The notes below the pieces were generated by a model that was not told the DNA's origin, made no database searches, and was given only the letters and a program-made list of their open reading frames with translations. A program made the translations under genes and the position numbers. This document shows positions 1 through 59,752 of a DNA stretch of 59,752 nt, one piece after another. Numbering within the stretch: the first letter of the stretch is position 1; each line of letters starts with the position of its first letter. The DNA is from an uncultured cyanobacterium (GTDB lineage Bacteria; Cyanobacteriota; Cyanobacteriia; PCC-6307; Cyanobiaceae), in NCBI GenBank assembly GCA_903856805.1, contig CAIOCZ010000142.1:1-59752 (forward strand), given 5' to 3'.

Positions 1-1
1 C

Positions 2-193
2 CTGAGGGTGCAGCGCCGCTGCCAGGAACTGCTGCAGCACCTGGAGTCTGCCCTCGTCACGTCGCGTTTAGAGACCCTGCTGGCCGGAACCGCTGATGTC
101 GGCGTGGATCGGGAGTTCCTGGAGCGTTGGGGGTATGACCAGGAACAAAAACAGGCCATTGCCGCCGCGATCGAAGCGGTGGCGATGGCCTGA
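2..193 (+). CDS. 3' end of an unidentified gene (truncated by window edge)
   Basis: The reading frame is open from the left edge of the window and stops at the TGA ending at 193, so only the last 63 or so residues are visible. They look like a helical, charged C-terminus rich in Leu, Gln, Glu and Ala, without a membrane segment or a recognisable motif. I do not recognise the family. A GTG at 8 could in principle be a start, but the frame continues upstream of it, so a truncated longer gene is more likely. It converges on the minus-strand gene ending at 213, with a possible hairpin across both stop codons. Confidence 0.5.
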   Translation: MRVQRRCQELLQHLESALVTSRLETLLAGTADVGVDREFLERWGYDQEQKQAIAAAIEAVAMA

Positions 194-217
194 ATGGGGG
201 GCCCCGCTGGATTCAGG
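189..217. terminator. Possible hairpin between convergent genes
   Basis: The 7-base arms CCTGAAT (189-195) and ATTCAGG (211-217) are perfectly complementary and flank a GGGGGGCCCC core. The structure covers the stop codons of both convergent genes. There is no clear T-run on either side, so a terminator role is inference. Confidence 0.3.
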
Positions 218-1349
218 GCGTGGTGGCCGCTGCGGGTGATGGGACCACTGGGGCTTCCGCCGCGGGGCTCACCACTTCGGGGGCCGGAGCCTGAGCCACT
301 GGCGGTGCGGCCGCTGCGGGGGCCAAGACACGCTCAGCAGGGGCCGCTGGAGCGACTTCCACGGGGGCGGGGGCCGGGAGGGGGGCGGTCTTGGTGGCGG
401 TGGCCACCGGGCCGGTCACGTCCGCGATGGGGTGGAGCTCCACCACGGCGGGAGCCACATGGCCGGTTTCTGGAGCCCGTTGACGGCTCGACCAGTCCTT
501 GATCTCCTGGATCACCGCCGGATTGTCAGGGTGGCTGAGGATGTCAACGCTGCCATCGCTCTGCACCGCCAAGGGGACACTCGTGGTGCGGGTGACCCGG
601 GTTGAGGGAACATGAATGACCCGGGCCGCTTCCATGCGGCCAGAGGGGGGTTGGACCTGCTGAACGGCTTTGCGCATGGGATCGCGCCAGGGCTGGGGCA
701 GGGGGGCCATCGGGTCCCCGCTGTAGGCCCAGCGCGCGCGTTCAGCCCGCGCCATCGGGGGCATCACCACGCCATCGAGGCTGGCATCCGCGCCATTCAG
801 GGTGAGGGTGCCGCCAAGCAATGCGGAACGGTTGAAAACGTTCTTGAAGGACGGGGGGAGGGGGCTGGTCCGGGCGGCGACGGTTCGGCTGACTCCCGTG
901 GGGGCAGGCGTCACCGACGCACTGGCGGTGCGTTCGCGATAGGGGGTGGAGGGCCAGAACTTGGGGCTGGCGGAACCTTTGGACAGCAGAGGAGAGCCGG
1001 GAAGGGCTTGCTGGTCCACGGTGCGCAGGGGCGAACCGTGAAGAAGTGGATCGGCCGACCCTCGGGAAGCGCTGAGAACCATGCCGCTGGATTCCCAGCG
1101 GGCGGCCAAGGCTCCAGCCGCATCCTTGGCCTGGCTGGGCCGGGTTGGGGTTTTAGGTGTCAGGACGACGGGGGTGGAGGGGCTGGAGCTGGCGACGGCA
1201 TTGGTGCTGGAGGGAGGGGTCCGATCCGCCACGCTCGCCCGCCAATGGTCATGGGCGTCGATGGCCACGAGCGGGAGCCAGATGGTCTGACTCAGGAGGG
1301 CCCAGCCAATGGTCTTGGCACTGAGCGGGGATTGCTGGGGGTGGTGCAT
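213..1349 (-). CDS. Hypothetical protein with N-terminal hydrophobic segment and Pro/Ala-rich tail
   Basis: A 378-residue protein of unknown function. It starts with a short cationic stretch and one hydrophobic segment (about residues 12-31) that could be a signal anchor. A long Ser/Thr/Pro/Ala-rich region follows, and the last 70 or so residues are almost entirely Ala, Pro, Val and Thr. The middle (about 180-290) is less biased and contains aromatic and charged residues, so it may be the only folded part. It lies directly downstream of, and on the same strand as, the Wza-like export gene, 82 bases away, so a role at the cell envelope is plausible by position only. Dense low-complexity composition makes overlapping false frames likely, but this frame begins with ATG and has the best start context. 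No family assignment is offered. Confidence 0.5.
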   Translation of the reverse strand: MHHPQQSPLSAKTIGWALLSQTIWLPLVAIDAHDHWRASVADRTPPSSTNAVASSSPSTPVVLTPKTPTRPSQAKDAAGALAARWESSGMVLSASRGSADPLLHGSPLRTVDQQALPGSPLLSKGSASPKFWPSTPYRERTASASVTPAPTGVSRTVAARTSPLPPSFKNVFNRSALLGGTLTLNGADASLDGVVMPPMARAERARWAYSGDPMAPLPQPWRDPMRKAVQQVQPPSGRMEAARVIHVPSTRVTRTTSVPLAVQSDGSVDILSHPDNPAVIQEIKDWSSRQRAPETGHVAPAVVELHPIADVTGPVATATKTAPLPAPAPVEVAPAAPAERVLAPAAAAPPVAQAPAPEVVSPAAEAPVVPSPAAATTP

Positions 1350-1431
1350 GGCGAAGACCGGGGGGACGGCTGAGGGACGGACGGGAAGCTGGACGCAGGC
1401 TAGGGCTGAAATTGCGTAATTCTTAAAGAGT

Positions 1432-2619
1432 TCAGTTGTTGTTGTAGCGCCAGTAGTAGCTCCAGAAGTTTCCGAGTTGGCTGAGGGGCAGAACCACTTG
1501 ATTCAGCACATCAACGGACTTGCCGTAGACGCTGCGGTTGACCACGACGGTGTCGTTGTCGCGCAGGGGAGGATTGAGTCCATTTGAGACTCCTTTGTTG
1601 TAGTTGAGTTTGAAGACTTCGCGGGTGGTCGTGCCATTGCGATTCAGGCGGACCAGTTCAACGTTGCCGGTGTTGGCGCGCCAGTCGGTCGGTCCACCGG
1701 CCTTGAGAATGGCTTCAACAAGTGGGGTGTTGGCGCGCAGGCTGAGGGTGCCGGGGGTCTTGACCTCGCCGATGACGGTCACATTGATGGTGGCTGGACT
1801 GAGGTTGGATGCCGCCAGTTGGAGCACCTCATCGGGTAGGGGCTGGTTGGTGCGGGCGATCACCAAGGTGTCCCCGTCAAAGAGCAAAGGATTTTGGTTT
1901 TGGTTTCCGAACTGGAGTAATTCGGCCAGATTGAGAACCGTCTGCTTCTGGTTGCCGTCCGGGCCCGCCAGTCGCCGGCGCAGAAGAACGTTGCGGACGT
2001 CCGCATTCAGGGTGATGCCCCCCGCGGCCTGAATGGCTGCAACGGGGTTGGTCCCGGTCGTCAGCGGGTAAAGGCCTGGGCGCTGGACCTCTCCCAACAC
2101 CGAGACCTTCACCGGCCGCGGGGTGGTGAGGGTGAGAAAAAGCTGGGGCCGCAGGAGCTGGCGGGAATAAAGAGAGGTGAGCCAGCGGGTGGCCTGGCCG
2201 ATCGTCAGGCCAGTGAGCTGGACGGAACCAAGCAGGGCAAGGGTGGCGGTGCCGTCCGGCAGGATCGATAGGCCGCCGCCGACGCTGGAGGCGGTGGGGT
2301 CAAGAAAGGTGAGCTGGAGGATATCCCCGGGTCCGAGCACATAGAGATCAGATTCGAGCTGGGGCGAGGACGCGAACGGAGCGGTTCGCGGCAGGCCTCC
2401 GGGGCTGCCGGATGGGGTGGCGGCCAGCAGGGGAGCTCCGGGCACAAGGCCGACGGCCAAGACGAAAGCTCCGACGAGAGGAGCCAGGCGAGGGCGGCGG
2501 ATCCGTTGGACCGCTGGGATGGGGAGACATCCTGCCGTGGGGGAGGGAGCGGTAGCCGGGGCCAGGAGGGCCGAGGACTCGACAACCGATGCGGAACTTG
2601 TGCTTTTCAGCGCTTGCAC
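1432..2619 (-). CDS. Polysaccharide export protein, Wza-like (Poly_export/SLBB)
   Basis: An outer-membrane polysaccharide export protein that would form the secretion channel partnered with the Wzc-like protein encoded divergently at 2719. After a GTG start and a Ser/Ala/Pro-rich leader there is a hydrophobic segment (about residues 46-66) ending in an Ala-rich cleavage-like site. The Poly_export motif YVLGPGDILQL opens at about residue 93, and at least two SLBB-type beta-grasp repeats follow, marked by VLGEVQRPGLYPL and VIGEVKTPGTLSL. The length (395 aa) is typical. The start is uncertain because the leader before the hydrophobic segment is unusually long. The stop is followed by the Pro/Ala-rich hypothetical gene on the same strand. 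Confidence 0.9.
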   Translation of the reverse strand: MQALKSTSSASVVESSALLAPATAPSPTAGCLPIPAVQRIRRPRLAPLVGAFVLAVGLVPGAPLLAATPSGSPGGLPRTAPFASSPQLESDLYVLGPGDILQLTFLDPTASSVGGGLSILPDGTATLALLGSVQLTGLTIGQATRWLTSLYSRQLLRPQLFLTLTTPRPVKVSVLGEVQRPGLYPLTTGTNPVAAIQAAGGITLNADVRNVLLRRRLAGPDGNQKQTVLNLAELLQFGNQNQNPLLFDGDTLVIARTNQPLPDEVLQLAASNLSPATINVTVIGEVKTPGTLSLRANTPLVEAILKAGGPTDWRANTGNVELVRLNRNGTTTREVFKLNYNKGVSNGLNPPLRDNDTVVVNRSVYGKSVDVLNQVVLPLSQLGNFWSYYWRYNNN

Positions 2620-2718
2620 TTGGACGCAAAAATCGTCGCCGGACTATAGACCGTCCTGTCAACTGAACCGTGATCAAGCGATTGCCCTACAATCAAAAGG
2701 ATTTACTGGCGACAAAAC
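2620..2718. promoter_or_regulatory. Divergent promoter region of the Wza-like and Wzc-like genes
   Basis: The 99-base gap separates two divergent export genes and must carry both promoters unless they read through from elsewhere. A TATAGT hexamer on the minus strand (2648-2643) and a TACAAT on the plus strand (2688-2693) are placed like -10 boxes for the two genes. I see no convincing -35 at the right spacing for either, so the boxes are tentative. Confidence 0.4.
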
Positions 2719-5343
2719 GTGACCACGACGGGCGCACCTGCTGATTCAGCTTCCGGGAGCGAACTGCTCGGAGGAGGGGGAAGCGGTTTTGGGCGCTCCA
2801 CGTTTAACGATCCTTCGTTCCAGTCTTCTCCCCTGGGCCCTTCCCTTGAAGATCGCTCCAGTGGCGGCGTCAGTGGACTGGTTCGCACCGTTAAACGTCG
2901 ACAGGGCCTGTTCCTGTTCGTCTTCGCTTTGGTGACTGGCGCCCTCGCCGTCGATACCTTGCGCCAGCGCATCTTTTCACCCGTCTACCAGGGTGGTTTT
3001 CAGATGCAGATCAGCAATCCTTTTGACGAGAATCGGAAAAGTCAGATTGACTCCAATGGCGGCACTGTGGAGCAGATTGCCCGTAGTTCGGTGCAGAATG
3101 ATGTGCCGAGTCTGGTGGTTCTCCTGCGTAGTCCCCTGCTGATCAAGGGGTTAGCGGAAAAAAACGGTGTGGGTATGAATGAAGTTATTAATAATCTCAG
3201 CATTGCCCCGGCCTCCGGCGATGTGCAGAACGTGTTGAATGTCACGTTGCGCTGGCGGGATCCGGTTAAGGGACGAGCGATATTAAATCAGTTGTCTCAG
3301 GAGTACACCAATTTCTCACTCACCCAGCGGCAGGCAACCCTCGATTCAGGTGTGAATTTCCTTGATCAGCAGGCCCCTGATCTGTTAAGCCGAGTCGAGA
3401 AACTGCAGACCGAGTTGCGGACGTTCCGCGAGCGGAACAATTTCCTAGAGCCTGCCACCCAGGGGGCCGCGATCCAGGCCTCGCGCGACGGCTTGGTGAC
3501 GGAGTTGCGCCAATTGCAGGTGTCCCAGGCCCAGTTGGAAAGTCAGCTGTCCTCCGTGAAGGCCGGTCGGCTCCAGTTCAACGGCAGCGGAGCCCCCACC
3601 GCCGTGGCCACCCTGGGCCCCACCAGCTTGGCTACGGCTCCCCGGGATAACGGTGCTCAGGCGGCGGTTGGCACCCCTACGCCGGTGCAGCAGCTTTCCC
3701 AGCTCGAGCAGGATCTGGCTACCGCCCGGGCCACGTATCGGGATGATTCCCCTGTGGTGCAGTCGATCAAGGCTCGACGGGATCAGTTGTTGCCGGTGGT
3801 GCAGGGACAGGCCGTGGATAGCCTGCGGGCTGGCTTGCTTGCCAATGCTGCCCAACAGGACGAGATCAATCGCCAGATTCTGCTGCTTAACGACAATTTC
3901 CGCACCAGTCCCCGCAAAATCAAGGAATACGAGGATGTGCAGCAACGGTTGGCCGTTGCCCGTGACAACTACTCCTCTTATATCCGTGCCCGCGAAACGT
4001 TCCGATTGGAACGGGCCCGTTCCACCACCCCTTGGCAGGTGATTGCCCCGGCCGAATTCACGGAAGTGCCCGTGGAGCCCAATATCCAGCGCAACCTGTT
4101 GAGGGCCTTGGTCCTGGGGCTGTTAGCGGGTTTGGGGGCGGCAATCTTGCGGGAGCGCACCGACAACGTCTTCCATACCCCCATGGAAGCGGAGCGGGAC
4201 TTGCAACTGCCCGTCCTGGGTCTGATTCCCTATCTGCCCCTGGAGCCCGGGGTCGAAATTTCCACCAGCATCGCCAAAATGTCGGCGAGCGAGCGTTTTG
4301 CCATCAAGGAATCGCTGCGGAGCCTGTTCACCACCTTCCGTCTGCTCCGGGCCGATCGGGACATCCGACTGGTGGGAGTCACCTCCTCCACCCAGGGGGA
4401 GGGAAAATCCACCGCCGTGACCATTTTTGCTCGTACCCTCGCTGATCTCGGCCTCAAGGTCCTGATCATTGATGCGGACATGCGTCTGCCGATGCAGAAC
4501 CGCTACTTGGGAGTGGAGCCCGGCGATGGACTTTCCAGTCTGCTCTCCGATCCCAACATCAAACCCGAGCAGGTTATCCAAACCATCCAGGAAAATCTCG
4601 ATGTCATGCCGGCGGGTCCCAAGCCCCCGGATCCCGCCAAGCTGCTCAACTCGGCACGCTGCCAAGAGGTGGTGGCTGAAATCAGGGCCCTGCCTGGTTA
4701 CGACATCGTTCTCTTCGATGCCCCCCCCTGTCTGATGCTGGCCGATCCGATCCTGCTGGGTGAAAAACTTGACGGCATTCTGTTCTTAGTTGGCCTTGGC
4801 AAGGTGAGTCGCCAATTGGCACCTCAGGCCGCTCGTCGCATCAAAGCCACGGGTGTTGATGTTTTGGGTCTGATCTGTAACCAGGTGAACTTCCCAAGCC
4901 GCCTGAACGACTATGGCTATGAATATGGCTATTACTACCATTACGCGTATGCGTCGAACTATGGATCTAACCGTTATTCCACCTACGGTAAGTACGGCAA
5001 GGGGTTCATGGGGTATGTTAAGCGCTATCGTGATTCCTATGTCAATAATCGTTATCGTGATTCCTATATGACCAAGGGGGCTTCTGGCGTGGCTGGCCGT
5101 CTGCGCGATGGCAATGCGGTCCAGCGGTATCAGGACGCAGCGGTGTCCGAGGAAGCGCGGCTCAAGCGCGAGGCCGCCGAAGCGGTCAAGGGTTCCGACA
5201 GTGCCCCAGACACGGTGGACATCACCGCCTCAACCACCGATCCAAAGGGTTCCGGGAGATCAGGAAATTGGCTCAGGGATCGGCTGCGGCCGGATTCCCG
5301 TTCCAACCGCACCCCTGATGATCGACCCGATGGTGAGGCCTGA
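2719..5343 (+). CDS. Wzc-like polysaccharide co-polymerase and BY-type tyrosine kinase
   Basis: An inner-membrane chain-length regulator fused to a bacterial tyrosine kinase, 874 residues from a GTG start. A Gly/Ser-rich N-terminus leads to a first membrane helix (about 61-80). A long periplasmic Wzz-type helical region follows, then a second helix (about 459-475). The cytoplasmic kinase has Walker A STQGEGKST (about 556-564), Walker A' LIIDADMR (about 582-589) and Walker B VLFDAPP (about 663-669). The regulatory tyrosine cluster lies at about 732-783 with 17 tyrosines. Unusually it is followed by about 90 hydrophilic residues, whereas in Wzc and CapB the cluster is normally at the C-terminus. 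The gene diverges from the Wza-like gene and converges with a phosphatase gene, so kinase and possible counter-enzyme are neighbours. Confidence 0.92.
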   Translation: MTTTGAPADSASGSELLGGGGSGFGRSTFNDPSFQSSPLGPSLEDRSSGGVSGLVRTVKRRQGLFLFVFALVTGALAVDTLRQRIFSPVYQGGFQMQISNPFDENRKSQIDSNGGTVEQIARSSVQNDVPSLVVLLRSPLLIKGLAEKNGVGMNEVINNLSIAPASGDVQNVLNVTLRWRDPVKGRAILNQLSQEYTNFSLTQRQATLDSGVNFLDQQAPDLLSRVEKLQTELRTFRERNNFLEPATQGAAIQASRDGLVTELRQLQVSQAQLESQLSSVKAGRLQFNGSGAPTAVATLGPTSLATAPRDNGAQAAVGTPTPVQQLSQLEQDLATARATYRDDSPVVQSIKARRDQLLPVVQGQAVDSLRAGLLANAAQQDEINRQILLLNDNFRTSPRKIKEYEDVQQRLAVARDNYSSYIRARETFRLERARSTTPWQVIAPAEFTEVPVEPNIQRNLLRALVLGLLAGLGAAILRERTDNVFHTPMEAERDLQLPVLGLIPYLPLEPGVEISTSIAKMSASERFAIKESLRSLFTTFRLLRADRDIRLVGVTSSTQGEGKSTAVTIFARTLADLGLKVLIIDADMRLPMQNRYLGVEPGDGLSSLLSDPNIKPEQVIQTIQENLDVMPAGPKPPDPAKLLNSARCQEVVAEIRALPGYDIVLFDAPPCLMLADPILLGEKLDGILFLVGLGKVSRQLAPQAARRIKATGVDVLGLICNQVNFPSRLNDYGYEYGYYYHYAYASNYGSNRYSTYGKYGKGFMGYVKRYRDSYVNNRYRDSYMTKGASGVAGRLRDGNAVQRYQDAAVSEEARLKREAAEAVKGSDSAPDTVDITASTTDPKGSGRSGNWLRDRLRPDSRSNRTPDDRPDGEA

Positions 5344-5385
5344 GCCCAGCTGCTGATCAGGCCGCCAACGCCAGTCCCCATGACG

Positions 5386-5415
5386 AAGCCCCCGGGTTGT
5401 GAAACCTTGGGGCTT
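5386..5415. terminator. Two-part hairpin between convergent kinase and phosphatase genes
   Basis: Outer arms AAGCCCC (5386-5392) and GGGGCTT (5409-5415) enclose a second stem GGTT (5395-5398) and AACC (5403-5406) with a GTGA loop; a two-base mismatch bulge separates the stems. It sits in the 84-base gap between the convergent stops, so a bidirectional terminator is the natural reading, although a T-run is lacking. Confidence 0.55.
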
Positions 5416-5427
5416 GTCTATGTCGCC

Positions 5428-5940
5428 TCAGTTCTTCAGCACCTGGTCCAGCACATCGAGATGCTCGTAGATCGGTTTGGCCATGGGGTGGCAACGACGG
5501 ACCCAGTCCAGGGCGCTGAAGAGATCGATCTGACGCAGGCGTGCCGTCAGTCCCACCGCCATTAACGACGAGCGTTCGACCCCGGCAAGGCAGTGCAGAT
5601 ACACCGGGGAGCCGGCGTCGACCATGGCCTGGGCCTGGTTAAGGGCCTCCATAAGCCGTTCCGGCGACATCGGTTCCTGGTTACGGTGGTCGGGTAGGGC
5701 CACCCCCCCGCTTTGCCACAGCTCCGGGACCTTCGCCTGAAGGTCCTCCTCTGGATAGCAGCAGCTGAATCGCCGCCGGAATCCCGCCAATTCCAATTGT
5801 TCCCAATGACCTTGGGTGCGTGGCATGGGTCCAATGGCCAGCTGTTGGGTCAGGATCCAGCTGTACGGAAGGGGCCCGTCCGGGCGGATGGAGCCAGAAC
5901 GTTCTGGGTTACGGCGAAATAGGCGGGGCAGGGACTCCAT
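5428..5940 (-). CDS. Dual-specificity-type protein phosphatase
   Basis: A small (170 aa) cysteine-dependent phosphatase. The signature loop HCLAGVERSS places the nucleophile at Cys117 and the phosphate-binding Arg at 123. The upstream LPDHRNQEP segment offers Asp84 as the likely general acid, as in the dual-specificity/tyrosine phosphatase fold. There is no signal peptide, so it should act in the cytoplasm. It is convergent with the Wzc-like kinase gene and downstream of the cyanoexosortase pair on the same strand (55 bases). By analogy with Wzb-Wzc or CpsB-CpsD pairs it may dephosphorylate the kinase tyrosine cluster. That link is inference from position; the protein is not a low-molecular-weight phosphatase of the Wzb type. 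Confidence 0.85.
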   Translation of the reverse strand: MESLPRLFRRNPERSGSIRPDGPLPYSWILTQQLAIGPMPRTQGHWEQLELAGFRRRFSCCYPEEDLQAKVPELWQSGGVALPDHRNQEPMSPERLMEALNQAQAMVDAGSPVYLHCLAGVERSSLMAVGLTARLRQIDLFSALDWVRRCHPMAKPIYEHLDVLDQVLKN

Positions 5941-5995
5941 TGACGGCGGTCAGGGGCGGGCGGGCGGCGGAGTGGTCAGGGTGGGAATGGGGCCC

Positions 5996-6694
5996 TCAGG
6001 GGGCTGGCCTGGATGACCCTATCGGCTGCCCCCGCTGGGAGGGTGCTTCGCGTTCCAGGGCTGGCCGCAGTTGCGTTAGCAGCTGCTCCCAGCTCCTGTC
6101 ATCCGGCGGAGTCGCCTCGGGGTTCCTCAGGCTGATGAGTACACAGCGGTAGACGTGATTGGGGCGGAGCCCCAGCATCCTTACCAGCTTGTTGCGGATT
6201 CCGGTGTTGTTCTGGTTGGCGGCAGTTCCCAGCTCTTCGACGGTCACACCCCAGGCCCCGGGGCCCTTAACCCCCGGGACCAGACAGGTTTGACGAGCGC
6301 CTCTTCCCTTCACCTGGCCAATGGCACTGCTGCCCTGCGTGGTCAGCACCTGACGCCGTTTCAATTTCAGACCGCCAAGATCCCTCGCGATGAAACTGAT
6401 TTGGAAGCTGTCCAGTTGGCGCACGGTCGCCTGTACCAAGCGAAGGTCTCGGCCATCGGACCAGCGGTAGTGAAGGATCGAGGAATGGGCCAATTCGTAT
6501 CCGTCTTCGGCGGGGCGGCTGGCTTGGGCCTGGGCAGGCGGTGCCGAAGCGGCCAAGGCAGCCGTGATCGCAGCAGCATCGAGGGGAGTGTGGCGAGGGG
6601 CACTTGGGAAGGCGATGGCCTTCCCAACCGCCACGGTGGCGACGAGAGCGAGACCGCCATACAAGCGGTTCAACAGGGTGGGGGACGGGGACAT
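5996..6694 (-). CDS. Cyanoexosortase A system-associated protein
   Basis: A 232-residue protein with one N-terminal hydrophobic segment (about 12-29) and a hydrophilic, probably extracytoplasmic remainder. It starts 20 bases after the stop of the cyanoexosortase gene on the same strand. Cyanoexosortases are known to be followed by a poorly conserved companion of this size and topology, and that context is the main basis for the name. The C-terminal 30 residues are Pro/Ser/Arg-rich. No catalytic motif is apparent. In related exosortase systems such companions (EpsI-like) are thought to contribute to polysaccharide processing or to the sorting complex; the role here is unproven. Confidence 0.7.
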   Translation of the reverse strand: MSPSPTLLNRLYGGLALVATVAVGKAIAFPSAPRHTPLDAAAITAALAASAPPAQAQASRPAEDGYELAHSSILHYRWSDGRDLRLVQATVRQLDSFQISFIARDLGGLKLKRRQVLTTQGSSAIGQVKGRGARQTCLVPGVKGPGAWGVTVEELGTAANQNNTGIRNKLVRMLGLRPNHVYRCVLISLRNPEATPPDDRSWEQLLTQLRPALEREAPSQRGQPIGSSRPAP

Positions 6695-6714
6695 GTCGTA
6701 AAGCCTGGTGAGGA

Positions 6715-7626
6715 TCAGGCGTGGCGATCGTTGGTGGGTTGATCCAGCGGCGGCAGCTCCCGTTCCAGCAATCTCATGTACAGCACACCGAAGATAAATA
6801 CAGCAATTCCTGAGAACACGAGCGATCCTGTCTCTTTGTGGAAAAAGTCAAATAGAAAGGTTCCTTTGCCCTGGGACTGACTAGAGCAAATGGTGAGAAT
6901 GGCAATGCGAATGGTGTTGCAGATCAGCCCGATCAGGGGGGCTGCCAGCAGCATCAGCAACCGGCTTCGGTTGGATCGGATTGGGAATGCCAGCAGAAAA
7001 ATGAGACCGATGCAGATGATTTGCCCCATCATGTCGATGCCGTTGCAGGCTGCCATGACCGTGACCCCGCCTGTGGGCAGCATCACTTCGCGGCCCCTCA
7101 CCATCACATTGAGGCCCAGGATGCTCAGCCAGTTGCCCGCCATGGTGGCGGTAAGGAGGCTGATTGGTTGTTCAGGGAGGAGTTTGAAGATCAGGGAATA
7201 GCCAGGGATCAACATCAGGCAGAGAAAGGGATCCCGAAATTGTTTTAGCTGGCGCAGGGGTTGGCAGAGCAGGGCAAGGGCCAGGCCAGCCAGGGGAGCC
7301 AGGATGTACAGAATCCCATCCCAGTGCATGATCATGGCGCTTCGGGCCAAGATCCACAGCACTAGGGGAGTGCCCAGCACCAGGCCCACCAGGCTGGGCT
7401 GGGGACGCAGGTGTTCGAATTGATCTTCCATGCAAATCACCGCGCCACCCCAGACCATCAGGACGAGCACGGTGGTGTTCGGGTCTTGACTGGTATGAAA
7501 AACGGCAATGTTTTGGGTGGCTACCAAGGCCGCCAGCAGCAACCAAAGATTGCGTGGTGTGGCAGGCGGGATGGCGGGGATCTGCTCTCGCACCCAGGGG
7601 GGAAGGCGATCCAGGAGTGGTGTCAT
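6715..7626 (-). CDS. crtA: Cyanoexosortase A (exosortase-family transpeptidase-like membrane protein)
   Basis: An integral membrane protein of 303 residues with about eight hydrophobic segments. The three invariant exosortase residues are visible in order: Cys194 in AACNGIDMM, Arg240 in NTIRIAIL and His263 in FFHKETGSLVF. The family is proposed to cleave PEP-CTERM sorting signals and move the protein to the envelope, and its genes usually sit in exopolysaccharide loci, as here. The start follows the FlaA1-like gene stop by 4 bases, and the companion gene follows. I found no PEP-CTERM protein in the window, so the substrates must be elsewhere. The symbol follows the cyanoexosortase naming and should not be confused with carotenoid crtA. 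Confidence 0.88.
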   Translation of the reverse strand: MTPLLDRLPPWVREQIPAIPPATPRNLWLLLAALVATQNIAVFHTSQDPNTTVLVLMVWGGAVICMEDQFEHLRPQPSLVGLVLGTPLVLWILARSAMIMHWDGILYILAPLAGLALALLCQPLRQLKQFRDPFLCLMLIPGYSLIFKLLPEQPISLLTATMAGNWLSILGLNVMVRGREVMLPTGGVTVMAACNGIDMMGQIICIGLIFLLAFPIRSNRSRLLMLLAAPLIGLICNTIRIAILTICSSQSQGKGTFLFDFFHKETGSLVFSGIAVFIFGVLYMRLLERELPPLDQPTNDRHA

Positions 7627-7630
7627 GACC

Positions 7631-9631
7631 TCAGGCGGCCTCGGTGTCCGGCTTGTATTCCGGGACGAGGCGAAGCATCAACCGGATCACCGAAGCATCT
7701 TCCCATTGGATCAGGGCCTGATCCAATTCCACGAGCAGCTCCTTGAGCTGGCCGGACGGGTGGTGGGGTTCGTTGGCCCGGCGGATCAGGGGGTGACGGG
7801 TGGGTTCGTTGCTGTCACTGATCAGCAGCTCCTCGTAGAGCTTCTCCCCTGGCCTCAGGCCGGTGTATTCAATGGCGATATCCCCTCGGGGGTTGGCCGT
7901 GTCACGCACCCGCAGCCCGGAGAGTTCAACCATCTGCCGGGCCAGATCAGCGATGCGCACCGGTTCGCCCATGTCCAGCAAGAACAGATCTCCCCCTTCT
8001 GCCATGCCCGTGGCCTGGAGCACCAGCTGAACCGCCTCCGGGATGGTCATGAAATAGCGGGTGATCGCTGGATGGGTGACGGTCACGGGTCCCCCCTGGG
8101 AGATTTGCTGATGAAATCTTGGAATCACCGATCCGGAGGATCCGAGCACATTGCCAAACCGCACCATCGACAAAATCGGGCTCCCCTGGATCCCTTGGGC
8201 GCGAATGTCGGCGGCGGCGGCCTGGATCAGCAGTTCGCAGATCCGCTTGCTGGCTCCCATCGCATTGGTGGGCCGCACGGCCTTGTCCGTGGAGATCAGG
8301 GTCAGCCGTTCGACTGAGCTGGCTAGGGCCGCTTGGATCACGGCGCGGGTGGCATGGATGTTGTTGGCAACACCAGCGCAAAGGTTGGCTTCCACCATCG
8401 GCACATGCTTGTAGGCGGCGGCATGAAACAGGGTGTTGATGCCATGGTCGCGGCAGAGCTTGGTGAGGCGGTCCGGATCGGCGGCATCGCCGAGCACGGG
8501 CACCAGGATTGTTTCCCTGGCTTGTTGGCGCAGTTCGCTTTCGATGGAGTACAGGGCATATTCACTGCGTTCGACCAGCAGCAACCTCAAGGCCCCAAGG
8601 CGGATGATTTGACGACAGAGTTCGCTGCCGATGGAGCCGCCGGCGCCGGTGACCAGCACCGCTTTGCCACGGACGGCCGCTTCCAGCAGCCTCGGGTCGG
8701 GGCTGGAGGGCTCCCGTCCAAGCAGATCTTCGATGGCGATGGGCTGGAGATCCGTGACCCCGCGCCGGCCGGTGGCCAGTTGGGCCAGGGATGGGATGGT
8801 CGACACTTTGAGCCCGCTGTGGGTCAGCTGGTCCACCAGCAGCCGTTTGCGGGTGCGTTCGAGGGATGGAATCGCCAGCAGCACCTGGTTGATGTTGTGA
8901 CGCTTGATCAGGGTCTGGATCCCTTCGGGACTGTGGATCGAGAGGGACTGGAGGGTGCGTCCGTGCAGCCGTCGATCGTCGTCGAGGAAACCCACGATGC
9001 GGAATTGAGGGTCGTTGCGCAGGGCCTGGAGCAGCATCATCCCAGCGCTCCCTGCCCCGTAGATCAGCGTTCCGGAGGTTTCCCGCGCCGTTCCCTGCAG
9101 GCTGCCGCTGATCAGGGTGTGCCGCACCAGCAGATCTCGCATCACGATGCGGCTGGAAATGGCCCCAGCGGTGAACAGCAGCCAGAACAGCAGCCAGAAC
9201 GAGCGGGGTGGCGGTGATCCTCCCAGCAGGGTGTCCGTCAGCAGCAGCACCAGCACCATCAAGCCGGAGCGAGGGGCCAGGCTGTAGAGGGAATGGCTCC
9301 CTGCATACCGGGTTAGTCCCCGGTACCAGCCCGAGGCAATCAGGACCGGCAGGCCGGTGAGGAGCGCGAGGGGCAGCAGGTTGGCATGGGCGCTCAGGAA
9401 GCTGAGGACACTTTCCCGATCCTGTAGACGAAGGGCAAAGGCTCCGCAGACCGACGCCAGGATCAGGAGGGAATCAAACAGCACCAAGGTCAGACGACGG
9501 GCGACGACCTGGCGACTAAGGGATCGCAACAGCGTCAAGGTCGGCAACCCTGAACGACGGGTCCAGATGGGACCGAATGGAAGATAGGACCTTGTGGCCT
9601 GCGCCACCTGCGAAAGGGCAGCTGTGATCAC
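7631..9631 (-). CDS. FlaA1/WbpM/CapD-type nucleotide-sugar 4,6-dehydratase, membrane-bound
   Basis: A 666-residue inner-membrane enzyme with four hydrophobic segments in the first 165 residues. Then come a CoA-binding-like Rossmann domain (GAGSAG about 193-198) and the catalytic SDR domain with TGAGGSIGS at 328-336. The active-site segment has Ser447 and MxxxK (Met458, Lys462) in place of YxxxK, which is the known WbpM/FlaA1 arrangement. It probably converts UDP-GlcNAc or a similar sugar to a 4-keto-6-deoxy intermediate for the polysaccharide. Its stop is 4 bases from the cyanoexosortase start, suggesting cotranscription with crtA, the companion and the phosphatase. The exact sugar cannot be read from the sequence. 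Confidence 0.9.
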   Translation of the reverse strand: MITAALSQVAQATRSYLPFGPIWTRRSGLPTLTLLRSLSRQVVARRLTLVLFDSLLILASVCGAFALRLQDRESVLSFLSAHANLLPLALLTGLPVLIASGWYRGLTRYAGSHSLYSLAPRSGLMVLVLLLTDTLLGGSPPPRSFWLLFWLLFTAGAISSRIVMRDLLVRHTLISGSLQGTARETSGTLIYGAGSAGMMLLQALRNDPQFRIVGFLDDDRRLHGRTLQSLSIHSPEGIQTLIKRHNINQVLLAIPSLERTRKRLLVDQLTHSGLKVSTIPSLAQLATGRRGVTDLQPIAIEDLLGREPSSPDPRLLEAAVRGKAVLVTGAGGSIGSELCRQIIRLGALRLLLVERSEYALYSIESELRQQARETILVPVLGDAADPDRLTKLCRDHGINTLFHAAAYKHVPMVEANLCAGVANNIHATRAVIQAALASSVERLTLISTDKAVRPTNAMGASKRICELLIQAAAADIRAQGIQGSPILSMVRFGNVLGSSGSVIPRFHQQISQGGPVTVTHPAITRYFMTIPEAVQLVLQATGMAEGGDLFLLDMGEPVRIADLARQMVELSGLRVRDTANPRGDIAIEYTGLRPGEKLYEELLISDSNEPTRHPLIRRANEPHHPSGQLKELLVELDQALIQWEDASVIRLMLRLVPEYKPDTEAA

Positions 9632-9895
9632 GAGCTTATTGGGTTCAGGCTTGTTGAGCTCTGGAAGCTTCCCAGTCGATCGGATAGAGGGTAGGGAGAT
9701 GGGGGGATCCGGGGGAATGTGAACTGTTTAGTCGTTGATTTTGATCGAAATTCTTCGGTGTGTTGGAACGGCTGCTGAGGTGATCTGCCGAGTGATGTTG
9801 TCAGTAAGACAGCCATGGATGCTCGGTGAATGGCAACAGAACCACCTGTTTCAGGTTGATGAGTTGGGACCCATCTTAACGGTATTTTCATCTTC
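9632..9895. other. Gene-free leader upstream of the FlaA1-like gene
   Basis: This 264-base stretch is AT-richer than its flanks and separates two minus-strand genes inside an otherwise tightly packed series. It probably carries the promoter of the FlaA1-like/crtA unit. I could not pick a convincing -35/-10 pair. A Ser/Pro/Thr-rich 87-codon frame runs through it but has no coding character. Confidence 0.4.
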
Positions 9896-10930
9896 TTAAG
9901 CGAACGGGGCGGATCTGCAGCGATCCAGCCAGAATCCCGCTCCCAGGGTCACGGCCGCCAACGGCAGCACCAAGGGGAGGCCCCCCAGCACCAAGGCGCC
10001 GGCCAACACCACCGTGCTGCCCCCATAGAGCCCGGCCACCTGCCGGTGCGACCAGCCGGCCTGATGGAGGCGCTGAAACAGGTGCAATCGATGGGCTTGG
10101 AAGATGGGCTGGCCGGCTCGCCAGCGCCGCAGCACGCAGAGGCTCGCATCGGCGAGCAGGGGGAGGGCCACCAGCAGCAGGCCAAGGGCCCCTCCTGGCG
10201 TGGGTTGCTGCAACACCAGCCCGGCCAGCACCGCCCCCAACCAGGTGCTTCCCACATCTCCCATGAACACCCGGGCCGGACTCCAGTTCCAGATCAGAAA
10301 GCCGATCAACGCTCCCACCACACCCCACAGGCTGGCACTGGTGCCCAGGGCGGTGAGGCTGAGGAGAACCACGCAACAGGAGGCCACCAGGCCATCGAGG
10401 CCATCCATGAAATTGACGAAGTTGATCACGGCCGTGATCGCGATCAGTCCGAGCGGCCACAACCACCAGGGCAGGGGTAGGGCGGCGATCGCCAGCAGGA
10501 CCCCGGCCGTGAGCAGCTGGGCGCCGTAGCGCAGGCCGGCTGGGAGATCCAAGCGATCGTCCAGCAGCCCCACCATGGCCAGGGGACAGCAGAGCAGCGG
10601 AATCCAGCTGGCCCAGCTGCCATCCCCTCCCAGCCCACTCAGCCCACTGCCCACCACCACGAAGGCCAGTCCACCGCCGCGGGGCGTGGGCTGGCGATGG
10701 GAACTGCGGGCGTTCGGCCGGTCCAGCAGGCGCCGGCGCAGCCAGGGAATCAGGATCCACAGCAGCGCCCAGCTGGCCAGAGCCCCGGCCAGCAGACGGA
10801 TCAGGGCCACCCCGCTGGGGTGGGAGAGGCTGGCGGGAAGGGCTGGAAGGTGGGGGATCACGGCGAGATCGGAGCAACGGCGCCCGGCGGGGCGATCATC
10901 GGTCGCAACGCGGCGGCCAAAGGCGTCCAT
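9896..10930 (-). CDS. WecA/MraY-type undecaprenyl-phosphate sugar-1-phosphate transferase
   Basis: A polytopic membrane enzyme of up to 344 residues that would start the repeat unit by moving a sugar-1-phosphate from a UDP-sugar to the lipid carrier. The glycosyltransferase family 4 hallmarks are all present: PRGGGLAF after the first helix, [30 protein letters not shown] and the histidine-containing loop [11 protein letters not shown]. The ATG at 10930 overlaps the upstream gene by 35 bases, and the first 40 residues look non-conserved. An internal GTG at 10811, just before the first membrane helix, is therefore a credible real start. It is the only initiating transferase seen in the locus. 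Confidence 0.88.
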
Positions 10931-11522
10931 CCCAGCCGATGGCTCGCCAGAGCTGGGCCCGCAGCTGGTCGCGATGCAGTCGCCAGCTGGGTTCCGGTCG
11001 GCTGTCGTGGCCGATCACCGGTTCCCCTCGCACCTGCCAGCCGGCCCCAGCAAACAGGATCTGCCCAATCGCCATGGATCGGGCCAGATGGGTGTCACTG
11101 GTCACGATCGTGAGCCTGGAGCCGGCCGGGGCCCCCCGCAGCTGGTTGGCCAGGGTGGTGAGCTGGCCCACGGTGTCGCAACCATCGGTTAGGCGTCTGA
11201 GGCGCCCCTGATCGAGGGGCCATTGCCCCCGGGCCCGCAGATGGTGTTCGGCCATGGTCTGGTAGCGGCTGCTGCCCTGGAGCACCAGCAGGGCGGTGGG
11301 GTTCTGCTGCCAAAGCCGCAGGGCCTCATGGGTTCGCCAGGGATCTTCCACGAACACGGTGATGATGCTGGTGTCCGGGCTGTCGGCCTTCGGGGCCGGC
11401 AAGAGCGTGGGCCTGAGCCAGGGCCAGAACCACCACAGGACAGCGGGCCCCAAGAGCAATGGCAGCAGCAGGGCGCGACGCGGGCGGCGCGGTGGTGGTG
11501 GCACCGGCAGCTTGGCCATCAC
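10896..11522 (-). CDS. YdcF/ElyC-type DUF218 protein
   Basis: A 208-residue protein with one N-terminal hydrophobic segment (about 17-35) and a DUF218 domain. Family signatures include [12 protein letters not shown] and the [14 protein letters not shown] block. In Escherichia coli relatives (SanA, ElyC, YdcF) affect envelope integrity and lipid-carrier metabolism, so a support role in lipid-linked polysaccharide synthesis fits the position before the WecA-like gene. Its stop lies inside the 5' end of that ORF. The upstream neighbour stops at 11519, giving a 4-base ATGA overlap. The catalytic role, if any, is not established for the family. Confidence 0.8.
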
Positions 11523-12457
11523 GGTGCCAGGGGGCGCACGGGAAAGGGCCGGGCCGGCTCCCCCAGCACCCCGTGGGCCGCGCTGAAGCCGGCCAGGTCG
11601 GCACTGATCCGCAGCACCGCCTCAAATCCCTTCGGGGACCGCAGCAGCAAGGGGCTGGCCAGCAGCTGGAACAGGCGGGTTGGCAGGGGCAGCAGCCGGC
11701 AGCGCCGCGCCGCATCGCCCTGGGCGGTGGCCGCCTGCAGGCGGCGCAGCATCTGCTCGTAGGTCATGGTGTCGTCCCCGCCGAGGGGGAGGTGGGCCGG
11801 CAGACCCCTGTCCCCTTCGGCCTGGCGGGTGCTCATGTGCAGGGCCACGGCCGCCAGCTGGTGGCAGTGCACCGGTTGGCGTAGGCCCGTGTCGGCGGGG
11901 AGGGGCAGCACCGGCAGGCGGCGCATCAGTTGGAGCAGTTGGCTCAGGTTGCGGTCGCCATAGGGGCCAGCGGCTCCGTAGATCAGCGTTGGAGCCAGGA
12001 TCGTGCAGGGGATGCCATGGTCGGCGCAGCGCCGTTGCACAAGGGTTTCCGCCTCCCGCAGACGCTGCACCAGCTGCCGATCGAAACGATTGGCGGCGAA
12101 ACGTTTGGTGATCACGGAGGAGGAGGAGCAGGCCACCACACCCCGCAGCAGATGGCTGTGGCGTGGATCGAACGCCAGCCACTGATCCAGAAAGGGCGCC
12201 AGGTGCCAGATCGGGGCAAAACTGATCCAGCGCTGGCTCCCGAATTGGGCCAGGCCTGTGGACGCATCGCCGGGCGCGGCAAGCAGGTCGCAGGGCACAA
12301 ATGGCAGGGTGTCAGGCCACTGTTGCGGGCGCCTGCGGCCAGCGGCGACGAGGGGTGTGCTGTCCGCCGGCACGGCCTGGGCCTGGAGGCGCAGGGCCGT
12401 CCCACTGGGGGTACTGGCGCCAAACAGGATGGGGCGGGTCATGCCGGCGCTGGTCAT
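11519..12457 (-). CDS. NAD-dependent epimerase/dehydratase-like protein lacking YxxxK
   Basis: The coding part begins at ATG 12457 (or ATG 12442), giving about 312 residues. It is coupled by a 4-base overlap to the glycosyltransferase upstream. The fold of an extended SDR is suggested by an N-terminal ILFGASTPSG strand-turn, a central serine cluster (CSSSSVIT) and LAPTLIYGAAG with a downstream H/V-rich PVHCHQLA segment. At the place where YxxxK should follow the serines the sequence is KRFAANRFDR, so the catalytic Tyr-Lys pair appears absent and the N-terminal glycine motif is degenerate. It may be a non-redox or divergent enzyme, or a binding protein. Longer upstream extensions of the frame lie inside the glycosyltransferase and are rejected. 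Confidence 0.72.
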   Translation of the reverse strand: MTSAGMTRPILFGASTPSGTALRLQAQAVPADSTPLVAAGRRRPQQWPDTLPFVPCDLLAAPGDASTGLAQFGSQRWISFAPIWHLAPFLDQWLAFDPRHSHLLRGVVACSSSSVITKRFAANRFDRQLVQRLREAETLVQRRCADHGIPCTILAPTLIYGAAGPYGDRNLSQLLQLMRRLPVLPLPADTGLRQPVHCHQLAAVALHMSTRQAEGDRGLPAHLPLGGDDTMTYEQMLRRLQAATAQGDAARRCRLLPLPTRLFQLLASPLLLRSPKGFEAVLRISADLAGFSAAHGVLGEPARPFPVRPLAP

Positions 12458-13284
12458 TGGCGCGAGGTCGTGGCCCGTTGGCGCTGGATCACCACGGTGC
12501 CGAGGCGGTAGAGATAGCGCAGCAGGAAGGGCACCGCCCAGCCCAGGCCGAAGGCGCGCCGGTAGGCGCAGCGGACCTCCTGCAGGCGCCGCCGGGTCTG
12601 CTGGCCGCTGATGCCGCCATCGCCCATGTGCACCAGTTCCAGATCCCGCAGGACCACGGCCAGATCGGGATGGGCGGAGAGTTGGAGGAAGTAGTCGAGG
12701 TCGGCGCTCAGCCGGAAGCCCGGGGCGTAACGGGCCAGGCGCGCCCGGGCGCCCGGCCCGATCAGGGTGGCCTGGTGGGGCGGGGTGAATCCCAGCGCCA
12801 GGGAGCGGCGGTAGGAGTGGGACCAGTGAAAGGCCGTGCGGCGGCCCAGCTGGCCACTGGCGGCATCGGCGTAGCGACCGCGGCAGATCAACAGGTCGGG
12901 GGCCGGAGCTGCCGTCAGGGCATCGGCAGCCAGGCCATCGGCAATCAGGGCATCGGTCGCGTTGGCGAACACATCGGGGCCGGCGGCCCAGTCGTCGCTT
13001 CCCCAGAACAGAACCCAGCTCGATGGCGGGGCGGCGGCGAAGCCCTGGTTCATGGCTCCGAAGATGCCGGGCTCTCCTGGATCCTGGGGGTGCCAGCTGA
13101 AACGTCCATCCTGGTCGCAGAGCTGCTGGAGCCAGTGGCGGTGCTCCGGGCCGCTGGGGCCGTCGATGAACAGCACCTGCCAATGGGGCCAGCTCTGGCC
13201 CTGCAGGGACTGCACCAGGCGGGGCAGCTGCCGCCAGGAGTCCAGGGTGGGCACGATCAGGGTGATCGCTGGCTCAGCCGTCAC
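12454..13284 (-). CDS. Glycosyltransferase family 2
   Basis: A 276-residue inverting GT-A transferase. The start ITLIVPTLDSWRQLPRLVQSL is the usual GT2 opening strand, followed by a Q-rich helix and the SDDW acidic motif (about residue 91-94) that would hold the divalent metal and nucleotide. No membrane helix precedes it, so it is cytoplasmic or peripheral. It overlaps the carbamoyltransferase end by 11 bases and the SDR-like gene by 4. The sugar donor cannot be determined. Confidence 0.88.
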   Translation of the reverse strand: MTAEPAITLIVPTLDSWRQLPRLVQSLQGQSWPHWQVLFIDGPSGPEHRHWLQQLCDQDGRFSWHPQDPGEPGIFGAMNQGFAAAPPSSWVLFWGSDDWAAGPDVFANATDALIADGLAADALTAAPAPDLLICRGRYADAASGQLGRRTAFHWSHSYRRSLALGFTPPHQATLIGPGARARLARYAPGFRLSADLDYFLQLSAHPDLAVVLRDLELVHMGDGGISGQQTRRRLQEVRCAYRRAFGLGWAVPFLLRYLYRLGTVVIQRQRATTSRQ

Positions 13285-15025
13285 GGCGGATCACCACGTC
13301 GCCCAGCACCAGCACGTCCATCTTGGTCCGCAGAAAGCAGTCCATGGCTTGGGCCGGAGTGCACACGATCGGTTCGTTTTCGTTGAACGAGGTGTTGAGC
13401 ACCATCGGCACCCCGGTGCGTTCAGCGAAGGCGCGGATCAGGTGGTAGTAGCGCCCATTGGCTGCGGCGGTCACGGTCTGGAGGCGGCCCGTGCCATCCA
13501 CATGGGTGACGGCAGGAATCGAGGAGCGTTTCTCTTCCCGGATGCCATACACCTGCATCATGAACGGCACCTCCCCGTCCAGGGTGAACCAGTCCGCCAC
13601 CGCCTCCCGCAGCACCGACGGGGCAAAGGGCCGGAACGACTCCCGTCGTTTGATCTTCAGGTTCAGGATGTCCTTCATGTCCGCCCGGCGCGGATCACCC
13701 AGGATCGAGCGGTGGCCGAGGGCCCGCGGACCCCATTCCATGCGGCCGTCAAACCAGCCGATCACCAGCCCGTCGCTGATGGCGTCGGCCACTTCCTCGC
13801 AGAGGGCGGTGGCGTCCAGTCGCCGCTGGCTGCAGCCCGCCTCGCTGAGGGCGGCGGCCGTGGCGGGGTCCTGCAGCAGGGCGTCGATCTCGCCAGGTCC
13901 CGGTTCGGTGCCGAGGTAGGCGTTGGCCATCGGTTGACAGCGCGGCAGTCCCCGTTCATGCCAGACCGCCAGTGCGGCACCAAGGGCCCCGCCGGCGTCG
14001 CCCGCCGCCGCCTGGACAAACACCGAGCGGAAGGGGGTGGCCAGGGTCACCTTGCCGTTGGCGACGGAGTTGGCGCCGCAGCCACCGGCGATGCAGAGCT
14101 GGTCGATCGGGTGCTGGCGGTGCAGGGCGCGCAGCAGGTGGAAAAACGCCTCCTCGTACATCGCCTGGGCCGAGCGGGCGAGGTCCATGTGGTGCTGCTC
14201 CAGCGGGTGGTCGGCCCGACGGGCCGGACCCAGCAGGGTTTCCAGGGCCGGGGCCCAGTGTTGCCCCACCACCGGCGAGCCATGGCTCCATTGATGGGGC
14301 AGGTTGCGGGTGGCGTGCTGGAAGTAGGTGAGATTGAGTTGATAGGTGCCGTCCTCCTGCAGCAGGACCAGCTGGCGCATGGCCTCGAGCTGGCGTGGTT
14401 CGCCGTAGGGGGCCAGGCCCATCACCTTGTATTCATCACCATAATTAGGAAATCCCAGATATTGGGTGATAGCGGTATAAAAGGCACCTAGGGAATGGGG
14501 GAAGTAAATCTGGCCATCCAGGCGTAGATCGGTGCCCGATCCCTGACCCCAGGCGCCGCTGGCAAAATCACCGAAGCCGTCCACGGAGATCACCGCCGCC
14601 GCCTCGAAGGGGGAGGCAAAGAAGGCCGAGGCCAGGTGGGCGCGGTGGTGCTCAATAAAATGCAGTTCAGCGCGGCAGGGCTGCCCGGGAAAGGCCTGCT
14701 CTAATTGCTGGGCCAGGCCGGAGCGTTCCCGTTTGTTGCGCCAACGGTTCAGCAGAAAGCGGGGGTCCGGCCGTTTGGCCAGGGCGTAGGCCACCTTCCG
14801 CCAACGGTGCGCTCCCGGTTGGGAGTTGATGGCGATGTGGTCGACATCGGCCAGGGTGAGGCCTGAATCGGCGAGGCACCAGGCGATCGCCTGGGAGGGA
14901 AAACCTGCCCAGTGTTTGACGCGCCGGAAGCGTTCCTCCTCCGCAGCGGCCACGATCTTGCCGTCCTGCACCAGGGCGGCCGCCGCATCGGCGTGGAAAG
15001 CGTTGATGCCGAGAATGACGGGCAT
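13274..15025 (-). CDS. Carbamoyltransferase, NodU/CmcH family
   Basis: A 583-residue enzyme that would transfer a carbamoyl group from carbamoyl phosphate via an AMP intermediate to a sugar hydroxyl. The start at ATG 15025 gives the conserved opening VILGINAFHADAAAALV. Kae1-like residues follow: HHRAHLASAFF (about 122-132), ISVDGFGD, and GGCGANSVANGK (about 313). The C-terminal domain shows the diagnostic WGPRALGHRSILGDPR (about 430-445) and NTSFNENEPIV. A longer frame with a Pro/Ser-rich leader (ATG at 15106) exists but is not conserved-looking. The gene lies between an amidotransferase and a GT2, so the target is probably a sugar of the exported polymer or its precursor. Confidence 0.92.
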   Translation of the reverse strand: MPVILGINAFHADAAAALVQDGKIVAAAEEERFRRVKHWAGFPSQAIAWCLADSGLTLADVDHIAINSQPGAHRWRKVAYALAKRPDPRFLLNRWRNKRERSGLAQQLEQAFPGQPCRAELHFIEHHRAHLASAFFASPFEAAAVISVDGFGDFASGAWGQGSGTDLRLDGQIYFPHSLGAFYTAITQYLGFPNYGDEYKVMGLAPYGEPRQLEAMRQLVLLQEDGTYQLNLTYFQHATRNLPHQWSHGSPVVGQHWAPALETLLGPARRADHPLEQHHMDLARSAQAMYEEAFFHLLRALHRQHPIDQLCIAGGCGANSVANGKVTLATPFRSVFVQAAAGDAGGALGAALAVWHERGLPRCQPMANAYLGTEPGPGEIDALLQDPATAAALSEAGCSQRRLDATALCEEVADAISDGLVIGWFDGRMEWGPRALGHRSILGDPRRADMKDILNLKIKRRESFRPFAPSVLREAVADWFTLDGEVPFMMQVYGIREEKRSSIPAVTHVDGTGRLQTVTAAANGRYYHLIRAFAERTGVPMVLNTSFNENEPIVCTPAQAMDCFLRTKMDVLVLGDVVIRRDG

Positions 15026-15128
15026 GGTGGCGCGGTGGGTGGACGGCGATGGTGGGGGTGGATGGGGCTGGGACTTGACCAAGAGCGGGGCCGGTCCGGT
15101 TGCCAATCAAGGAAGACTTCAGGGCAAC

Positions 15129-16943
15129 TCAATCGCCATGGCTCGGGCCCCGCGGCAATTCCAGGCCGAGATGCTCCCGCAGCCAACGATCCAGCACCAT
15201 CAGGCTGAAGCGGCGGTACCAGGGGGCCAGGTCGAGCCCGGGCGGTGTGGCCGGCAGGGTCAGGGCCAGGGGGCTGGCGGGGTCGTCGAGCCATAGCTGG
15301 AACGGGAAGCGGAAGCCCTGCTTGGGACGGTTCAGGAACCAGGCGGGCAGTTCCGGCACCGCCTCCCGGAGCAGGGCCTTGCCGCTGGCCAGGCGTTGCT
15401 GGGCCGGGATCGCCTGCAGCTGGGTTTGCAGCTGGGAATCCACTAGGGGCAGGCGCAGTTCCAGGCCCATCGCCATGGCCATCGCATCGCTGTCTGGCAA
15501 GAGCTGGTTGCGCAGATAATGGCGGCCCTCCAGCCAGGCGACCCGATCCAGATCCGCCCAATCCTGGGGGGGATCGCCGCCGTTGGTCTCAGCCGGGGGG
15601 CTGGTCAGGCCCCAGCGGCGCAGCAGGGCCGTCACTTCAGGGGGCGTGAACAGTCCCCGGAAACAGAGGTAGCTGGCCTGCAGCGAGGCCGGGGCGGCCA
15701 GCAGGGCCGCCAGTCGTTGTCGTTTCTGGTGCCGTCCCCCCGGGCCATGGCGCAGGCCGGCACTGGCCAGGGCCGCCAGCGGACCGAGGCGCCGTCGCCA
15801 GCGGGCCAGGCGCGGCACGGTGGCAAAGCTTGGATACCCCCCGAACAGTTCATCGCCCCCTAGGCCGGACAGGGCGACCTTCAGGCCCGCCTCCGTCGCC
15901 AGCTTGGAGACACACCAGGTGTTGTAGCCATCGATCGAGGGCTGATCCTGGTTCGCCAGAAAGGCGGGCAACCAGTCGCGGGCCTTGTCGGCGCTCAGGC
16001 TCAGGGGGGTATGGCGGGCGCCGAACTGGGCGGCGATCCGCGCTGCCGGCTCCGATTCGTCGAAACCGGCGGCAGCGGCGTCGGTGAAACCGATCGTGAA
16101 CGTGTGCAGGCCCCGGGGGGCCAGGGCCAGCAGGGCCGCTGAATCCAGGCCACTGCTCAGGAACAGACCCACCGGCACATCGCTCACCATGTGGGCGGCC
16201 ACCGAGGCTTCCAGGGCCTGGCGGGCGTGGTTCACCGCTTCGGCCGCCGGCCAGGCTGCCGTGCCCGGCACGCTGCTTTCCGGGAGGGGCGCCACCGGGA
16301 TCAGCCGCAGTTGGCCCGCCTGCCAGTGGGCGCTGTGGCCGGCCGGCAGGCGGCTGACCCCTGCCACCAAGGTGGCGGGCTCGGCCACGGAACCCCGGGC
16401 CAGGTAGGTGGCGAGGGCCGTGCCATCCAATTGCCGGTCGATCAGATCACTGGCCAGCAGGGCGCGCAACTCCGAGGCGAAGGCCAGTTCGCCCCCTGGC
16501 CCCTGCCAGAAATACAGCGGCTTGATGCCGTGGGGATCCCTGGCCAGTAGGGCGGTGCCTTCCTGGCGGTCCACCAGGCAGAAGGCGTACATGCCCCGCA
16601 GATCGGGGAGGCCGGCGGGCCCGAAGGCGATCAGCCACTGAAGCAGCACTTCGGTGTCTCCGCTGCCACGGAACCGGTGCCCGCGGGCCTCCAGCCGTTG
16701 GCGCAGGGCGCCGTGGTTGTAAATCTCTCCGTTGAACACCAGCTGCCAACGACCACAACCTGAGGCCATCGGCTGGTGGCCAGTGGGCGAGAGATCGAGA
16801 ATCGCCAGGCGGCGATGGACCAGGCAGGTGTCCGCGGTGCGCCACACCCCGGCATCATCGGGGCCCCGGTGGGCCAGCTTGGGCCCTACCCGTTCGGCGA
16901 ACTGTCCAGGGTCACGGCCCAGCAGGCCGGCGATGCCACACAT
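15129..16943 (-). CDS. Asparagine synthase-type glutamine amidotransferase
   Basis: A 604-residue protein starting MCGIAGLLG, so the N-terminal nucleophile is Cys2 after Met removal. The glutaminase domain also shows HRRLAILDLS and FNGEIYNH. The synthetase PP-loop is LSSGLDSAALLAL at about residue 260, and GLGGDELFGGY follows. In exopolysaccharide loci such proteins usually amidate uronic acids or similar carboxyl groups, not aspartate, and the surroundings favour that here. It follows the GT4 gene stop by a single base and precedes the carbamoyltransferase by 103 bases. A frame extending 51 codons upstream (to 17096) overlaps the GT4 and is rejected. Confidence 0.9.
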   Translation of the reverse strand: MCGIAGLLGRDPGQFAERVGPKLAHRGPDDAGVWRTADTCLVHRRLAILDLSPTGHQPMASGCGRWQLVFNGEIYNHGALRQRLEARGHRFRGSGDTEVLLQWLIAFGPAGLPDLRGMYAFCLVDRQEGTALLARDPHGIKPLYFWQGPGGELAFASELRALLASDLIDRQLDGTALATYLARGSVAEPATLVAGVSRLPAGHSAHWQAGQLRLIPVAPLPESSVPGTAAWPAAEAVNHARQALEASVAAHMVSDVPVGLFLSSGLDSAALLALAPRGLHTFTIGFTDAAAAGFDESEPAARIAAQFGARHTPLSLSADKARDWLPAFLANQDQPSIDGYNTWCVSKLATEAGLKVALSGLGGDELFGGYPSFATVPRLARWRRRLGPLAALASAGLRHGPGGRHQKRQRLAALLAAPASLQASYLCFRGLFTPPEVTALLRRWGLTSPPAETNGGDPPQDWADLDRVAWLEGRHYLRNQLLPDSDAMAMAMGLELRLPLVDSQLQTQLQAIPAQQRLASGKALLREAVPELPAWFLNRPKQGFRFPFQLWLDDPASPLALTLPATPPGLDLAPWYRRFSLMVLDRWLREHLGLELPRGPSHGD

Positions 16944-16944
16944 C

Positions 16945-18153
16945 TCAGTTGTCTCCCGCGGACGACGTGCGGAGGGCTGCCAGATGGTGGCGGAAGGTGG
17001 AACGGGCCCCCTCCAGGCTGGCATGGGATTTGACCCAGCCGCTGGCGCCGGCCCCCAGGCGTTGGCGCCGGGGGCGGTTGCCGCAGATGGCATCAATCGC
17101 AGCGGCCATCGCCTCCGGCTCGGCGTTCACGAGTTGACCGGTGCGATCGGTGAGCACATAGTCCTCCGGGCCGCCGCAGCGGGTGCTGACCACCGGCACG
17201 CCACAGGCCATCGCCTCCAGGGCGGCGATGCACAGCCCTTCCTGATGGGAGGGCACGACGAAGAGATCGAGGCGTTGCAGGACGCTGGCCAGCTCCGTGG
17301 GCTGCAGATGGGCGTGGCAGTGCACCCGGTCGCCCATGCCAAGGCCCTGGATCCGCTCCCGCAGCTCGGCCGTCTCGGCTTCGCCGATCAGCTCCAGCTG
17401 CACCGGCCGGCCTTGCTGCACCAGGTGGGCCACCGCTGCCAGCAGCAGCTCGATGTTCTTGCGGGGATCGGTCCAACGGCCGGAGAACCCCACGTGCCAG
17501 GGCCGCTCCAGCCCGGGCAGGCGATGGAACAGGGTCGGGTCGATCGGCATCCGCAGCACTCCGTCCATGGCGCGACCGGCAATCGCTTCCAGGGAACGGG
17601 CCGTGTAGCTACTCAACGCCAGGATCCGACCGCGGGGTGCCCGCAGCACCTGCCGTTCCAGGCGCCGCAGCACCCTGCTGTTGAACTGCCGATCGAGCAG
17701 GCGCCGTGGCGCTGAGAACTGACGCACCCGGTTGACCCGGTCGGCTTCCCACGGGGTGGCGACCCAGGCCAGGAAGGGCAACCCCAGCCGGGCGAAGGGG
17801 GTGGCGCAGAAGGAATTGCCGGTCACCGCCAGGTGCAGATCGCAACTGGCGATCAGCTCCCGCCAGCCCCGTCGGGGCAAGTAATGGGTGAATTCAAGCT
17901 CGGGGAGCCAGGCCCCGAAGCCATGGCCTTCATGGCCGCCGTAGGCCTCGGCCCGCATCCGGCTGGGACGCCGTCCCCGGGCCAGGCCGGGCAGGGGCAC
18001 GGACAGCTTCGGGTACGAGCTCCAAGGCGCATACCAAGCAAAGACCGGCTCGATTCCCTCCTCCTCCAGCAACCTGGTGATCAAGCGGGCCATGGTGGGT
18101 ACCCCGCCATCCACCGGCTCGATGGTGCTGATCAGGGCCCGGGTGGGGGTCAT
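16945..18153 (-). CDS. Glycosyltransferase family 4
   Basis: A 402-residue GT-B retaining transferase. The start at ATG 18153 overlaps the epimerase stop by 4 bases. The N-terminal domain begins RALISTIEPVDGGVPTMARL. The C-terminal nucleotide-sugar site has GFSGRWTDPRKNIELLL (about 224-240), an EGLCIAALE (E-x7-E, about 301-309) and a CGGPEDYVL loop. The combination is typical of the GT4 family. No transmembrane helix is seen. The upstream extension of the frame to 18375 is inside the epimerase and not used. Donor and acceptor are unknown. Confidence 0.9.
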   Translation of the reverse strand: MTPTRALISTIEPVDGGVPTMARLITRLLEEEGIEPVFAWYAPWSSYPKLSVPLPGLARGRRPSRMRAEAYGGHEGHGFGAWLPELEFTHYLPRRGWRELIASCDLHLAVTGNSFCATPFARLGLPFLAWVATPWEADRVNRVRQFSAPRRLLDRQFNSRVLRRLERQVLRAPRGRILALSSYTARSLEAIAGRAMDGVLRMPIDPTLFHRLPGLERPWHVGFSGRWTDPRKNIELLLAAVAHLVQQGRPVQLELIGEAETAELRERIQGLGMGDRVHCHAHLQPTELASVLQRLDLFVVPSHQEGLCIAALEAMACGVPVVSTRCGGPEDYVLTDRTGQLVNAEPEAMAAAIDAICGNRPRRQRLGAGASGWVKSHASLEGARSTFRHHLAALRTSSAGDN

Positions 18154-19184
18154 GGCTGGAGCCAGCTGAACAGCTCGCGGTTGTCCTTCACCCAGCGGAT
18201 CAGATCCCTGACCCCTGCGTCCACTCCGATCTGGGGTTCCCATCCCAGCTGCTGCCGTGCCTTGCCGATGTCGCAGACGAACACGGGCTGATCGCCGGGG
18301 CGGGCTTCCGCGAAGCGGGGGCTGATGGTGAGGGCCAGCTCCTCCTCCAGGAAGCTCAAGAGATCCCGCAGGCAAAGGGTGTTCTGGGGACCGCCACCGA
18401 TGTTGAAGGCCTGGCCCCGGATCTGATCGCGATGCTGCCAGGCGGCTTCGTAGGCCCGGGCCAGATCCTTCACGTTGAGGACATCACGGGTCTGCCAGCC
18501 GTCGCCGTAGAGGGTGATCTGCCGGCCCAGAAGGGCAGCGATGCTGAACCAGGCCACCCAGCCCTGGTCTTCGATGCCGAACTGGCGGGTGCCGTAGATG
18601 CAGGATTGGCGGAAACTGCAGGTTTGGAGGTCGTAGATGCGGGCGTAATCGATGGTGTATTGATCTGCCACGCCCTTGGAGCACCCGTAGGGAGAGTGGA
18701 AATCGAGGGGCTGAGCTTCACTGACGCCCTGGGGAAGAGTGGTGAAGACATAGCCGCGGTCGGTTTTTTGCACCGGCACTGTTTCCAGACCGCCGTACAC
18801 CTTGTTGGTGGAGGCATTCAGCATGAAGGCCTCGGGCGCGTGCAGCCGAATCGCCTCGAGCACATTGAAGCTGCCGAGAGCATTGATCTCGAAATCTTCT
18901 CGTGGTTGGGTGTAGGAGGTGGTCACGGCCACCTGGCCAGCGAGATGGAGCACCATCTGGGGCTTGACCGTGGCCATCACGGTGGCCATCGCTTCGCTGT
19001 CGCGGATATCCAGGCGGTGGAAGGCGATGTCTGGGCGCTGCTCCTGAACCCAGCTCAGGTTCTGTTCGGTGCCCCGGCGGGAAAGATTGTCAAGAATGGC
19101 CACATCCCAACCCTGTTCGGCGAAGTGGAGGGCGGCATTGACACCGATGAAGCCGGCGCCGCCGGTAATCAGGATCGAGGGCAT
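18150..19184 (-). CDS. NAD-dependent epimerase, CDP-paratose/tyvelose 2-epimerase-like
   Basis: A 344-residue extended SDR with TGGAGFIG at 7-14 and the catalytic YGCSK. The segment NLSRRGTEQNLSW and the RQSCIYGTRQFGIEDQGWVAWF block resemble CDP-tyvelose epimerase (RfbE) more than GalE. No CDP-glucose genes are visible in the window, so the true substrate may be another nucleotide sugar; I would call it an RfbE-like epimerase only. It begins an ATGA-coupled run with the GT4, and 88 bases separate it from the ligase-like gene upstream. Confidence 0.85.
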   Translation of the reverse strand: MPSILITGGAGFIGVNAALHFAEQGWDVAILDNLSRRGTEQNLSWVQEQRPDIAFHRLDIRDSEAMATVMATVKPQMVLHLAGQVAVTTSYTQPREDFEINALGSFNVLEAIRLHAPEAFMLNASTNKVYGGLETVPVQKTDRGYVFTTLPQGVSEAQPLDFHSPYGCSKGVADQYTIDYARIYDLQTCSFRQSCIYGTRQFGIEDQGWVAWFSIAALLGRQITLYGDGWQTRDVLNVKDLARAYEAAWQHRDQIRGQAFNIGGGPQNTLCLRDLLSFLEEELALTISPRFAEARPGDQPVFVCDIGKARQQLGWEPQIGVDAGVRDLIRWVKDNRELFSWLQP

Positions 19185-19272
19185 CGAAGAAGTTGCTTCG
19201 GAAGGGATGGTGGAACGGACGGATGGCCCGCCCTAGTAGAGCATTCGTCCCAGGATTTAGGGCACCCCTTGG

Positions 19273-21303
19273 TCAGCTGCTGTGGTGAATCAGCGGCACC
19301 TTTGCGGCGTCGCCAGCGGCAGGGGCGGCGCGCGGCCCCTGCCCTGATGCGGTGCTGCCGCGGAACAGCGCGTGATGCAGGGCAAGGGCCAGCATCAGGT
19401 TCACCGGCACCATTTCCCCCAGGGAGCAGGTGAAGCTGGCCAGGGTCAGGATCGCCAGCAAGGGGCGGCCGCGGCGATCGTGGCGCAGACCCCAGCCGAG
19501 CAGGCCCAGGACGCTCAGCAGGGCCGGCAGTCCCCCCTGGATGAGGAGTAACCCCAACAGGCTTTCGGTGGGGATGAACCCCCCCGTCCCGTCGTCGGTG
19601 CCCAGCCCGTGCCTCAGGGCCACCGGCCAGGATGGGCTGGCTTGCTTCAACTGCCACACCAAATTGCCGCCACTGGCCAATCCGTGCCCCACCACCAGGC
19701 CAGTGGGTGGATTCAGGCTCAGGATTCGTTCCAGGTTGCGCAGCCGACCGAGGGGGGAGGCGAGCAGGTCCGGCCGGTTCAGCACCCGGGGCAGGTTCAC
19801 TACCAGCCCGATGACGAGAACCACCAGCGCCGCCCCCAAGAGGGCCTTGCCCAGGCCGCCGTCCAGACCAGGCCACCGCCGTGCCCGATGCCGTGCCCGA
19901 TGCCGTCCCCCCGGCATCCCCTGAAAGGCCAAGACCACCAGCAGGCCGAGCATGCCAGTGGCGGAGCGGGCCAGCAGCACTTCCACCGTGACCGCCAAGG
20001 TCAACCAGGGCAACCTTGGGCGAGCCTGGCTGAAGGCCAGACAGAAGGCCAGGGCCACCACGGCCACCACCCCGAGGGTGTTCGGCTGGCTGAAGCTGCC
20101 CGTCAGCCGGGTGGGCAGCGGTGGCCAGGCGGGGGTCAGGGCGCCGGTGACGCTCCCCGATCGCAGCGGCAGGCCTCGCATCGCCTCCAGCATCAGGAGG
20201 GGCAACTGCAGCAACACCAGCCATTCCAGGGCACGGGCCATTCGAGCCAACCGTGGCGGGGTGGTCAGCCAGCCGCCCACGAAGGTCAGGGGCAGCCAGC
20301 CGAGCCCCACCAGGCTCACCAGCACCGGGCCGATCTGACCTTGGCGCAGGCTGATGGCGAGGCCCAGTCCCAGGGAGAGCACCAGGGGCAGCAGCAGCGG
20401 TGCCAGGCTCCGCCACCGTCGCCATGGTGGCAGGGCTATCCGGCCGCTGGCCAGCAGCAGGAGGGACAGCACCAGGACGGCCCCCAGCAGACCTTGGCAG
20501 GCCAGCTTGGTGAGCCACTCCGCCGCCGAGAGGGTGAACAGCCGCTTGCTGTTGATCACCACCGCCTGGAAGGGGTGGAGGCTGACCAGACGAAGGCCAT
20601 GGCAGGACTGCGGTAGCCACAGCGTTTGAATCGGTGCTTGGCAGAAGCGGGCCAGATCCTGTTGATAGGCCGCCCCATCCAGCCAGCCGATGCGTCGCAG
20701 CAGAAAGGGCAGGCCCCCTCCCAGGCTGGTGACCACCATCAGGCCGCCAACAAATGTGCTCAGCCGGTCCAACTGGTCGGGGCGCAGGGGCTGCTGCGGG
20801 GAGGCGGAGCCTGGGGGGCGAGATCGGCCCCTCTGCCACCAGAGCAGGCCCGCCGCCCCGAGCGCACTGGGCAGGATGAGCACCTCCAGGGCCCTCTCCG
20901 CCCCCAGCCGGGCTGCGTAGCCGGCTCGGCTGGCCAGGGTCCAGCTGCCCCCGAAGACTCCCAGGCGTTGCAGGATCACGGCCAGGAGGGCGCTCAGCAC
21001 CGTCACGAGCAGGACAAGGGCCAGGGTGCTGGCCAGGAGCCGCAGCAGCTGTCGGAGCGGGGCCGGTCGGCGTTGGCCCACCGCTGAGCCCGTGGCCAGG
21101 CTGGCGGCCAGCAGCAGGCCCCAGCGCCAACCCCAGCCCATCAGGTAGCCCGGATCCAGGGGCTGGTCGATGCTGATCGGACCGAGCAGGCAGCCCAGCA
21201 GGAAGGCCAGGCCCAGGGCGGCCGCGAGGGTGGCACCGGCACCCAGGACGGCCACGCGCAGCCGGGCTGGTGAGGCCCCCTGCCCAGGGGAGTTCGCGGT
21301 CAT
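19273..21303 (-). CDS. O-antigen ligase/polymerase-like multispanning membrane protein (large)
   Basis: A 676-residue, very hydrophobic protein with more than ten predicted helices. It contains a large polar loop in the middle and the NTLGVVAVVALAF segment that resembles the Wzy_C/WaaL domain. It starts at ATG 21303, overlapping the beta-helix gene stop by 4 bases. The likely role is polymerisation of lipid-linked repeats or ligation to an acceptor in the periplasm. A GCCGTGCCCGAT tandem (19878-19901) encodes a local Arg/His/Ala repeat. A second member of this class is at 23783; which one is the polymerase cannot be told from sequence. Confidence 0.78.
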   Translation of the reverse strand: MTANSPGQGASPARLRVAVLGAGATLAAALGLAFLLGCLLGPISIDQPLDPGYLMGWGWRWGLLLAASLATGSAVGQRRPAPLRQLLRLLASTLALVLLVTVLSALLAVILQRLGVFGGSWTLASRAGYAARLGAERALEVLILPSALGAAGLLWWQRGRSRPPGSASPQQPLRPDQLDRLSTFVGGLMVVTSLGGGLPFLLRRIGWLDGAAYQQDLARFCQAPIQTLWLPQSCHGLRLVSLHPFQAVVINSKRLFTLSAAEWLTKLACQGLLGAVLVLSLLLLASGRIALPPWRRWRSLAPLLLPLVLSLGLGLAISLRQGQIGPVLVSLVGLGWLPLTFVGGWLTTPPRLARMARALEWLVLLQLPLLMLEAMRGLPLRSGSVTGALTPAWPPLPTRLTGSFSQPNTLGVVAVVALAFCLAFSQARPRLPWLTLAVTVEVLLARSATGMLGLLVVLAFQGMPGGRHRARHRARRWPGLDGGLGKALLGAALVVLVIGLVVNLPRVLNRPDLLASPLGRLRNLERILSLNPPTGLVVGHGLASGGNLVWQLKQASPSWPVALRHGLGTDDGTGGFIPTESLLGLLLIQGGLPALLSVLGLLGWGLRHDRRGRPLLAILTLASFTCSLGEMVPVNLMLALALHHALFRGSTASGQGPRAAPAAGDAAKVPLIHHSS

Positions 21304-22916
21304 CGCTCGGGACCGCCGGACGGCTCTGGGGTCAGCCATCCCGCCCGCAGCAGGGGGCCCAGGGACGCCGTGAAGGGATCGTCCCCCAGCTTCAGCCAGG
21401 CGGGCCCCAAGGGGCCAATCGCCAGGGGCAGGCCTCCGGGTCCCGGCCCCGGATTGCCTGTCCCCGGATTGCTTCGTCCCGACCACCACGGCGCCAGGGC
21501 CGTCGCCCCCTGCTCCGGCAGGGGCCGCGCCCCCTTCGGCAGGGGCACCAGCCGATTGGCGCTCAACTTCAGACCTGCCGGGAGCCGCTCGCCGAAGTCC
21601 TGGCGGCTCAGGAGAAGGTTGGCCTCCAGCCGGATTTGCTCCAGCCGCACCGCGGGATCTCGCCAGGCCAGGGCGTCGACCACGGCAAGGTTGTGGCGCA
21701 GCAGCACGTTGCGGATGGTGGCTTGCGGCTGGGGCCCCAAGCTGGGGGCGGCGCCTGCCATCAGTTTCAGCAGGGCTCCGGCCTGGCCTGGATCATTGAG
21801 AATCAGGTTCGTGTCGACGAGCAGCGGCCCCCGGGTGACGGGACTGGTCCCCAACGCCACCAGGGTGTGGCTGAGCAGGTTGTGGTCCACGAGGAGGTTG
21901 GCGGCGGGACCGTCAAATTCGATGCCATCGTCGAAGACCCGATCGATCAGGTTGCCGCTCACCCGGTTGCGTCCGCCGCTGGGTGACACCTTCAGCCCGT
22001 CGCCGGCATCGCTGATCACGTTGCCGCGGATGCTCAGGTTGCGGCCGCCGACCCAGACCAGCGTGCAGTTGGAGTAGCGGTAGATCTCGCTGCGGCTGAG
22101 CCACCCCCGCCGCCAGCGATCCAGCCCGGGGCACTGGCTGAGATTGCGCTCGATGCGCAGGCCATCCACCGGGTTCAGGCTGGCCCGGTCATTGATGGCC
22201 ACATCGGCATCCCGGAAGCGGTTGCCGCGGATCAGTACGTCACCGGTGGACCACAGCTGGATGGCGGCGGTCACCGCGAAATCGAACTGCAGATCACGAA
22301 TCTGCAGATGGGGGGCCTCCAGCCAGAGCAGCGCCGCCTGGTGGCCACCGGCCTTGAGCCGGCGCGGTAGGGGGCGATGGACCTCCAGCTGGCTGCCGGT
22401 GGGGGTTTGGCCCTGCGGTAGGCAGAGCACCAATTGGCTGTTCGCCGCGTAGAAGGCGGGCCCGGCACTGGTTCTGGCGCAGAGATCGCGCAGATGGGGC
22501 AGGGATCCTGCCCGATAGGCGGCCCAGCCATCCACCCGCAGGGCCTGAACCGGCCAGCGGATTGGGGTGACAAAGAGATGGGGCTGCCAGCGCCGCCAGC
22601 GCCAGCGAGCGACCTCGCCGGTGCCATCGGATCCGGAGAGGATTGCCTGTCCTGGCACGGCCGCTTGCAGCACGAGGGGGTGGCCGGCCCGGCCGCCGCG
22701 GCGGATTCGAACGGTTTCGTGATAAGTCCCCGGCCAAATCAGCACCGTGTCACCAGGCCTGGCCAGGTCTACGCCACGCTGCAGGCTGCGCACGGCCCGC
22801 TGGCGGGACCTTCCGTCCCCTCCATCGAAGCCATTGGGGGCCACATGCACCGGCCCTGGGCCCCTTGGAAGGATCGGCGGAGCTAGCGCATTGAGACCGG
22901 CCAGGATCAAGGCCAC
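21300..22916 (-). CDS. Secreted right-handed parallel beta-helix protein
   Basis: About 538 residues from a GTG at 22916 within a hydrophobic segment. Translation could start further upstream, where the frame overlaps the glycosyltransferase stop at 22964. After the N-terminal hydrophobic stretch there is a DUF1565-like opening (VHVAPNGFDGGDG then SLQRGVDLARPGDTVLIWPGTYHETV). Rungs of a parallel beta-helix follow: LQIRDLQF, VLIRGNRF, LSIRGNVISDAGDG, NRVSGNLIDRVFDDGIEF and LLVDHNLL. Such folds are shared by polysaccharide lyases, C5-epimerases and hydrolases. It probably trims or modifies the polymer outside the membrane. The catalytic residues cannot be assigned, and the C-terminus is Gly/Pro-rich. 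Confidence 0.8.
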   Translation of the reverse strand: MALILAGLNALAPPILPRGPGPVHVAPNGFDGGDGRSRQRAVRSLQRGVDLARPGDTVLIWPGTYHETVRIRRGGRAGHPLVLQAAVPGQAILSGSDGTGEVARWRWRRWQPHLFVTPIRWPVQALRVDGWAAYRAGSLPHLRDLCARTSAGPAFYAANSQLVLCLPQGQTPTGSQLEVHRPLPRRLKAGGHQAALLWLEAPHLQIRDLQFDFAVTAAIQLWSTGDVLIRGNRFRDADVAINDRASLNPVDGLRIERNLSQCPGLDRWRRGWLSRSEIYRYSNCTLVWVGGRNLSIRGNVISDAGDGLKVSPSGGRNRVSGNLIDRVFDDGIEFDGPAANLLVDHNLLSHTLVALGTSPVTRGPLLVDTNLILNDPGQAGALLKLMAGAAPSLGPQPQATIRNVLLRHNLAVVDALAWRDPAVRLEQIRLEANLLLSRQDFGERLPAGLKLSANRLVPLPKGARPLPEQGATALAPWWSGRSNPGTGNPGPGPGGLPLAIGPLGPAWLKLGDDPFTASLGPLLRAGWLTPEPSGGPER

Positions 22917-22963
22917 CAGGGCCAGGGTGGGAGGAATCCGGATCCGAGGATTGCTGCCGGAGG

Positions 22964-23779
22964 TCAGGGGGCGTTGCGCCCCTGGTCGCCGGCAATCCGT
23001 TGCTCCTGCAGGCGCAGTAATAACAGCACCTCCGCATAGAGCCGCTGAATCGCATAAAACAGTCCGAGGCGACCATCGAAGATCCCTCCCTTCAGGAACA
23101 GGCAGACCACAAGGGCGGCGATGGGTGCCAAGGGCGTGTGCTTCCTCAGCCGATCCGCCAGGGCCAATTGGCCCGAGGGTGTGGCCAGAAGTTTGTTGGC
23201 TTCGGTGCGGAGATACCCGTCCTGGGCCGCCAGCCATCGATCGAGGCTTTTGCGGTCGTCATGGAGCAGGGGGTGGTTCAGGGGCCGCACGGTGCCGTCA
23301 ATCTTGAGGCGATGGCCATGGCCGTCGTCCTGATAGCGACCCAGGCCAGCCCGGTAAAGGGCGGTGCGGGCGGGATAGAGGGTTCCCCGGAGGGGACGGC
23401 CAGCGATGCAGTAACGAAAGCGGATAGCAAAGCCGCATACGGCAGTATCGATGGGTGAACTCAGGCGTTCCTGGATTTCGTTCTGGAGGGCAGTGGGAAC
23501 CACATAGTCCGCATCCAGGCTCAAAACCCAGCCCCTGCTGATCTGATCGAGCCCGAAATTGCATTGGCGGGCGAAGCTGTCAAACCGCCGATGGATCACG
23601 GTGACATTGGCAAAGCCGGCCAGGATCTCGAGTGTGCCGTCGGTGCTACCGCTATCGATCACCAGAATCCGCGGAATCCATGTCAGCGCCTTGATGGTGC
23701 GATCGATGTTGGCGATCTCATTGAAGGTGAGCACCAAGGCCGTGAGATCCAGGGGGCTTGACGGCGGGAACGGGGTCAC
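22964..23779 (-). CDS. Glycosyltransferase family 2
   Basis: A 271-residue GT-A transferase. It has the opening LTALVLTFNEIANIDRTI, then VIDSGSTDGTLEI, and the metal-binding DAD in LSLDADYVV (about residue 92-94). The FNE-based start is like the WaaE/KdtX type that adds a sugar to a lipid or core acceptor. It ends inside the possible 5' region of the beta-helix gene and begins 3 bases after the polymerase-like gene stop. The C-terminal third has no clear membrane segment beyond one hydrophobic patch. Confidence 0.88.
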   Translation of the reverse strand: MTPFPPSSPLDLTALVLTFNEIANIDRTIKALTWIPRILVIDSGSTDGTLEILAGFANVTVIHRRFDSFARQCNFGLDQISRGWVLSLDADYVVPTALQNEIQERLSSPIDTAVCGFAIRFRYCIAGRPLRGTLYPARTALYRAGLGRYQDDGHGHRLKIDGTVRPLNHPLLHDDRKSLDRWLAAQDGYLRTEANKLLATPSGQLALADRLRKHTPLAPIAALVVCLFLKGGIFDGRLGLFYAIQRLYAEVLLLLRLQEQRIAGDQGRNAP

Positions 23780-23782
23780 GGA

Positions 23783-25222
23783 TCAGCGCATGGCCGGCAA
23801 CGGCCGTTGTAGTCGGGGTGGACTTTGCAGTGCTTGTTGGTTGCGGGCCAGTAGGGAGGGAATCGCCAGAGAAGAACCGAAGCAGAGGCTGAGGACAATC
23901 AGGATGTAGGGATCGGAATACACCTGGGAAGCGGCAAGGTAGAAGGGGATATTGGCCAGGCTGAAGGCCAGAAGACCCATCAGCAAGATGGAAGTACTGG
24001 GAGGTAGATATTTTAAGAGCGAAAAATTTTTACGAACGGCTTGAAGAATATAAAAAGAAAGCATGGCAATAATTATAATTCCCGGTAGTCCAAGTTCTAC
24101 TACGATTTTTCCGAGGCCACTTTCGGCAACGTAGCGCAGAGCGGATCCGTATTGATTCTGCACATCAAAGTTAAGCTGCAGGCCGCCGGTCTGAGAGGCG
24201 GCGCCAATGCCAAGGCCGATGCCATCAGAAAGTTCAAAGGCGCGAACGCCAGCGTTGTAACCCATGTCACGAAATCGAGAGATGAGCTCGCCACTGGCGG
24301 TGGAGGCCCGTTTGAGGTATTCATTGAAGTTGTCACCCAGGGCTCCGGAAAGTAGTAAGTAGTAGGCGACATAGGACAGGCCGGCAACCCCAAAGAGGTT
24401 GGCAATTAACTGTTCTTTTGCTTGTGCGTCAGCCCGGCGACTGTACAAAATTGAATAAATTGCCGTAAAAGCTAGGACCAGCACAAGGGCTTTGCGGCGG
24501 GCCGTTGTGATGGTCATGAGCGCAAAACCCACGGCCATCACGAGGAGAAGCACCTGTTGATTGGTCTTGCGAATCGAGGTGGCTAGACAGATGCAGAGAC
24601 AACTGGCGGCGGCTAGATGCCAGGCTGCAATTTCGCTGGTTCGCCATAGACCGCAAGATCCAACGGCCTGAAATCCATAGCGGAAGGTAATGAACTTGGT
24701 TTCGCCCACTTCGCTCAGTAGTGGGGATTCAATGCCACGATAAGACAGGAAGACTGTTCCCGCAAAGATTACTGATACGAATACATACAGGGCTAGAATG
24801 CGCCTGAGCAAGGTCTGATCGAGACCAATGCGGAAGCCCACCCAGAGCCCAACGGCTGGGGCAAGGTAGAAGGCTGATCCAATGACGGCAAGAGTTGGGG
24901 AGGTGAATTTGAGAAAGCCGTTAGCTGCTTGTAATATTATTAATAGAAAATAAAGTGGAATCCATTCGCTAATCTCGGGGGCCGCCCAGAACATGGCCTT
25001 GAGATCGGCCTTCCCGCGGCTTTCGAACATCACAAACGCGCACCCAGCGAAGGCCACCAAGACCATTCCCACCAACAGGGCAGGCTGGCCAGGGGTGAGT
25101 TTGCGAATCGGGTCCTGCGCAAATCCGATCAGCACCATGACGAGGAGACCATATCTCCAGTTCCCGTCGAGCAGCAGGAGCAGCAGCACCAGAAACAGCA
25201 GTCCCAGTAAATAGGTGATCAT
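23783..25222 (-). CDS. O-antigen ligase/polymerase-like membrane protein (second copy class)
   Basis: A 479-residue integral membrane protein with about ten to twelve helices. It starts MITYLLGLLFLV at ATG 25222, overlapping the GT4 stop by 4 bases. The middle contains the Wzy_C-like periplasmic region (LSGALGDNFNEYLKRASTASGELISRFRD is split by turns). The composition is less GC-rich than its neighbours, with many A/T third positions, which is a hint of separate origin. The role would be repeat-unit polymerisation or ligation. The upstream reading frame before 25222 lies within the GT4 gene and is dismissed. Confidence 0.75.
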   Translation of the reverse strand: MITYLLGLLFLVLLLLLLDGNWRYGLLVMVLIGFAQDPIRKLTPGQPALLVGMVLVAFAGCAFVMFESRGKADLKAMFWAAPEISEWIPLYFLLIILQAANGFLKFTSPTLAVIGSAFYLAPAVGLWVGFRIGLDQTLLRRILALYVFVSVIFAGTVFLSYRGIESPLLSEVGETKFITFRYGFQAVGSCGLWRTSEIAAWHLAAASCLCICLATSIRKTNQQVLLLVMAVGFALMTITTARRKALVLVLAFTAIYSILYSRRADAQAKEQLIANLFGVAGLSYVAYYLLLSGALGDNFNEYLKRASTASGELISRFRDMGYNAGVRAFELSDGIGLGIGAASQTGGLQLNFDVQNQYGSALRYVAESGLGKIVVELGLPGIIIIAMLSFYILQAVRKNFSLLKYLPPSTSILLMGLLAFSLANIPFYLAASQVYSDPYILIVLSLCFGSSLAIPSLLARNQQALQSPPRLQRPLPAMR

Positions 25223-26493
25223 CGTTGCAGTTTGTGCTCGATCAATTCGATGTAGTGGTTGTGCAGCTGTTGGGCGATCGCCGGCCAGCTGTAGGTCGCG
25301 GTTGCCAATTCTCGGGCGGCCAGGCGCATGGCGAGGGGGGCCCCCTGAACAGCCACGCCGAGGGTTGTGGCCAGACTTTGGGGTGCGCTGTCGCTGAGCA
25401 GTCCGGCGCCGGCGGTACGAACGGCCGAGCTGATGGCCACCTGGGGCGAGAGGATGACGGGAGTGGCTGCGGCCAAGGCCTCCACGGCGGCGATGCCGAA
25501 GTTTTCCGCAGCCGAGGGTAGTACGAACCAATCGGCCTTGCGCAGCAGGCTCCATTTCGCCTCGCCGCTCACGAAGCCCAGCCACTGGCAACGATGGTCG
25601 ATCCCCTGGCGTTGGCAGCGTTGTTGAAGGCTGGTGCGGTAGCTGGCCTCGCCATCGCCGGCGATCTGCAGCACCCAGTCCTTGGCGGGATGCTGGTGCT
25701 GCAGCAGGGCGCAGGCGTCAATCAGATGCTCCAGTTGTTTCTTGGGGTGCAGTCGTGAGAGAAACAGAAAACGCACCGGCTCACCTGCGGAGCCAGGGAA
25801 CGCGGGACCGTCAGCCGTCCCCGCCTCGGGCGGTTCAGGTGCGGAGACCCCAAGGGGCAGGACCAAGGAGGGGGTTGTCAGTCCCAGGGGGGCCGACTCG
25901 TCCCGCTCGGCGTCAGTGGTGAAGTGGAGCGCTGCGGCCGCCTGAAGATTGCGGCGTTCGATCAATCTCAGCATCAAGCGTTTGCGTCCGGCACTTTGGC
26001 TGAGGCTCCAAGGACTCAGCTGACCAATGGTGCGAAGTAGATAGGGAATTCCTGCCCGTCGTGCCTGCACCATCGCCGTGGTGGAAGGATAGGAAAATAG
26101 GGCATGGATATGCAGCAGGTCGTAGTCATGGCGATGGCGCTGAAGCCAGAGGTTGAGTGCCGGGCTGATCGCGAATTCGCGCAGGGACCTCTGGGCAGGG
26201 CTCCAGCGGGGGAACGCTAAGACTGGAATGTCCTGCCACTGCTGCCAGTGACCCGTGGGCAACTCGGGGTTCGTGCCTTCTCCATCGTCGTTGGTGGTGA
26301 GCAGGGAGGCGTCCACCCCTTCCTGCCGCAGGGCGCGCACCATGGACAGGGCCGCCGTGCTGGGCCCCCCTCGACGCAGGCTGATGGAAGGAATGACGTG
26401 GAGAACGCGCAATCGAGTGCCGCTGGAAGGCAAGGTGATCCATGCTATCAGTGACGATTGTTCAAGGGAGTGCAGGGGGCTACGGAATTGCAC
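25219..26493 (-). CDS. Glycosyltransferase family 4
   Basis: A GT-B transferase of up to 424 residues. The recognisable domain starts VLHVIPSISLRRGGPSTAALSMVRAL at about residue 29, so translation may begin at a TTG shortly before it and not at the GTG at 26493, which lacks a Shine-Dalgarno. The C-terminal domain has FLFLSRLHPKKQLEHLI and E-x7-E in ENFGIAAVEAL, standard for GT4. It is cytoplasmic. A gap of 107 bases separates it from the fusion protein gene upstream, and it is coupled to the polymerase-like gene downstream. Confidence 0.88.
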   Translation of the reverse strand: MQFRSPLHSLEQSSLIAWITLPSSGTRLRVLHVIPSISLRRGGPSTAALSMVRALRQEGVDASLLTTNDDGEGTNPELPTGHWQQWQDIPVLAFPRWSPAQRSLREFAISPALNLWLQRHRHDYDLLHIHALFSYPSTTAMVQARRAGIPYLLRTIGQLSPWSLSQSAGRKRLMLRLIERRNLQAAAALHFTTDAERDESAPLGLTTPSLVLPLGVSAPEPPEAGTADGPAFPGSAGEPVRFLFLSRLHPKKQLEHLIDACALLQHQHPAKDWVLQIAGDGEASYRTSLQQRCQRQGIDHRCQWLGFVSGEAKWSLLRKADWFVLPSAAENFGIAAVEALAAATPVILSPQVAISSAVRTAGAGLLSDSAPQSLATTLGVAVQGAPLAMRLAARELATATYSWPAIAQQLHNHYIELIEHKLQR

Positions 26494-26600
26494 GGGGAGC
26501 GCATTGAGCGCTTATTGGCTATTTGCCATATTGCTCGCCGTAAAAGCACCCGAAATTGATCATGGTTGTGTTTCTTTTTGGTGGTATCTCTGTTGCGCGT

Positions 26601-28760
26601 TCAGGCGTTGTTGTCTCGGATTGACAGATGGTCGCTTGACACTTTGGAGGCGTCTTCTTCCCTGGGATCGGGACGTGGGGGGGTCAGGCGGAGAGTGGCT
26701 AGGCGCACGGCGGCCGCGGCTTCGACCACCGAGTAATCGCGATGGACCTGTTGTTGGGCCGCTTTCCCCATCCGGGCGACATGGTCTGGATCTCGAGCCA
26801 GCCGTACCAGGGCGGTGGCTAGGGCGCGTGGATCGTCGCAGGGCACCACCAAGCCGGTGCGATTAGGCTCCACCAGATCGACGGCGCAGCCCACCTGATC
26901 ACTCACGATGGCGGGCAGGCCACAGCTCATCGCTTCATTCACCACCAGGCCCCAGGTTTCGCCGTCATCAGAGGGGAGGACCAGGGCATCACTCGCGGCA
27001 TAGGCCGCTGGGATCTCCGATTGGTTGAGGAATCCTGCGAAGCTCACTGGGAGGGAATGGAGGGTAGCGAAAGCCTGGCATTCGCTCTCCAGCTCTCCAC
27101 TGCCAACGATCAGTAGATGGAGGCTGGGCTCGTTGCTTTCGACCGGCCGCTGCTCCGATCCCAAGGCCAAGGCTAGGGCCTGCAGGAGCACCAACGGGCG
27201 CTTCTTATGCTGCAGCTTACCGGCAAACAATAGGCAAAACGCGTTGTCGGGAATTCCCCAGCGTTGGCGTAGCCCAGTTCGCTCCTGTCGAAGCTGTTCG
27301 GCTTGGTGGGCGAAACGGGCATTATCGATGAAATGGGGAGATCGAATCAACCGCTGCTCCGGCAGGCCATGCTGGAGGTACAGACGTTTGTTGGCCTCCC
27401 CCACCGGCAGGCCGATCGCCACTTGGCGGAACAGCATTCGGTGGAAGAGGCGCTGGGCCAGGGAGCGGCGGCGCTGGTCGTTGGAGTCCATCCGCAGGAT
27501 GACGGGAATGCCCCGCAGCCGAGCTGCACACAACAGTTGCAGCAAGCCCAGCACATGCCAGCCGGTGAGGAGAAGCACATCCGGGGAGCGTTGACCACCG
27601 CCGAAGCCCAGTTCGGCCCAGGGCCGTCGCAGGCGTACGCCGGTATAGCTGCTGGCGATACCGGCCCCGGCGCCGCTGCGCGCCTGGCGCCAGCGGTAGC
27701 CATCAAGCAGGGGAACGTCCCAGGTGAAGGACCGGCCGAAGCCCACCCCCTGGGTGCTGGCATCCGGCAAGGTGAGGTAGAGCACCTCGAGGTCCAGGGC
27801 CGGATCTGCTGCCAACTGCCGGAGCAGGGGGCTGAGATATTGAACCGGGTGGCTGGCGGCCACCAGCAGGCGCGGACGGGGCGATCGAAGTAGTTGCGCT
27901 CCCCGCAGGTGGAGTTTTAGGGCCCAGAGCAGGCCACGGGTTTCGGCGATCAGGGTCACGGGGATCCACCACGGCTTGCGGAGGTGATGGCGGGTGCGGA
28001 CCGTTCGCGCCATGGCAACCATGCCCCTGACCAACGCCAGGGGCAGGGCCCGGGTGCGTAAGAAAAAGTAGTACCGCCCAACCGCATGGGCGGGCTTCAG
28101 GCTGATGACGCGCTTCCCATAACTGCGGGTGCCCCCCTGTTCGGTCTGCAGGTGATGGACCAGGGCCGTTGGGACATACTCAATCGGGTGGCCTGCTTGG
28201 CGCCAGCGGTGGGCAAATTCCGCCTCGTAATTATAGGCAACTTGCACAAAATTGTTATCAAATCCCCCCAGACGGATGGCTGCCAGGCGTGGCACCGAGA
28301 AATTGCACCCGATGAAGTCCCGGCATGGCCGCGGCTGGAGGGTGTTCCAGCTGAAGGGCTGTTGGCTTTCGGCATCGGCCTGGCCCTGGTGCCAGCGCTG
28401 GAGCACCCGGCCAGCGATCAGGGTCTCGGGATGGAGGTGGCCGGCCTGGATGTGGGCCGTGAGTAACTCCGCACTGGGCACAATGTCATCGTCAACAAAC
28501 AGCACCCGGTCACCTCGGGCTTCCAGGAGCGCTCGGTTCATGGCCTGGGTGATCGAGGGGGGCTGTTGGCGCAACCAGCGCAGGCGCCCCTCCTGCTGCC
28601 AGCGGCTCAGTTGCTCCTCCACGGCGACGGTGTGGCGGGGCGTCTGATCGATCAGCAGCAGCTCCCAGGGGGGCGGCTCCAGGGCCAGCAGGGCATGGAT
28701 GCTGTCCACCAAAACCTCCTCACGGCCGTAGCTGGGAATGGCAACGCTCAGCTGGGTCAT
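26601..28760 (-). CDS. Bifunctional glycosyltransferase, GT2-GT4 fusion
   Basis: A 719-residue single frame joining two transferases. Residues 1 to about 285 are GT-A: LSVAIPSYGREEVLVDSI, FVDDD (about residue 91-95) and a GGFDNNF acceptor-side segment. From about residue 294 a GT-B domain begins (RLLVAASHPVQYLSPLLRQL). It is completed by LLFAGKLQHKKRPLVLL and the E-x7-E of ETWGLVVNEAMSCG. The two probably add successive sugars, which would couple their products. The start at ATG 28760 overlaps the upstream GT2 stop by 4 bases. No frameshift or internal stop is seen, so this is a real fusion and not a misassembly sign. Confidence 0.88.
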   Translation of the reverse strand: MTQLSVAIPSYGREEVLVDSIHALLALEPPPWELLLIDQTPRHTVAVEEQLSRWQQEGRLRWLRQQPPSITQAMNRALLEARGDRVLFVDDDIVPSAELLTAHIQAGHLHPETLIAGRVLQRWHQGQADAESQQPFSWNTLQPRPCRDFIGCNFSVPRLAAIRLGGFDNNFVQVAYNYEAEFAHRWRQAGHPIEYVPTALVHHLQTEQGGTRSYGKRVISLKPAHAVGRYYFFLRTRALPLALVRGMVAMARTVRTRHHLRKPWWIPVTLIAETRGLLWALKLHLRGAQLLRSPRPRLLVAASHPVQYLSPLLRQLAADPALDLEVLYLTLPDASTQGVGFGRSFTWDVPLLDGYRWRQARSGAGAGIASSYTGVRLRRPWAELGFGGGQRSPDVLLLTGWHVLGLLQLLCAARLRGIPVILRMDSNDQRRRSLAQRLFHRMLFRQVAIGLPVGEANKRLYLQHGLPEQRLIRSPHFIDNARFAHQAEQLRQERTGLRQRWGIPDNAFCLLFAGKLQHKKRPLVLLQALALALGSEQRPVESNEPSLHLLIVGSGELESECQAFATLHSLPVSFAGFLNQSEIPAAYAASDALVLPSDDGETWGLVVNEAMSCGLPAIVSDQVGCAVDLVEPNRTGLVVPCDDPRALATALVRLARDPDHVARMGKAAQQQVHRDYSVVEAAAAVRLATLRLTPPRPDPREEDASKVSSDHLSIRDNNA

Positions 28761-29707
28761 GGTTGGCGCCAAAGACGGAAGTGGGCACGCAGATGCCAGG
28801 GATCCAGGGCCACGGCCTGCTCCAGATAGCGGCGGGCCAGGGAGGGATCGCTGGTGCGGAGGGAGGCCCCGATGAAGTAGGCCCCCGCCGCGACCTGCCT
28901 CGGTCGCCGTCGCCGGGCCTGACGGCAGTGCTGGGACAAGGCCTGGGCCTGGCGGAGCCAGCGTTGTTCCGGTTGGCCGCGGCGTCGGGCCTGGGTGGCG
29001 GCGGTGATCAGAGAGTGAAAGCGCTCTTGCTCCCGTTTGCGGGTGCCACTGATGGCTCCGGGCGTCAGGCTGGCCTCGTAGAGCACCTCCGGCACCACCC
29101 CGTGATCGCCGATTTCACTGAGCCGGCTCCAGAGATCAATGTCTTGGGCGTAGTAGAACTCGGGGCGATAGCCTCCGGCCTGCTCATAGGCCAGGCGACG
29201 CATCATCACCGAGCCATGGTGGGCCGGGCCCGTCAGACCATCCCGCAGTTGCTCGGCGGTCGGGGCCCGGATCGCCAGGGTGGCTCCTTCCGGCACCAGC
29301 AGGCGCACATGGGTGGAACACAGACTGGCGTCCGGATGGCTGGTCAGCCAGTCCCGCTGGCGTCGCAGGCGGCCGGGCAAGGACCAGTCCCCCGCATCCT
29401 GACGACAGAGAAAGGTGCCACGGGCCGCGTTGCAGGCTTCGATCAGCGATTGGGTCAGGCCACGGTTGGCGCGGGAGATCAGCCGCAGGCGGGGATCTCT
29501 TTCAGCAATCTGGGCGAGGACGGCCCCCGTGGCATCGCTGGAGCCATCGTCGACCACGACGATTTCTAGATCCACCCCCGCCTGTTCAAGCAAGCTGTCG
29601 AGGGTTTGGGCGATGGAATCGGCAGCGTTGTGCACTCCCATCACCACCGAGATTTCGGGAGGATCTCCGACGGTGGTGGCGGGATCGGAGCCATGAGCCG
29701 ATGTCAT
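28757..29707 (-). CDS. Glycosyltransferase family 2
   Basis: A 316-residue GT-A transferase with ISVVMGVHNAADSIAQTLDSLL, VVVDDGSSDATG and a CRQDAGDWS acidic motif at about residue 105. The C-terminal region after about 220 is Arg-rich and without recognisable domain features; the last 60 residues could form paired helices like a TPR. It is translationally coupled (ATGA) on both sides, to the GT2 at 29704 and to the fusion gene. The donor is unknown. Confidence 0.87.
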   Translation of the reverse strand: MTSAHGSDPATTVGDPPEISVVMGVHNAADSIAQTLDSLLEQAGVDLEIVVVDDGSSDATGAVLAQIAERDPRLRLISRANRGLTQSLIEACNAARGTFLCRQDAGDWSLPGRLRRQRDWLTSHPDASLCSTHVRLLVPEGATLAIRAPTAEQLRDGLTGPAHHGSVMMRRLAYEQAGGYRPEFYYAQDIDLWSRLSEIGDHGVVPEVLYEASLTPGAISGTRKREQERFHSLITAATQARRRGQPEQRWLRQAQALSQHCRQARRRRPRQVAAGAYFIGASLRTSDPSLARRYLEQAVALDPWHLRAHFRLWRQP

Positions 29708-30732
29708 GGCCGCATCACCATGGCGCGCAGAGCGACCGTCAGGCGGGCTGCCCGGCACCAACCGAGAAGTGATGCCAGGAGGGCATAGACGCGGAACTCA
29801 GGATGATGGCGTTTTCTGGCCCGGGAGGCCTTCCGGGCCAGCTCGAACAGCTGCCTGGATTCCTCGGCCAGTCCGGCAGAACCGCACTGGCGGCAGAGCA
29901 GGAAGGCCGAGCGGGCGAACTGCTGCATTTCAGGCGCCCTCGGATTCACTCCCGCGTCGTGGGCGCAGCGATAGAGCGATATCTGGGCGCTGGCCCGATG
30001 GGACAGTTTGCGGGGATCACAATGGCCGTCGCTGCTGAGGTGATCGTCGTTGAGGTGGATGCGACGGATGGACACCTCCTCCTTCACCCAGGCCAGGGGC
30101 GCGCCGGTGGCCCCGGCGCGGGCATCGTATTCCCAGTCTTCTTCATTGATCCAGGGTTGCCAGGGGCCGATGCGATTCAGCAGCGCCCGGCGATAGAGCG
30201 GGCAGCTGGTGGTCCACCAGCGTTCCAGCAGCAACATCGGGAACAGGTAGGGATGGGGGCGGCCAGTCGCCCGCATCGGTCGCTCCAGCCGCGGTGGTTG
30301 GCAGGAGTGGTCTTCCTGGATGCTGGGCCCATAGCAGATCTGGGCCTCGGCATGGGCGTGGAGAGCCGCCACCTGGGCCTCGAATTTGTTGGGGAGCAGG
30401 AGATCGTCGCTGTCGAGAAACTGGATGAACTCCCCCTGGGCCTGGTCCAGGCCCCGCTGCCGTGCAGCCCCGGGCCCGGCATTGGCTTGATGGATCACCC
30501 GAATCAGCTCGGGGTGGCGCTCCCTCAATGTCTGGGCACACTCCGGGGTGATGTCGTTGGAGCCATCGTCCACAATCACCACTTCAATCGGCCGGTAGGA
30601 CTGGGCCAGCACGCTGTCCACGGCCTCCACCAGCAGCGCGGCCCGATTGAACACCGGAATGATGGTGCTTACCAGCCCAGGAATCACGGCGACCGGAGCT
30701 GGCGCATGGGGGTGGGGCGCGGCGATGGTCAC
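29704..30732 (-). CDS. Glycosyltransferase family 2
   Basis: A 342-residue GT-A transferase. After a Pro/Ala-rich lead the domain starts VSTIIPVFNRAALLVEAVDSV, continues VVIVDDGSNDITPE, and has the metal site in FLDSDDLLLP (about residue 110-113). It closely resembles its neighbour at 28757 in layout, although the two are not near-identical, and may be an old tandem duplicate. It sits 44 bases downstream of the GT2/GT7C-like gene. Confidence 0.88.
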   Translation of the reverse strand: MTIAAPHPHAPAPVAVIPGLVSTIIPVFNRAALLVEAVDSVLAQSYRPIEVVIVDDGSNDITPECAQTLRERHPELIRVIHQANAGPGAARQRGLDQAQGEFIQFLDSDDLLLPNKFEAQVAALHAHAEAQICYGPSIQEDHSCQPPRLERPMRATGRPHPYLFPMLLLERWWTTSCPLYRRALLNRIGPWQPWINEEDWEYDARAGATGAPLAWVKEEVSIRRIHLNDDHLSSDGHCDPRKLSHRASAQISLYRCAHDAGVNPRAPEMQQFARSAFLLCRQCGSAGLAEESRQLFELARKASRARKRHHPEFRVYALLASLLGWCRAARLTVALRAMVMRP

Positions 30733-30776
30733 GGAAATCGGGGCGGTAGCGGGGGAGGGCAGGGTTGGCTCAGTCC

Positions 30777-31835
30777 TTAGGTGGCGCGGCCCCTCAGGGT
30801 CGCGATGCGCTCTTGGGCGGGCCGCTGCAGGACCTGGCGCATGCGGGCCAGGTTGGGGTTATCGGGCTGGCCTTTAAGGGGCTGGCTGCGATGCCAGAGA
30901 TGGATAATCGGCTCATAGCCCCAGATCCAGGTGGGTCGGGTCAGGCAACGATCCCAGAATTCGTTATCTTCCCCGCCCCAGCCCACGAACCGTTCGTCCA
31001 TGCCACCGATGGCGTCATAGGCAGAGGCGGTGATCGCCAGGCTGCCACCTGCCTCCAGATTCTGGACGATCGCCTCTGCTGGCTGCTGCAGATAGGCTGC
31101 ATCCGCGAGAGGGCTGGTGGAATTGAGGAGATTTTTGGTGTGATCTGGATTGAGATAGAAGATGAATCGTTTCGGGTTAATCACGTCGTACCCCCGCTCC
31201 ACTCGCTCCAAAATTCGCCGGCAATAGGACTGGGGCACGAGCATGTCATTGTCGTGCAGGAGCAAAGTGGCTCCATGGGCTTCTCTTGCTCCCACATTGA
31301 ACGTGTGGGAGCGGTTGTACGGGGCTTCAGAATCCGGTAGTGGTGCGTGGATATGGCGTACCCAGCTGGGTAGGTGCGGGGCGATCTGCACCGCGCTGTC
31401 CTGTTCGATCACGAGGCATTCGATCCGGCTGTGCTCCTGGGCCGCCAGGCTTTTGAGGGTGGCGAGGAGCAGGGGTAACCGCTCCAGGCCCCGGTGGCCG
31501 ATCAGCACGGAGAGGTCGGGATCGGTGGTGGGCCGGGACGGTGGGGAGGGGCTGCTGCCCTGGCCGATGGGCGCATCAGCCAGGCATCGCCTCAGCAGCC
31601 GCTGGGCCAGATGGGGCTGGATTCCCGGCGCATGCAATCGGGAGGTGTAGTGCCAGAGGCAGGCCTGGCCGAGGCCATCGGGTGCCGGTTCAAGCTGCTC
31701 GTGGCGGTTGGCTAAGGCCAGATAGGCAGGCGAAGCGCCGCGCAGGGCCCGCTCGTACCGCCAGCGGTCCTTCATCCATACCCCAAGATGATCTTTGGCG
31801 CGTTGCATGGTTCTCGCAACCCTTGACTCAGCCAT
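30777..31835 (-). CDS. Glycosyltransferase, GT2 with galactosyltransferase-like C-terminal motif
   Basis: A 352-residue protein. The N-terminal 95 residues are basic and unassigned. A GT-A domain follows: LSVLIGHRGLERLPLLLATLKSL, LVIEQDS and LLLHDNDMLVP. The end carries GGMDERFVGWGGEDNEFWDR, the Glyco_transf_7C signature found in beta-1,4-galactosyltransferase and bacterial chondroitin polymerase, where the WGGED loop binds acceptor and metal. This suggests a hexosamine or galactose-type transfer, but the acceptor is unknown. It is separated by 2 bases from the upstream GT4 stop. Confidence 0.86.
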   Translation of the reverse strand: MAESRVARTMQRAKDHLGVWMKDRWRYERALRGASPAYLALANRHEQLEPAPDGLGQACLWHYTSRLHAPGIQPHLAQRLLRRCLADAPIGQGSSPSPPSRPTTDPDLSVLIGHRGLERLPLLLATLKSLAAQEHSRIECLVIEQDSAVQIAPHLPSWVRHIHAPLPDSEAPYNRSHTFNVGAREAHGATLLLHDNDMLVPQSYCRRILERVERGYDVINPKRFIFYLNPDHTKNLLNSTSPLADAAYLQQPAEAIVQNLEAGGSLAITASAYDAIGGMDERFVGWGGEDNEFWDRCLTRPTWIWGYEPIIHLWHRSQPLKGQPDNPNLARMRQVLQRPAQERIATLRGRAT

Positions 31836-31837
31836 GG

Positions 31838-33184
31838 TCAGCTCCCTTCCTCGGCTTCAAGGGCGGCTTCAAGGGCGGCTGCCAGGGTGAGAAGGGTCTC
31901 CTCATCACACGCTCCAGAATGTAGGGCGTGGGGCCATTCCCCCCCAGGACTGGTGTGTTGAAACCGTATCCCGAGTAGCCGGCGCAGATCTTCGGCCCGG
32001 TTGGAGCCCACCCAGCGATCCAGGCGCCCCTGCGGGGGCAGTGGCGGTACGGCGGGCGGACAGGCCAAGGGCGGCAGGTTGAGACACCGCTCGAAAGCCT
32101 GTTCCCAGGCCTGGCAGGATTGGTCCCGGCCATAGCGCTGTTGCACCAGCTGGCGCCCCGCCCGGCGCAGCTGTCCACGGAGCTGCGGATCCTGAAGGCG
32201 CGCCAACTGGGCGGCGGCCGTCGTGGCGTCGCCCACGGGGAAGAGCAGGGCGGTGACATCGGCCCGCAGGGCCCCCTCCAGCCCCGATCCCACATAGCGG
32301 CTGCTGACCACAGCCAGGCCCGCCGCCATCGCTTCCCAAGCCACGATGGGCCCAGTTTCCCAACTGGATGTGATCAAAAGAACATCATGGTTTTGGTAAA
32401 CGAGCTCCCCTAACTCCTCTGGAGTCAAATGGCCTAGCAACCTCACCTGGCCACTCTGAAGGCGCGGGGCCAGGGCGGCCCGCAACGACGCCTCCTCAGT
32501 CCCACCCCCTGCGATCGAGAGTTGGGCGACGATGCCGATCCGATCGAGTTCGTCCATGATCCCTGGCAGATCATGAACCCGCTTCTGATCCTGATCCAGC
32601 CGTCCTACCCAGGCCAGCTTCAAGGGGGAATCGGGCGTCGGGTCGGTGAGGGTGGGGTAGGGATCGGGATTCACCCCGTAGGGGGCGTAGAGAATCCGTT
32701 CGGACGGGATGTTGGCCTGGGTATGGCACAGGCTGCAGGTCAACTGGTTCGTGGCAATGACCGCATCAATCACGGGACGATGGGCCTGCAGGTCCGCCAG
32801 CAGGGTGGGCACGAAGCCGTGCAGGGTCATGGCCACACGACCGTGGAAATGTCCGGCGTGCCGTTCCTGCCAAGCGGCAGGGTAGAGGTCGCCGAGATTC
32901 ACTCCCAGCACGAGATCCGGTTGCTGCTCGCGCAGCAAGGCCGCCACACCGCGACGACGTCCGGCGCGGCTGCCGCTGGGATTGCCCAGCGGCAAGGCGG
33001 GCAGGGAGGGATAGCGGTCGCGGTAGCGTTCAAAGTCATGCCATTGGCCGGCGGGCAGCGCCAGGGTGACGGGCCAGTCCCGGTCTTGCAGGTCGGGGAT
33101 CAGCTGGGCGAGCCATTCCTGCACCCCGCCGAGGGTATAGGCCGAGGGGGCCAGAAACAGCAACTTGGGCCGGCGAGGTGCCAT
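31838..33184 (-). CDS. Glycosyltransferase family 4 with C-terminal tail
   Basis: A 448-residue GT-B transferase beginning KLLFLAPSAYTLGGVQEWLAQLI. The donor site includes LAWVGRLDQDQKRVHDL and E-x7-E in ETGPIVAWEAM, followed by a VGSGLEGAL loop. After the GT fold ends (about residue 370) there is a Pro-rich linker and about 60 residues unlike the family, finishing in an Ala-Leu-Glu repeat encoded by a short direct DNA repeat. That tail may be a small interaction helix. The gene is 4 bases from the upstream GT stop and 2 from the downstream one. Confidence 0.86.
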   Translation of the reverse strand: MAPRRPKLLFLAPSAYTLGGVQEWLAQLIPDLQDRDWPVTLALPAGQWHDFERYRDRYPSLPALPLGNPSGSRAGRRRGVAALLREQQPDLVLGVNLGDLYPAAWQERHAGHFHGRVAMTLHGFVPTLLADLQAHRPVIDAVIATNQLTCSLCHTQANIPSERILYAPYGVNPDPYPTLTDPTPDSPLKLAWVGRLDQDQKRVHDLPGIMDELDRIGIVAQLSIAGGGTEEASLRAALAPRLQSGQVRLLGHLTPEELGELVYQNHDVLLITSSWETGPIVAWEAMAAGLAVVSSRYVGSGLEGALRADVTALLFPVGDATTAAAQLARLQDPQLRGQLRRAGRQLVQQRYGRDQSCQAWEQAFERCLNLPPLACPPAVPPLPPQGRLDRWVGSNRAEDLRRLLGIRFQHTSPGGEWPHALHSGACDEETLLTLAAALEAALEAEEGS

Positions 33185-33188
33185 CGGT

Positions 33189-34292
33189 TCAGTGGGGGGC
33201 CACCAGGGCGCCGATCCGTTGGCTCAATTCCTGATACCGCCCTGAGGCGTTGATGTGGTCCCGGGCGCAGCGGAGGGCGTTCTCCCGCATCGGTTTCAGT
33301 CGCTCGGCCATGTGGGCGATGGCCGCAGGCATCTCCGCAGCGTTCTCCACGAGCACGCCGCAGTCGTAGCGCTCGATGAATTCAAAACTGGGTTGGCGAT
33401 TGGCGATCACGGGCACTCCCATCGAGAGGAACATGCAGAGCCGGTTGGAGGCGATTCCCATGTGGCGAAACTGGGGAGCGTCCTGGAGATACACCACCAT
33501 GCCGATGTCCGCTGCCGCCGAGACGCTCCAGGCTTGCCGCCATCCCAGGAGGCCTGATTCCAAATGCAAACGCTCACTGCCCTGAAGATAACGCAGCAGA
33601 TCGTGAATCAGGGGATCGCCATGCATAATCTGGCCCCACACATGCAGGTTGGGAATGGATCCGAGGGCCTGGGCTAACCAGGCTCCGCCATTGCCGTGGT
33701 TAAAGGTGCCGGAGTAGCAAAGCACCAGGGCATTAGCTGGGATGCCTCGGGCGGCGCGGACCTGCTGACGCTCCGCCGGCGGCGGCGGCGCATGGAATGC
33801 ACCTGGATACACGATGATGGTCTTATCTTGAGCGAGATTGGCATAGTCCCGCTGAATCGACAATCGCTCTGCTTCGTTGACGATCGTCAACTGGGCTTGT
33901 CCCATGCCGCGGCGACAGTGGGCTTTCCAGCGTGCCGAACGTAGACCAGCGTAGGAGCCGTTACGGATTTCATCGGCGAACACGATGAGGGGCTTGCGCC
34001 AGAGCCGGGCCAAGGGTCCGGCAATGCCGATCGGATCTTCCGTGGTCCCGGAGAACGCGGAGTAGGAGCGCCAGCGTTGGGAAAGGCCATGGCGCAGTAA
34101 CCAGCGCGGTCCATAGTTCACCCTTTGGCGTCCAACTCCATCCTCGAGGGCTAGCTGCTGATCCGACCATGTGGAGTAATAGTCAATGCCAATGTCCAGC
34201 TCGGTGAGCAGGTCCTGATACGCCTGATTGGGGGGGGAGCCCAGCAGGTTGGGGTTGAGCAGGAAGTGGGCAACGCGGCGTTGGCTGGACAC
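33189..34292 (-). CDS. Glycosyltransferase, family 4-like (divergent)
   Basis: A 367-residue protein with a weak GT-B pattern. The N-terminal half contains VAHFLLNPNLLGSPPNQAYQDLL. The C-terminal half has VLCYSGTFNHGNGGAWLAQAL and a sugar-binding segment ASNRLCMFLSMGVPVIANR, where the usual first glutamate is replaced. The overall layout is like GT4 proteins but the catalytic E-x7-E is not evident. It is probably a glycosyltransferase by position and fold. It is followed by 78 gene-free bases and then the AT-richer GT at 34371. Confidence 0.7.
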   Translation of the reverse strand: MSSQRRVAHFLLNPNLLGSPPNQAYQDLLTELDIGIDYYSTWSDQQLALEDGVGRQRVNYGPRWLLRHGLSQRWRSYSAFSGTTEDPIGIAGPLARLWRKPLIVFADEIRNGSYAGLRSARWKAHCRRGMGQAQLTIVNEAERLSIQRDYANLAQDKTIIVYPGAFHAPPPPAERQQVRAARGIPANALVLCYSGTFNHGNGGAWLAQALGSIPNLHVWGQIMHGDPLIHDLLRYLQGSERLHLESGLLGWRQAWSVSAAADIGMVVYLQDAPQFRHMGIASNRLCMFLSMGVPVIANRQPSFEFIERYDCGVLVENAAEMPAAIAHMAERLKPMRENALRCARDHINASGRYQELSQRIGALVAPH

Positions 34293-34370
34293 GGGGTTGA
34301 GCGGGAGGTAGGCGGAAGTTGGAGGACCAGGGCTGACAGCTATGGACTCAATGGAGTGGTTGAATTGAAG

Positions 34371-35288
34371 TCATCGGGTCCCTAGGGAACTTCTGGCGTT
34401 CACCCTTTCCGGATAATGGACATTCTTGCTGATAAGTCCCGTGAGTGATTGATCCGCGAGTTGGGGGAATTTTAGGCTATGGAGGGGCTTGACGCGGGAT
34501 TTCAACTGACGAATGTAGGCATCATCTGGCTCCGATGAATATTGCCATTTGCTGAAGAAGTGTGCCTCGTTTTGAGATGTGTATTTCCCCCAGGTCCGCC
34601 CGGAAAATTGATCAAAAGATGTAGTCTTGGGGATGTGATTAAGGTGATGAATATAGGGGCACTCGAGCGAAGTGGTGGTTTGTTTCCCAAAGTGCATGCG
34701 GGCGTCAAAATCCATGTCTTCAAAGCCGATTCCTGCAAATCCAGGGTCAAAAGCGCCGATTTTTTCGACCAGTTGACGTGAAATGGCAAAATGAGACCAG
34801 GAGTTGTTGAGTAGGCTTAAAGAGCAATTGGCCCAGCTTTGGCGATCAATCCAACGCCGAAACCAGGGGGAAATCGTCAGGTCATCGTTAAGAATTAGTG
34901 TTGATGTTGCTTGGCTATGCATTAAAATTTCGTTCCACATTCGTGAAAGCCCTACGGGCTCGTCGTGAAGTATGAAGCGGTGATTTTCCGACGCATTGCG
35001 GCAAAGTTCATTTTCGATGCGCTGGAGATATTTGGCTTGGGCGTTAGAGTCACCGTAGCCATTGACAGCGACTACGATCTGGGTGCCCCCAAATAGTTTC
35101 GAGAGCTTCAGGTATAATGGCTTGAAATAATCGTCGTAGCGTTCAATGTAGGTTGTTACGGCTAGTGTTAACCTCTGGCCCAATTGGGGGTCTCGCGGGA
35201 TCAGGGCTGAAGGAATCGCACTTTTAAGGAACGACGAGCCTTTGTAGAGGCCGCGATATACATAGTAATTGAGATTATTTTTTTGCAT
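34371..35288 (-). CDS. Glycosyltransferase family 2-like protein (lower GC)
   Basis: A 305-residue protein whose N-terminus (VTTYIERYDDYFKPLYLKLSKL, then IVVAVNGYGDS) and ILNDDLTISPWF motif (DD about residue 145) fit a GT-A fold. An IGFEDMDFDARM segment matches the acceptor and metal region of GT2-type galactosyl or fucosyl transferases. It uses noticeably more A/T codons than the genes downstream, pointing to acquisition from another source. It is the first glycosyltransferase after the 1.4-kb gap, so it is likely the start of the transcription unit. Confidence 0.75.
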   Translation of the reverse strand: MQKNNLNYYVYRGLYKGSSFLKSAIPSALIPRDPQLGQRLTLAVTTYIERYDDYFKPLYLKLSKLFGGTQIVVAVNGYGDSNAQAKYLQRIENELCRNASENHRFILHDEPVGLSRMWNEILMHSQATSTLILNDDLTISPWFRRWIDRQSWANCSLSLLNNSWSHFAISRQLVEKIGAFDPGFAGIGFEDMDFDARMHFGKQTTTSLECPYIHHLNHIPKTTSFDQFSGRTWGKYTSQNEAHFFSKWQYSSEPDDAYIRQLKSRVKPLHSLKFPQLADQSLTGLISKNVHYPERVNARSSLGTR

Positions 35289-35576
35289 TGGATCGATCTA
35301 GATTTTGGTCGTGGTTGTGAAGGCAGGAGTCTGGAATGATTGTGTCCATCGATGGCTCGGATACGATGGATTGTGATGATGTGATTGGCTTTGCTTTTTA
35401 TCTTGGGCAGGTTGAGGGTTGATTTAAAGCCTGTTGAGATGATTGATGTTTTAGCCGGATTTGGCCGATTCTAGGCAAATTGGACTGACGTTAGCACGAC
35501 CTGCGAGTAACCTTTACTCTTGAGCTCCCTCGGGCATTCCTGTGCTTCGATGGTTGATCCACCGCTGAGACTGCAA

Positions 35577-35586
35577 GGGGGGGGGG
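35577..35586. repeat. Ten-base G homopolymer
   Basis: An uninterrupted run of ten G lies in the gene-poor gap, 32 bases before a short plus-strand frame starting GTG at 35618. Such tracts are prone to slippage; whether it affects any gene is unknown. Confidence 0.8.
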
Positions 35587-35617
35587 ATGGGCCGTCCATG
35601 CCGGCGGAGTTCTGGCT

Positions 35618-35794
35618 GTGAGCTCAGCGGTGGAGGTTGAATGCCCCTTCACAGAGGCGGCCCGCTGGCCATTGCGCGGCAGCGTGGATATCGGGCTGGA
35701 AAGGCTGGCCGCTGCGGTTGATCAACCCATGCTCATGGTGGCGGATGACGTCTCCGGGACACGGCGCCTGATCGCGACATGGGTGTTGAGATAA
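35618..35794 (+). pseudogene. Possible remnant frame of a small protein
   Basis: A 58-codon frame with coding-like composition (Ala, Val, Arg, Leu rich; the segment FTEAARWPLRGSV is not low-complexity) opens at GTG and stops at TAA. There is no Shine-Dalgarno and no identified homologue in my memory. It is reported as a possible decayed gene in the gap; it could equally be a chance frame. Confidence 0.25.
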
Positions 35795-35895
35795 TGCCAA
35801 TCAGCCAAAAATAAAGTTCGGAATAGATGCTCTATTGTGATGATGCTGCCTCACCCTCTACCGAAGGCGAATTCAATCGTTCTCAGGCCTTGTGA

Positions 35896-36054
35896 TGGAC
35901 CCAAGCGAAGCCTGGCATTGAGCTTCGCATTTTTCGGGGACGCGCTGGTCAGAGTCAAGAGATCAGGGAGATCCTGGTGATTCTGGACGCGGCAGAAGGC
36001 GAGGAGTTCTACGTTGGCATTGCCGCCAGGTTGGAGCGCCGTAAGAAGGTCTAG
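35896..36054 (+). pseudogene. Possible 3' remnant of a second small protein
   Basis: About 52 residues in one open frame without a start codon, ending with a basic C-terminus (RLERRKKV) before TAG. The segment EIREILVILDAAEGEEFYVG looks like folded protein and not random sequence. It may be the surviving C-terminus of a gene truncated during rearrangement of the gap. Confidence 0.25.
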
Positions 36055-36708
36055 GTTGCGGATGACTAGCTCGGGATGGATCGACCGGCATTGCTCGCCT
36101 CGCTGACGGGATGAATTGTCCCCCCAAGGCTTCCTGCATAAAAGTTGGAATCATGCTGTGGCGACGGCCCATGTGGACGGCCTATTTCCGTTGTTGCTGG
36201 AGTAGGAAGGTCCGTTTTAATTTATCGCCGATAAAATGAATTATTTGCGTGGTGCAGTACGGGAAAGCAGTTCGGAGAGTCTTGGTTGTTATGGATATCT
36301 TTCCCATGAAAATCTGGCAATTCCACTCTGTTCCAGTCTGAGCGGATTGGTCGCTACCTCTACAGTCCCGTGCCTTTGGGTGCTCGATATCTTGGTGGTT
36401 GGGCTCAAAAATAAGATTGGAATGTCTTAAAGTCGGCGCCAAAAGCGTTGCTGATTTTAGACTTGCAGGAATTCTATATTTGAATTCGTACGAAAATTGC
36501 TTTAGGCGTATGGCCTAGATCTCTTGGATTATGGCGTTGAGTGCTTGCCTTGGATTGATGCAGTGTGCCTATTGCAATCACAAAGTAAAGACTCTAAATG
36601 GATCGACAATGAGTTGCATTTGTGCGTTATTGGATTTTTCTTTGAGGGGTTTATGGCTAAGCGCATAAGCTCTTATCCCTAATTCTTGGGGCCGGAATGT
36701 TGTGCTTG

Positions 36709-37755
36709 TCAGCGCTGAAACCGACGTTGGTGCCATTGCCAGGCATGGTCGATAATCGTGCTCAGTTCGGGATAGCGTGGTCTCCAGCCAAGTTCTTGGC
36801 GGGCTTTGTCGGCACTGGCGACGAGTTGGGCCGGGTCCCCCTCTCGTCGTTTAGCGACGTGGGCTAGAAGACCACGGCCCGTGACGGATTTGGCTGTTTC
36901 AATGACTTGCTGAACTGAGTATCCAGTGCCGTTGCCAAGATTGTAGATTAGGGGTGCGCCAATCGGTTCTTCCCGCTCCCTCAGGCGTAGAAGACGCTCT
37001 AGTCCAAGTACGTGGGCGTCGGCAAGATCGCAAACATGGATATAATCCCTGATGCAGGTTCCGTCTGGCGTTGGATAGTCATCGCCAAAGATTTGCAGGT
37101 AGGGTTCTCGGCCGCTCATCACGTCGAGAACGCGTGGGATCAGGTGGGTTTCTGGGTCATGATCTTCACCTAGATCGCCAGCCGGATCGGCACCGGCAGC
37201 GTTGAAATAGCGAAAAATAACACTGGGAAGACCGTAGGCCGCGCTAAAGTCTTTGAGTAGATGTTCCACCATCCACTTACTCCGACCGTAGGGATTAATC
37301 GGAGCTTGGGGATGGAATTCGGTCATCGGCACTTCTTGGGGAACGCCGTAGGTGGCACAGGTGGACGAGAACACAATCGGAATTGGCCGCTTGCTGGCCA
37401 CTAACGCTTCAAGAAGGCAGAGTGTATCGCCTAGATTATTGCGGTAATACTTGGCGGGGTCACTCACCGATTCGCCGACATAAGCATAGGCGGCAAAATG
37501 GAGTACGGCTTCTATGGGTTTGCTTTCGTGGGCTGTCCCAATAAGATTGGGATGGCGACCCCGCAGAATGGCTTCCAGGACTTCTCGATCGCCAACCTGG
37601 CCCACCACCAAGGGGACTCCCAGCACTTGCTCAATAATCTCTGCATGGCCGTACACCAAGTTGTCCAGAACGACCACTTGGTGCCCCGCTTGATCGAGGG
37701 CGCGAACACAATGACTGCCGATGTAACCGGCTCCTCCTGTGACCAGAATCCTCAA
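36709..37755 (-). CDS. galE: UDP-glucose 4-epimerase
   Basis: Interconverts UDP-glucose and UDP-galactose, feeding galactose into the polymer. The protein has 348 residues: TGGAGYIGS at 6-14, the NAD-binding core, Ser131 region FSSTCATYG, and catalytic Tyr156/Lys160 in NPYGRSKWM. Length is normal. The start is TTG at 37755, which overlaps the fcl stop TGA (TTGA), so it is translationally coupled and probably weaker than an ATG. It is the last gene of the gmd-fcl-galE set, before the 1.4-kb gap. Confidence 0.95.
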   Translation of the reverse strand: MRILVTGGAGYIGSHCVRALDQAGHQVVVLDNLVYGHAEIIEQVLGVPLVVGQVGDREVLEAILRGRHPNLIGTAHESKPIEAVLHFAAYAYVGESVSDPAKYYRNNLGDTLCLLEALVASKRPIPIVFSSTCATYGVPQEVPMTEFHPQAPINPYGRSKWMVEHLLKDFSAAYGLPSVIFRYFNAAGADPAGDLGEDHDPETHLIPRVLDVMSGREPYLQIFGDDYPTPDGTCIRDYIHVCDLADAHVLGLERLLRLREREEPIGAPLIYNLGNGTGYSVQQVIETAKSVTGRGLLAHVAKRREGDPAQLVASADKARQELGWRPRYPELSTIIDHAWQWHQRRFQR

Positions 37756-38726
37756 AGCCGTACCCCCTGACCATCGCGGTATTGATGTTGAAATTCTGCC
37801 ACAGTGCTGACCAGGCCCTGTTCAAGAGGAATGCTCGACTGCCATCCCAAAGCCTTTAGCCGGCCGACATCTAGAAGTTTGCGGGGGGTGCCATCCGGCT
37901 TGCTTGTGTCCCAAGCAATAGTGCCATCAAAGCCCACGGCAGAGGCCACCTGCTCGGCAAGGTCCTTGATGGTCACATCGTTGCCGGTCCCAACATTGAG
38001 ATAGTGGAGTTGATCGCTCGTCGGTTGCCATTGTTCCAGGCAGAAGACGGCGGCATCGGCTAAGTCGTCGACATGGAGAAATTCACGTCTGGGGCTGCCA
38101 GTCCCCCAGCAGGTCACCGAGGCTGCACCAGCATCGCGGGCTTCCTGGAAGCGGCGAATGAGGGCGGGCAGAACGTGGCTATTGGTGGGATGATAATTGT
38201 CTCCAGGGCCGTAAAGATTGGTCGGCATCAGGCTGATGGCATCAAAGCCGTGCTGGGCGCGCAATGCTCGGCAAAGTTGGATGCCAGTGATCTTGGCAAT
38301 TGCATACCATTCATTCGTGGGCTCTAGGGCGCCTGTGAGTAAGGACTCCTCCCGAATTGGTTGGGGGGCAAACTTGGGATAAATGCAACTACTGCCAAGA
38401 AATAGGAGCCGACGACAACCTTGAAGCCAGGCATTTTCGATGACGTTCTGTTGAATTTTTAGGTTTTCCAGTAAAAAATCCGCCGGGTAGCTTGCATTGG
38501 CCAGAATGCCACCCACCTTCGCGGCGGCAAGAACCACCACGTCTGGCTTGTGGGATGAAAACCAGGATTTAACCGCGTCGGCGTCCGTGAGGTCCAGATC
38601 CTTATGGCTTGCTGTGATTAGGTTGGTGTACCCACCTTGTATAAGGCGGCGCTGAATGGCCGAACCTGCCATCCCGCGATGTCCGGCTACAAAAATACGA
38701 TCACTCTGCGCAATAAGGCCAGCCAT
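37752..38726 (-). CDS. fcl: GDP-L-fucose synthase
   Basis: Epimerises and reduces GDP-4-keto-6-deoxymannose, made by Gmd, to GDP-L-fucose. The 324-residue protein has the family opening FVAGHRGMAGSAI, the VVVLAAAKVGGI block, FLGSSCIYP and the catalytic Tyr/Lys in EWYAIAKITG. A TTG one codon upstream (38729) also exists, but ATG 38726 shares one base with the gmd stop (TGATG) and is preferred. It supplies activated fucose to the glycosyltransferases of the locus. Confidence 0.96.
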   Translation of the reverse strand: MAGLIAQSDRIFVAGHRGMAGSAIQRRLIQGGYTNLITASHKDLDLTDADAVKSWFSSHKPDVVVLAAAKVGGILANASYPADFLLENLKIQQNVIENAWLQGCRRLLFLGSSCIYPKFAPQPIREESLLTGALEPTNEWYAIAKITGIQLCRALRAQHGFDAISLMPTNLYGPGDNYHPTNSHVLPALIRRFQEARDAGAASVTCWGTGSPRREFLHVDDLADAAVFCLEQWQPTSDQLHYLNVGTGNDVTIKDLAEQVASAVGFDGTIAWDTSKPDGTPRKLLDVGRLKALGWQSSIPLEQGLVSTVAEFQHQYRDGQGVRL

Positions 38727-39874
38727 CAACCTTGCTCCATGGCCTTGGGGTTGCTGGGTGGATTTTCCATCGAACCCACCACCGGGAACCCCTCTCTCCG
38801 CAGGATCGCTTCTTTGGCGGCTTCCTCCTTGTCGGCAGCCACCATCTCTGCCACGAGTTCTTCCAGGGTGGTGGTGGTACTCCAGCCTAATTTGGTCTTT
38901 GCTTTGGTTGGGTCGCCTAGGAGGGTTTCCACCTCTGCTGGGCGAAAATAGCGCCTATCAATTCGGACTACCGTATTTCCGTTGTCTGAACGTATACCGA
39001 TTTCTTCGATTCCTTGGCCTTGCCAGTTGATTGTTCCCCAGCCCAGTTCGGTGGCTGCCAACTCGATGAAGCGGCGGACGCTTTCTTGGCGGCCCGTCGC
39101 AATGACGAAGTCTTCAGGGGTGTCTTGTTGAAGCATGCGCCATTGCATTTCAACATAGTCACGGGCATGTCCCCAGTCGCGAAGGGAATCCAAATTGCCC
39201 ATATAAAGACATTGGTCGAGGCCGGCATCAATTCTTGCTAGGCCACGGGTTATTTTACGTGTGACGAATGTTTCCCCGCGACGGGGACTTTCGTGATTAA
39301 AGAGAATTCCGTTACAGGCATACATTCCATAGGATTCTCGATAGTTGATCGTGATCCAATAAGCATATAATTTTGCGACTCCGTAGGGGCTGCGTGGGTA
39401 GAATGGTGTTGACTCCTTTTGGGGGATTTCTTGGACTAGGCCATACAGTTCGGAGGTGGACGCTTGGTAGATGCGAGTCTTTTGGGTAAGTCCAAGAATC
39501 CTTACAGCCTCTAGGATGCGTAGGGTGCCGAGTGCGTCGCTGTTGGCGGTATATTCAGGACTTTCAAAGCTGACTGCAACATGGCTTTGGGCGCCAAGAT
39601 TGTAAATCTCATCTGGTTGAATTTGTTGAATAATTCGAATCAGGTTCGTGCTGTCTGTTAGGTCGCCGTAGTGGAGAACAAGGCGTGGATGACTTTCGTG
39701 CGGATCCTGATACAGATGATCAATGCGGTTGGTGTTGAAGCTGCTTGCTCGTCGCTTGATGCCGTGGACCACATAGCCTTTTTCCAGCAGCAGCTCCGCC
39801 AGGTAGGAGCCGTCTTGGCCTGTGATGCCTGTGATCAGAGCGACTTTTGCCATGGATTGGTGCTCAGCATTCAT
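38726..39874 (-). CDS. gmd: GDP-mannose 4,6-dehydratase
   Basis: First step of GDP-fucose synthesis: GDP-mannose to GDP-4-keto-6-deoxymannose. The SDR opening [20 protein letters not shown] lies just after the start. Further motifs are [32 protein letters not shown], and the catalytic [13 protein letters not shown] 39874 gives 382 residues; a second ATG at 39853 (MAKVALITG) would remove seven residues and is equally reasonable. It is separated by 40 bases from the small Cys-motif gene upstream and coupled to fcl. Confidence 0.96.
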
Positions 39875-39914
39875 TGTGGGATTCTAAACCTCGATCAAGA
39901 TGTCAACATCTGGA

Positions 39915-40382
39915 TCAGATGAAGCGGTACTGACGCATGCCAGTAACCCCGGTGGCTCTAGCGCTGCGACGGCTGAATTGACTGACGGTGGGATTGCCTT
40001 CAACTCTGATCACGCCTGAGGCATTCTCCCAGATTTCCCTGCTGACAGGCAAGATGGTGAATTCAAGCTTGTCATGGCGTTGAATGTGCCACCAAGTGGC
40101 ACTATTGCAAGCCTCGCACCAAAAGCACTCCAGCCACTCATTACTCAAAGGAAGGACTTGCTTATAGGCCGCCATCACTTCGTCTGCTTTCTTTCGACTC
40201 ATGCCTCGGAGCACGAGCTGCCCAGCTTCCGTTAGGTAAAGGTAATGTTTTGGTGAGACGCTGAGAATCTTATGCTCCGGATGCATCGGGCACATCAATT
40301 TGCGCCGCCGAGGGCGGCTACGTGATTTGGGTTCTTGCCCTTGGTCAATGCTTGCCAAAGGTAAATCTTGGCGGCTATGCAA
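39915..40382 (-). CDS. Small conserved-looking protein with Cys/His motifs
   Basis: A 155-residue protein of unknown function. After a basic, Arg-rich N-terminus come CPMHPEH and, about 60 residues later, CFWCEACNSATWWH: a set of Cys and His residues that could bind a zinc ion. The segment between them (LSVSPKHYLYLTEAGQLVLRGMS) looks like a compact alpha/beta or winged-helix unit. A shorter start just before CPMHPEH is possible. It precedes gmd on the same strand. Nothing shows that it belongs to polysaccharide synthesis; it could be a DNA- or RNA-binding regulator. Confidence 0.65.
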   Translation of the reverse strand: MHSRQDLPLASIDQGQEPKSRSRPRRRKLMCPMHPEHKILSVSPKHYLYLTEAGQLVLRGMSRKKADEVMAAYKQVLPLSNEWLECFWCEACNSATWWHIQRHDKLEFTILPVSREIWENASGVIRVEGNPTVSQFSRRSARATGVTGMRQYRFI

Positions 40383-40597
40383 GGCTTTGGAGTTGGTTTT
40401 GAGGGTTTCGGATTCGATCGTAGACTTTGGCTCGAGGGACTGATCGTTTGACTGACGAAAAATTTGCAGGGAAACGGGCCAAGGCGAGGCTAAACTTGAA
40501 AACTATTCAAGCACGGATCCAGCTCCTGGGCTGGACCCGGGTTTGATCGGATGACTATGAGCGCAGCCGGTAGGCTTGGATCCGGGCTAATTAAGTC

Positions 40598-41338
40598 TCA
40601 GTCGCGACGGTCTCCTCCGCCATTGAGTGCAATCACGAGACGCAGAATGAAGATGAACAGATTGATATAGGTTAGGTACATCCCAAGGGCGCCGGCAAGA
40701 TATTGATCATCGCTGTAGGTGCGCGGCATTGTGTAGAAATCGACAAATGCCGCTCCTACAAAAATCACGGTGCCAAAGCCAGCGATGAGCAACTCAAAGC
40801 CGCCGCCAGAGAAGATGCCAGGAGCAAACAGGCTGCCCACCACCTGGATGACCATGGCGATCACCAGGCCAAGAATGCCAAGGCCAACGGCCGCACCGAG
40901 GGCTTGTCCTACGTTGTCACTCATGCGGCGGCCCATGACCGACGCCGCCACGAAGGTGATGCCGGTCGCCAAGGCCGCCGTGCCAACAGCGCTAATGCCT
41001 GCTACAGAAACTGCGTAGCTCACGATGCCACTGAGGGTGAAACCGGTGAGCAGGCTGTAGGCGGTGAGTAGCGGCAGAGCCGCGCTGTTGTTGCCCTTGA
41101 TGGCCACGTTTTGGGCCACAAAGAACAGGATGAAGTTCCCGATCAACGCCACCCAGAACAGGGGCATGAACAGGGCCGCATTGCTGGCCATCAGGGAAAT
41201 TCCCCCCAGCACCCCAGCGGCCGTGAGCACCATGCCACCGCCTACGTAGGGCAAGGCTTTGTTGACCACGTTGGGGCCGACGAGGCCACCCCCTTGGGCT
41301 TCCCGAATTGCTTGTTGGAAGTTGCTGCTGGCCGGCAT
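40598..41338 (-). CDS. Bax inhibitor-1/YccA family membrane protein
   Basis: A 246-residue protein with seven predicted helices. It shows the family layout: N-terminal MPASSNFQQAIREAQ, a hydrophobic core with NSAALPLLTAYSLLTGFTLSGIV, and the C-terminal FGTVIFVGAAFVDFYTM. Members are calcium-leak or FtsH-interacting proteins in bacteria. The true start is ATG 41338; the frame upstream to 41620 overlaps phoH antisense to nothing useful and is dismissed. 215 bases without a gene separate it from the Cys-motif gene, and phoH lies upstream on the same strand. Confidence 0.88.
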   Translation of the reverse strand: MPASSNFQQAIREAQGGGLVGPNVVNKALPYVGGGMVLTAAGVLGGISLMASNAALFMPLFWVALIGNFILFFVAQNVAIKGNNSAALPLLTAYSLLTGFTLSGIVSYAVSVAGISAVGTAALATGITFVAASVMGRRMSDNVGQALGAAVGLGILGLVIAMVIQVVGSLFAPGIFSGGGFELLIAGFGTVIFVGAAFVDFYTMPRTYSDDQYLAGALGMYLTYINLFIFILRLVIALNGGGDRRD

Positions 41339-41444
41339 GGCGCAGGGTCCGGTGAACTTTGTCCATCCTGCCAGCGTTGGCTGGAGGTGGGGAGGGTGGG
41401 TGGTGCGGATCTCCCCATTCGTGATGAGGGCAGCAGAGGCGTGG

Positions 41445-42431
41445 TCAGCGGTGACGTCGCCGGCTGTTGTCAAGCTGGCCATAGGCCCGCACCAAGCGCT
41501 GGACCAGCGGATGGCGAACCACATCCTGCTCACTGAAGCGACAGATGGCGACCCCTTCCACCCCCTCCAGCACCTGGGCGGCCTCCTCAAGTCCACTGAG
41601 TTGGTCTGCCGGCAGATCAATCTGGGTGGTGTCTCCGGTAACGACCATCCGCGAATTGTCCCCTAGCCGGGTCAGTGCCATGCGCATTTGTGCACAGGTG
41701 GTGTTCTGGGCTTCATCCAGAATCACGAAGGAATCACTGAGGGTTCGACCACGCATATAGGCGAGGGGAGCCACCTCAATGATCCCTTTCTCCAGCAGTG
41801 CCGAGGTACGTTCCTGACCCATCAGAACATGCAGGGCGTCATAGAGGGGGCGTAGATAGGGATCCACTTTCTGTTGAAGATCTCCAGGAAGGAATCCCAA
41901 TCGCTCCCCCGCCTCCAAGGCAGGGCGGGTAAGGACAAGGCGTTCCACCTTGCGTTCCTGGAGATAGCGAACTGCCTGGATCGTGGCAAGAAAAGTCTTG
42001 CCAGTGCCCGCCGGGCCAATTGCAAGGGTGAGATCGTGGGTGTCGATCGCCTCGACGAAAGTCTTCTGCCTCTGGGTGCGGGCACGAAGGGGGCGGCCGT
42101 TGCGACCAGTCGCTAACACGGCAAGGTTGAGGGCCTGTTGATCTTGATGCTGCCCGGTATCGATCGCCCTTAGCGCATTTTGAAGATCGACAGGACTAAT
42201 TGAATCGCCTCTAACCCAGTAGGGCTTGAGAATTTCAAGTAAGGCCAAGCAACGTTGCTGTTGGACGGGCTTGCCCTTGATCACCAAGTCAAGCCCTCGC
42301 AACACCAAGTTGGTGCCTGTTCTATCTTCCAGAAGCCTCAAAATGGATTCCCCAGCACCGGCCAAAGCGATGGCTGCCGATGGATCTGGCAAGGCAAGGA
42401 GGAAAGTGTCGCTTGGAACAACTTCCCGCAT
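41445..42431 (-). CDS. phoH: PhoH-like ATPase
   Basis: A 328-residue protein with Walker A GPAGTGKTFL at 139-148 and Walker B FVILDEAQNTT. The VTGDTTQIDLP segment is typical of PhoH-type superfamily 1 helicase-like ATPases. The N-terminal 110 residues form the accessory domain. The protein is thought to act in RNA metabolism or phosphate-stress response. In many cyanobacteria phoH sits near rpsP and ffh, as here: its start is 53 bases from the rpsP stop. Confidence 0.93.
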   Translation of the reverse strand: MREVVPSDTFLLALPDPSAAIALAGAGESILRLLEDRTGTNLVLRGLDLVIKGKPVQQQRCLALLEILKPYWVRGDSISPVDLQNALRAIDTGQHQDQQALNLAVLATGRNGRPLRARTQRQKTFVEAIDTHDLTLAIGPAGTGKTFLATIQAVRYLQERKVERLVLTRPALEAGERLGFLPGDLQQKVDPYLRPLYDALHVLMGQERTSALLEKGIIEVAPLAYMRGRTLSDSFVILDEAQNTTCAQMRMALTRLGDNSRMVVTGDTTQIDLPADQLSGLEEAAQVLEGVEGVAICRFSEQDVVRHPLVQRLVRAYGQLDNSRRRHR

Positions 42432-42484
42432 GGAGCCCGGATTTTGGGCCGTCTGGTCGGATCCCGTATCTGGTGACAGGGTAA

Positions 42485-42928
42485 TCAGGCTTCAGTGGCG
42501 GCTGGTTCAGCGGCAGCGGCAGCTTCGGCAGCGCTCGCCGCTTCAGCGGCAGCCTTGGCTTCTGCCTCAGCTTTGGCTTCTGCCTCAGCGGCAGCCTTGG
42601 CTTCTGCCTCAGCTTTGGCTTCAGCGGCAGCGGCGGCTTCTCGGGCGACGGCCTGTTTGGCTTTACCGACGGTCTCCGCTGCACGGATCGTTTTTTCGAT
42701 CAAACCGCCTTTTTCCAGTAGGGAGCGAACCGAGTCCGTGGGCTGGGCGCCCTGGCTGAGCCGGGTGCGAATCGCCTCGGTGTCGAGCCGGGTTTCCTTG
42801 GTGCGAGGGTTGTAGAAGCCCAGTTCCTCAAGCGGACGACCGTCACGACGGGAGGTGCTGTTGGTGGCCACGAGGCGGAAGCTCGCTTCCCGCTTCTTAC
42901 CGAACCGCTTCAGGCGGAGCTTGATCAT
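42485..42928 (-). CDS. rpsP: 30S ribosomal protein S16 with Ala/Glu-rich extension
   Basis: Residues 1-80 are normal S16 ([20 protein letters not shown], the [15 protein letters not shown] segment), a primary component of the small subunit near the 16S 5' domain. From about residue 90 the protein continues with an Ala/Glu/Lys-rich tail that is built from a 14-residue period (42-base direct repeat at about 42543-42626). The tail brings the total to 147 residues against about 80-90 in most bacteria. It is likely a long helix; its purpose is unknown. It lies between ffh and phoH. Confidence 0.96.
42543..42626. repeat. 42-base tandem repeat in the S16 tail
   Basis: Two nearly perfect copies of a 42-base unit (starting at 42543 and 42585) encode the 14-residue Glu-Ala-Lys pattern of the S16 C-terminus. 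Partial copies continue to about 42650. The second copy diverges only at its end. Confidence 0.75.
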
Positions 42929-43004
42929 TGGGGCTGGGGCAGATAGGTCACGAAGAAACGAGTGTACCGGTTGAGGTGGGCCCCTTGGCTTGGTTGGAGA
43001 ACCG

Positions 43005-43040
43005 CTCTCCGCTGGGGCGCTAGGTCGCCCCAGCGGAGAG
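43005..43040. promoter_or_regulatory. Perfect 15-bp inverted repeat between ffh and rpsP
   Basis: Arms 43005-43019 and 43026-43040 are exact complements around the loop CTAGGT, giving a very stable GC-rich hairpin about 140 bases after the ffh stop and about 76 bases before the rpsP start. No T-run follows on the minus strand, so it may act as an RNA processing or attenuation structure, not as a classic intrinsic terminator. Confidence 0.65.
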
Positions 43041-43180
43041 AGTACCCAGGACTCTTCGGCCGCGTCTCCACGGGTGGGACGGGTGCCAACGGCTCAGGCA
43101 CGGCAGACGATGAGATCGGACTCAGCCGAGCCTCGATCACCTCCTGACGGCGCTGCAGGTGTTCGACCAGAACGGCTGGA

Positions 43181-44644
43181 TCAGAGTTCTCCAAAGCCCT
43201 TTCGCTTCTTGGCTGGTCGCGCCGGCCGCCGAGTGGGGGGCATTCCCCCCATCCCCGGCATTCCCATCCCCGGCATTCCCATGCCGGGCATTCCTCCCAT
43301 GCCAGGCATTCCCCCCATGCCGGGAAAACCAGGAAGGCCACCGCCCCTGGTCATTTGCTGCATGAAGCCACGCATCTTCTGAAAATCGGTGAGGACCTTG
43401 TCCACATCGGCTGGACTGTGGCCACTGCCACTGGCGATACGGCGACGGCGGTTGGGCTGGGCTGCTAAGAGTTCAGGCTGGCGGCGCTCGGCCTCCGTCA
43501 TGGAGGCGATCATGGCCTCAATGCGCTGCAACTGGGCTTCGCCCTGTTTGAGCATGCCGGAATCAATTTTGTTCATGCCCGGGATCATCTTCATCAGGCC
43601 CCCTAGGGAGCCCATGCGTTTGATCAGTCGCATCTGCTGCAGGAAATCGGTGAAGTCAAAGGAGGCTTCCTGCAATTTCTGTTGCATGCGGGCCACATCG
43701 GCCAGTTCCACCTCCTTCTGGGCTTTCTCCACCAGGGAGAGCACATCGCCCATGCCCAGGATGCGGCTGGCCATGCGTTCGGGATGGAAGGGCTGGAGGG
43801 CCTCCACCTTCTCGCCGGTGCCGATGAATTTGATCGGCGCCCCGCTCACCTTGCGGATCGACAGGGCGGCACCGCCACGGCTGTCGCCATCCAGCTTGGT
43901 GAGCACGGCGCCCGTGATGCCCACCTGCTCATGGAAGGCTCGGGTGAGCTCGGCTGCCTCCTGGCCGATCATGGAATCGACCACCAGCAGCACTTCATCC
44001 GGGGCCGCGATCTCGCGGATCCGGACCATTTCTTCCATCATTCCGGTATCGATTTGAAGCCGTCCGGCGGTATCGACCAGCACGGTGTCGAAGCCCTCCT
44101 GGCGTGCTTTGGCGATGCCGGCCGCGGCGATGGCCTCCGGAGTGGCCTCGGTGCCCAGGCTGAACACCTCCACCCCGATCTGCGCTCCCAGGGTCATCAG
44201 CTGGTCGATGGCCGCGGGCCGGTACACATCGGCTCCCACCAACAGCGGCCTGCGTCCCTGCTCCTTCAGGTGCAGCCCAAGCTTGGCCGTGGCGGTGGTC
44301 TTGCCGGCCCCCTGAAGTCCTGCCATCAAGACGACGGAGGGGGCGCCAGGCTTGCCTCCGGCGGCGAGGGGCGCATTCGCGCCTCCCATGGTGTCCACTA
44401 ACTGGGCATGCACCAGTTGGATGAATTTCTGGTCGGGGGTGATACCACGCACCACCTCAGACCCCAGCGCCTGACGACGCACATCCTCCACGAATTCCTT
44501 GACCACGGGCAGGCTGACGTCCGCCTCCAGCAGGGCTTTGCGCACCTCCTTGAGCGCAGCGTCGATGTTGCCTTCGGAGATCGCTGCTTGGCCTCGCAGG
44601 CTTTTGACGGCTGCTTCGAATCGTTGGGAAAGCTCGTCGAACAT
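43181..44644 (-). CDS. ffh: Signal recognition particle protein Ffh
   Basis: The SRP GTPase, 487 residues. The NG domain has GLQGAGKTTATAKL (about 109), VDTAGRLQ and TKLDGDSRGGAAL. The Met-rich M domain contains KRMGSLGGLMKMIPGMNKI and the RRRRIASGSG RNA-binding segment. The last 60 residues are an unusual Gly-Met-Pro stretch with many GMGGMPGM copies, ended by KKRKGFGEL. It targets nascent membrane proteins together with the SRP RNA and FtsY. The ARC6-like gene lies upstream, 45 bases away, and rpsP downstream. Confidence 0.96.
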   Translation of the reverse strand: MFDELSQRFEAAVKSLRGQAAISEGNIDAALKEVRKALLEADVSLPVVKEFVEDVRRQALGSEVVRGITPDQKFIQLVHAQLVDTMGGANAPLAAGGKPGAPSVVLMAGLQGAGKTTATAKLGLHLKEQGRRPLLVGADVYRPAAIDQLMTLGAQIGVEVFSLGTEATPEAIAAAGIAKARQEGFDTVLVDTAGRLQIDTGMMEEMVRIREIAAPDEVLLVVDSMIGQEAAELTRAFHEQVGITGAVLTKLDGDSRGGAALSIRKVSGAPIKFIGTGEKVEALQPFHPERMASRILGMGDVLSLVEKAQKEVELADVARMQQKLQEASFDFTDFLQQMRLIKRMGSLGGLMKMIPGMNKIDSGMLKQGEAQLQRIEAMIASMTEAERRQPELLAAQPNRRRRIASGSGHSPADVDKVLTDFQKMRGFMQQMTRGGGLPGFPGMGGMPGMGGMPGMGMPGMGMPGMGGMPPTRRPARPAKKRKGFGEL

Positions 44645-44689
44645 CAGCAGGGGGTGGGGGACAGGGCGGCAGGACGCAGGCAGGGGGGC

Positions 44690-46813
44690 TCAGCCGTCGG
44701 GGCGGGTGGCCGCTAAGCGCCAGGTTTGGCCATCGCGACCAAAGATGTAGAGGTTGTGCAGGGTGGTTGGTGCGGTGCGTTCCAGCACGGTGCCACTGAT
44801 GTCGTTGCGGCTGTCGCTGTAGGCGAGTTCCGCGGCGATCACGATCCGGGCGGGGGTGCTGGAACGGATCTGGACATCCTTCACTTGGATATTGAGCGCT
44901 TGCTTCTGCCCGCGACCCGCGTCCTCACGGCGCTCGGTTTCCAGCCGGGCGATCGCTTCGGGCCGGGCGATCTGGTCGAGTCCTGCTGGGGTGGGTTGGC
45001 CCGCCAACACGCTGGCTTTGGCGTTCAGCCAGGCCTCCAGCACTTGCTGGAGCTGGGGCGCGGAGGGGGAGGCCATGGTGAGGGCCGTAGGGCGGCTCGG
45101 CGATGGGGCAGGGGTCCCTGGAGCTGGGGCGGAGGGCGGCTGGTCAGCAACCTTCCCCGCTGGGGCTGAAGGAGTTGGGGCCGCGGTGCCGCTGCTGGGG
45201 GGCTGGGTCGGCGGGACCACCGACAGCTTCGTGACGGGCCCGGGCGGGGGGGGCGATCCTGGGCGAGGCTTGAGTAGCCAGGCGCCGCCTATCGCCAGGG
45301 CGATGGCGCCGACACCGGCAAGCAGCCAGGGCTTGACTACCGCTCCACGATCGCCTCCTTCAGGCCAGCGCAGCCATTCGGGTCGTTGCCAGGAGCCCAG
45401 GGACCAGCCCTCCGCTTCCTCCTCTTCCTCCTCAGGCTGCAGGTGGCGCGACTGCTGAACGATGGGATCGGAGACCGAGGTCGTGGAGAAGGGCGAGCCG
45501 AAGGGACGGTCAAAGCTGGAGCCGAAGTCACCGCTGAAATCCGAGGCCAGGGGTGCGCCGAGATCGGGGCCGGCGGTCGCTGGGCTGAATCGGGTGGGCT
45601 GGGCCGCGGGTGTGGCGGGCGCGGCGCCCTGGAGGCGGCCGCGGCGGCGGTCCTCCCGCTCCACAAAGTTCACGACGTCACGGTCACTGAAATAGGCCTC
45701 CAGGTCAGCGTCCCCGTCGAGATCCCGATAGCCGGTCAGAACATCGCGGTTGAGCCAGTCCCGGCAGTAGGCACAAAGTTGGGCCAGGGGATCGGAGCTC
45801 TGACCGGCGGCCCATTGGCGCAGGGCCTCATCGGCACCCGCTTCAAAGCTGGACCGGGCCCGATCCACGTCCCCAAGGAGGAGATGCAGGTTGGCCAGCA
45901 GGGGCTCGATGGCTGGACGGTCGCTGGCCACCAGCCGATCCCGGGCGGCAACGATCCGCTCGGGTTTGCGCTGGGCAAAGCCTGAGGCCGTCAGAGCGAT
46001 GCTGGCGTGGAAATTGGCCGCCTTGGATCCGGAATCTCCCCAACGGCTGAACAGGTCGACCTGCTCTTGAATGGTGAGAAAGCTGCGGATCTGTTGGAAA
46101 AAAGCCTGGAACTCCTCGTTGTTGAGGTCCGGATCCCGTTCCCCTTCCAGGCCCCCGCGTCGTTCCACCATTTGTTCCAACAGGGCCAACCCCTCACGGC
46201 GCTCGGCCCCGGAGGCCCGATCCCTGCTGAGCAGATCCAGAACTCGATACGGAGTCAGCCGCTCCAAGTTGCGCTGAAGGCGTTCCCGCAGCTCTGGCCG
46301 TTGGCCCATGCGCTGCAACAGTTGCAGGGCCTGTTGGAGGGTCTGGGCGGCGGCTTCATAGCGGCGTTGATGGTGGTATTCCTCGGCGCCGGCCAGGCCC
46401 GCCAGGCCCGCCAGCAGGGTGAGGTCCGCTTCGCGGCTGCTGCCCAGGGCCGGAGCCTGGGGGGGCTGAAGGCTCCGGGAGGCCAATTCAAAACAGTCAA
46501 TCGCTTGGCCGGCCTCCAGGAGAAGCAGCAGCCCCGCCACCTCCCGTGGACTTGGGACATCCAGGGCTGGCATTACAGGGTCGCTGGAGGCGTTTAAGGC
46601 GGTGAGCGCCGCCTCATAGCTGGCCCGCCGTTGCTCATCGCTGAGGAGGTCGGCACTGGCTCGGAGGAGCTGTTCCCGTGCCTCAAGGGTGTCCTGACTG
46701 AAGCCCTCGTCCGGGGGACGGGTCAGCCGCTGTTGAAGGGAATGCAGCACCGATTGGGCATCCGTGCTCGGGCCCACGCCTAGCAGGCGAAAGTGATCGA
46801 TCGGCAGCTCCAA
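44690..46813 (-). CDS. ftn2: ARC6/Ftn2-like cell division protein
   Basis: A 707-residue bitopic inner-membrane protein that anchors FtsZ filaments at midcell in cyanobacteria. The N-terminal DnaJ-like stretch (DHFRLLGVGPSTDAQSVL, then SDEQRRASYEAAL) is cytoplasmic. A helical middle region carries PYRVLDLLSRD at about 185. There is one membrane helix (about 494-513), then a Pro/Ser/Ala-rich linker and the C-terminal IMS/DUF4101 domain (about 588-705). This is the arrangement of Ftn2/ZipN. It is immediately downstream of a second protein of the same family, 42 bases away. Confidence 0.9.
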   Translation of the reverse strand: MELPIDHFRLLGVGPSTDAQSVLHSLQQRLTRPPDEGFSQDTLEAREQLLRASADLLSDEQRRASYEAALTALNASSDPVMPALDVPSPREVAGLLLLLEAGQAIDCFELASRSLQPPQAPALGSSREADLTLLAGLAGLAGAEEYHHQRRYEAAAQTLQQALQLLQRMGQRPELRERLQRNLERLTPYRVLDLLSRDRASGAERREGLALLEQMVERRGGLEGERDPDLNNEEFQAFFQQIRSFLTIQEQVDLFSRWGDSGSKAANFHASIALTASGFAQRKPERIVAARDRLVASDRPAIEPLLANLHLLLGDVDRARSSFEAGADEALRQWAAGQSSDPLAQLCAYCRDWLNRDVLTGYRDLDGDADLEAYFSDRDVVNFVEREDRRRGRLQGAAPATPAAQPTRFSPATAGPDLGAPLASDFSGDFGSSFDRPFGSPFSTTSVSDPIVQQSRHLQPEEEEEEAEGWSLGSWQRPEWLRWPEGGDRGAVVKPWLLAGVGAIALAIGGAWLLKPRPGSPPPPGPVTKLSVVPPTQPPSSGTAAPTPSAPAGKVADQPPSAPAPGTPAPSPSRPTALTMASPSAPQLQQVLEAWLNAKASVLAGQPTPAGLDQIARPEAIARLETERREDAGRGQKQALNIQVKDVQIRSSTPARIVIAAELAYSDSRNDISGTVLERTAPTTLHNLYIFGRDGQTWRLAATRPDG

Positions 46814-46855
46814 CCGCTTATCCAGTTTGTTGGGGGCAAGTGTAAGGATCGAGGA

Positions 46856-48883
46856 TCATGCGGGCCCCCCCTGCAGGGGATCGCTGATCTCAGCGAGGGG
46901 TTCGCCAGGGGCGGTCTGATTCCAGGCACTGAGCTTCCAGCTGCCATCGGTGCGGGTGAAGGTGTAGGTGTTGCGCAGGCGCATCAGTCGATTGCGTTCC
47001 ACCACCGTGCCGTTGGCATCGGCGATCTCATCGGCGTAGCGAATCTGGGCGGCGATGGTGATTTGCTCATCCGAGCGCTCCACCACTTGGATCCGTTCGA
47101 CGCGTGAGAGCGTTTTCTGGGTGAGTTGGCGCTCGGCATCCCCTTCGCGCAAGGTCTTCAAGGCCGCCACCATCGAGCCTGAGGCAAACCCGTGTAACGG
47201 TTGGAGCGGAGTTTTACCCGCCAGGACCTGGGCCTTCATGTCCAGCCAACCCTGCAGAAGCGCCTTGACCTCCCCAGCCGTCGGGGCCGACGCGCGCAGC
47301 GGGGCAATCGAGGGAGGCCCGCCGCTGTTTTTGGCTACCGCACGGGTCGCGGAGGTCCGTCCCGTGGAGCGGCTGGCAGAGTCTGGGGAGGGGCTGACGG
47401 AGGCCGTCGGGGCGGCGGGGGTGCGTGCCTCCGTCCAGAGATGGGCGGCACCCTGGATCCCCAGGGTCAGGCCAGCTCCGAGCAGGGTGAAGGCCACCGG
47501 GGCCATGTCGCGAGGGTGAACAGGATTGCCGTCGGGTTGGATCCAGTTTCTGGCCCGCTGGGCAGGGGTGACGTCGCTGCTCCTGGCGACCCGGCGGAGG
47601 GGTGCGGCAGGACGCGGCATGGGGAGTTGGGCCGGCGCCACTCCTTCCTCTCCGAAGCTGAAAACCGGGAGGCTCTCCTCCTGTTTGGGCAGGCTGGGCA
47701 GACTGGCCAAGGAGCCCAGCCCGGTGGTTTCGCGGGCATTGAGATAGGCCAAGACCTGCCGATCCCGGAACCACGACTCCAGGTCCACATTGGGCTGGCT
47801 GTCTATGCAGCCAGGCAGGACCTGCAGGCTCAGCCATTGATGGCAGTCTTTCCAGAGGCGCTCCAGACGGATCCTTGATTGATCGGCCGTTTCCGGGATC
47901 TCGTCCCGTTCTTTGCCGCTGGCTGCCGTCTGGACGTCTTCGTCAAGGGCGAGAGCCCAGGCCACGTCGCCGAGCAGGAGGTACAGCCAGGACAGCATCT
48001 GGTCATCGCTGCCATGGTCGCCCTGTTCGAGGCGGCCCAGCACTTGTTCGAGGCGATCCGGTTTGCGCTGTTGGAAGCCCGTGGCCACCATGGCTTCCGC
48101 CCAGGGGCGCAGGGCCGTGGGATCACCCGCCAGGTAACTGCGGTCGCAGCAATCGCTCCATTCCTGTTGGGTGAGAAAGGTACGGATCTGGCTCTGGAAG
48201 GAGCCGAAGGCCTTCTGGTCGAAGGCCACCTCCGCATCCCCCGGTCCGGTCAGCCCCCCGCAGCGGCTGATCAGGCTGTCAAGGAGCTCCAGGCCACGCC
48301 GTCGCGCGACGGCATCGCCGGGCTCACGGCTCAGAAGGTCAAGCACTCGGTAGGGCACCAGCCTGTCCCGTTCGAGTTGAAGGTCTGCACAGGCAGCCTG
48401 GGCGCCGAGGGGGCCCAGCTGACCGATGCCTCGGGCCAGAATCTGATCCTCGGCTTCAAAGCGACGTTCCTCGTGGAGGGCTTGCGCTGCGGCCTGACAA
48501 CTGTGGGCTAACAGGACCTGCAGGTCCTGGCGCAGGGGATCTTCGGGGTTGGAGGCCGTGCTGGCGACGATCCGATGACTGAGGTCTTCCGCTTGCTCAT
48601 AAGCCGTAAGGCCCGCGCCTGTTTCAAGTTGAAGCACCAGCTGGGCGAGCTCGGAGGCAGGGCCCTGGGGGGGAACGGCGGGTTCTGCGCGCAGGGCAGC
48701 GGCGGCGTGTTCGAGCCAGGCGGTGCGTGCGTTCAGGAGGGGGGGGCTGAACGTCCCCCAGGCCGGAGGGTTGAGCCGATGGGTCAGAGCCATGGCGATG
48801 GTTGCCTTCTCCACCTGGCCCCCTTCGGCGGGGGGCAACCCGAGAAGAGAAGCTGGTTCAAGCGACTTGGTCACGGTCGTCAC
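46856..48883 (-). CDS. ARC6/Ftn2-like protein, divergent tandem paralogue
   Basis: A 675-residue protein with the same order of parts as its downstream neighbour: a degraded DnaJ-like start (SLLGLPPAEGGQVEKATI), a helical middle with VPYRVLDLLSRE (about 175), one membrane helix (about 456-478), a linker, and a C-terminal DUF4101/IMS domain (LLQGWLDMKAQVLAGKTPLQPL to the end). Sequence identity to the neighbour is clearly partial, so the duplication is old. It may mark division of labour as ARC6 and PARC6 show in plastids. The exact function is not known here. It starts in the divergent gap with pdhA. Confidence 0.82.
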   Translation of the reverse strand: MTTVTKSLEPASLLGLPPAEGGQVEKATIAMALTHRLNPPAWGTFSPPLLNARTAWLEHAAAALRAEPAVPPQGPASELAQLVLQLETGAGLTAYEQAEDLSHRIVASTASNPEDPLRQDLQVLLAHSCQAAAQALHEERRFEAEDQILARGIGQLGPLGAQAACADLQLERDRLVPYRVLDLLSREPGDAVARRRGLELLDSLISRCGGLTGPGDAEVAFDQKAFGSFQSQIRTFLTQQEWSDCCDRSYLAGDPTALRPWAEAMVATGFQQRKPDRLEQVLGRLEQGDHGSDDQMLSWLYLLLGDVAWALALDEDVQTAASGKERDEIPETADQSRIRLERLWKDCHQWLSLQVLPGCIDSQPNVDLESWFRDRQVLAYLNARETTGLGSLASLPSLPKQEESLPVFSFGEEGVAPAQLPMPRPAAPLRRVARSSDVTPAQRARNWIQPDGNPVHPRDMAPVAFTLLGAGLTLGIQGAAHLWTEARTPAAPTASVSPSPDSASRSTGRTSATRAVAKNSGGPPSIAPLRASAPTAGEVKALLQGWLDMKAQVLAGKTPLQPLHGFASGSMVAALKTLREGDAERQLTQKTLSRVERIQVVERSDEQITIAAQIRYADEIADANGTVVERNRLMRLRNTYTFTRTDGSWKLSAWNQTAPGEPLAEISDPLQGGPA

Positions 48884-49156
48884 GGGCGAGGGGAGAGAAT
48901 CGCTGGGAACTCCATGCCACTTCTAGTTTGGGACTCTGGAGACGGCTTGCCGTTGGGGGAGGTCACGGAGAAAACAGAAGTGGAATGACGGCGGTGGCCG
49001 CAGAGCACCCTGCTCCATGGGCACGGCGGGTTGCAGCATCTCATTCGACTTTAAGGGCGACTTGCAGCAAGTTCACCGGGCACCTCTGCCCATGAACAGT
49101 CCGGTGAGGAGGGACCTCCTACAGTCGGCGAACCCCTAGCCAGGACCCTTAGACAG
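48884..49156. promoter_or_regulatory. Divergent intergenic region of the ARC6-like gene and pdhA
   Basis: A 273-base gap between divergent genes that must hold both promoters. Nothing coding is seen. A GGAGG/CCTCC inverted pair (49107-49119) lies about 40 bases before pdhA, and TACAGT at 49120-49125 could be its -10 box, though a matching -35 is not evident. Confidence 0.4.
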
Positions 49157-50257
49157 ATGAGCCAAGAGGTCGTCTCTTCTTCCCAGGCCCCTGCTCTGTC
49201 CATTCCTTGCACCGATAGTGCGGGGCCCCACGCCGAGCGGCTGGAAAAGCTTTTCCCCGCGGAACCAGCCTCCATCACCCGTGAGGATGGCCTTGTTCTT
49301 TATCGCGACATGGTGCTCGGCCGACGATTTGAGGATAAGTGTGCCGAGATGTACTACCGCGGCAAGATGTTTGGTTTTGTTCATCTCTACAACGGTCAGG
49401 AGGCAGTCAGTACCGGCGTGATCAAGGCCATGAGGCTCCAGCACGATTGGTTTTGCAGTACCTATCGTGATCATGTCCATGCTTTGAGTTGTGGTGTGCC
49501 GGCGAGGGAGGTGATGAGCGAGCTGTTCGGTAAGGCCACAGGTTGCAGCAAGGGCCGTGGCGGCTCGATGCATCTGTTTTCCCGTGAACACCATCTGCTT
49601 GGTGGCTATGCCTTCATCGGTGAAGGGATTCCTGTGGCGCTTGGTTCTGCGTTCACGAGCCGCTACAAAAGGGAGGCCCTTGGCGATGCCGGTAGTGATT
49701 CAGTTACGGCAGCTTTCTTTGGTGATGGCACCTGCAATATAGGCCAATTCTTTGAATGCCTCAACATGGCTTCTTTGTGGAAACTGCCGATTTTATTTGT
49801 TGTTGAAAATAATAAATGGGCGATCGGCATGGATCACAACCGGGCCACCAGTGATCCGGAAATTTGGCGCAAGGCTGAAGCTTTCGGCATGCCCGGCGAG
49901 GAGGTGGATGGTATGGATGTGCTGGCCGTCCGGGCTGCTGCCCAGAGGGCTATTGAACGGGCCCGGGCGGGCGAGGGGCCAACCCTGCTTGAATGTTTGA
50001 CCTACCGGTTCCGTGGCCACTCGTTGGCTGATCCGGACGAGCTCCGTTCCTCAGCGGAGAAAGAATTCTGGGCCAAGCGCGATCCAATTAAGGCTCTGGC
50101 GTCTCGCCTGGTGGAGCACCATCTCGCTACGGCCGCCGATCTTGAAGCCCTCGATCGGGAGGTGGATGAGGAAGTCAACGACTGTGTGGAATTTGCTTTG
50201 GCGGCCCCTGAGCCCGATGGTGAGGAACTCACCAAATACATCTGGGCTGAGGACTGA
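49157..50257 (+). CDS. pdhA: Pyruvate dehydrogenase E1 component, alpha subunit
   Basis: The thiamine-diphosphate subunit of pyruvate dehydrogenase, which makes acetyl-CoA. The 366-residue protein has the [12 protein letters not shown] segment, RGGSMHLFS, and the ThDP motif from [17 protein letters not shown] to the NN of [26 protein letters not shown] loop carries the phosphorylation-type serine position of the family. Its start at ATG 49157 gives a normal length. It converges with the sigma factor gene, with 13 bases between the stops. The beta subunit and E2/E3 are not in the window, which is usual in cyanobacteria. Confidence 0.96.
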
Positions 50258-50270
50258 TTCAGGCTCCGCC

Positions 50271-51197
50271 TCAGAGCACGGAGGATTGCCGCCGGGCGAG
50301 GTTCCGCAGCTTGCGGAGAGCCTTGAGTTCAACCTGGCGCACCCGTTCTCTGGAGACCTTGAGCTGGCGACCAATTTCCGCCAGGGTATGGCGCTCGTTC
50401 CCTCCTAATCCGAAGCGCAGGGCCAGCACCTCCCGCTCCTGGTCGCTCAGGTGGCTCATCAGTCGCAGCAGTTGTTCTTGGTGGATGCCCCGTTCCACTA
50501 TCTCTAGGGGCTCCTCGGTGGAACCATCGGGAATCAGGTCGCCGAGGAAACTGCGGCCATCCTCGGCATTGATTGGAGCATCCAAGCTTGAGGTGGTGAG
50601 GGCTTGGCGCAGTAACGAATCGAGTTCGTCGAGCGGCATGCCCATGGCTTCGGCGATTTCGTTCCGATTTGGCATGGCCCCGAGTTTTTGGGCCAGATCC
50701 AGGCTTACCCTGCGGATTGCGCCCAAGCGCTCACTGAGGTGAACAGGGAGACGAATCGTTCGGGACTGGCAGGCGATCGCCCGGGTCATGCTTTGGCGAA
50801 TCCACCAAAATGCATAGGTTGAAAACTTGTAACCGCGGGTGGGGTCAAACTTTTCGACAGCCCGCTCTAGGCCGAGGGACCCCTCTTGAATCAGGTCGAG
50901 TAGCTCCATTCCCTTGCCTTGATATTTTTTGGCTACGCTCACAACTAAGCGGAGGTTGGCTTTCATCATACGCTCCTTAGAGCGGCGACCAATTTTGATG
51001 ATCTTGCGTTCGTGTTCTGAATAATCGTTGCGACTCTGTTCACTTAAAAGCATCATTTTTTGCACCTGATTGCCCAGCTCGATTTCCTCAGATGGGGTCA
51101 GCAGCGGCTCGCGGCCAATGGTGGTCAGATACCAGGTCATGGCGTCTCCCCCCCTGCGGCCAAGACCGTCGCTTGAGCTGACGGAGGAGACGGTCAT
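50271..51197 (-). CDS. Group 2 RNA polymerase sigma-70 factor
   Basis: A 308-residue alternative sigma factor of the RpoD-like non-essential class, typical of cyanobacteria (SigB/SigC/SigD group). Region 1.2 (MTWYLTTIGREPLLTPSEEIELGNQV) is followed by region 2 with LVVSVAKKYQGKGMELLDLIQEGSLGL and FSTYAFWWIRQSMTRAI. Region 3 has LPVHLSERLG and region 4 LALRFGLGGNERHTLAEIGRQL with the helix-turn-helix SRERVRQVE. The acidic region 1.1 of the principal sigma is missing, which fits group 2. A more exact name would need phylogeny. Confidence 0.94.
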   Translation of the reverse strand: MTVSSVSSSDGLGRRGGDAMTWYLTTIGREPLLTPSEEIELGNQVQKMMLLSEQSRNDYSEHERKIIKIGRRSKERMMKANLRLVVSVAKKYQGKGMELLDLIQEGSLGLERAVEKFDPTRGYKFSTYAFWWIRQSMTRAIACQSRTIRLPVHLSERLGAIRRVSLDLAQKLGAMPNRNEIAEAMGMPLDELDSLLRQALTTSSLDAPINAEDGRSFLGDLIPDGSTEEPLEIVERGIHQEQLLRLMSHLSDQEREVLALRFGLGGNERHTLAEIGRQLKVSRERVRQVELKALRKLRNLARRQSSVL

Positions 51198-51324
51198 GGA
51201 ATTGATTCGAAGTGGTATTGACTATCGACTATGAATTCAACCAGGTACCTCTATTTTTATCAACCTTTCGGGTTTTGCTTGCAAAACAACACATTGACCC
51301 CAGTCCTGGTCCCGCATCTGTGTC

Positions 51325-52956
51325 TCATTCTGGAAATCGTGTCAAATCATTCCTGCCGGCTCCGGGTGTGTGGGGATTTCTTGGTTGTTCCGGAGCGCAG
51401 CCGTTTGCCAGGGTGTTGGCCACGTTCAGGGGAGTGCCGCCGGCGAATCCTGCGTGAGCGTGGGCCAGTGCTGAGACCGCGAGCCATTGGGCGTCCCCCC
51501 CGACCGCTGTTCCCTGGAGGGCGGCCATCGCCATGGCGCCGCGGCCTGCGACATAACCCGCCAGAACATCCCCCAGGCCGGCTCGGGCCACGGCAGCGTT
51601 CGCCTTGCCGATCTGCCAGCGGCGTCCGTCCGGGCTGGCGATCACGCTGCGGGCTCCTTTCAGTACAACGGCAGCGCCGCTGCGGCTGGCGGCGGCGCTG
51701 GCCGCATTCAGCGCTGTTTCGCCGACCAGATCAGGAAACAATCGGGCCAGTTCTTCGGGGTGCGGCGTCAACCAGCTCGGGCCGTTCCGATCCTTGAGCC
51801 AGTTGGCAGCTTCGCCCGTTCTCGCCAGCTGGTTAAGACCGTCGGCATCCAGGACCAACAATCCCCTGAACTCCTGAAGGGCCTGCCATCCAGCCCTGGT
51901 GTCGATCCGCTCTCCCATCGCCTCCTCGGGCCCGAGACCAGGTCCCACGAGCACCGCATCCAGTCGCTCCAGCATCGCTACCGTCAGCCCGGCGAGGGTT
52001 TGGTTGCTGGTGGTGCCAGGGGGAGCCTCGGGCACCACATGGGGGAGCAGGGTCCAGATCAAAGAACTCAGTTCGGGGGGCAGTAGGGCCCGCAGGCTGC
52101 CGCAGCCGGAGGCACTGGCCCCCGCCAGGGCCAGATGGGCGGCCCCCGGATAGCTCCGGCTCCCGGCAACTACCAACACCCGACCGCGGCCGTATTTGGC
52201 CATGGCTGTGGGCAAGGTGGGCCACGGAGCGCTGCGGAGATCGGCTGGGGTCAGCCTGAGGGGCTGCTGCCATGGCAACGGAGCCAAGAGGGGCTGGGGC
52301 AGGCCCAGATCAATGCGCTCCAGTTCTCCGACCCATGTCAGGGCCGCGTCCTGCACAAGGCCTTGTTTCAGGAGGCCGAGGCAAAGGGTGCGTTCGGCCT
52401 TGGCGGCGGCTTGCCCCAAGCAGCGCCCGCTTTCGGCACACAGCCCCGTGGGGACGTCCAGCGCCACCAGGCGCTCGGGGCGTTGGCGGTGCCGATCCTG
52501 AAACAGTGCTTCCAGTTCCTCTCCGGGGGGACGGCTCTGGCCGATTCCAAACAGGGCATCGATCCACAGGCTGGGGTGGGCGGGTTCAGGGGGATGGTCA
52601 AGCCGGGGAATGCCCAGCCAGCGGGCATGGCGGAGGTGGGCTTCACAGAGCGGTTTGTGCCGCTCGAACGGACTCCAAATCTGCACGGTCCAGCCCGCCA
52701 GGTGCAGTTCCCGGGCCACCACCAGTCCATCGCCGCCATTGTGTCCCGGTCCCACCATCACCACGGCCGCGTTACGGGGGCCGTAGCGCCCCATCAGACG
52801 CCTGCTCATCGCCAGGGCCGCCTTCTCCATCAGCGCCTCCACCGGTAGGCCGCTCTGGAACAACTGGGCTTCGAGGGCCGCCATCTGGGCACTGCTCACC
52901 AGCAGGTGCTCCGCGTCACGGAGGGGCCACGGGGTCGGAAGCGGCGGATCGGGCAC
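51325..52956 (-). CDS. nnr: Bifunctional NAD(P)HX epimerase/dehydratase
   Basis: Repairs hydrated NAD(P)H. The N-terminal epimerase (YjeF_N) has MEKAALAMSRRLM and VGPGHNGGDGLVVARELHLAG. The C-terminal ADP-dependent dehydratase begins near the KYGRGRVLVVAGSRSYPGAAHLA glycine strand and holds AVARAGLGDVLAG. GTG 52956 gives 543 residues and leaves 58 bases to the divergent mnmA start. A longer frame to 53226 would run into mnmA on the opposite strand and is not used. The dehydratase motif has Leu where Thr/Ser is common in the G-x-GD loop. Confidence 0.9.
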   Translation of the reverse strand: MPDPPLPTPWPLRDAEHLLVSSAQMAALEAQLFQSGLPVEALMEKAALAMSRRLMGRYGPRNAAVVMVGPGHNGGDGLVVARELHLAGWTVQIWSPFERHKPLCEAHLRHARWLGIPRLDHPPEPAHPSLWIDALFGIGQSRPPGEELEALFQDRHRQRPERLVALDVPTGLCAESGRCLGQAAAKAERTLCLGLLKQGLVQDAALTWVGELERIDLGLPQPLLAPLPWQQPLRLTPADLRSAPWPTLPTAMAKYGRGRVLVVAGSRSYPGAAHLALAGASASGCGSLRALLPPELSSLIWTLLPHVVPEAPPGTTSNQTLAGLTVAMLERLDAVLVGPGLGPEEAMGERIDTRAGWQALQEFRGLLVLDADGLNQLARTGEAANWLKDRNGPSWLTPHPEELARLFPDLVGETALNAASAAASRSGAAVVLKGARSVIASPDGRRWQIGKANAAVARAGLGDVLAGYVAGRGAMAMAALQGTAVGGDAQWLAVSALAHAHAGFAGGTPLNVANTLANGCAPEQPRNPHTPGAGRNDLTRFPE

Positions 52957-53014
52957 GACGTTTGGACCCGGTGCCTCTTCATGATGGGGATGATGCCCCT
53001 GTTCGCCCACGTCC

Positions 53015-54226
53015 GTGCCCAGTGTCCCGTTCGCAGGCTGTGATCTCCAGGCCCCCTGCGCAACCCCATCGGGTCGCGCCGCGCTGGATCGGCTGCAGGC
53101 CTGGCCCGGTGAGCATCGGGTGGCCGTCGGTCTTTCAGGCGGGGTCGACAGCTCCCTCACCGCTGCCCTGCTGGTGGCGGCCGGCTGGCAGGTCGAGGGG
53201 CTGACCCTGTGGTTGATGAGTGGCAAGGGGGCCTGTTGTGCCGAGGGATTGGTCGATGCGGCCGCCGTCTGTGAGCAATTGGGGGTCCCCCATCACGTTG
53301 TGGATAGCCGCCAGCAGTTTCGGGAGCAGATCGTTGACTTTTTGGTGAAGGGCTATGCGGAGGGGGTGACACCCCTGCCCTGTTCCCGCTGCAACCGGGA
53401 GGTCAAATTCGCTCCCATGCTCCATTGGGCCAGGCAGGAGCGTGGGTTGGAACGCATCGCCACGGGCCACTACGCCCGGGTTCGCCACGCTGAGGCAGCG
53501 GATCCCCTTCCGGTTCCGGGAGACGGGGTCGGTCGTCATCAATTGCTGCGCGGCCGGGACGCCCGTAAGGACCAGAGCTATTTCCTCTACGACTTGCCCC
53601 AGGATGTGCTCGGCAAGCTGGTGTTTCCGCTTGGCGAATTGTGCAAGGACGACACCCGCGCCGAAGCGGCCCGATTAGGGCTTCGTACGGCATCGAAAGC
53701 GGAAAGTCAGGATCTCTGTCTGGCCGATCATCATGGCTCGATGCGGGCCTTTCTCGATGCTTATTTGACGCCGCGACCCGGGGACATCGTGCTTGTCGAT
53801 GGCACCGTCATCGGCCACCACGATGGCATTGAGCACTTCACCATCGGCCAGCGCAAGGGCCTGGGGGTCGCTTGGCGCGAGCCGTTGCATGTGGTGCGTC
53901 TTGATGCCCAGCGCCAGCAGGTGGTTGTGGCGCCGCGGGCCGAGGCGGCCCGTTCCAGCTGCACGGTGGGCGCAATCAATTGGGTGTCGATGGCGCCCCC
54001 AGCCGAGCCCCTGGCGGTGCAGGTGCAGGTGCGCTACCGAAGCGAGCCGGTTTCGGCCCTGTTCACCCCCTTGCCCACCCAGGACGTCGATCGCGCCGCT
54101 GCTCGACCCAGCCGGGGCCGCCTTGATTTCGCCGTGCCCCAGTTTTCGATCACGCCAGGTCAGGCCGCCGTCTTCTACGCCGAAGACGTCTTGTTGGGCG
54201 GGGGGCTGATTCAGATCGAGACCTGA
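53015..54226 (+). CDS. mnmA: tRNA 2-thiouridine(34) synthase MnmA
   Basis: Thiolates U34 of tRNA-Lys/Glu/Gln. The 403-residue protein starts at GTG 53015 and reaches the PP-loop [21 protein letters not shown] at about residue 38. [10 protein letters not shown] supplies the first active cysteine and ATGHYARV the tRNA-binding element. The downstream [20 protein letters not shown]-like region and GQRKGLGV segment match the family. It diverges from nnr and converges with the 2Fe-2S gene with 4 bases between the stops. Confidence 0.94.
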
Positions 54227-54230
54227 GGGG

Positions 54231-54476
54231 TCACCAGGCGGGGTCGCTGGCTAATTGGACCACCAAGCCGCCGCCGGACGCGGCCGGCACCGTGGCGATG
54301 CAGGCGCGGATCACCGCGTCGTTCACATCGATTTCGCAGGCACCGCAGCTGCCGTTCAAGCACCCCGTAGGGATGGTCACACCGGCCTCGCGGGCGGCTT
54401 GCAGCCAGTCTTGCCCCACCGTGGCCCTGCGGCTGAGGCCATCCCCCCAATGAATCGTGACCGTCGGGGTTGCCAT
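54231..54476 (-). CDS. Short [2Fe-2S] ferredoxin-like protein
   Basis: An 81-residue iron-sulfur protein. The cluster ligands are Cys39, Cys44, Cys47 (in TGCLNGSCGACEID) and Cys59. The spacing C-x4-C-x2-C-x11-C differs from plant-type ferredoxins, which have about 29 residues before the last ligand, and equals that of the N-terminal cluster domain of molybdenum hydroxylases. It is the product of ATG 54476; the frame upstream to 54524 is not needed. It would be a soluble electron carrier or a domain partner. The start is 90 bases from the cobQ stop on the same strand. Confidence 0.8.
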   Translation of the reverse strand: MATPTVTIHWGDGLSRRATVGQDWLQAAREAGVTIPTGCLNGSCGACEIDVNDAVIRACIATVPAASGGGLVVQLASDPAW

Positions 54477-54565
54477 GGGACTACTCCACCAGTGTTGGTC
54501 CTTTGCGCGAAGTCGCTTCGCCACAACAACAACCCGTTACAGCCTATCAGGCCGATTTGGGGGAT

Positions 54566-56113
54566 TCAGGGAGGGGCAAGCAGCGGAGTCAGATCCACAT
54601 GGGCCTCGAAAGCATCGGCCAGCCGTTCCAATAGAACCTCCCGATGGCTGCTGTGGTGGGGTTGGTGTTCCGGAAGGTTTGGCAGGCCCCTGCGGCGGCG
54701 CAGTTGGTTCAGCCAGCGGCGCCTCCAGGGGCCATTGTCGAAAATTCCATGTAAGTAGGTGCCTGCCACTTCACTTCCCCGCTGGGAATCCTGGCTCCAC
54801 CATCCCAGGCCCGGCTCCTCCGTGAGGGCTCCAACCTTCCAGGCGGAGGATTGGCTTGTGGTTAGCAGCGTGCTGTGGCCGTGATGCAGTTCGAACCCTT
54901 GGATGGGCAGGGATCCGCCGGGGGGCCACAGGCTGTGGCCCTGCCGTTGTCTGAGGGCTTTCCCCAAGTTGAACTGGGTTCTCAGGGGCAACAGGCCCAA
55001 TCCTGCGACCGTTCCGCCATCCAGGGATTCCGACCGGCCCTCCAAGGCCTCAGGATCGCTCAACTCTTGGCCAAGCATTTGCAGGCCGCCGCAGATGCCG
55101 AAGAGGTGGCCCCCTGCGCCAAGGAAGCGCTGCAGTTCGGCGGTGCAGCCGCTGGAGCGCAGGGCCTCCAAATCCCGAAGGGTCTGCTTGCTGCCCGGCA
55201 GGATTAAGGCATCCGGAGTGCCGATCGGTTCACCGGGTTGGACCCATTGCACCCGCACACTGGGTTCGGCTTCCAAGGGATCGAAGTCTGAGAAGTTGCT
55301 CAGGGAGGGCAGGCGCAGGACGGCGATCGTCAGCTCGGCGTTCGGTTTGCGGCTCCGGCGTTCCAGCAGATCGAGGGAATCCTCCGGGGGGAAGACGTCC
55401 TCAAGCCAGGGCATCACGCCCAGCACGGGCAGGCCCGTGTGCTGCTCTAGCCATTCCCGTCCCTGATCAAACAGTTCGCGTCGGCCTCGGAATCGGTTGA
55501 TCAACAGGCCGCGGATCAGCGGGCGTTGGACGGGAGTCAATAACGCCAGGGTTCCTACCAGTTGGGCGAACACTCCGCCCCGTTCGATATCGGCCACCAG
55601 GAGGCATCGTGCCCGCAGAAACATGGCGAGACGAAGGTTGGTGAGATCCCTCGCCTGCAGATTCACCTCGACGGGGCTTCCGGCCCCTTCCAGTACCAAA
55701 CGGCCCTGGGGATAGGCCTCCTGCAACTGCTGGAGGCCGGCCCGGATGGCTCCCCAGCCCGGCCGGAACCAGTCCCGGTAGTAATGCTCCGCCTTCGTAA
55801 CCCCCACGGAACGTCCGAGGTGGATCACCTCGCTGGTGCTTTCCCCCTGGGGTTTGAGGAGAACAGGATTCATGGCCACTTGGGGGACCAGGCCCGCTGC
55901 CCAGGCCTGGAGGGCCTGGGAATAGGCCATTTCGCCCCCGTCCTGGTCCACCCAGGCATTCAGGCTCATGTTTTGTCCCTTGAAGGGGATCGGCTGCCCT
56001 CCTCGTCGGAGCAGCACCCGGCAGAGGGCTGCGGTCATCAACGATTTTCCGGCACCGCTGCTTGTGCCCAGCACCATCAGTGGCGCCGACCCGGGGGTTG
56101 GATCAGATCCCAT
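54566..56113 (-). CDS. cobQ: Cobyric acid synthase
   Basis: Amidates cobyrinic acid a,c-diamide at four positions, late in cobalamin synthesis. The 515-residue protein has an N-terminal P-loop [18 protein letters not shown], with [12 protein letters not shown] and the E-rich metal site. The C-terminal class I glutaminase has [11 protein letters not shown], and the downstream [10 protein letters not shown] supplies the catalytic His-containing segment. Start at ATG 56113 shares one base with the upstream stop (TGATG). Length is normal. A role in making pseudocobalamin is expected for picocyanobacteria. Confidence 0.95.
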
Positions 56114-56523
56114 CAGAAGCGGGGGCGATGGCGCCGGAAGTTCTCACGGATGCGCTCCCGCAAACCGGCGCGTGGCAGCTCGCCTGGCCAACGACCCAGC
56201 ACCTGGCGACCCAGCGGCGTAAGCCTGACCCGTTCGGTGAGGCCCTGCCCATCCACTTCCCGTCGCACCACCCCCAGTCGGATCAACCAGTTGAAGTGGG
56301 CTTCAGCCCGCTCCTTGCCGAAGGGGGCAAACACCAGCTTCGTTGCATCTTCTCTGCGACAGAGCTCGGCACTGCTGATGGCGGCCACGGCCACCTCGTC
56401 GTAGAACGCGCGACGAAAAGGTAGGCAGGCCATGGATCGGGCGGCTCGTTCTAGGGCCACCGCGTCAGTGACGGGGGCCCCTGCGTCAGGATCCTTCGAT
56501 CCAGCAACTGGTGCCATCGCCAT
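56113..56523 (-). CDS. Small conserved cyanobacterial protein (Npun_F0494-like)
   Basis: A 136-residue protein with a C-terminal compact region: [12 protein letters not shown], then [33 protein letters not shown], which looks like a winged-helix domain. I recall a cyanobacterial family named Npun_F0494 with this pattern, but cannot verify it. It is coupled to cobQ and 12 bases downstream of the stop of the Cys-repeat gene, so it may be part of the same unit. A DNA-binding role is only suggested by the fold guess. Confidence 0.6.
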
Positions 56524-56534
56524 GGGGGGCTTGT

Positions 56535-57338
56535 TCAGCGGAACAGCCCCTCGATCACGGTTTGCAAGGCATCGTTGCTGAGGCCACCACCACCATTGTT
56601 GCTGTTGCTGTTGCTGTTGCCGTTGCGGTTGGATGACCAGCCACCCCCTCCGCGGCGGTTGGCCTCAAGCTCCACATCGGCCCAGCGGAACAGCACGCTG
56701 TTGCCGCGATCACGGGCCACCGCAGGCCAGCTCCCGGTAGCGTCGCGGATCATTAACTGGCCATTGCGGTAATAAAAATTGTAAGTTCGACCTTCCCGCG
56801 TCTCAACCACATAGGCCCGATTGCCCATGCCCTCCTGGATGGACAGGTTGCACTCGCCATTGAACACCCGTCGGCCCCGTTGGCTCATTTCGCAGTGACG
56901 ATCCCAGCGCCCCGAGCCGCCACTGCCATAATTAGAACCGCTGTTGTGGCTTCCGCCGTAACCGAACAGGTGTTTGGTGAGTTGGTTGCTGACGTTTTTG
57001 CGACGCCAACCGTCATCCCAGCAGGTCTGGGCCCGCAGATCGCAAACCTCGCCGCTGCTCAGCTGAAAATCACGCTGGGCCGGCCGACCGCTCAGCTGCC
57101 GCATCAGATCCTTTTCGGCAGTTTTGCCGTAGTACTTCTTGGTTTGGTCGACGGAGGGGCCTTCAAAGGTGTAGCAGATCTGCTGGCGATCGTCACAGGC
57201 GACACCATTCTTCTTCAGTTCGGCGGCCTGGCCTGGCGTGGCGATCAGCAAGCTCCCCCCAATCCCTAGGACAAGCTGCAGGCTGGCTCGCAGGACGGGC
57301 AGCGGTGAGAGCAGGGAGGTGGCGCTGGGCACGGGCAT
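56535..57338 (-). CDS. Secreted Cys-repeat protein (YcgJ-like)
   Basis: A 267-residue protein with a likely signal peptide (hydrophobic part about residues 17-33, cleavage near ATPGQAAE). Two similar units [11 protein letters not shown] and [11 protein letters not shown] (C-x6-C) are spaced by about 55 residues and may form disulfides in the periplasm. The layout resembles the YcgJ family. The last third is Gly/Asn/Ser-rich. Start at ATG 57338 is chosen because it gives the signal peptide. It diverges from maf with 114 bases between starts. Confidence 0.6.
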
Positions 57339-57452
57339 CGTGCGGAGGTTTGCAGAATTTGCTCTGAAGCTAGCCCCGCAGCACGGCCTCTGTCGTCGGG
57401 CAAGTCCAGGGAGGGAGGGTGGCATTCTGAGGCGAAGGATTGCAAGCTTGGA

Positions 57453-58040
57453 ATGTTGTGGTTGGCCTCCGCTTCGCCCGCGCGACGACGCCTGCTGGAG
57501 CAGGCGGCCATCCCCCATCGGGTCAGAGTCAGCGGGGTGGATGAGGGAGCGATCCACGACCCGGACCCCAGTCGCCTCGTGCAGAGGCTGGCGGCTGCCA
57601 AGGCTGAGGCGGTGGCCGAAGTGGTGGCGACTTCCCTTGGCGACGCCCTGAATGAATCGGTGGCTTCCGCGTTTGTGCTGGGTTGTGATTCCTTGCTGGT
57701 GTTTGAGGGGGAAGGCTTCGGCAAGCCCCGCGATCGGACCGAGGCGGTGGCGCGCTGGCGGCGGCTGGCGGGCGCCAGCGGCGATCTGCTCACGGGGCAT
57801 GCCCTAATCCCTTTGCACGGCGGCGCCGTGAAGGTGGAAACCGTGCGGACCTGCGTCTGGTTTGCTGACCTCTCTGAGGCGGAGATCCAGTCCTATGTGG
57901 CCTCTGGGGAACCCCTGGCCTGCGCTGGCGGTTTTGCCTTGGAGGGTCAGGGAGGGGCGTTGGTGGAGCGGATTGAGGGTTGTTTCAGCAATGTGATCGG
58001 GCTGAGCCTGCCGTTGTTGCGGCGCTGGTTGATGTCATAA
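57453..58040 (+). CDS. maf: Maf-like nucleoside triphosphate pyrophosphatase
   Basis: Hydrolyses non-canonical or canonical NTPs (house-cleaning; also linked to septum control). The 195-residue protein opens [17 protein letters not shown], has [28 protein letters not shown] and TGHALI, all conserved in Maf. The C-terminal [30 protein letters not shown] completes the fold. It ends just before the terminator hairpin shared with psbC. Confidence 0.93.
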
Positions 58041-58065
58041 AAAACCCCGCCCACTGGGGCGGGGT
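58041..58065 (-). terminator. Intrinsic terminator of psbC
   Basis: Arms ACCCCGCCC (58044-58052) and GGGCGGGGT (58057-58065) form a 9-bp GC stem with an ACTG loop. Read on the minus strand it is followed by a T-run, which is 58041-58044 with the preceding stop codon A residues, so it ends psbC transcription. It also lies right after the maf stop codon and could act weakly for maf. Confidence 0.85.
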
Positions 58066-58100
58066 CTTGCGAAGACATGGCACCAACCCCAAGGGGGAGA

Positions 58101-59489
58101 TCAGTCGAGGTCTGGCATCGCCAGGGTGGGTTCGGCCTGACGGTCGATGCCTTTCTCAAAGCCGGCAGCTGCTGCGCGGGCGCGGCCCGCATGCCACAGG
58201 TGGCCAACCAAGAAGAAGAAGGCAAGAACGAACTGGGTCGCGGACAACCACTGGCGGATGTTCACGAAGTTGACCGAGTTGGGTTCGGTGATGATGCCGC
58301 CAACTGAGTTGAGCGAAGCGTTCGGAGCGTGGGTCATGTACTCAGCCGCACGGCGCACTTGCCAGGGCTGAATATCGTTCTGGAGCTTGTCCAGGCTCAG
58401 GCCATTGGGGCCCCGGAGGGGCTCAAGCCAGGGACCACGGAAATCCCAGAAGCGCATGGTTTCACCACCGAAGATGATTTCACCGGTGGGGGAGCGCATC
58501 AGATATTTGCCGAGGCCCGTTGGTCCCATGGCGGAACCGATATTGGCGCCGAGGCGTTGGTCGCGAACCAAGAACGTGAAGCTCTGGGCCTGGGACGACT
58601 CAGCGTTGGTAGGACCGTAGAACTCGGAGGGATAGGCGGTGTTGTTGAACCAGATGTAAGCCGAGGCGATGAAGCTCATGAAGCTCAGTGCGCCAAGGCT
58701 ATAGCTCAGGTAGGCCTCACCGTTCCAGATGAAGGCGCGACGCACCCAGCCGAAGGGCTTGGTGATCACATGCCAGATCCCACCGAAAATGCAGATCAGA
58801 CCAATCCAGATGTGACCACCGATGATGTCCTCCATGGAGTTCACCCCGATAATCCAGCCCTCGCCCCCAAAGGGTGCCCGGAACAGGTAACCGAAGATGA
58901 CTCCAGGGCTGAGCGTGGGGTTAGTGATCAGGCGTACGTCGCCGCCACCAGGAGCCCAGGTGTCATAAACACCACCGAAGAACATGGCTTTGAACACCAG
59001 CAGCAGGGCACCAACACCGAGGAGGATGAGGTGGTAGCCGATGATGTTGGTCATCTGGTTCTTGTCCCGCCAGTCCTGGGAGAAGAACGCTGAGTAATTC
59101 TCAAGGATTTCTGGGCCGCGCAGGGCGTGGTAAAGACCACCGATTCCGAGCACAGCAGAACTGATCAGGTGCAGAACACCGACAACAAAGAAGGGAAAAA
59201 GGTCCGTGACCTCACCCCCTGGGCCCACGCCATAGCCAAGGGTGGCCACGTGCGGGAAGAGGATCAGTCCCTGCTCATACATCGGCTTGTCAAAGGTGAA
59301 GTGACTCACCTCGAACAGCATCATGGCGCCAGCCCAGAAGACCATCAGGCCTGCGTGAGCGACGTGGGCACCAAGAAGGCGCCCAGAGAGATTGATCAGG
59401 CGGGCATTGCCAGCCCACCATGCGTAGCCGGTGGAGTCGAGGTCCTTGCCCCCGACGCTCACCAATCCGGAATTAAAGGGCGTTTCCAC
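58101..59489 (-). CDS. psbC: Photosystem II CP43 chlorophyll-binding protein
   Basis: The inner antenna protein CP43, 462 residues from the conserved GTG at 59489 ([14 protein letters not shown]). Six membrane helices carry chlorophyll-binding histidines. The large lumenal loop contains [23 protein letters not shown], which includes the arginine near the oxygen-evolving cluster. The end [19 protein letters not shown] is typical. The gene overlaps the end of psbD by 17 bases, so translation is coupled. Using the upstream frame to 59567 would be wrong because it is inside psbD. Confidence 0.98.
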
Positions 59490-59752
59490 GGGGCAGAACC
59501 TCTTCAGGGAAGACGAAGTTTTCGTGCGGTTGGTCGGCGGGGGCCATCCAGGCACGCAGACCCTCATTCAAAAGGATGTTCTTGGTGTAGAACGTTTCGA
59601 ATTCAGGGTCCTCAGCGGCGCGAATTTCCTGTGACACGAAGTCGTAGGCGCGCAGGTTGAGAGCGAGGCCGATGATGCCGATGCTGCTGGTCCAGAGACC
59701 CATCACCGGCACAAACAGCATGAAGAAGTGAAGCCAGCGCTTGTTGGAGAAA
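59473..59752 (-). CDS. psbD: Photosystem II D2 protein, C-terminal part (truncated by window edge)
   Basis: The visible 92 residues form the C-terminus of D2: the last helix region [20 protein letters not shown], then the stroma-to-lumen tail [20 protein letters not shown] and the end LPRGNAL. D2 binds the reaction-centre cofactors together with D1. The gene enters from the right edge on the minus strand and overlaps psbC by 17 bases, the arrangement conserved in cyanobacteria and plastids. Confidence 0.98.

Follow-up and report, generated by a model that had tools for sequence, protein, structure and literature searches.

A divergent cyanoexosortase, its probable PGP-CTERM targets and a putative kinase-directed phosphatase in a polysaccharide locus of an uncultured picocyanobacterium

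In the PEP-CTERM/EpsH system (PMC1569441), secreted proteins are encoded in many scattered copies and end in a near-invariant Pro-Glu-Pro motif, a short hydrophobic stretch and a basic end, and the exosortase is encoded in a polysaccharide locus. PEP tags are in use among other cyanobacteria (PMC1569441). For cyanoexosortase B of Nostoc punctiforme, PMC12188702 describes a companion (TIGR04533), a locus with Wza, Wzc and Wzy, and PEP-CTERM substrates that extend beyond the locus. In Synechocystis, the low-molecular-weight (LMW) phosphatase Wzb was shown to act on the kinase Wzc (PMC6562117).

We analyzed a 59,752-nucleotide contig from an uncultured freshwater member of the Cyanobiaceae (the window). 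Open reading frame coordinates and Pfam matches agreed with an earlier note on this DNA that genes for a phosphatase, an exosortase companion, an exosortase and a FlaA1-like protein form a single tight minus-strand unit inside a polysaccharide locus, with gaps of 55, 20 and 4 bases in the order of Table 1. Strains that can be cultured, among them Synechococcus sp. BO 8801 and Cyanobium sp. Cruz-8D1, carry the locus as well. We consider it likely that the locus combines two modules at one address, protein sorting (module 1) and control of polysaccharide export (module 2).

Table 1. Features of the exosortase unit and the adjoining export genes (positions in the window).
Feature	Position	Strand	Length	Basis
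DUSP-fold phosphatase, H116-C117-x5-R123	5428..5940	-	170 aa	Invariant residues, AF2 model, gene linkage; putative partner of the Wzc-type kinase
Exosortase companion, N-terminal helix + alpha/beta domain	5996..6694	-	232 aa	Invariant C137, C184; follows this exosortase clade
Divergent cyanoexosortase, CrtA-like, C194/R240/H263	6715..7626	-	303 aa	PF09721; TIGR03763 below cut-off; triad conservation; own clade
FlaA1-like nucleotide-sugar dehydratase, polysaccharide gene, upstream in unit	7631..9631	-	666 aa	PF02719 9.8e-114
Wzc-type tyrosine autokinase, convergent with phosphatase gene	2719..5343	+		TIGR01007 9.8e-35, 119.9 bits (cut-off 108.05)
Wza-type outer-membrane polysaccharide exporter (OPX)	1432..2619	-		PF02563 3.3e-11, SLBB domains

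The exosortase matched PF09721 (2.7e-30, 106 bits; gathering score 25.7) and the exosortase/archaeosortase model TIGR04178 (45.6 bits; cut-off 23), establishing its family. The proposed catalytic residues, C194 in a CNG motif, R240 in NTIR and H263 in HKETG, were retained in 100, 100 and 99%, respectively, of the sequences in an alignment of 70 exosortases, bearing out that assignment. The label cyanoexosortase A held only in part: TIGR03763 was the best NCBIfam model, yet the score of 134.3 bits fell below its cut-off of 150. The protein fell in a clade of its own, outside the clade of 30 TIGR03763 members above cut-off, and none of 201 genomes of its family had a TIGR03763 match above cut-off. 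The score against TIGR04156 was 37.7 bits (cut-off 300).

The companion gene lies directly downstream of exosortases of this clade and goes with them. Its product had no match in NCBIfam (E 0.01) or Pfam (E 0.1), nor to TIGR04153 (cyanoexosortase A system-associated protein) at E 1; two of 24 companion homologues matched TIGR04153 weakly (best 1.8e-4). C137 and C184 were invariant among the homologues. The AF2 model (pLDDT 89.9) consists of a single N-terminal helix and an alpha/beta domain. Foldseek returned no match to this model at E 0.001 (best 0.18), and the best VIA-align match was SciW (Z 7.1 over 98 residues, 3.0 Å), followed by LpqN- and PsbP-like rows. Likenesses in this Z range may reflect a common arrangement only, and we claim no fold family. 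EagR chaperones such as SciW bind transmembrane segments.

Unlike the companion gene, the phosphatase gene does not go with the exosortase clade. The phosphatase scored below Pfam gathering scores, the best match being PF00782 (DSPc; 3.7e-4, 20.8 bits; gathering score 33.5), with homologues reaching 6.7e-8. Its model (AF2 pLDDT 90.0) was nearest in fold to DUSP23/VHZ, and H116, C117 and R123 were invariant in 39 sequences, identifying a DUSP/PTP fold with an HCX5R loop. There was no match to PF01451 (LMW-PTP), which sets the protein apart from the Wzb fold. A lipid-phosphatase role as in PTPMT1, the sixth-ranked fold match, was set aside as less likely on gene context.

The exosortase-phosphatase neighborhood, which the earlier note proposed to compare between genomes, proved consistent in the organism's own genus but not across its family. 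The exosortase, companion and phosphatase genes were consecutive in 11 of 11 own-genus genomes, and linkage to the phosphatase was kept in 32 of the 33 closest named loci (L165-L197), most with the three genes consecutive. This pattern would fit a phosphatase that was recruited from the export locus and in this genus became an integral component of protein sorting, acting for instance on the acceptor or the companion. We regard this as unlikely. At the 56 places in the family sample where the phosphatase occurs, an exporter or tyrosine kinase was alongside in every case and an exosortase in only 18; the remaining 38 had the exporter or kinase with no exosortase in the stretch, and 11 named loci show this arrangement. 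In one genome (G280) the two groups are split, with phosphatase, kinase and exporter on contig C12 and exosortase and companion on C15. Moreover, the phosphatase had no visible transmembrane segment or signal peptide and therefore should be cytoplasmic. Thus, the phosphatase probably belongs to the neighboring polysaccharide-export kinase, doing the job of Wzb.

The window kinase has a GEGKST Walker A motif and, close to its C-terminus, a 40-residue stretch with 14 tyrosines. Among close kinases, the Walker-A lysine was present in 16 of 16 with the phosphatase and replaced by arginine in four of four without it; the latter, from two genera only, have also lost most of the tyrosine cluster (p 0.0028, ancestry ignored). 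Two observations run less neatly. One locus with the phosphatase (L086) has only four tyrosines in the densest 40 residues of its kinase, and distant kinases with no phosphatase nearby (L098, L110, L116, L117, L119) keep the lysine and 8-10 tyrosines. An LMW phosphatase encoded elsewhere could be an alternative for kinase dephosphorylation. PF01451 matches occurred in 170 of 201 family genomes, small genomes included; the organism's own gene lies on contig C171, and one own-genus genome (G381) has none.

We next consider the substrates of the exosortase. As had been noted, no PEP-CTERM C-terminus is visible in the window, and tail searches found no match on its contig. The suggestion that substrates lie elsewhere was upheld: 18 proteins of the same genome, none of them encoded on this contig, have a C-terminus made up of P-[G/A/S]-P-L-P, a short hydrophobic segment and then SRRLRRR, the tripartite architecture of a PEP-CTERM tag. 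Many tagged proteins were thus found in the genome, although not with the expected PEP: the motif was PGP in 16, PAP in one, PSP in one and PEP in none. Note that the tail profile was derived from this genome, so that its 18 matches there are by construction. In the part scanned, 15 of the 18 proteins had a strongly hydrophobic N-terminal 13-residue segment (mean hydropathy >= 1.5, judged from hydropathy only), and two had Pfam domains at E 0.001. None of the 18 whole proteins reached the cut-off of any NCBIfam sorting-tag model. The closest were 19.3 bits to TIGR04155 (L015; cut-off 21.6) and 13.6 bits to TIGR02595 (cut-off 16). The bare tails (37-46 residues) matched TIGR02595 weakly in six of 18 (best E 0.004) and PID_CTERM in seven (best E 0.0035). 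The tag is an uncatalogued PEP-CTERM variant, which we name PGP-CTERM. To judge from the sequences, exosortase and tag together read as a new exosortase/sorting-tag variant.

Across the 201 family genomes, strong tails (best E < 1e-9) were present in 24 of 26 genomes with this exosortase clade vs 3 of 175 without it, in counts that ignore ancestry. The exceptions were G078 and G385, with the clade and no strong tails, and G271, G320 (85% complete) and G326 (88% complete), with strong tails only. The maximum was 19 tails per genome. If the tails were ordinary C-terminal membrane anchors, their match with the exosortase would come from genome size and shared ancestry alone; both are indeed found chiefly in the family's larger genomes, and the counts take no account of descent. 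This explanation is nevertheless very unlikely. Tails and exosortase clade vary jointly in presence and absence inside genera g133, g144, g148, g158, g159 and g10, and proteins without any common Pfam domain carry tails that resemble one another. Furthermore, the 394 kb reaching up to 8 kb from the exosortase at 26 loci contained 14 tail genes, spread over eight of the loci, about tenfold above the ~1.3 expected from 241 tails per about 72 Mb; none was found near the exosortase in the window or in any of the ten other own-genus main loci. Read by eye, the motif in 23 further tails of the fetched loci was PGP in 16, PAP in six, PGS in one and PEP in none.

At E 1e-4, tails matched in two of 242 genomes of the class-wide sample, both of the own genus, and in none of the 240 outside it. 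An exosortase match was nevertheless present in 157 of these 242; the variant tag thus seems confined to its own family. Canonical tags were found in none of the 201 family genomes with TIGR04155 (E 0.001) or TIGR02595 (E 0.01), in a search that also gave no match in control genomes; the E 0.01 limit is estimated to be stricter than the cut-off of TIGR02595 itself, and weak canonical tags may therefore have been missed.

An exosortase that lacks protein substrates and acts on polysaccharide or its lipid carrier might be suggested by the surrounding polysaccharide genes and the absence of a substrate from the window. This is highly improbable, since exosortases whose protein substrates are scattered are usually encoded in such surroundings (PMC1569441) and the tails co-occur with the clade and adjoin the exosortase in relatives. 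The polysaccharide attachment in an undescribed way that the earlier note had offered is not needed, and nothing found supports it.

In the two-module reading, the tailed proteins, from genes scattered over the genome, would cross the inner membrane via a signal peptide and be held there by the hydrophobic tail and basic end. Exosortase and companion would act jointly on them, the Cys194/Arg240/His263 site presumably cutting near P-[G/A]-P-L-P and perhaps joining the protein to an acceptor. In module 2, the phosphatase would take phosphate off the tyrosine-rich tail of the convergent kinase, as Wzb does elsewhere. More speculatively, and with only a small chance of being right, the locus could be a self-contained sorting system of freshwater picocyanobacteria. 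It would have a separate exosortase type, a PGP/PAP tag, and a periplasmic companion domain that holds the tails (its fold weakly resembles that of EagR chaperones such as SciW). Proteins would be handed to the Wza/Wzc machine, the kinase being switched by the DUSP-fold protein as a third kind of phosphatase.

The open-access literature contained no paper with both 'exosortase' and 'Cyanobium' or with both 'PEP-CTERM' and 'Pro-Gly-Pro', and 'Dual specificity phosphatase' had no occurrence among the matches listed. 'Exosortase' was absent from the available main text of PMC8205485 and PMC13308351. Likely exosortase targets have been overlooked because the tail carries Pro-Gly-Pro and not the usual Pro-Glu-Pro; the PGP tag brings to light a previously unseen group of proteins in Cyanobium-like picocyanobacteria that are probably secreted or at the cell surface. 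Judging by these tails, an exosortase tag can probably have glycine or alanine where PEP has glutamate, a point relevant to what exosortases recognize. If a Wzc kinase does have a partner of the DUSP type, this would be an addition to the two families of phosphatases that PMC2777267 names in its title.

In comparison with cyanoexosortase A (TIGR03763) and its associated protein TIGR04153, the window system is alike in its best-matching model, in the companion directly downstream and in the two companion homologues with weak TIGR04153 matches. It differs in the sub-threshold score, the position outside the TIGR03763 clade, and a PGP-type tail that is absent from the class sample beyond its genus. 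With cyanoexosortase B (PMC12188702) it shares an exosortase and companion in a Wza/Wzc-containing locus and substrates beyond that locus; the exosortase is of another type, and the Nostoc substrates are PEP-CTERM proteins. The likeness to PEP-CTERM/EpsH (PMC1569441) covers a possible signal peptide, the tripartite tail, the many scattered copies and an enzyme with Cys-x-Gly, Asn-x-x-Arg and His-x-x-x-Gly motifs in a polysaccharide locus, whereas Pro-Gly-Pro or Pro-Ala-Pro replaces the near-invariant Pro-Glu-Pro. As in Synechocystis Wzb/Wzc (PMC6562117), a phosphatase is paired with a kinase of tyrosine-rich C-terminus, but the LMW enzyme with demonstrated activity on Wzc there has as its counterpart here a DUSP-fold protein with a predicted role.

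The four-gene unit of the window combines two modules at one address, a sorting system and an export-control phosphatase, with roles that are predicted. The exosortase and its companion would form the sorting module and the phosphatase the export-control module. As claimed in the earlier note, the unit is a tight minus-strand arrangement, with intergenic gaps of 55, 20 and 4 bases. The exosortase matched PF09721 (2.7e-30), and C194, R240 and H263 are present within the expected motifs and kept in 100, 100 and 99%, respectively, of 70 aligned exosortases. Its best NCBIfam model was cyanoexosortase A, with a score of 134.3 bits, under the cut-off of 150. The exporter, the kinase and the WecA-like transferase (NCBIfam and Pfam scans), together with three glycosyltransferases, a carbamoyltransferase, an asparagine synthase and a nucleotide-sugar dehydratase among ten further scanned ORFs, place the exosortase in a polysaccharide locus, again as the earlier note had it. 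A right-handed beta-helix protein (PF13229, 5.9e-7) encoded in this locus is possibly a polymer-modifying enzyme.

Features of the window
Feature	Positions	Strand
378-aa ORF	213-1349	minus
Wza-type exporter	1432-2619	
Wzc-type kinase	2719-5343	opposite to unit
Phosphatase	5428-5940	minus
Companion	5996-6694	minus
Exosortase	6715-7626	minus
FlaA1-like	7631-9631	minus
WecA-like transferase	9896-10930	
Beta-helix protein	21300-23237	minus

The window spans an entire contig (59,752 bases); the genome totals 3.0 Mb and is split over 185 contigs. In this genome, the curated cyanobacterial PEP-CTERM model gave three matches at E ≤ 1, none above the cut-off. One of them, on contig C120, proved to be the real C-terminal end of a protein that looks secreted; its last residues are VPGPLSILGATAAFGWSRKLRRRLVMN. 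A search of the same genome with this tail returned 19 matches, 17 at E < 1e-3; 18 of them sit at an ORF end, no more than 45 residues from the stop (exception, locus L022). The motif in these 18 tails was PGP in 16, PAP in one and PSP in one. In whole-protein scans none of the 18 reached any NCBIfam sorting-tag cut-off, the nearest being L015 (TIGR04155, 19.3 of 21.6 bits). A strongly hydrophobic N-terminal segment was found in the scanned part of 15; in L007 and L018 it is visible further in, and in L014 none was visible. Two proteins contain Pfam domains (CHRD, YHYH), and L023 scored under the cut-off for choice-of-anchor C (30.9 of 120 bits). None of the 18 is encoded on the window's contig. 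The window indeed lacks a PEP-CTERM C-terminus, and the genome encodes 18 variant C-termini on other contigs, none with PEP itself.

To pair tails with exosortases, both were searched for in one set of 201 family genomes. Exosortase matches occurred at 41 places in 37 genomes and tail matches (E 0.01) in 44; the best E was < 1e-9 (strong tails) in 27, with the next genome at 2.1e-5. Note that the tail profile derives from the window's own genome, whose matches are by construction. In a tree of 70 exosortases the window protein lies inside a 27-row clade (support 100/95), separate from 30 above-cut-off cyanoexosortase A proteins of other families. Strong tails occurred in 24 of 26 genomes with this clade versus 3 of 175 others (Fisher p 1.3e-25, ancestry ignored), and in 13 of 15 versus 3 of 175 with the own genus excluded (p 1.3e-15, ancestry ignored). 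Clade and tails are also present or absent together inside several genera. Exceptions are G078 and G385 (clade without strong tails) and G271, G320 and G326 (the reverse; G320 is 85% and G326 88% complete). In a class-wide sample, tails at E 1e-4 were found in 2 of 242 genomes, both of the own genus.

Within 8 kb of the exosortase we found 14 tail genes, in 8 of 26 loci (394 kb covered), against a chance expectation of ~1.3 (241 tails in ~72 Mb, summed over 24 genomes); there were none in the window or the ten other own-genus main loci. At L101 a pair of tail genes brackets the exosortase-companion pair, and at L088 and L089 companion and phosphatase are separated by two tail genes. By eye, 23 tails of the fetched loci comprised 16 PGP, 6 PAP, 1 PGS and no PEP.

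The clade is also separate from a second, divergent exosortase clade found in this family (13 rows: L073, L074, L079, L080, L082, L116, L119, L153-L158), mostly in genomes without PGP tails; searches of the 201 genomes with the tail, TIGR04155 and TIGR02595 found no substrates for it. At L102 (G078:C2:1062000-1081000), in a family genome of 1.7 Mb, an exosortase and a set of phosphatase, kinase and exporter are 11 kb apart, and a weak tail match lies close by.

The companion was found in 20 of 201 genomes by single-sequence search, and by profile search also beside more distant members of the exosortase clade. Across 24 sequences, two cysteines never vary. Its predicted structure (pLDDT 89.9) consists of a single helix at the N-terminus plus an alpha/beta domain, with no secure fold match in structure comparisons. 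Because 2 of 24 homologues weakly match TIGR04153, the companion is, by sequence, probably related, though remotely, to the known companion of cyanoexosortase A.

The phosphatase search hit 56 places, spread over 53 of the 201 genomes. Its context (mostly ~7 kb either side, some shortened by contig ends) contained a Wza-type exporter at 55, a kinase at 41 and at least one of these at all 56, versus an exosortase at 18. The phosphatase-exosortase linkage raised by the earlier note is not consistent across the family, and some exosortase loci (e.g. L094, L095, L096, L100) have no phosphatase. In a second collection of 47 phosphatase loci, 41 had exporter or kinase, 11 of these without exosortase, and 32 had exosortase and companion. 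Exporter and kinase are both missing from the remaining six: L181 and L186, which lie at contig ends and have exosortase and companion; L198 and L199, which are distant cyanobacterial loci; and L210 and L211, from outside the cyanobacteria. The closest named loci with a window-type phosphatase come from Cyanobium, Aphanothece, Synechococcus and other cyanobacterial assemblies. The 378-aa ORF, which adjoins the exporter both in the window and across many related loci, had no match in NCBIfam (E 0.01) or Pfam (E 0.1) and may be an unrecognised component of the export module.

Twenty kinases close to the window's were compared; a phosphatase gene lies in the stretch for 16 but not for the other four. 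The Walker-A lysine is retained in 16/16 of the former and replaced by arginine in 4/4 of the latter. The densest 40 residues contain 4 to 14 tyrosines with phosphatase versus 4, 4, 1 and 1 without (Mann-Whitney p 0.0028; two genera, ancestry uncorrected). Counted against a kinase-phosphatase partnership are distant kinases that lack a near phosphatase and keep the lysine and 8-10 tyrosines, and a low-molecular-weight (LMW) phosphatase gene elsewhere in the own genome. The Wzc-type proteins of L094, L095, L096 and L100 combine Walker-A Lys->Arg with few C-terminal tyrosines, features of possible pseudokinases.

Judged against NCBIfam release 20.0, one Pfam copy, and database and open-access literature searches, the tag together with its exosortase clade is new, as is a DUSP-fold enzyme, its role predicted, in place of the expected LMW Wzb. 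According to PMC1569441 and PMC12188702, scattered substrates and an exosortase in a polysaccharide locus are the usual pattern, which the window exosortase shares. Where PMC6562117 leads one to expect LMW Wzb, the neighbour of the kinase has a predicted DUSP fold (pLDDT 90.0), nearest to DUSP23/VHZ.
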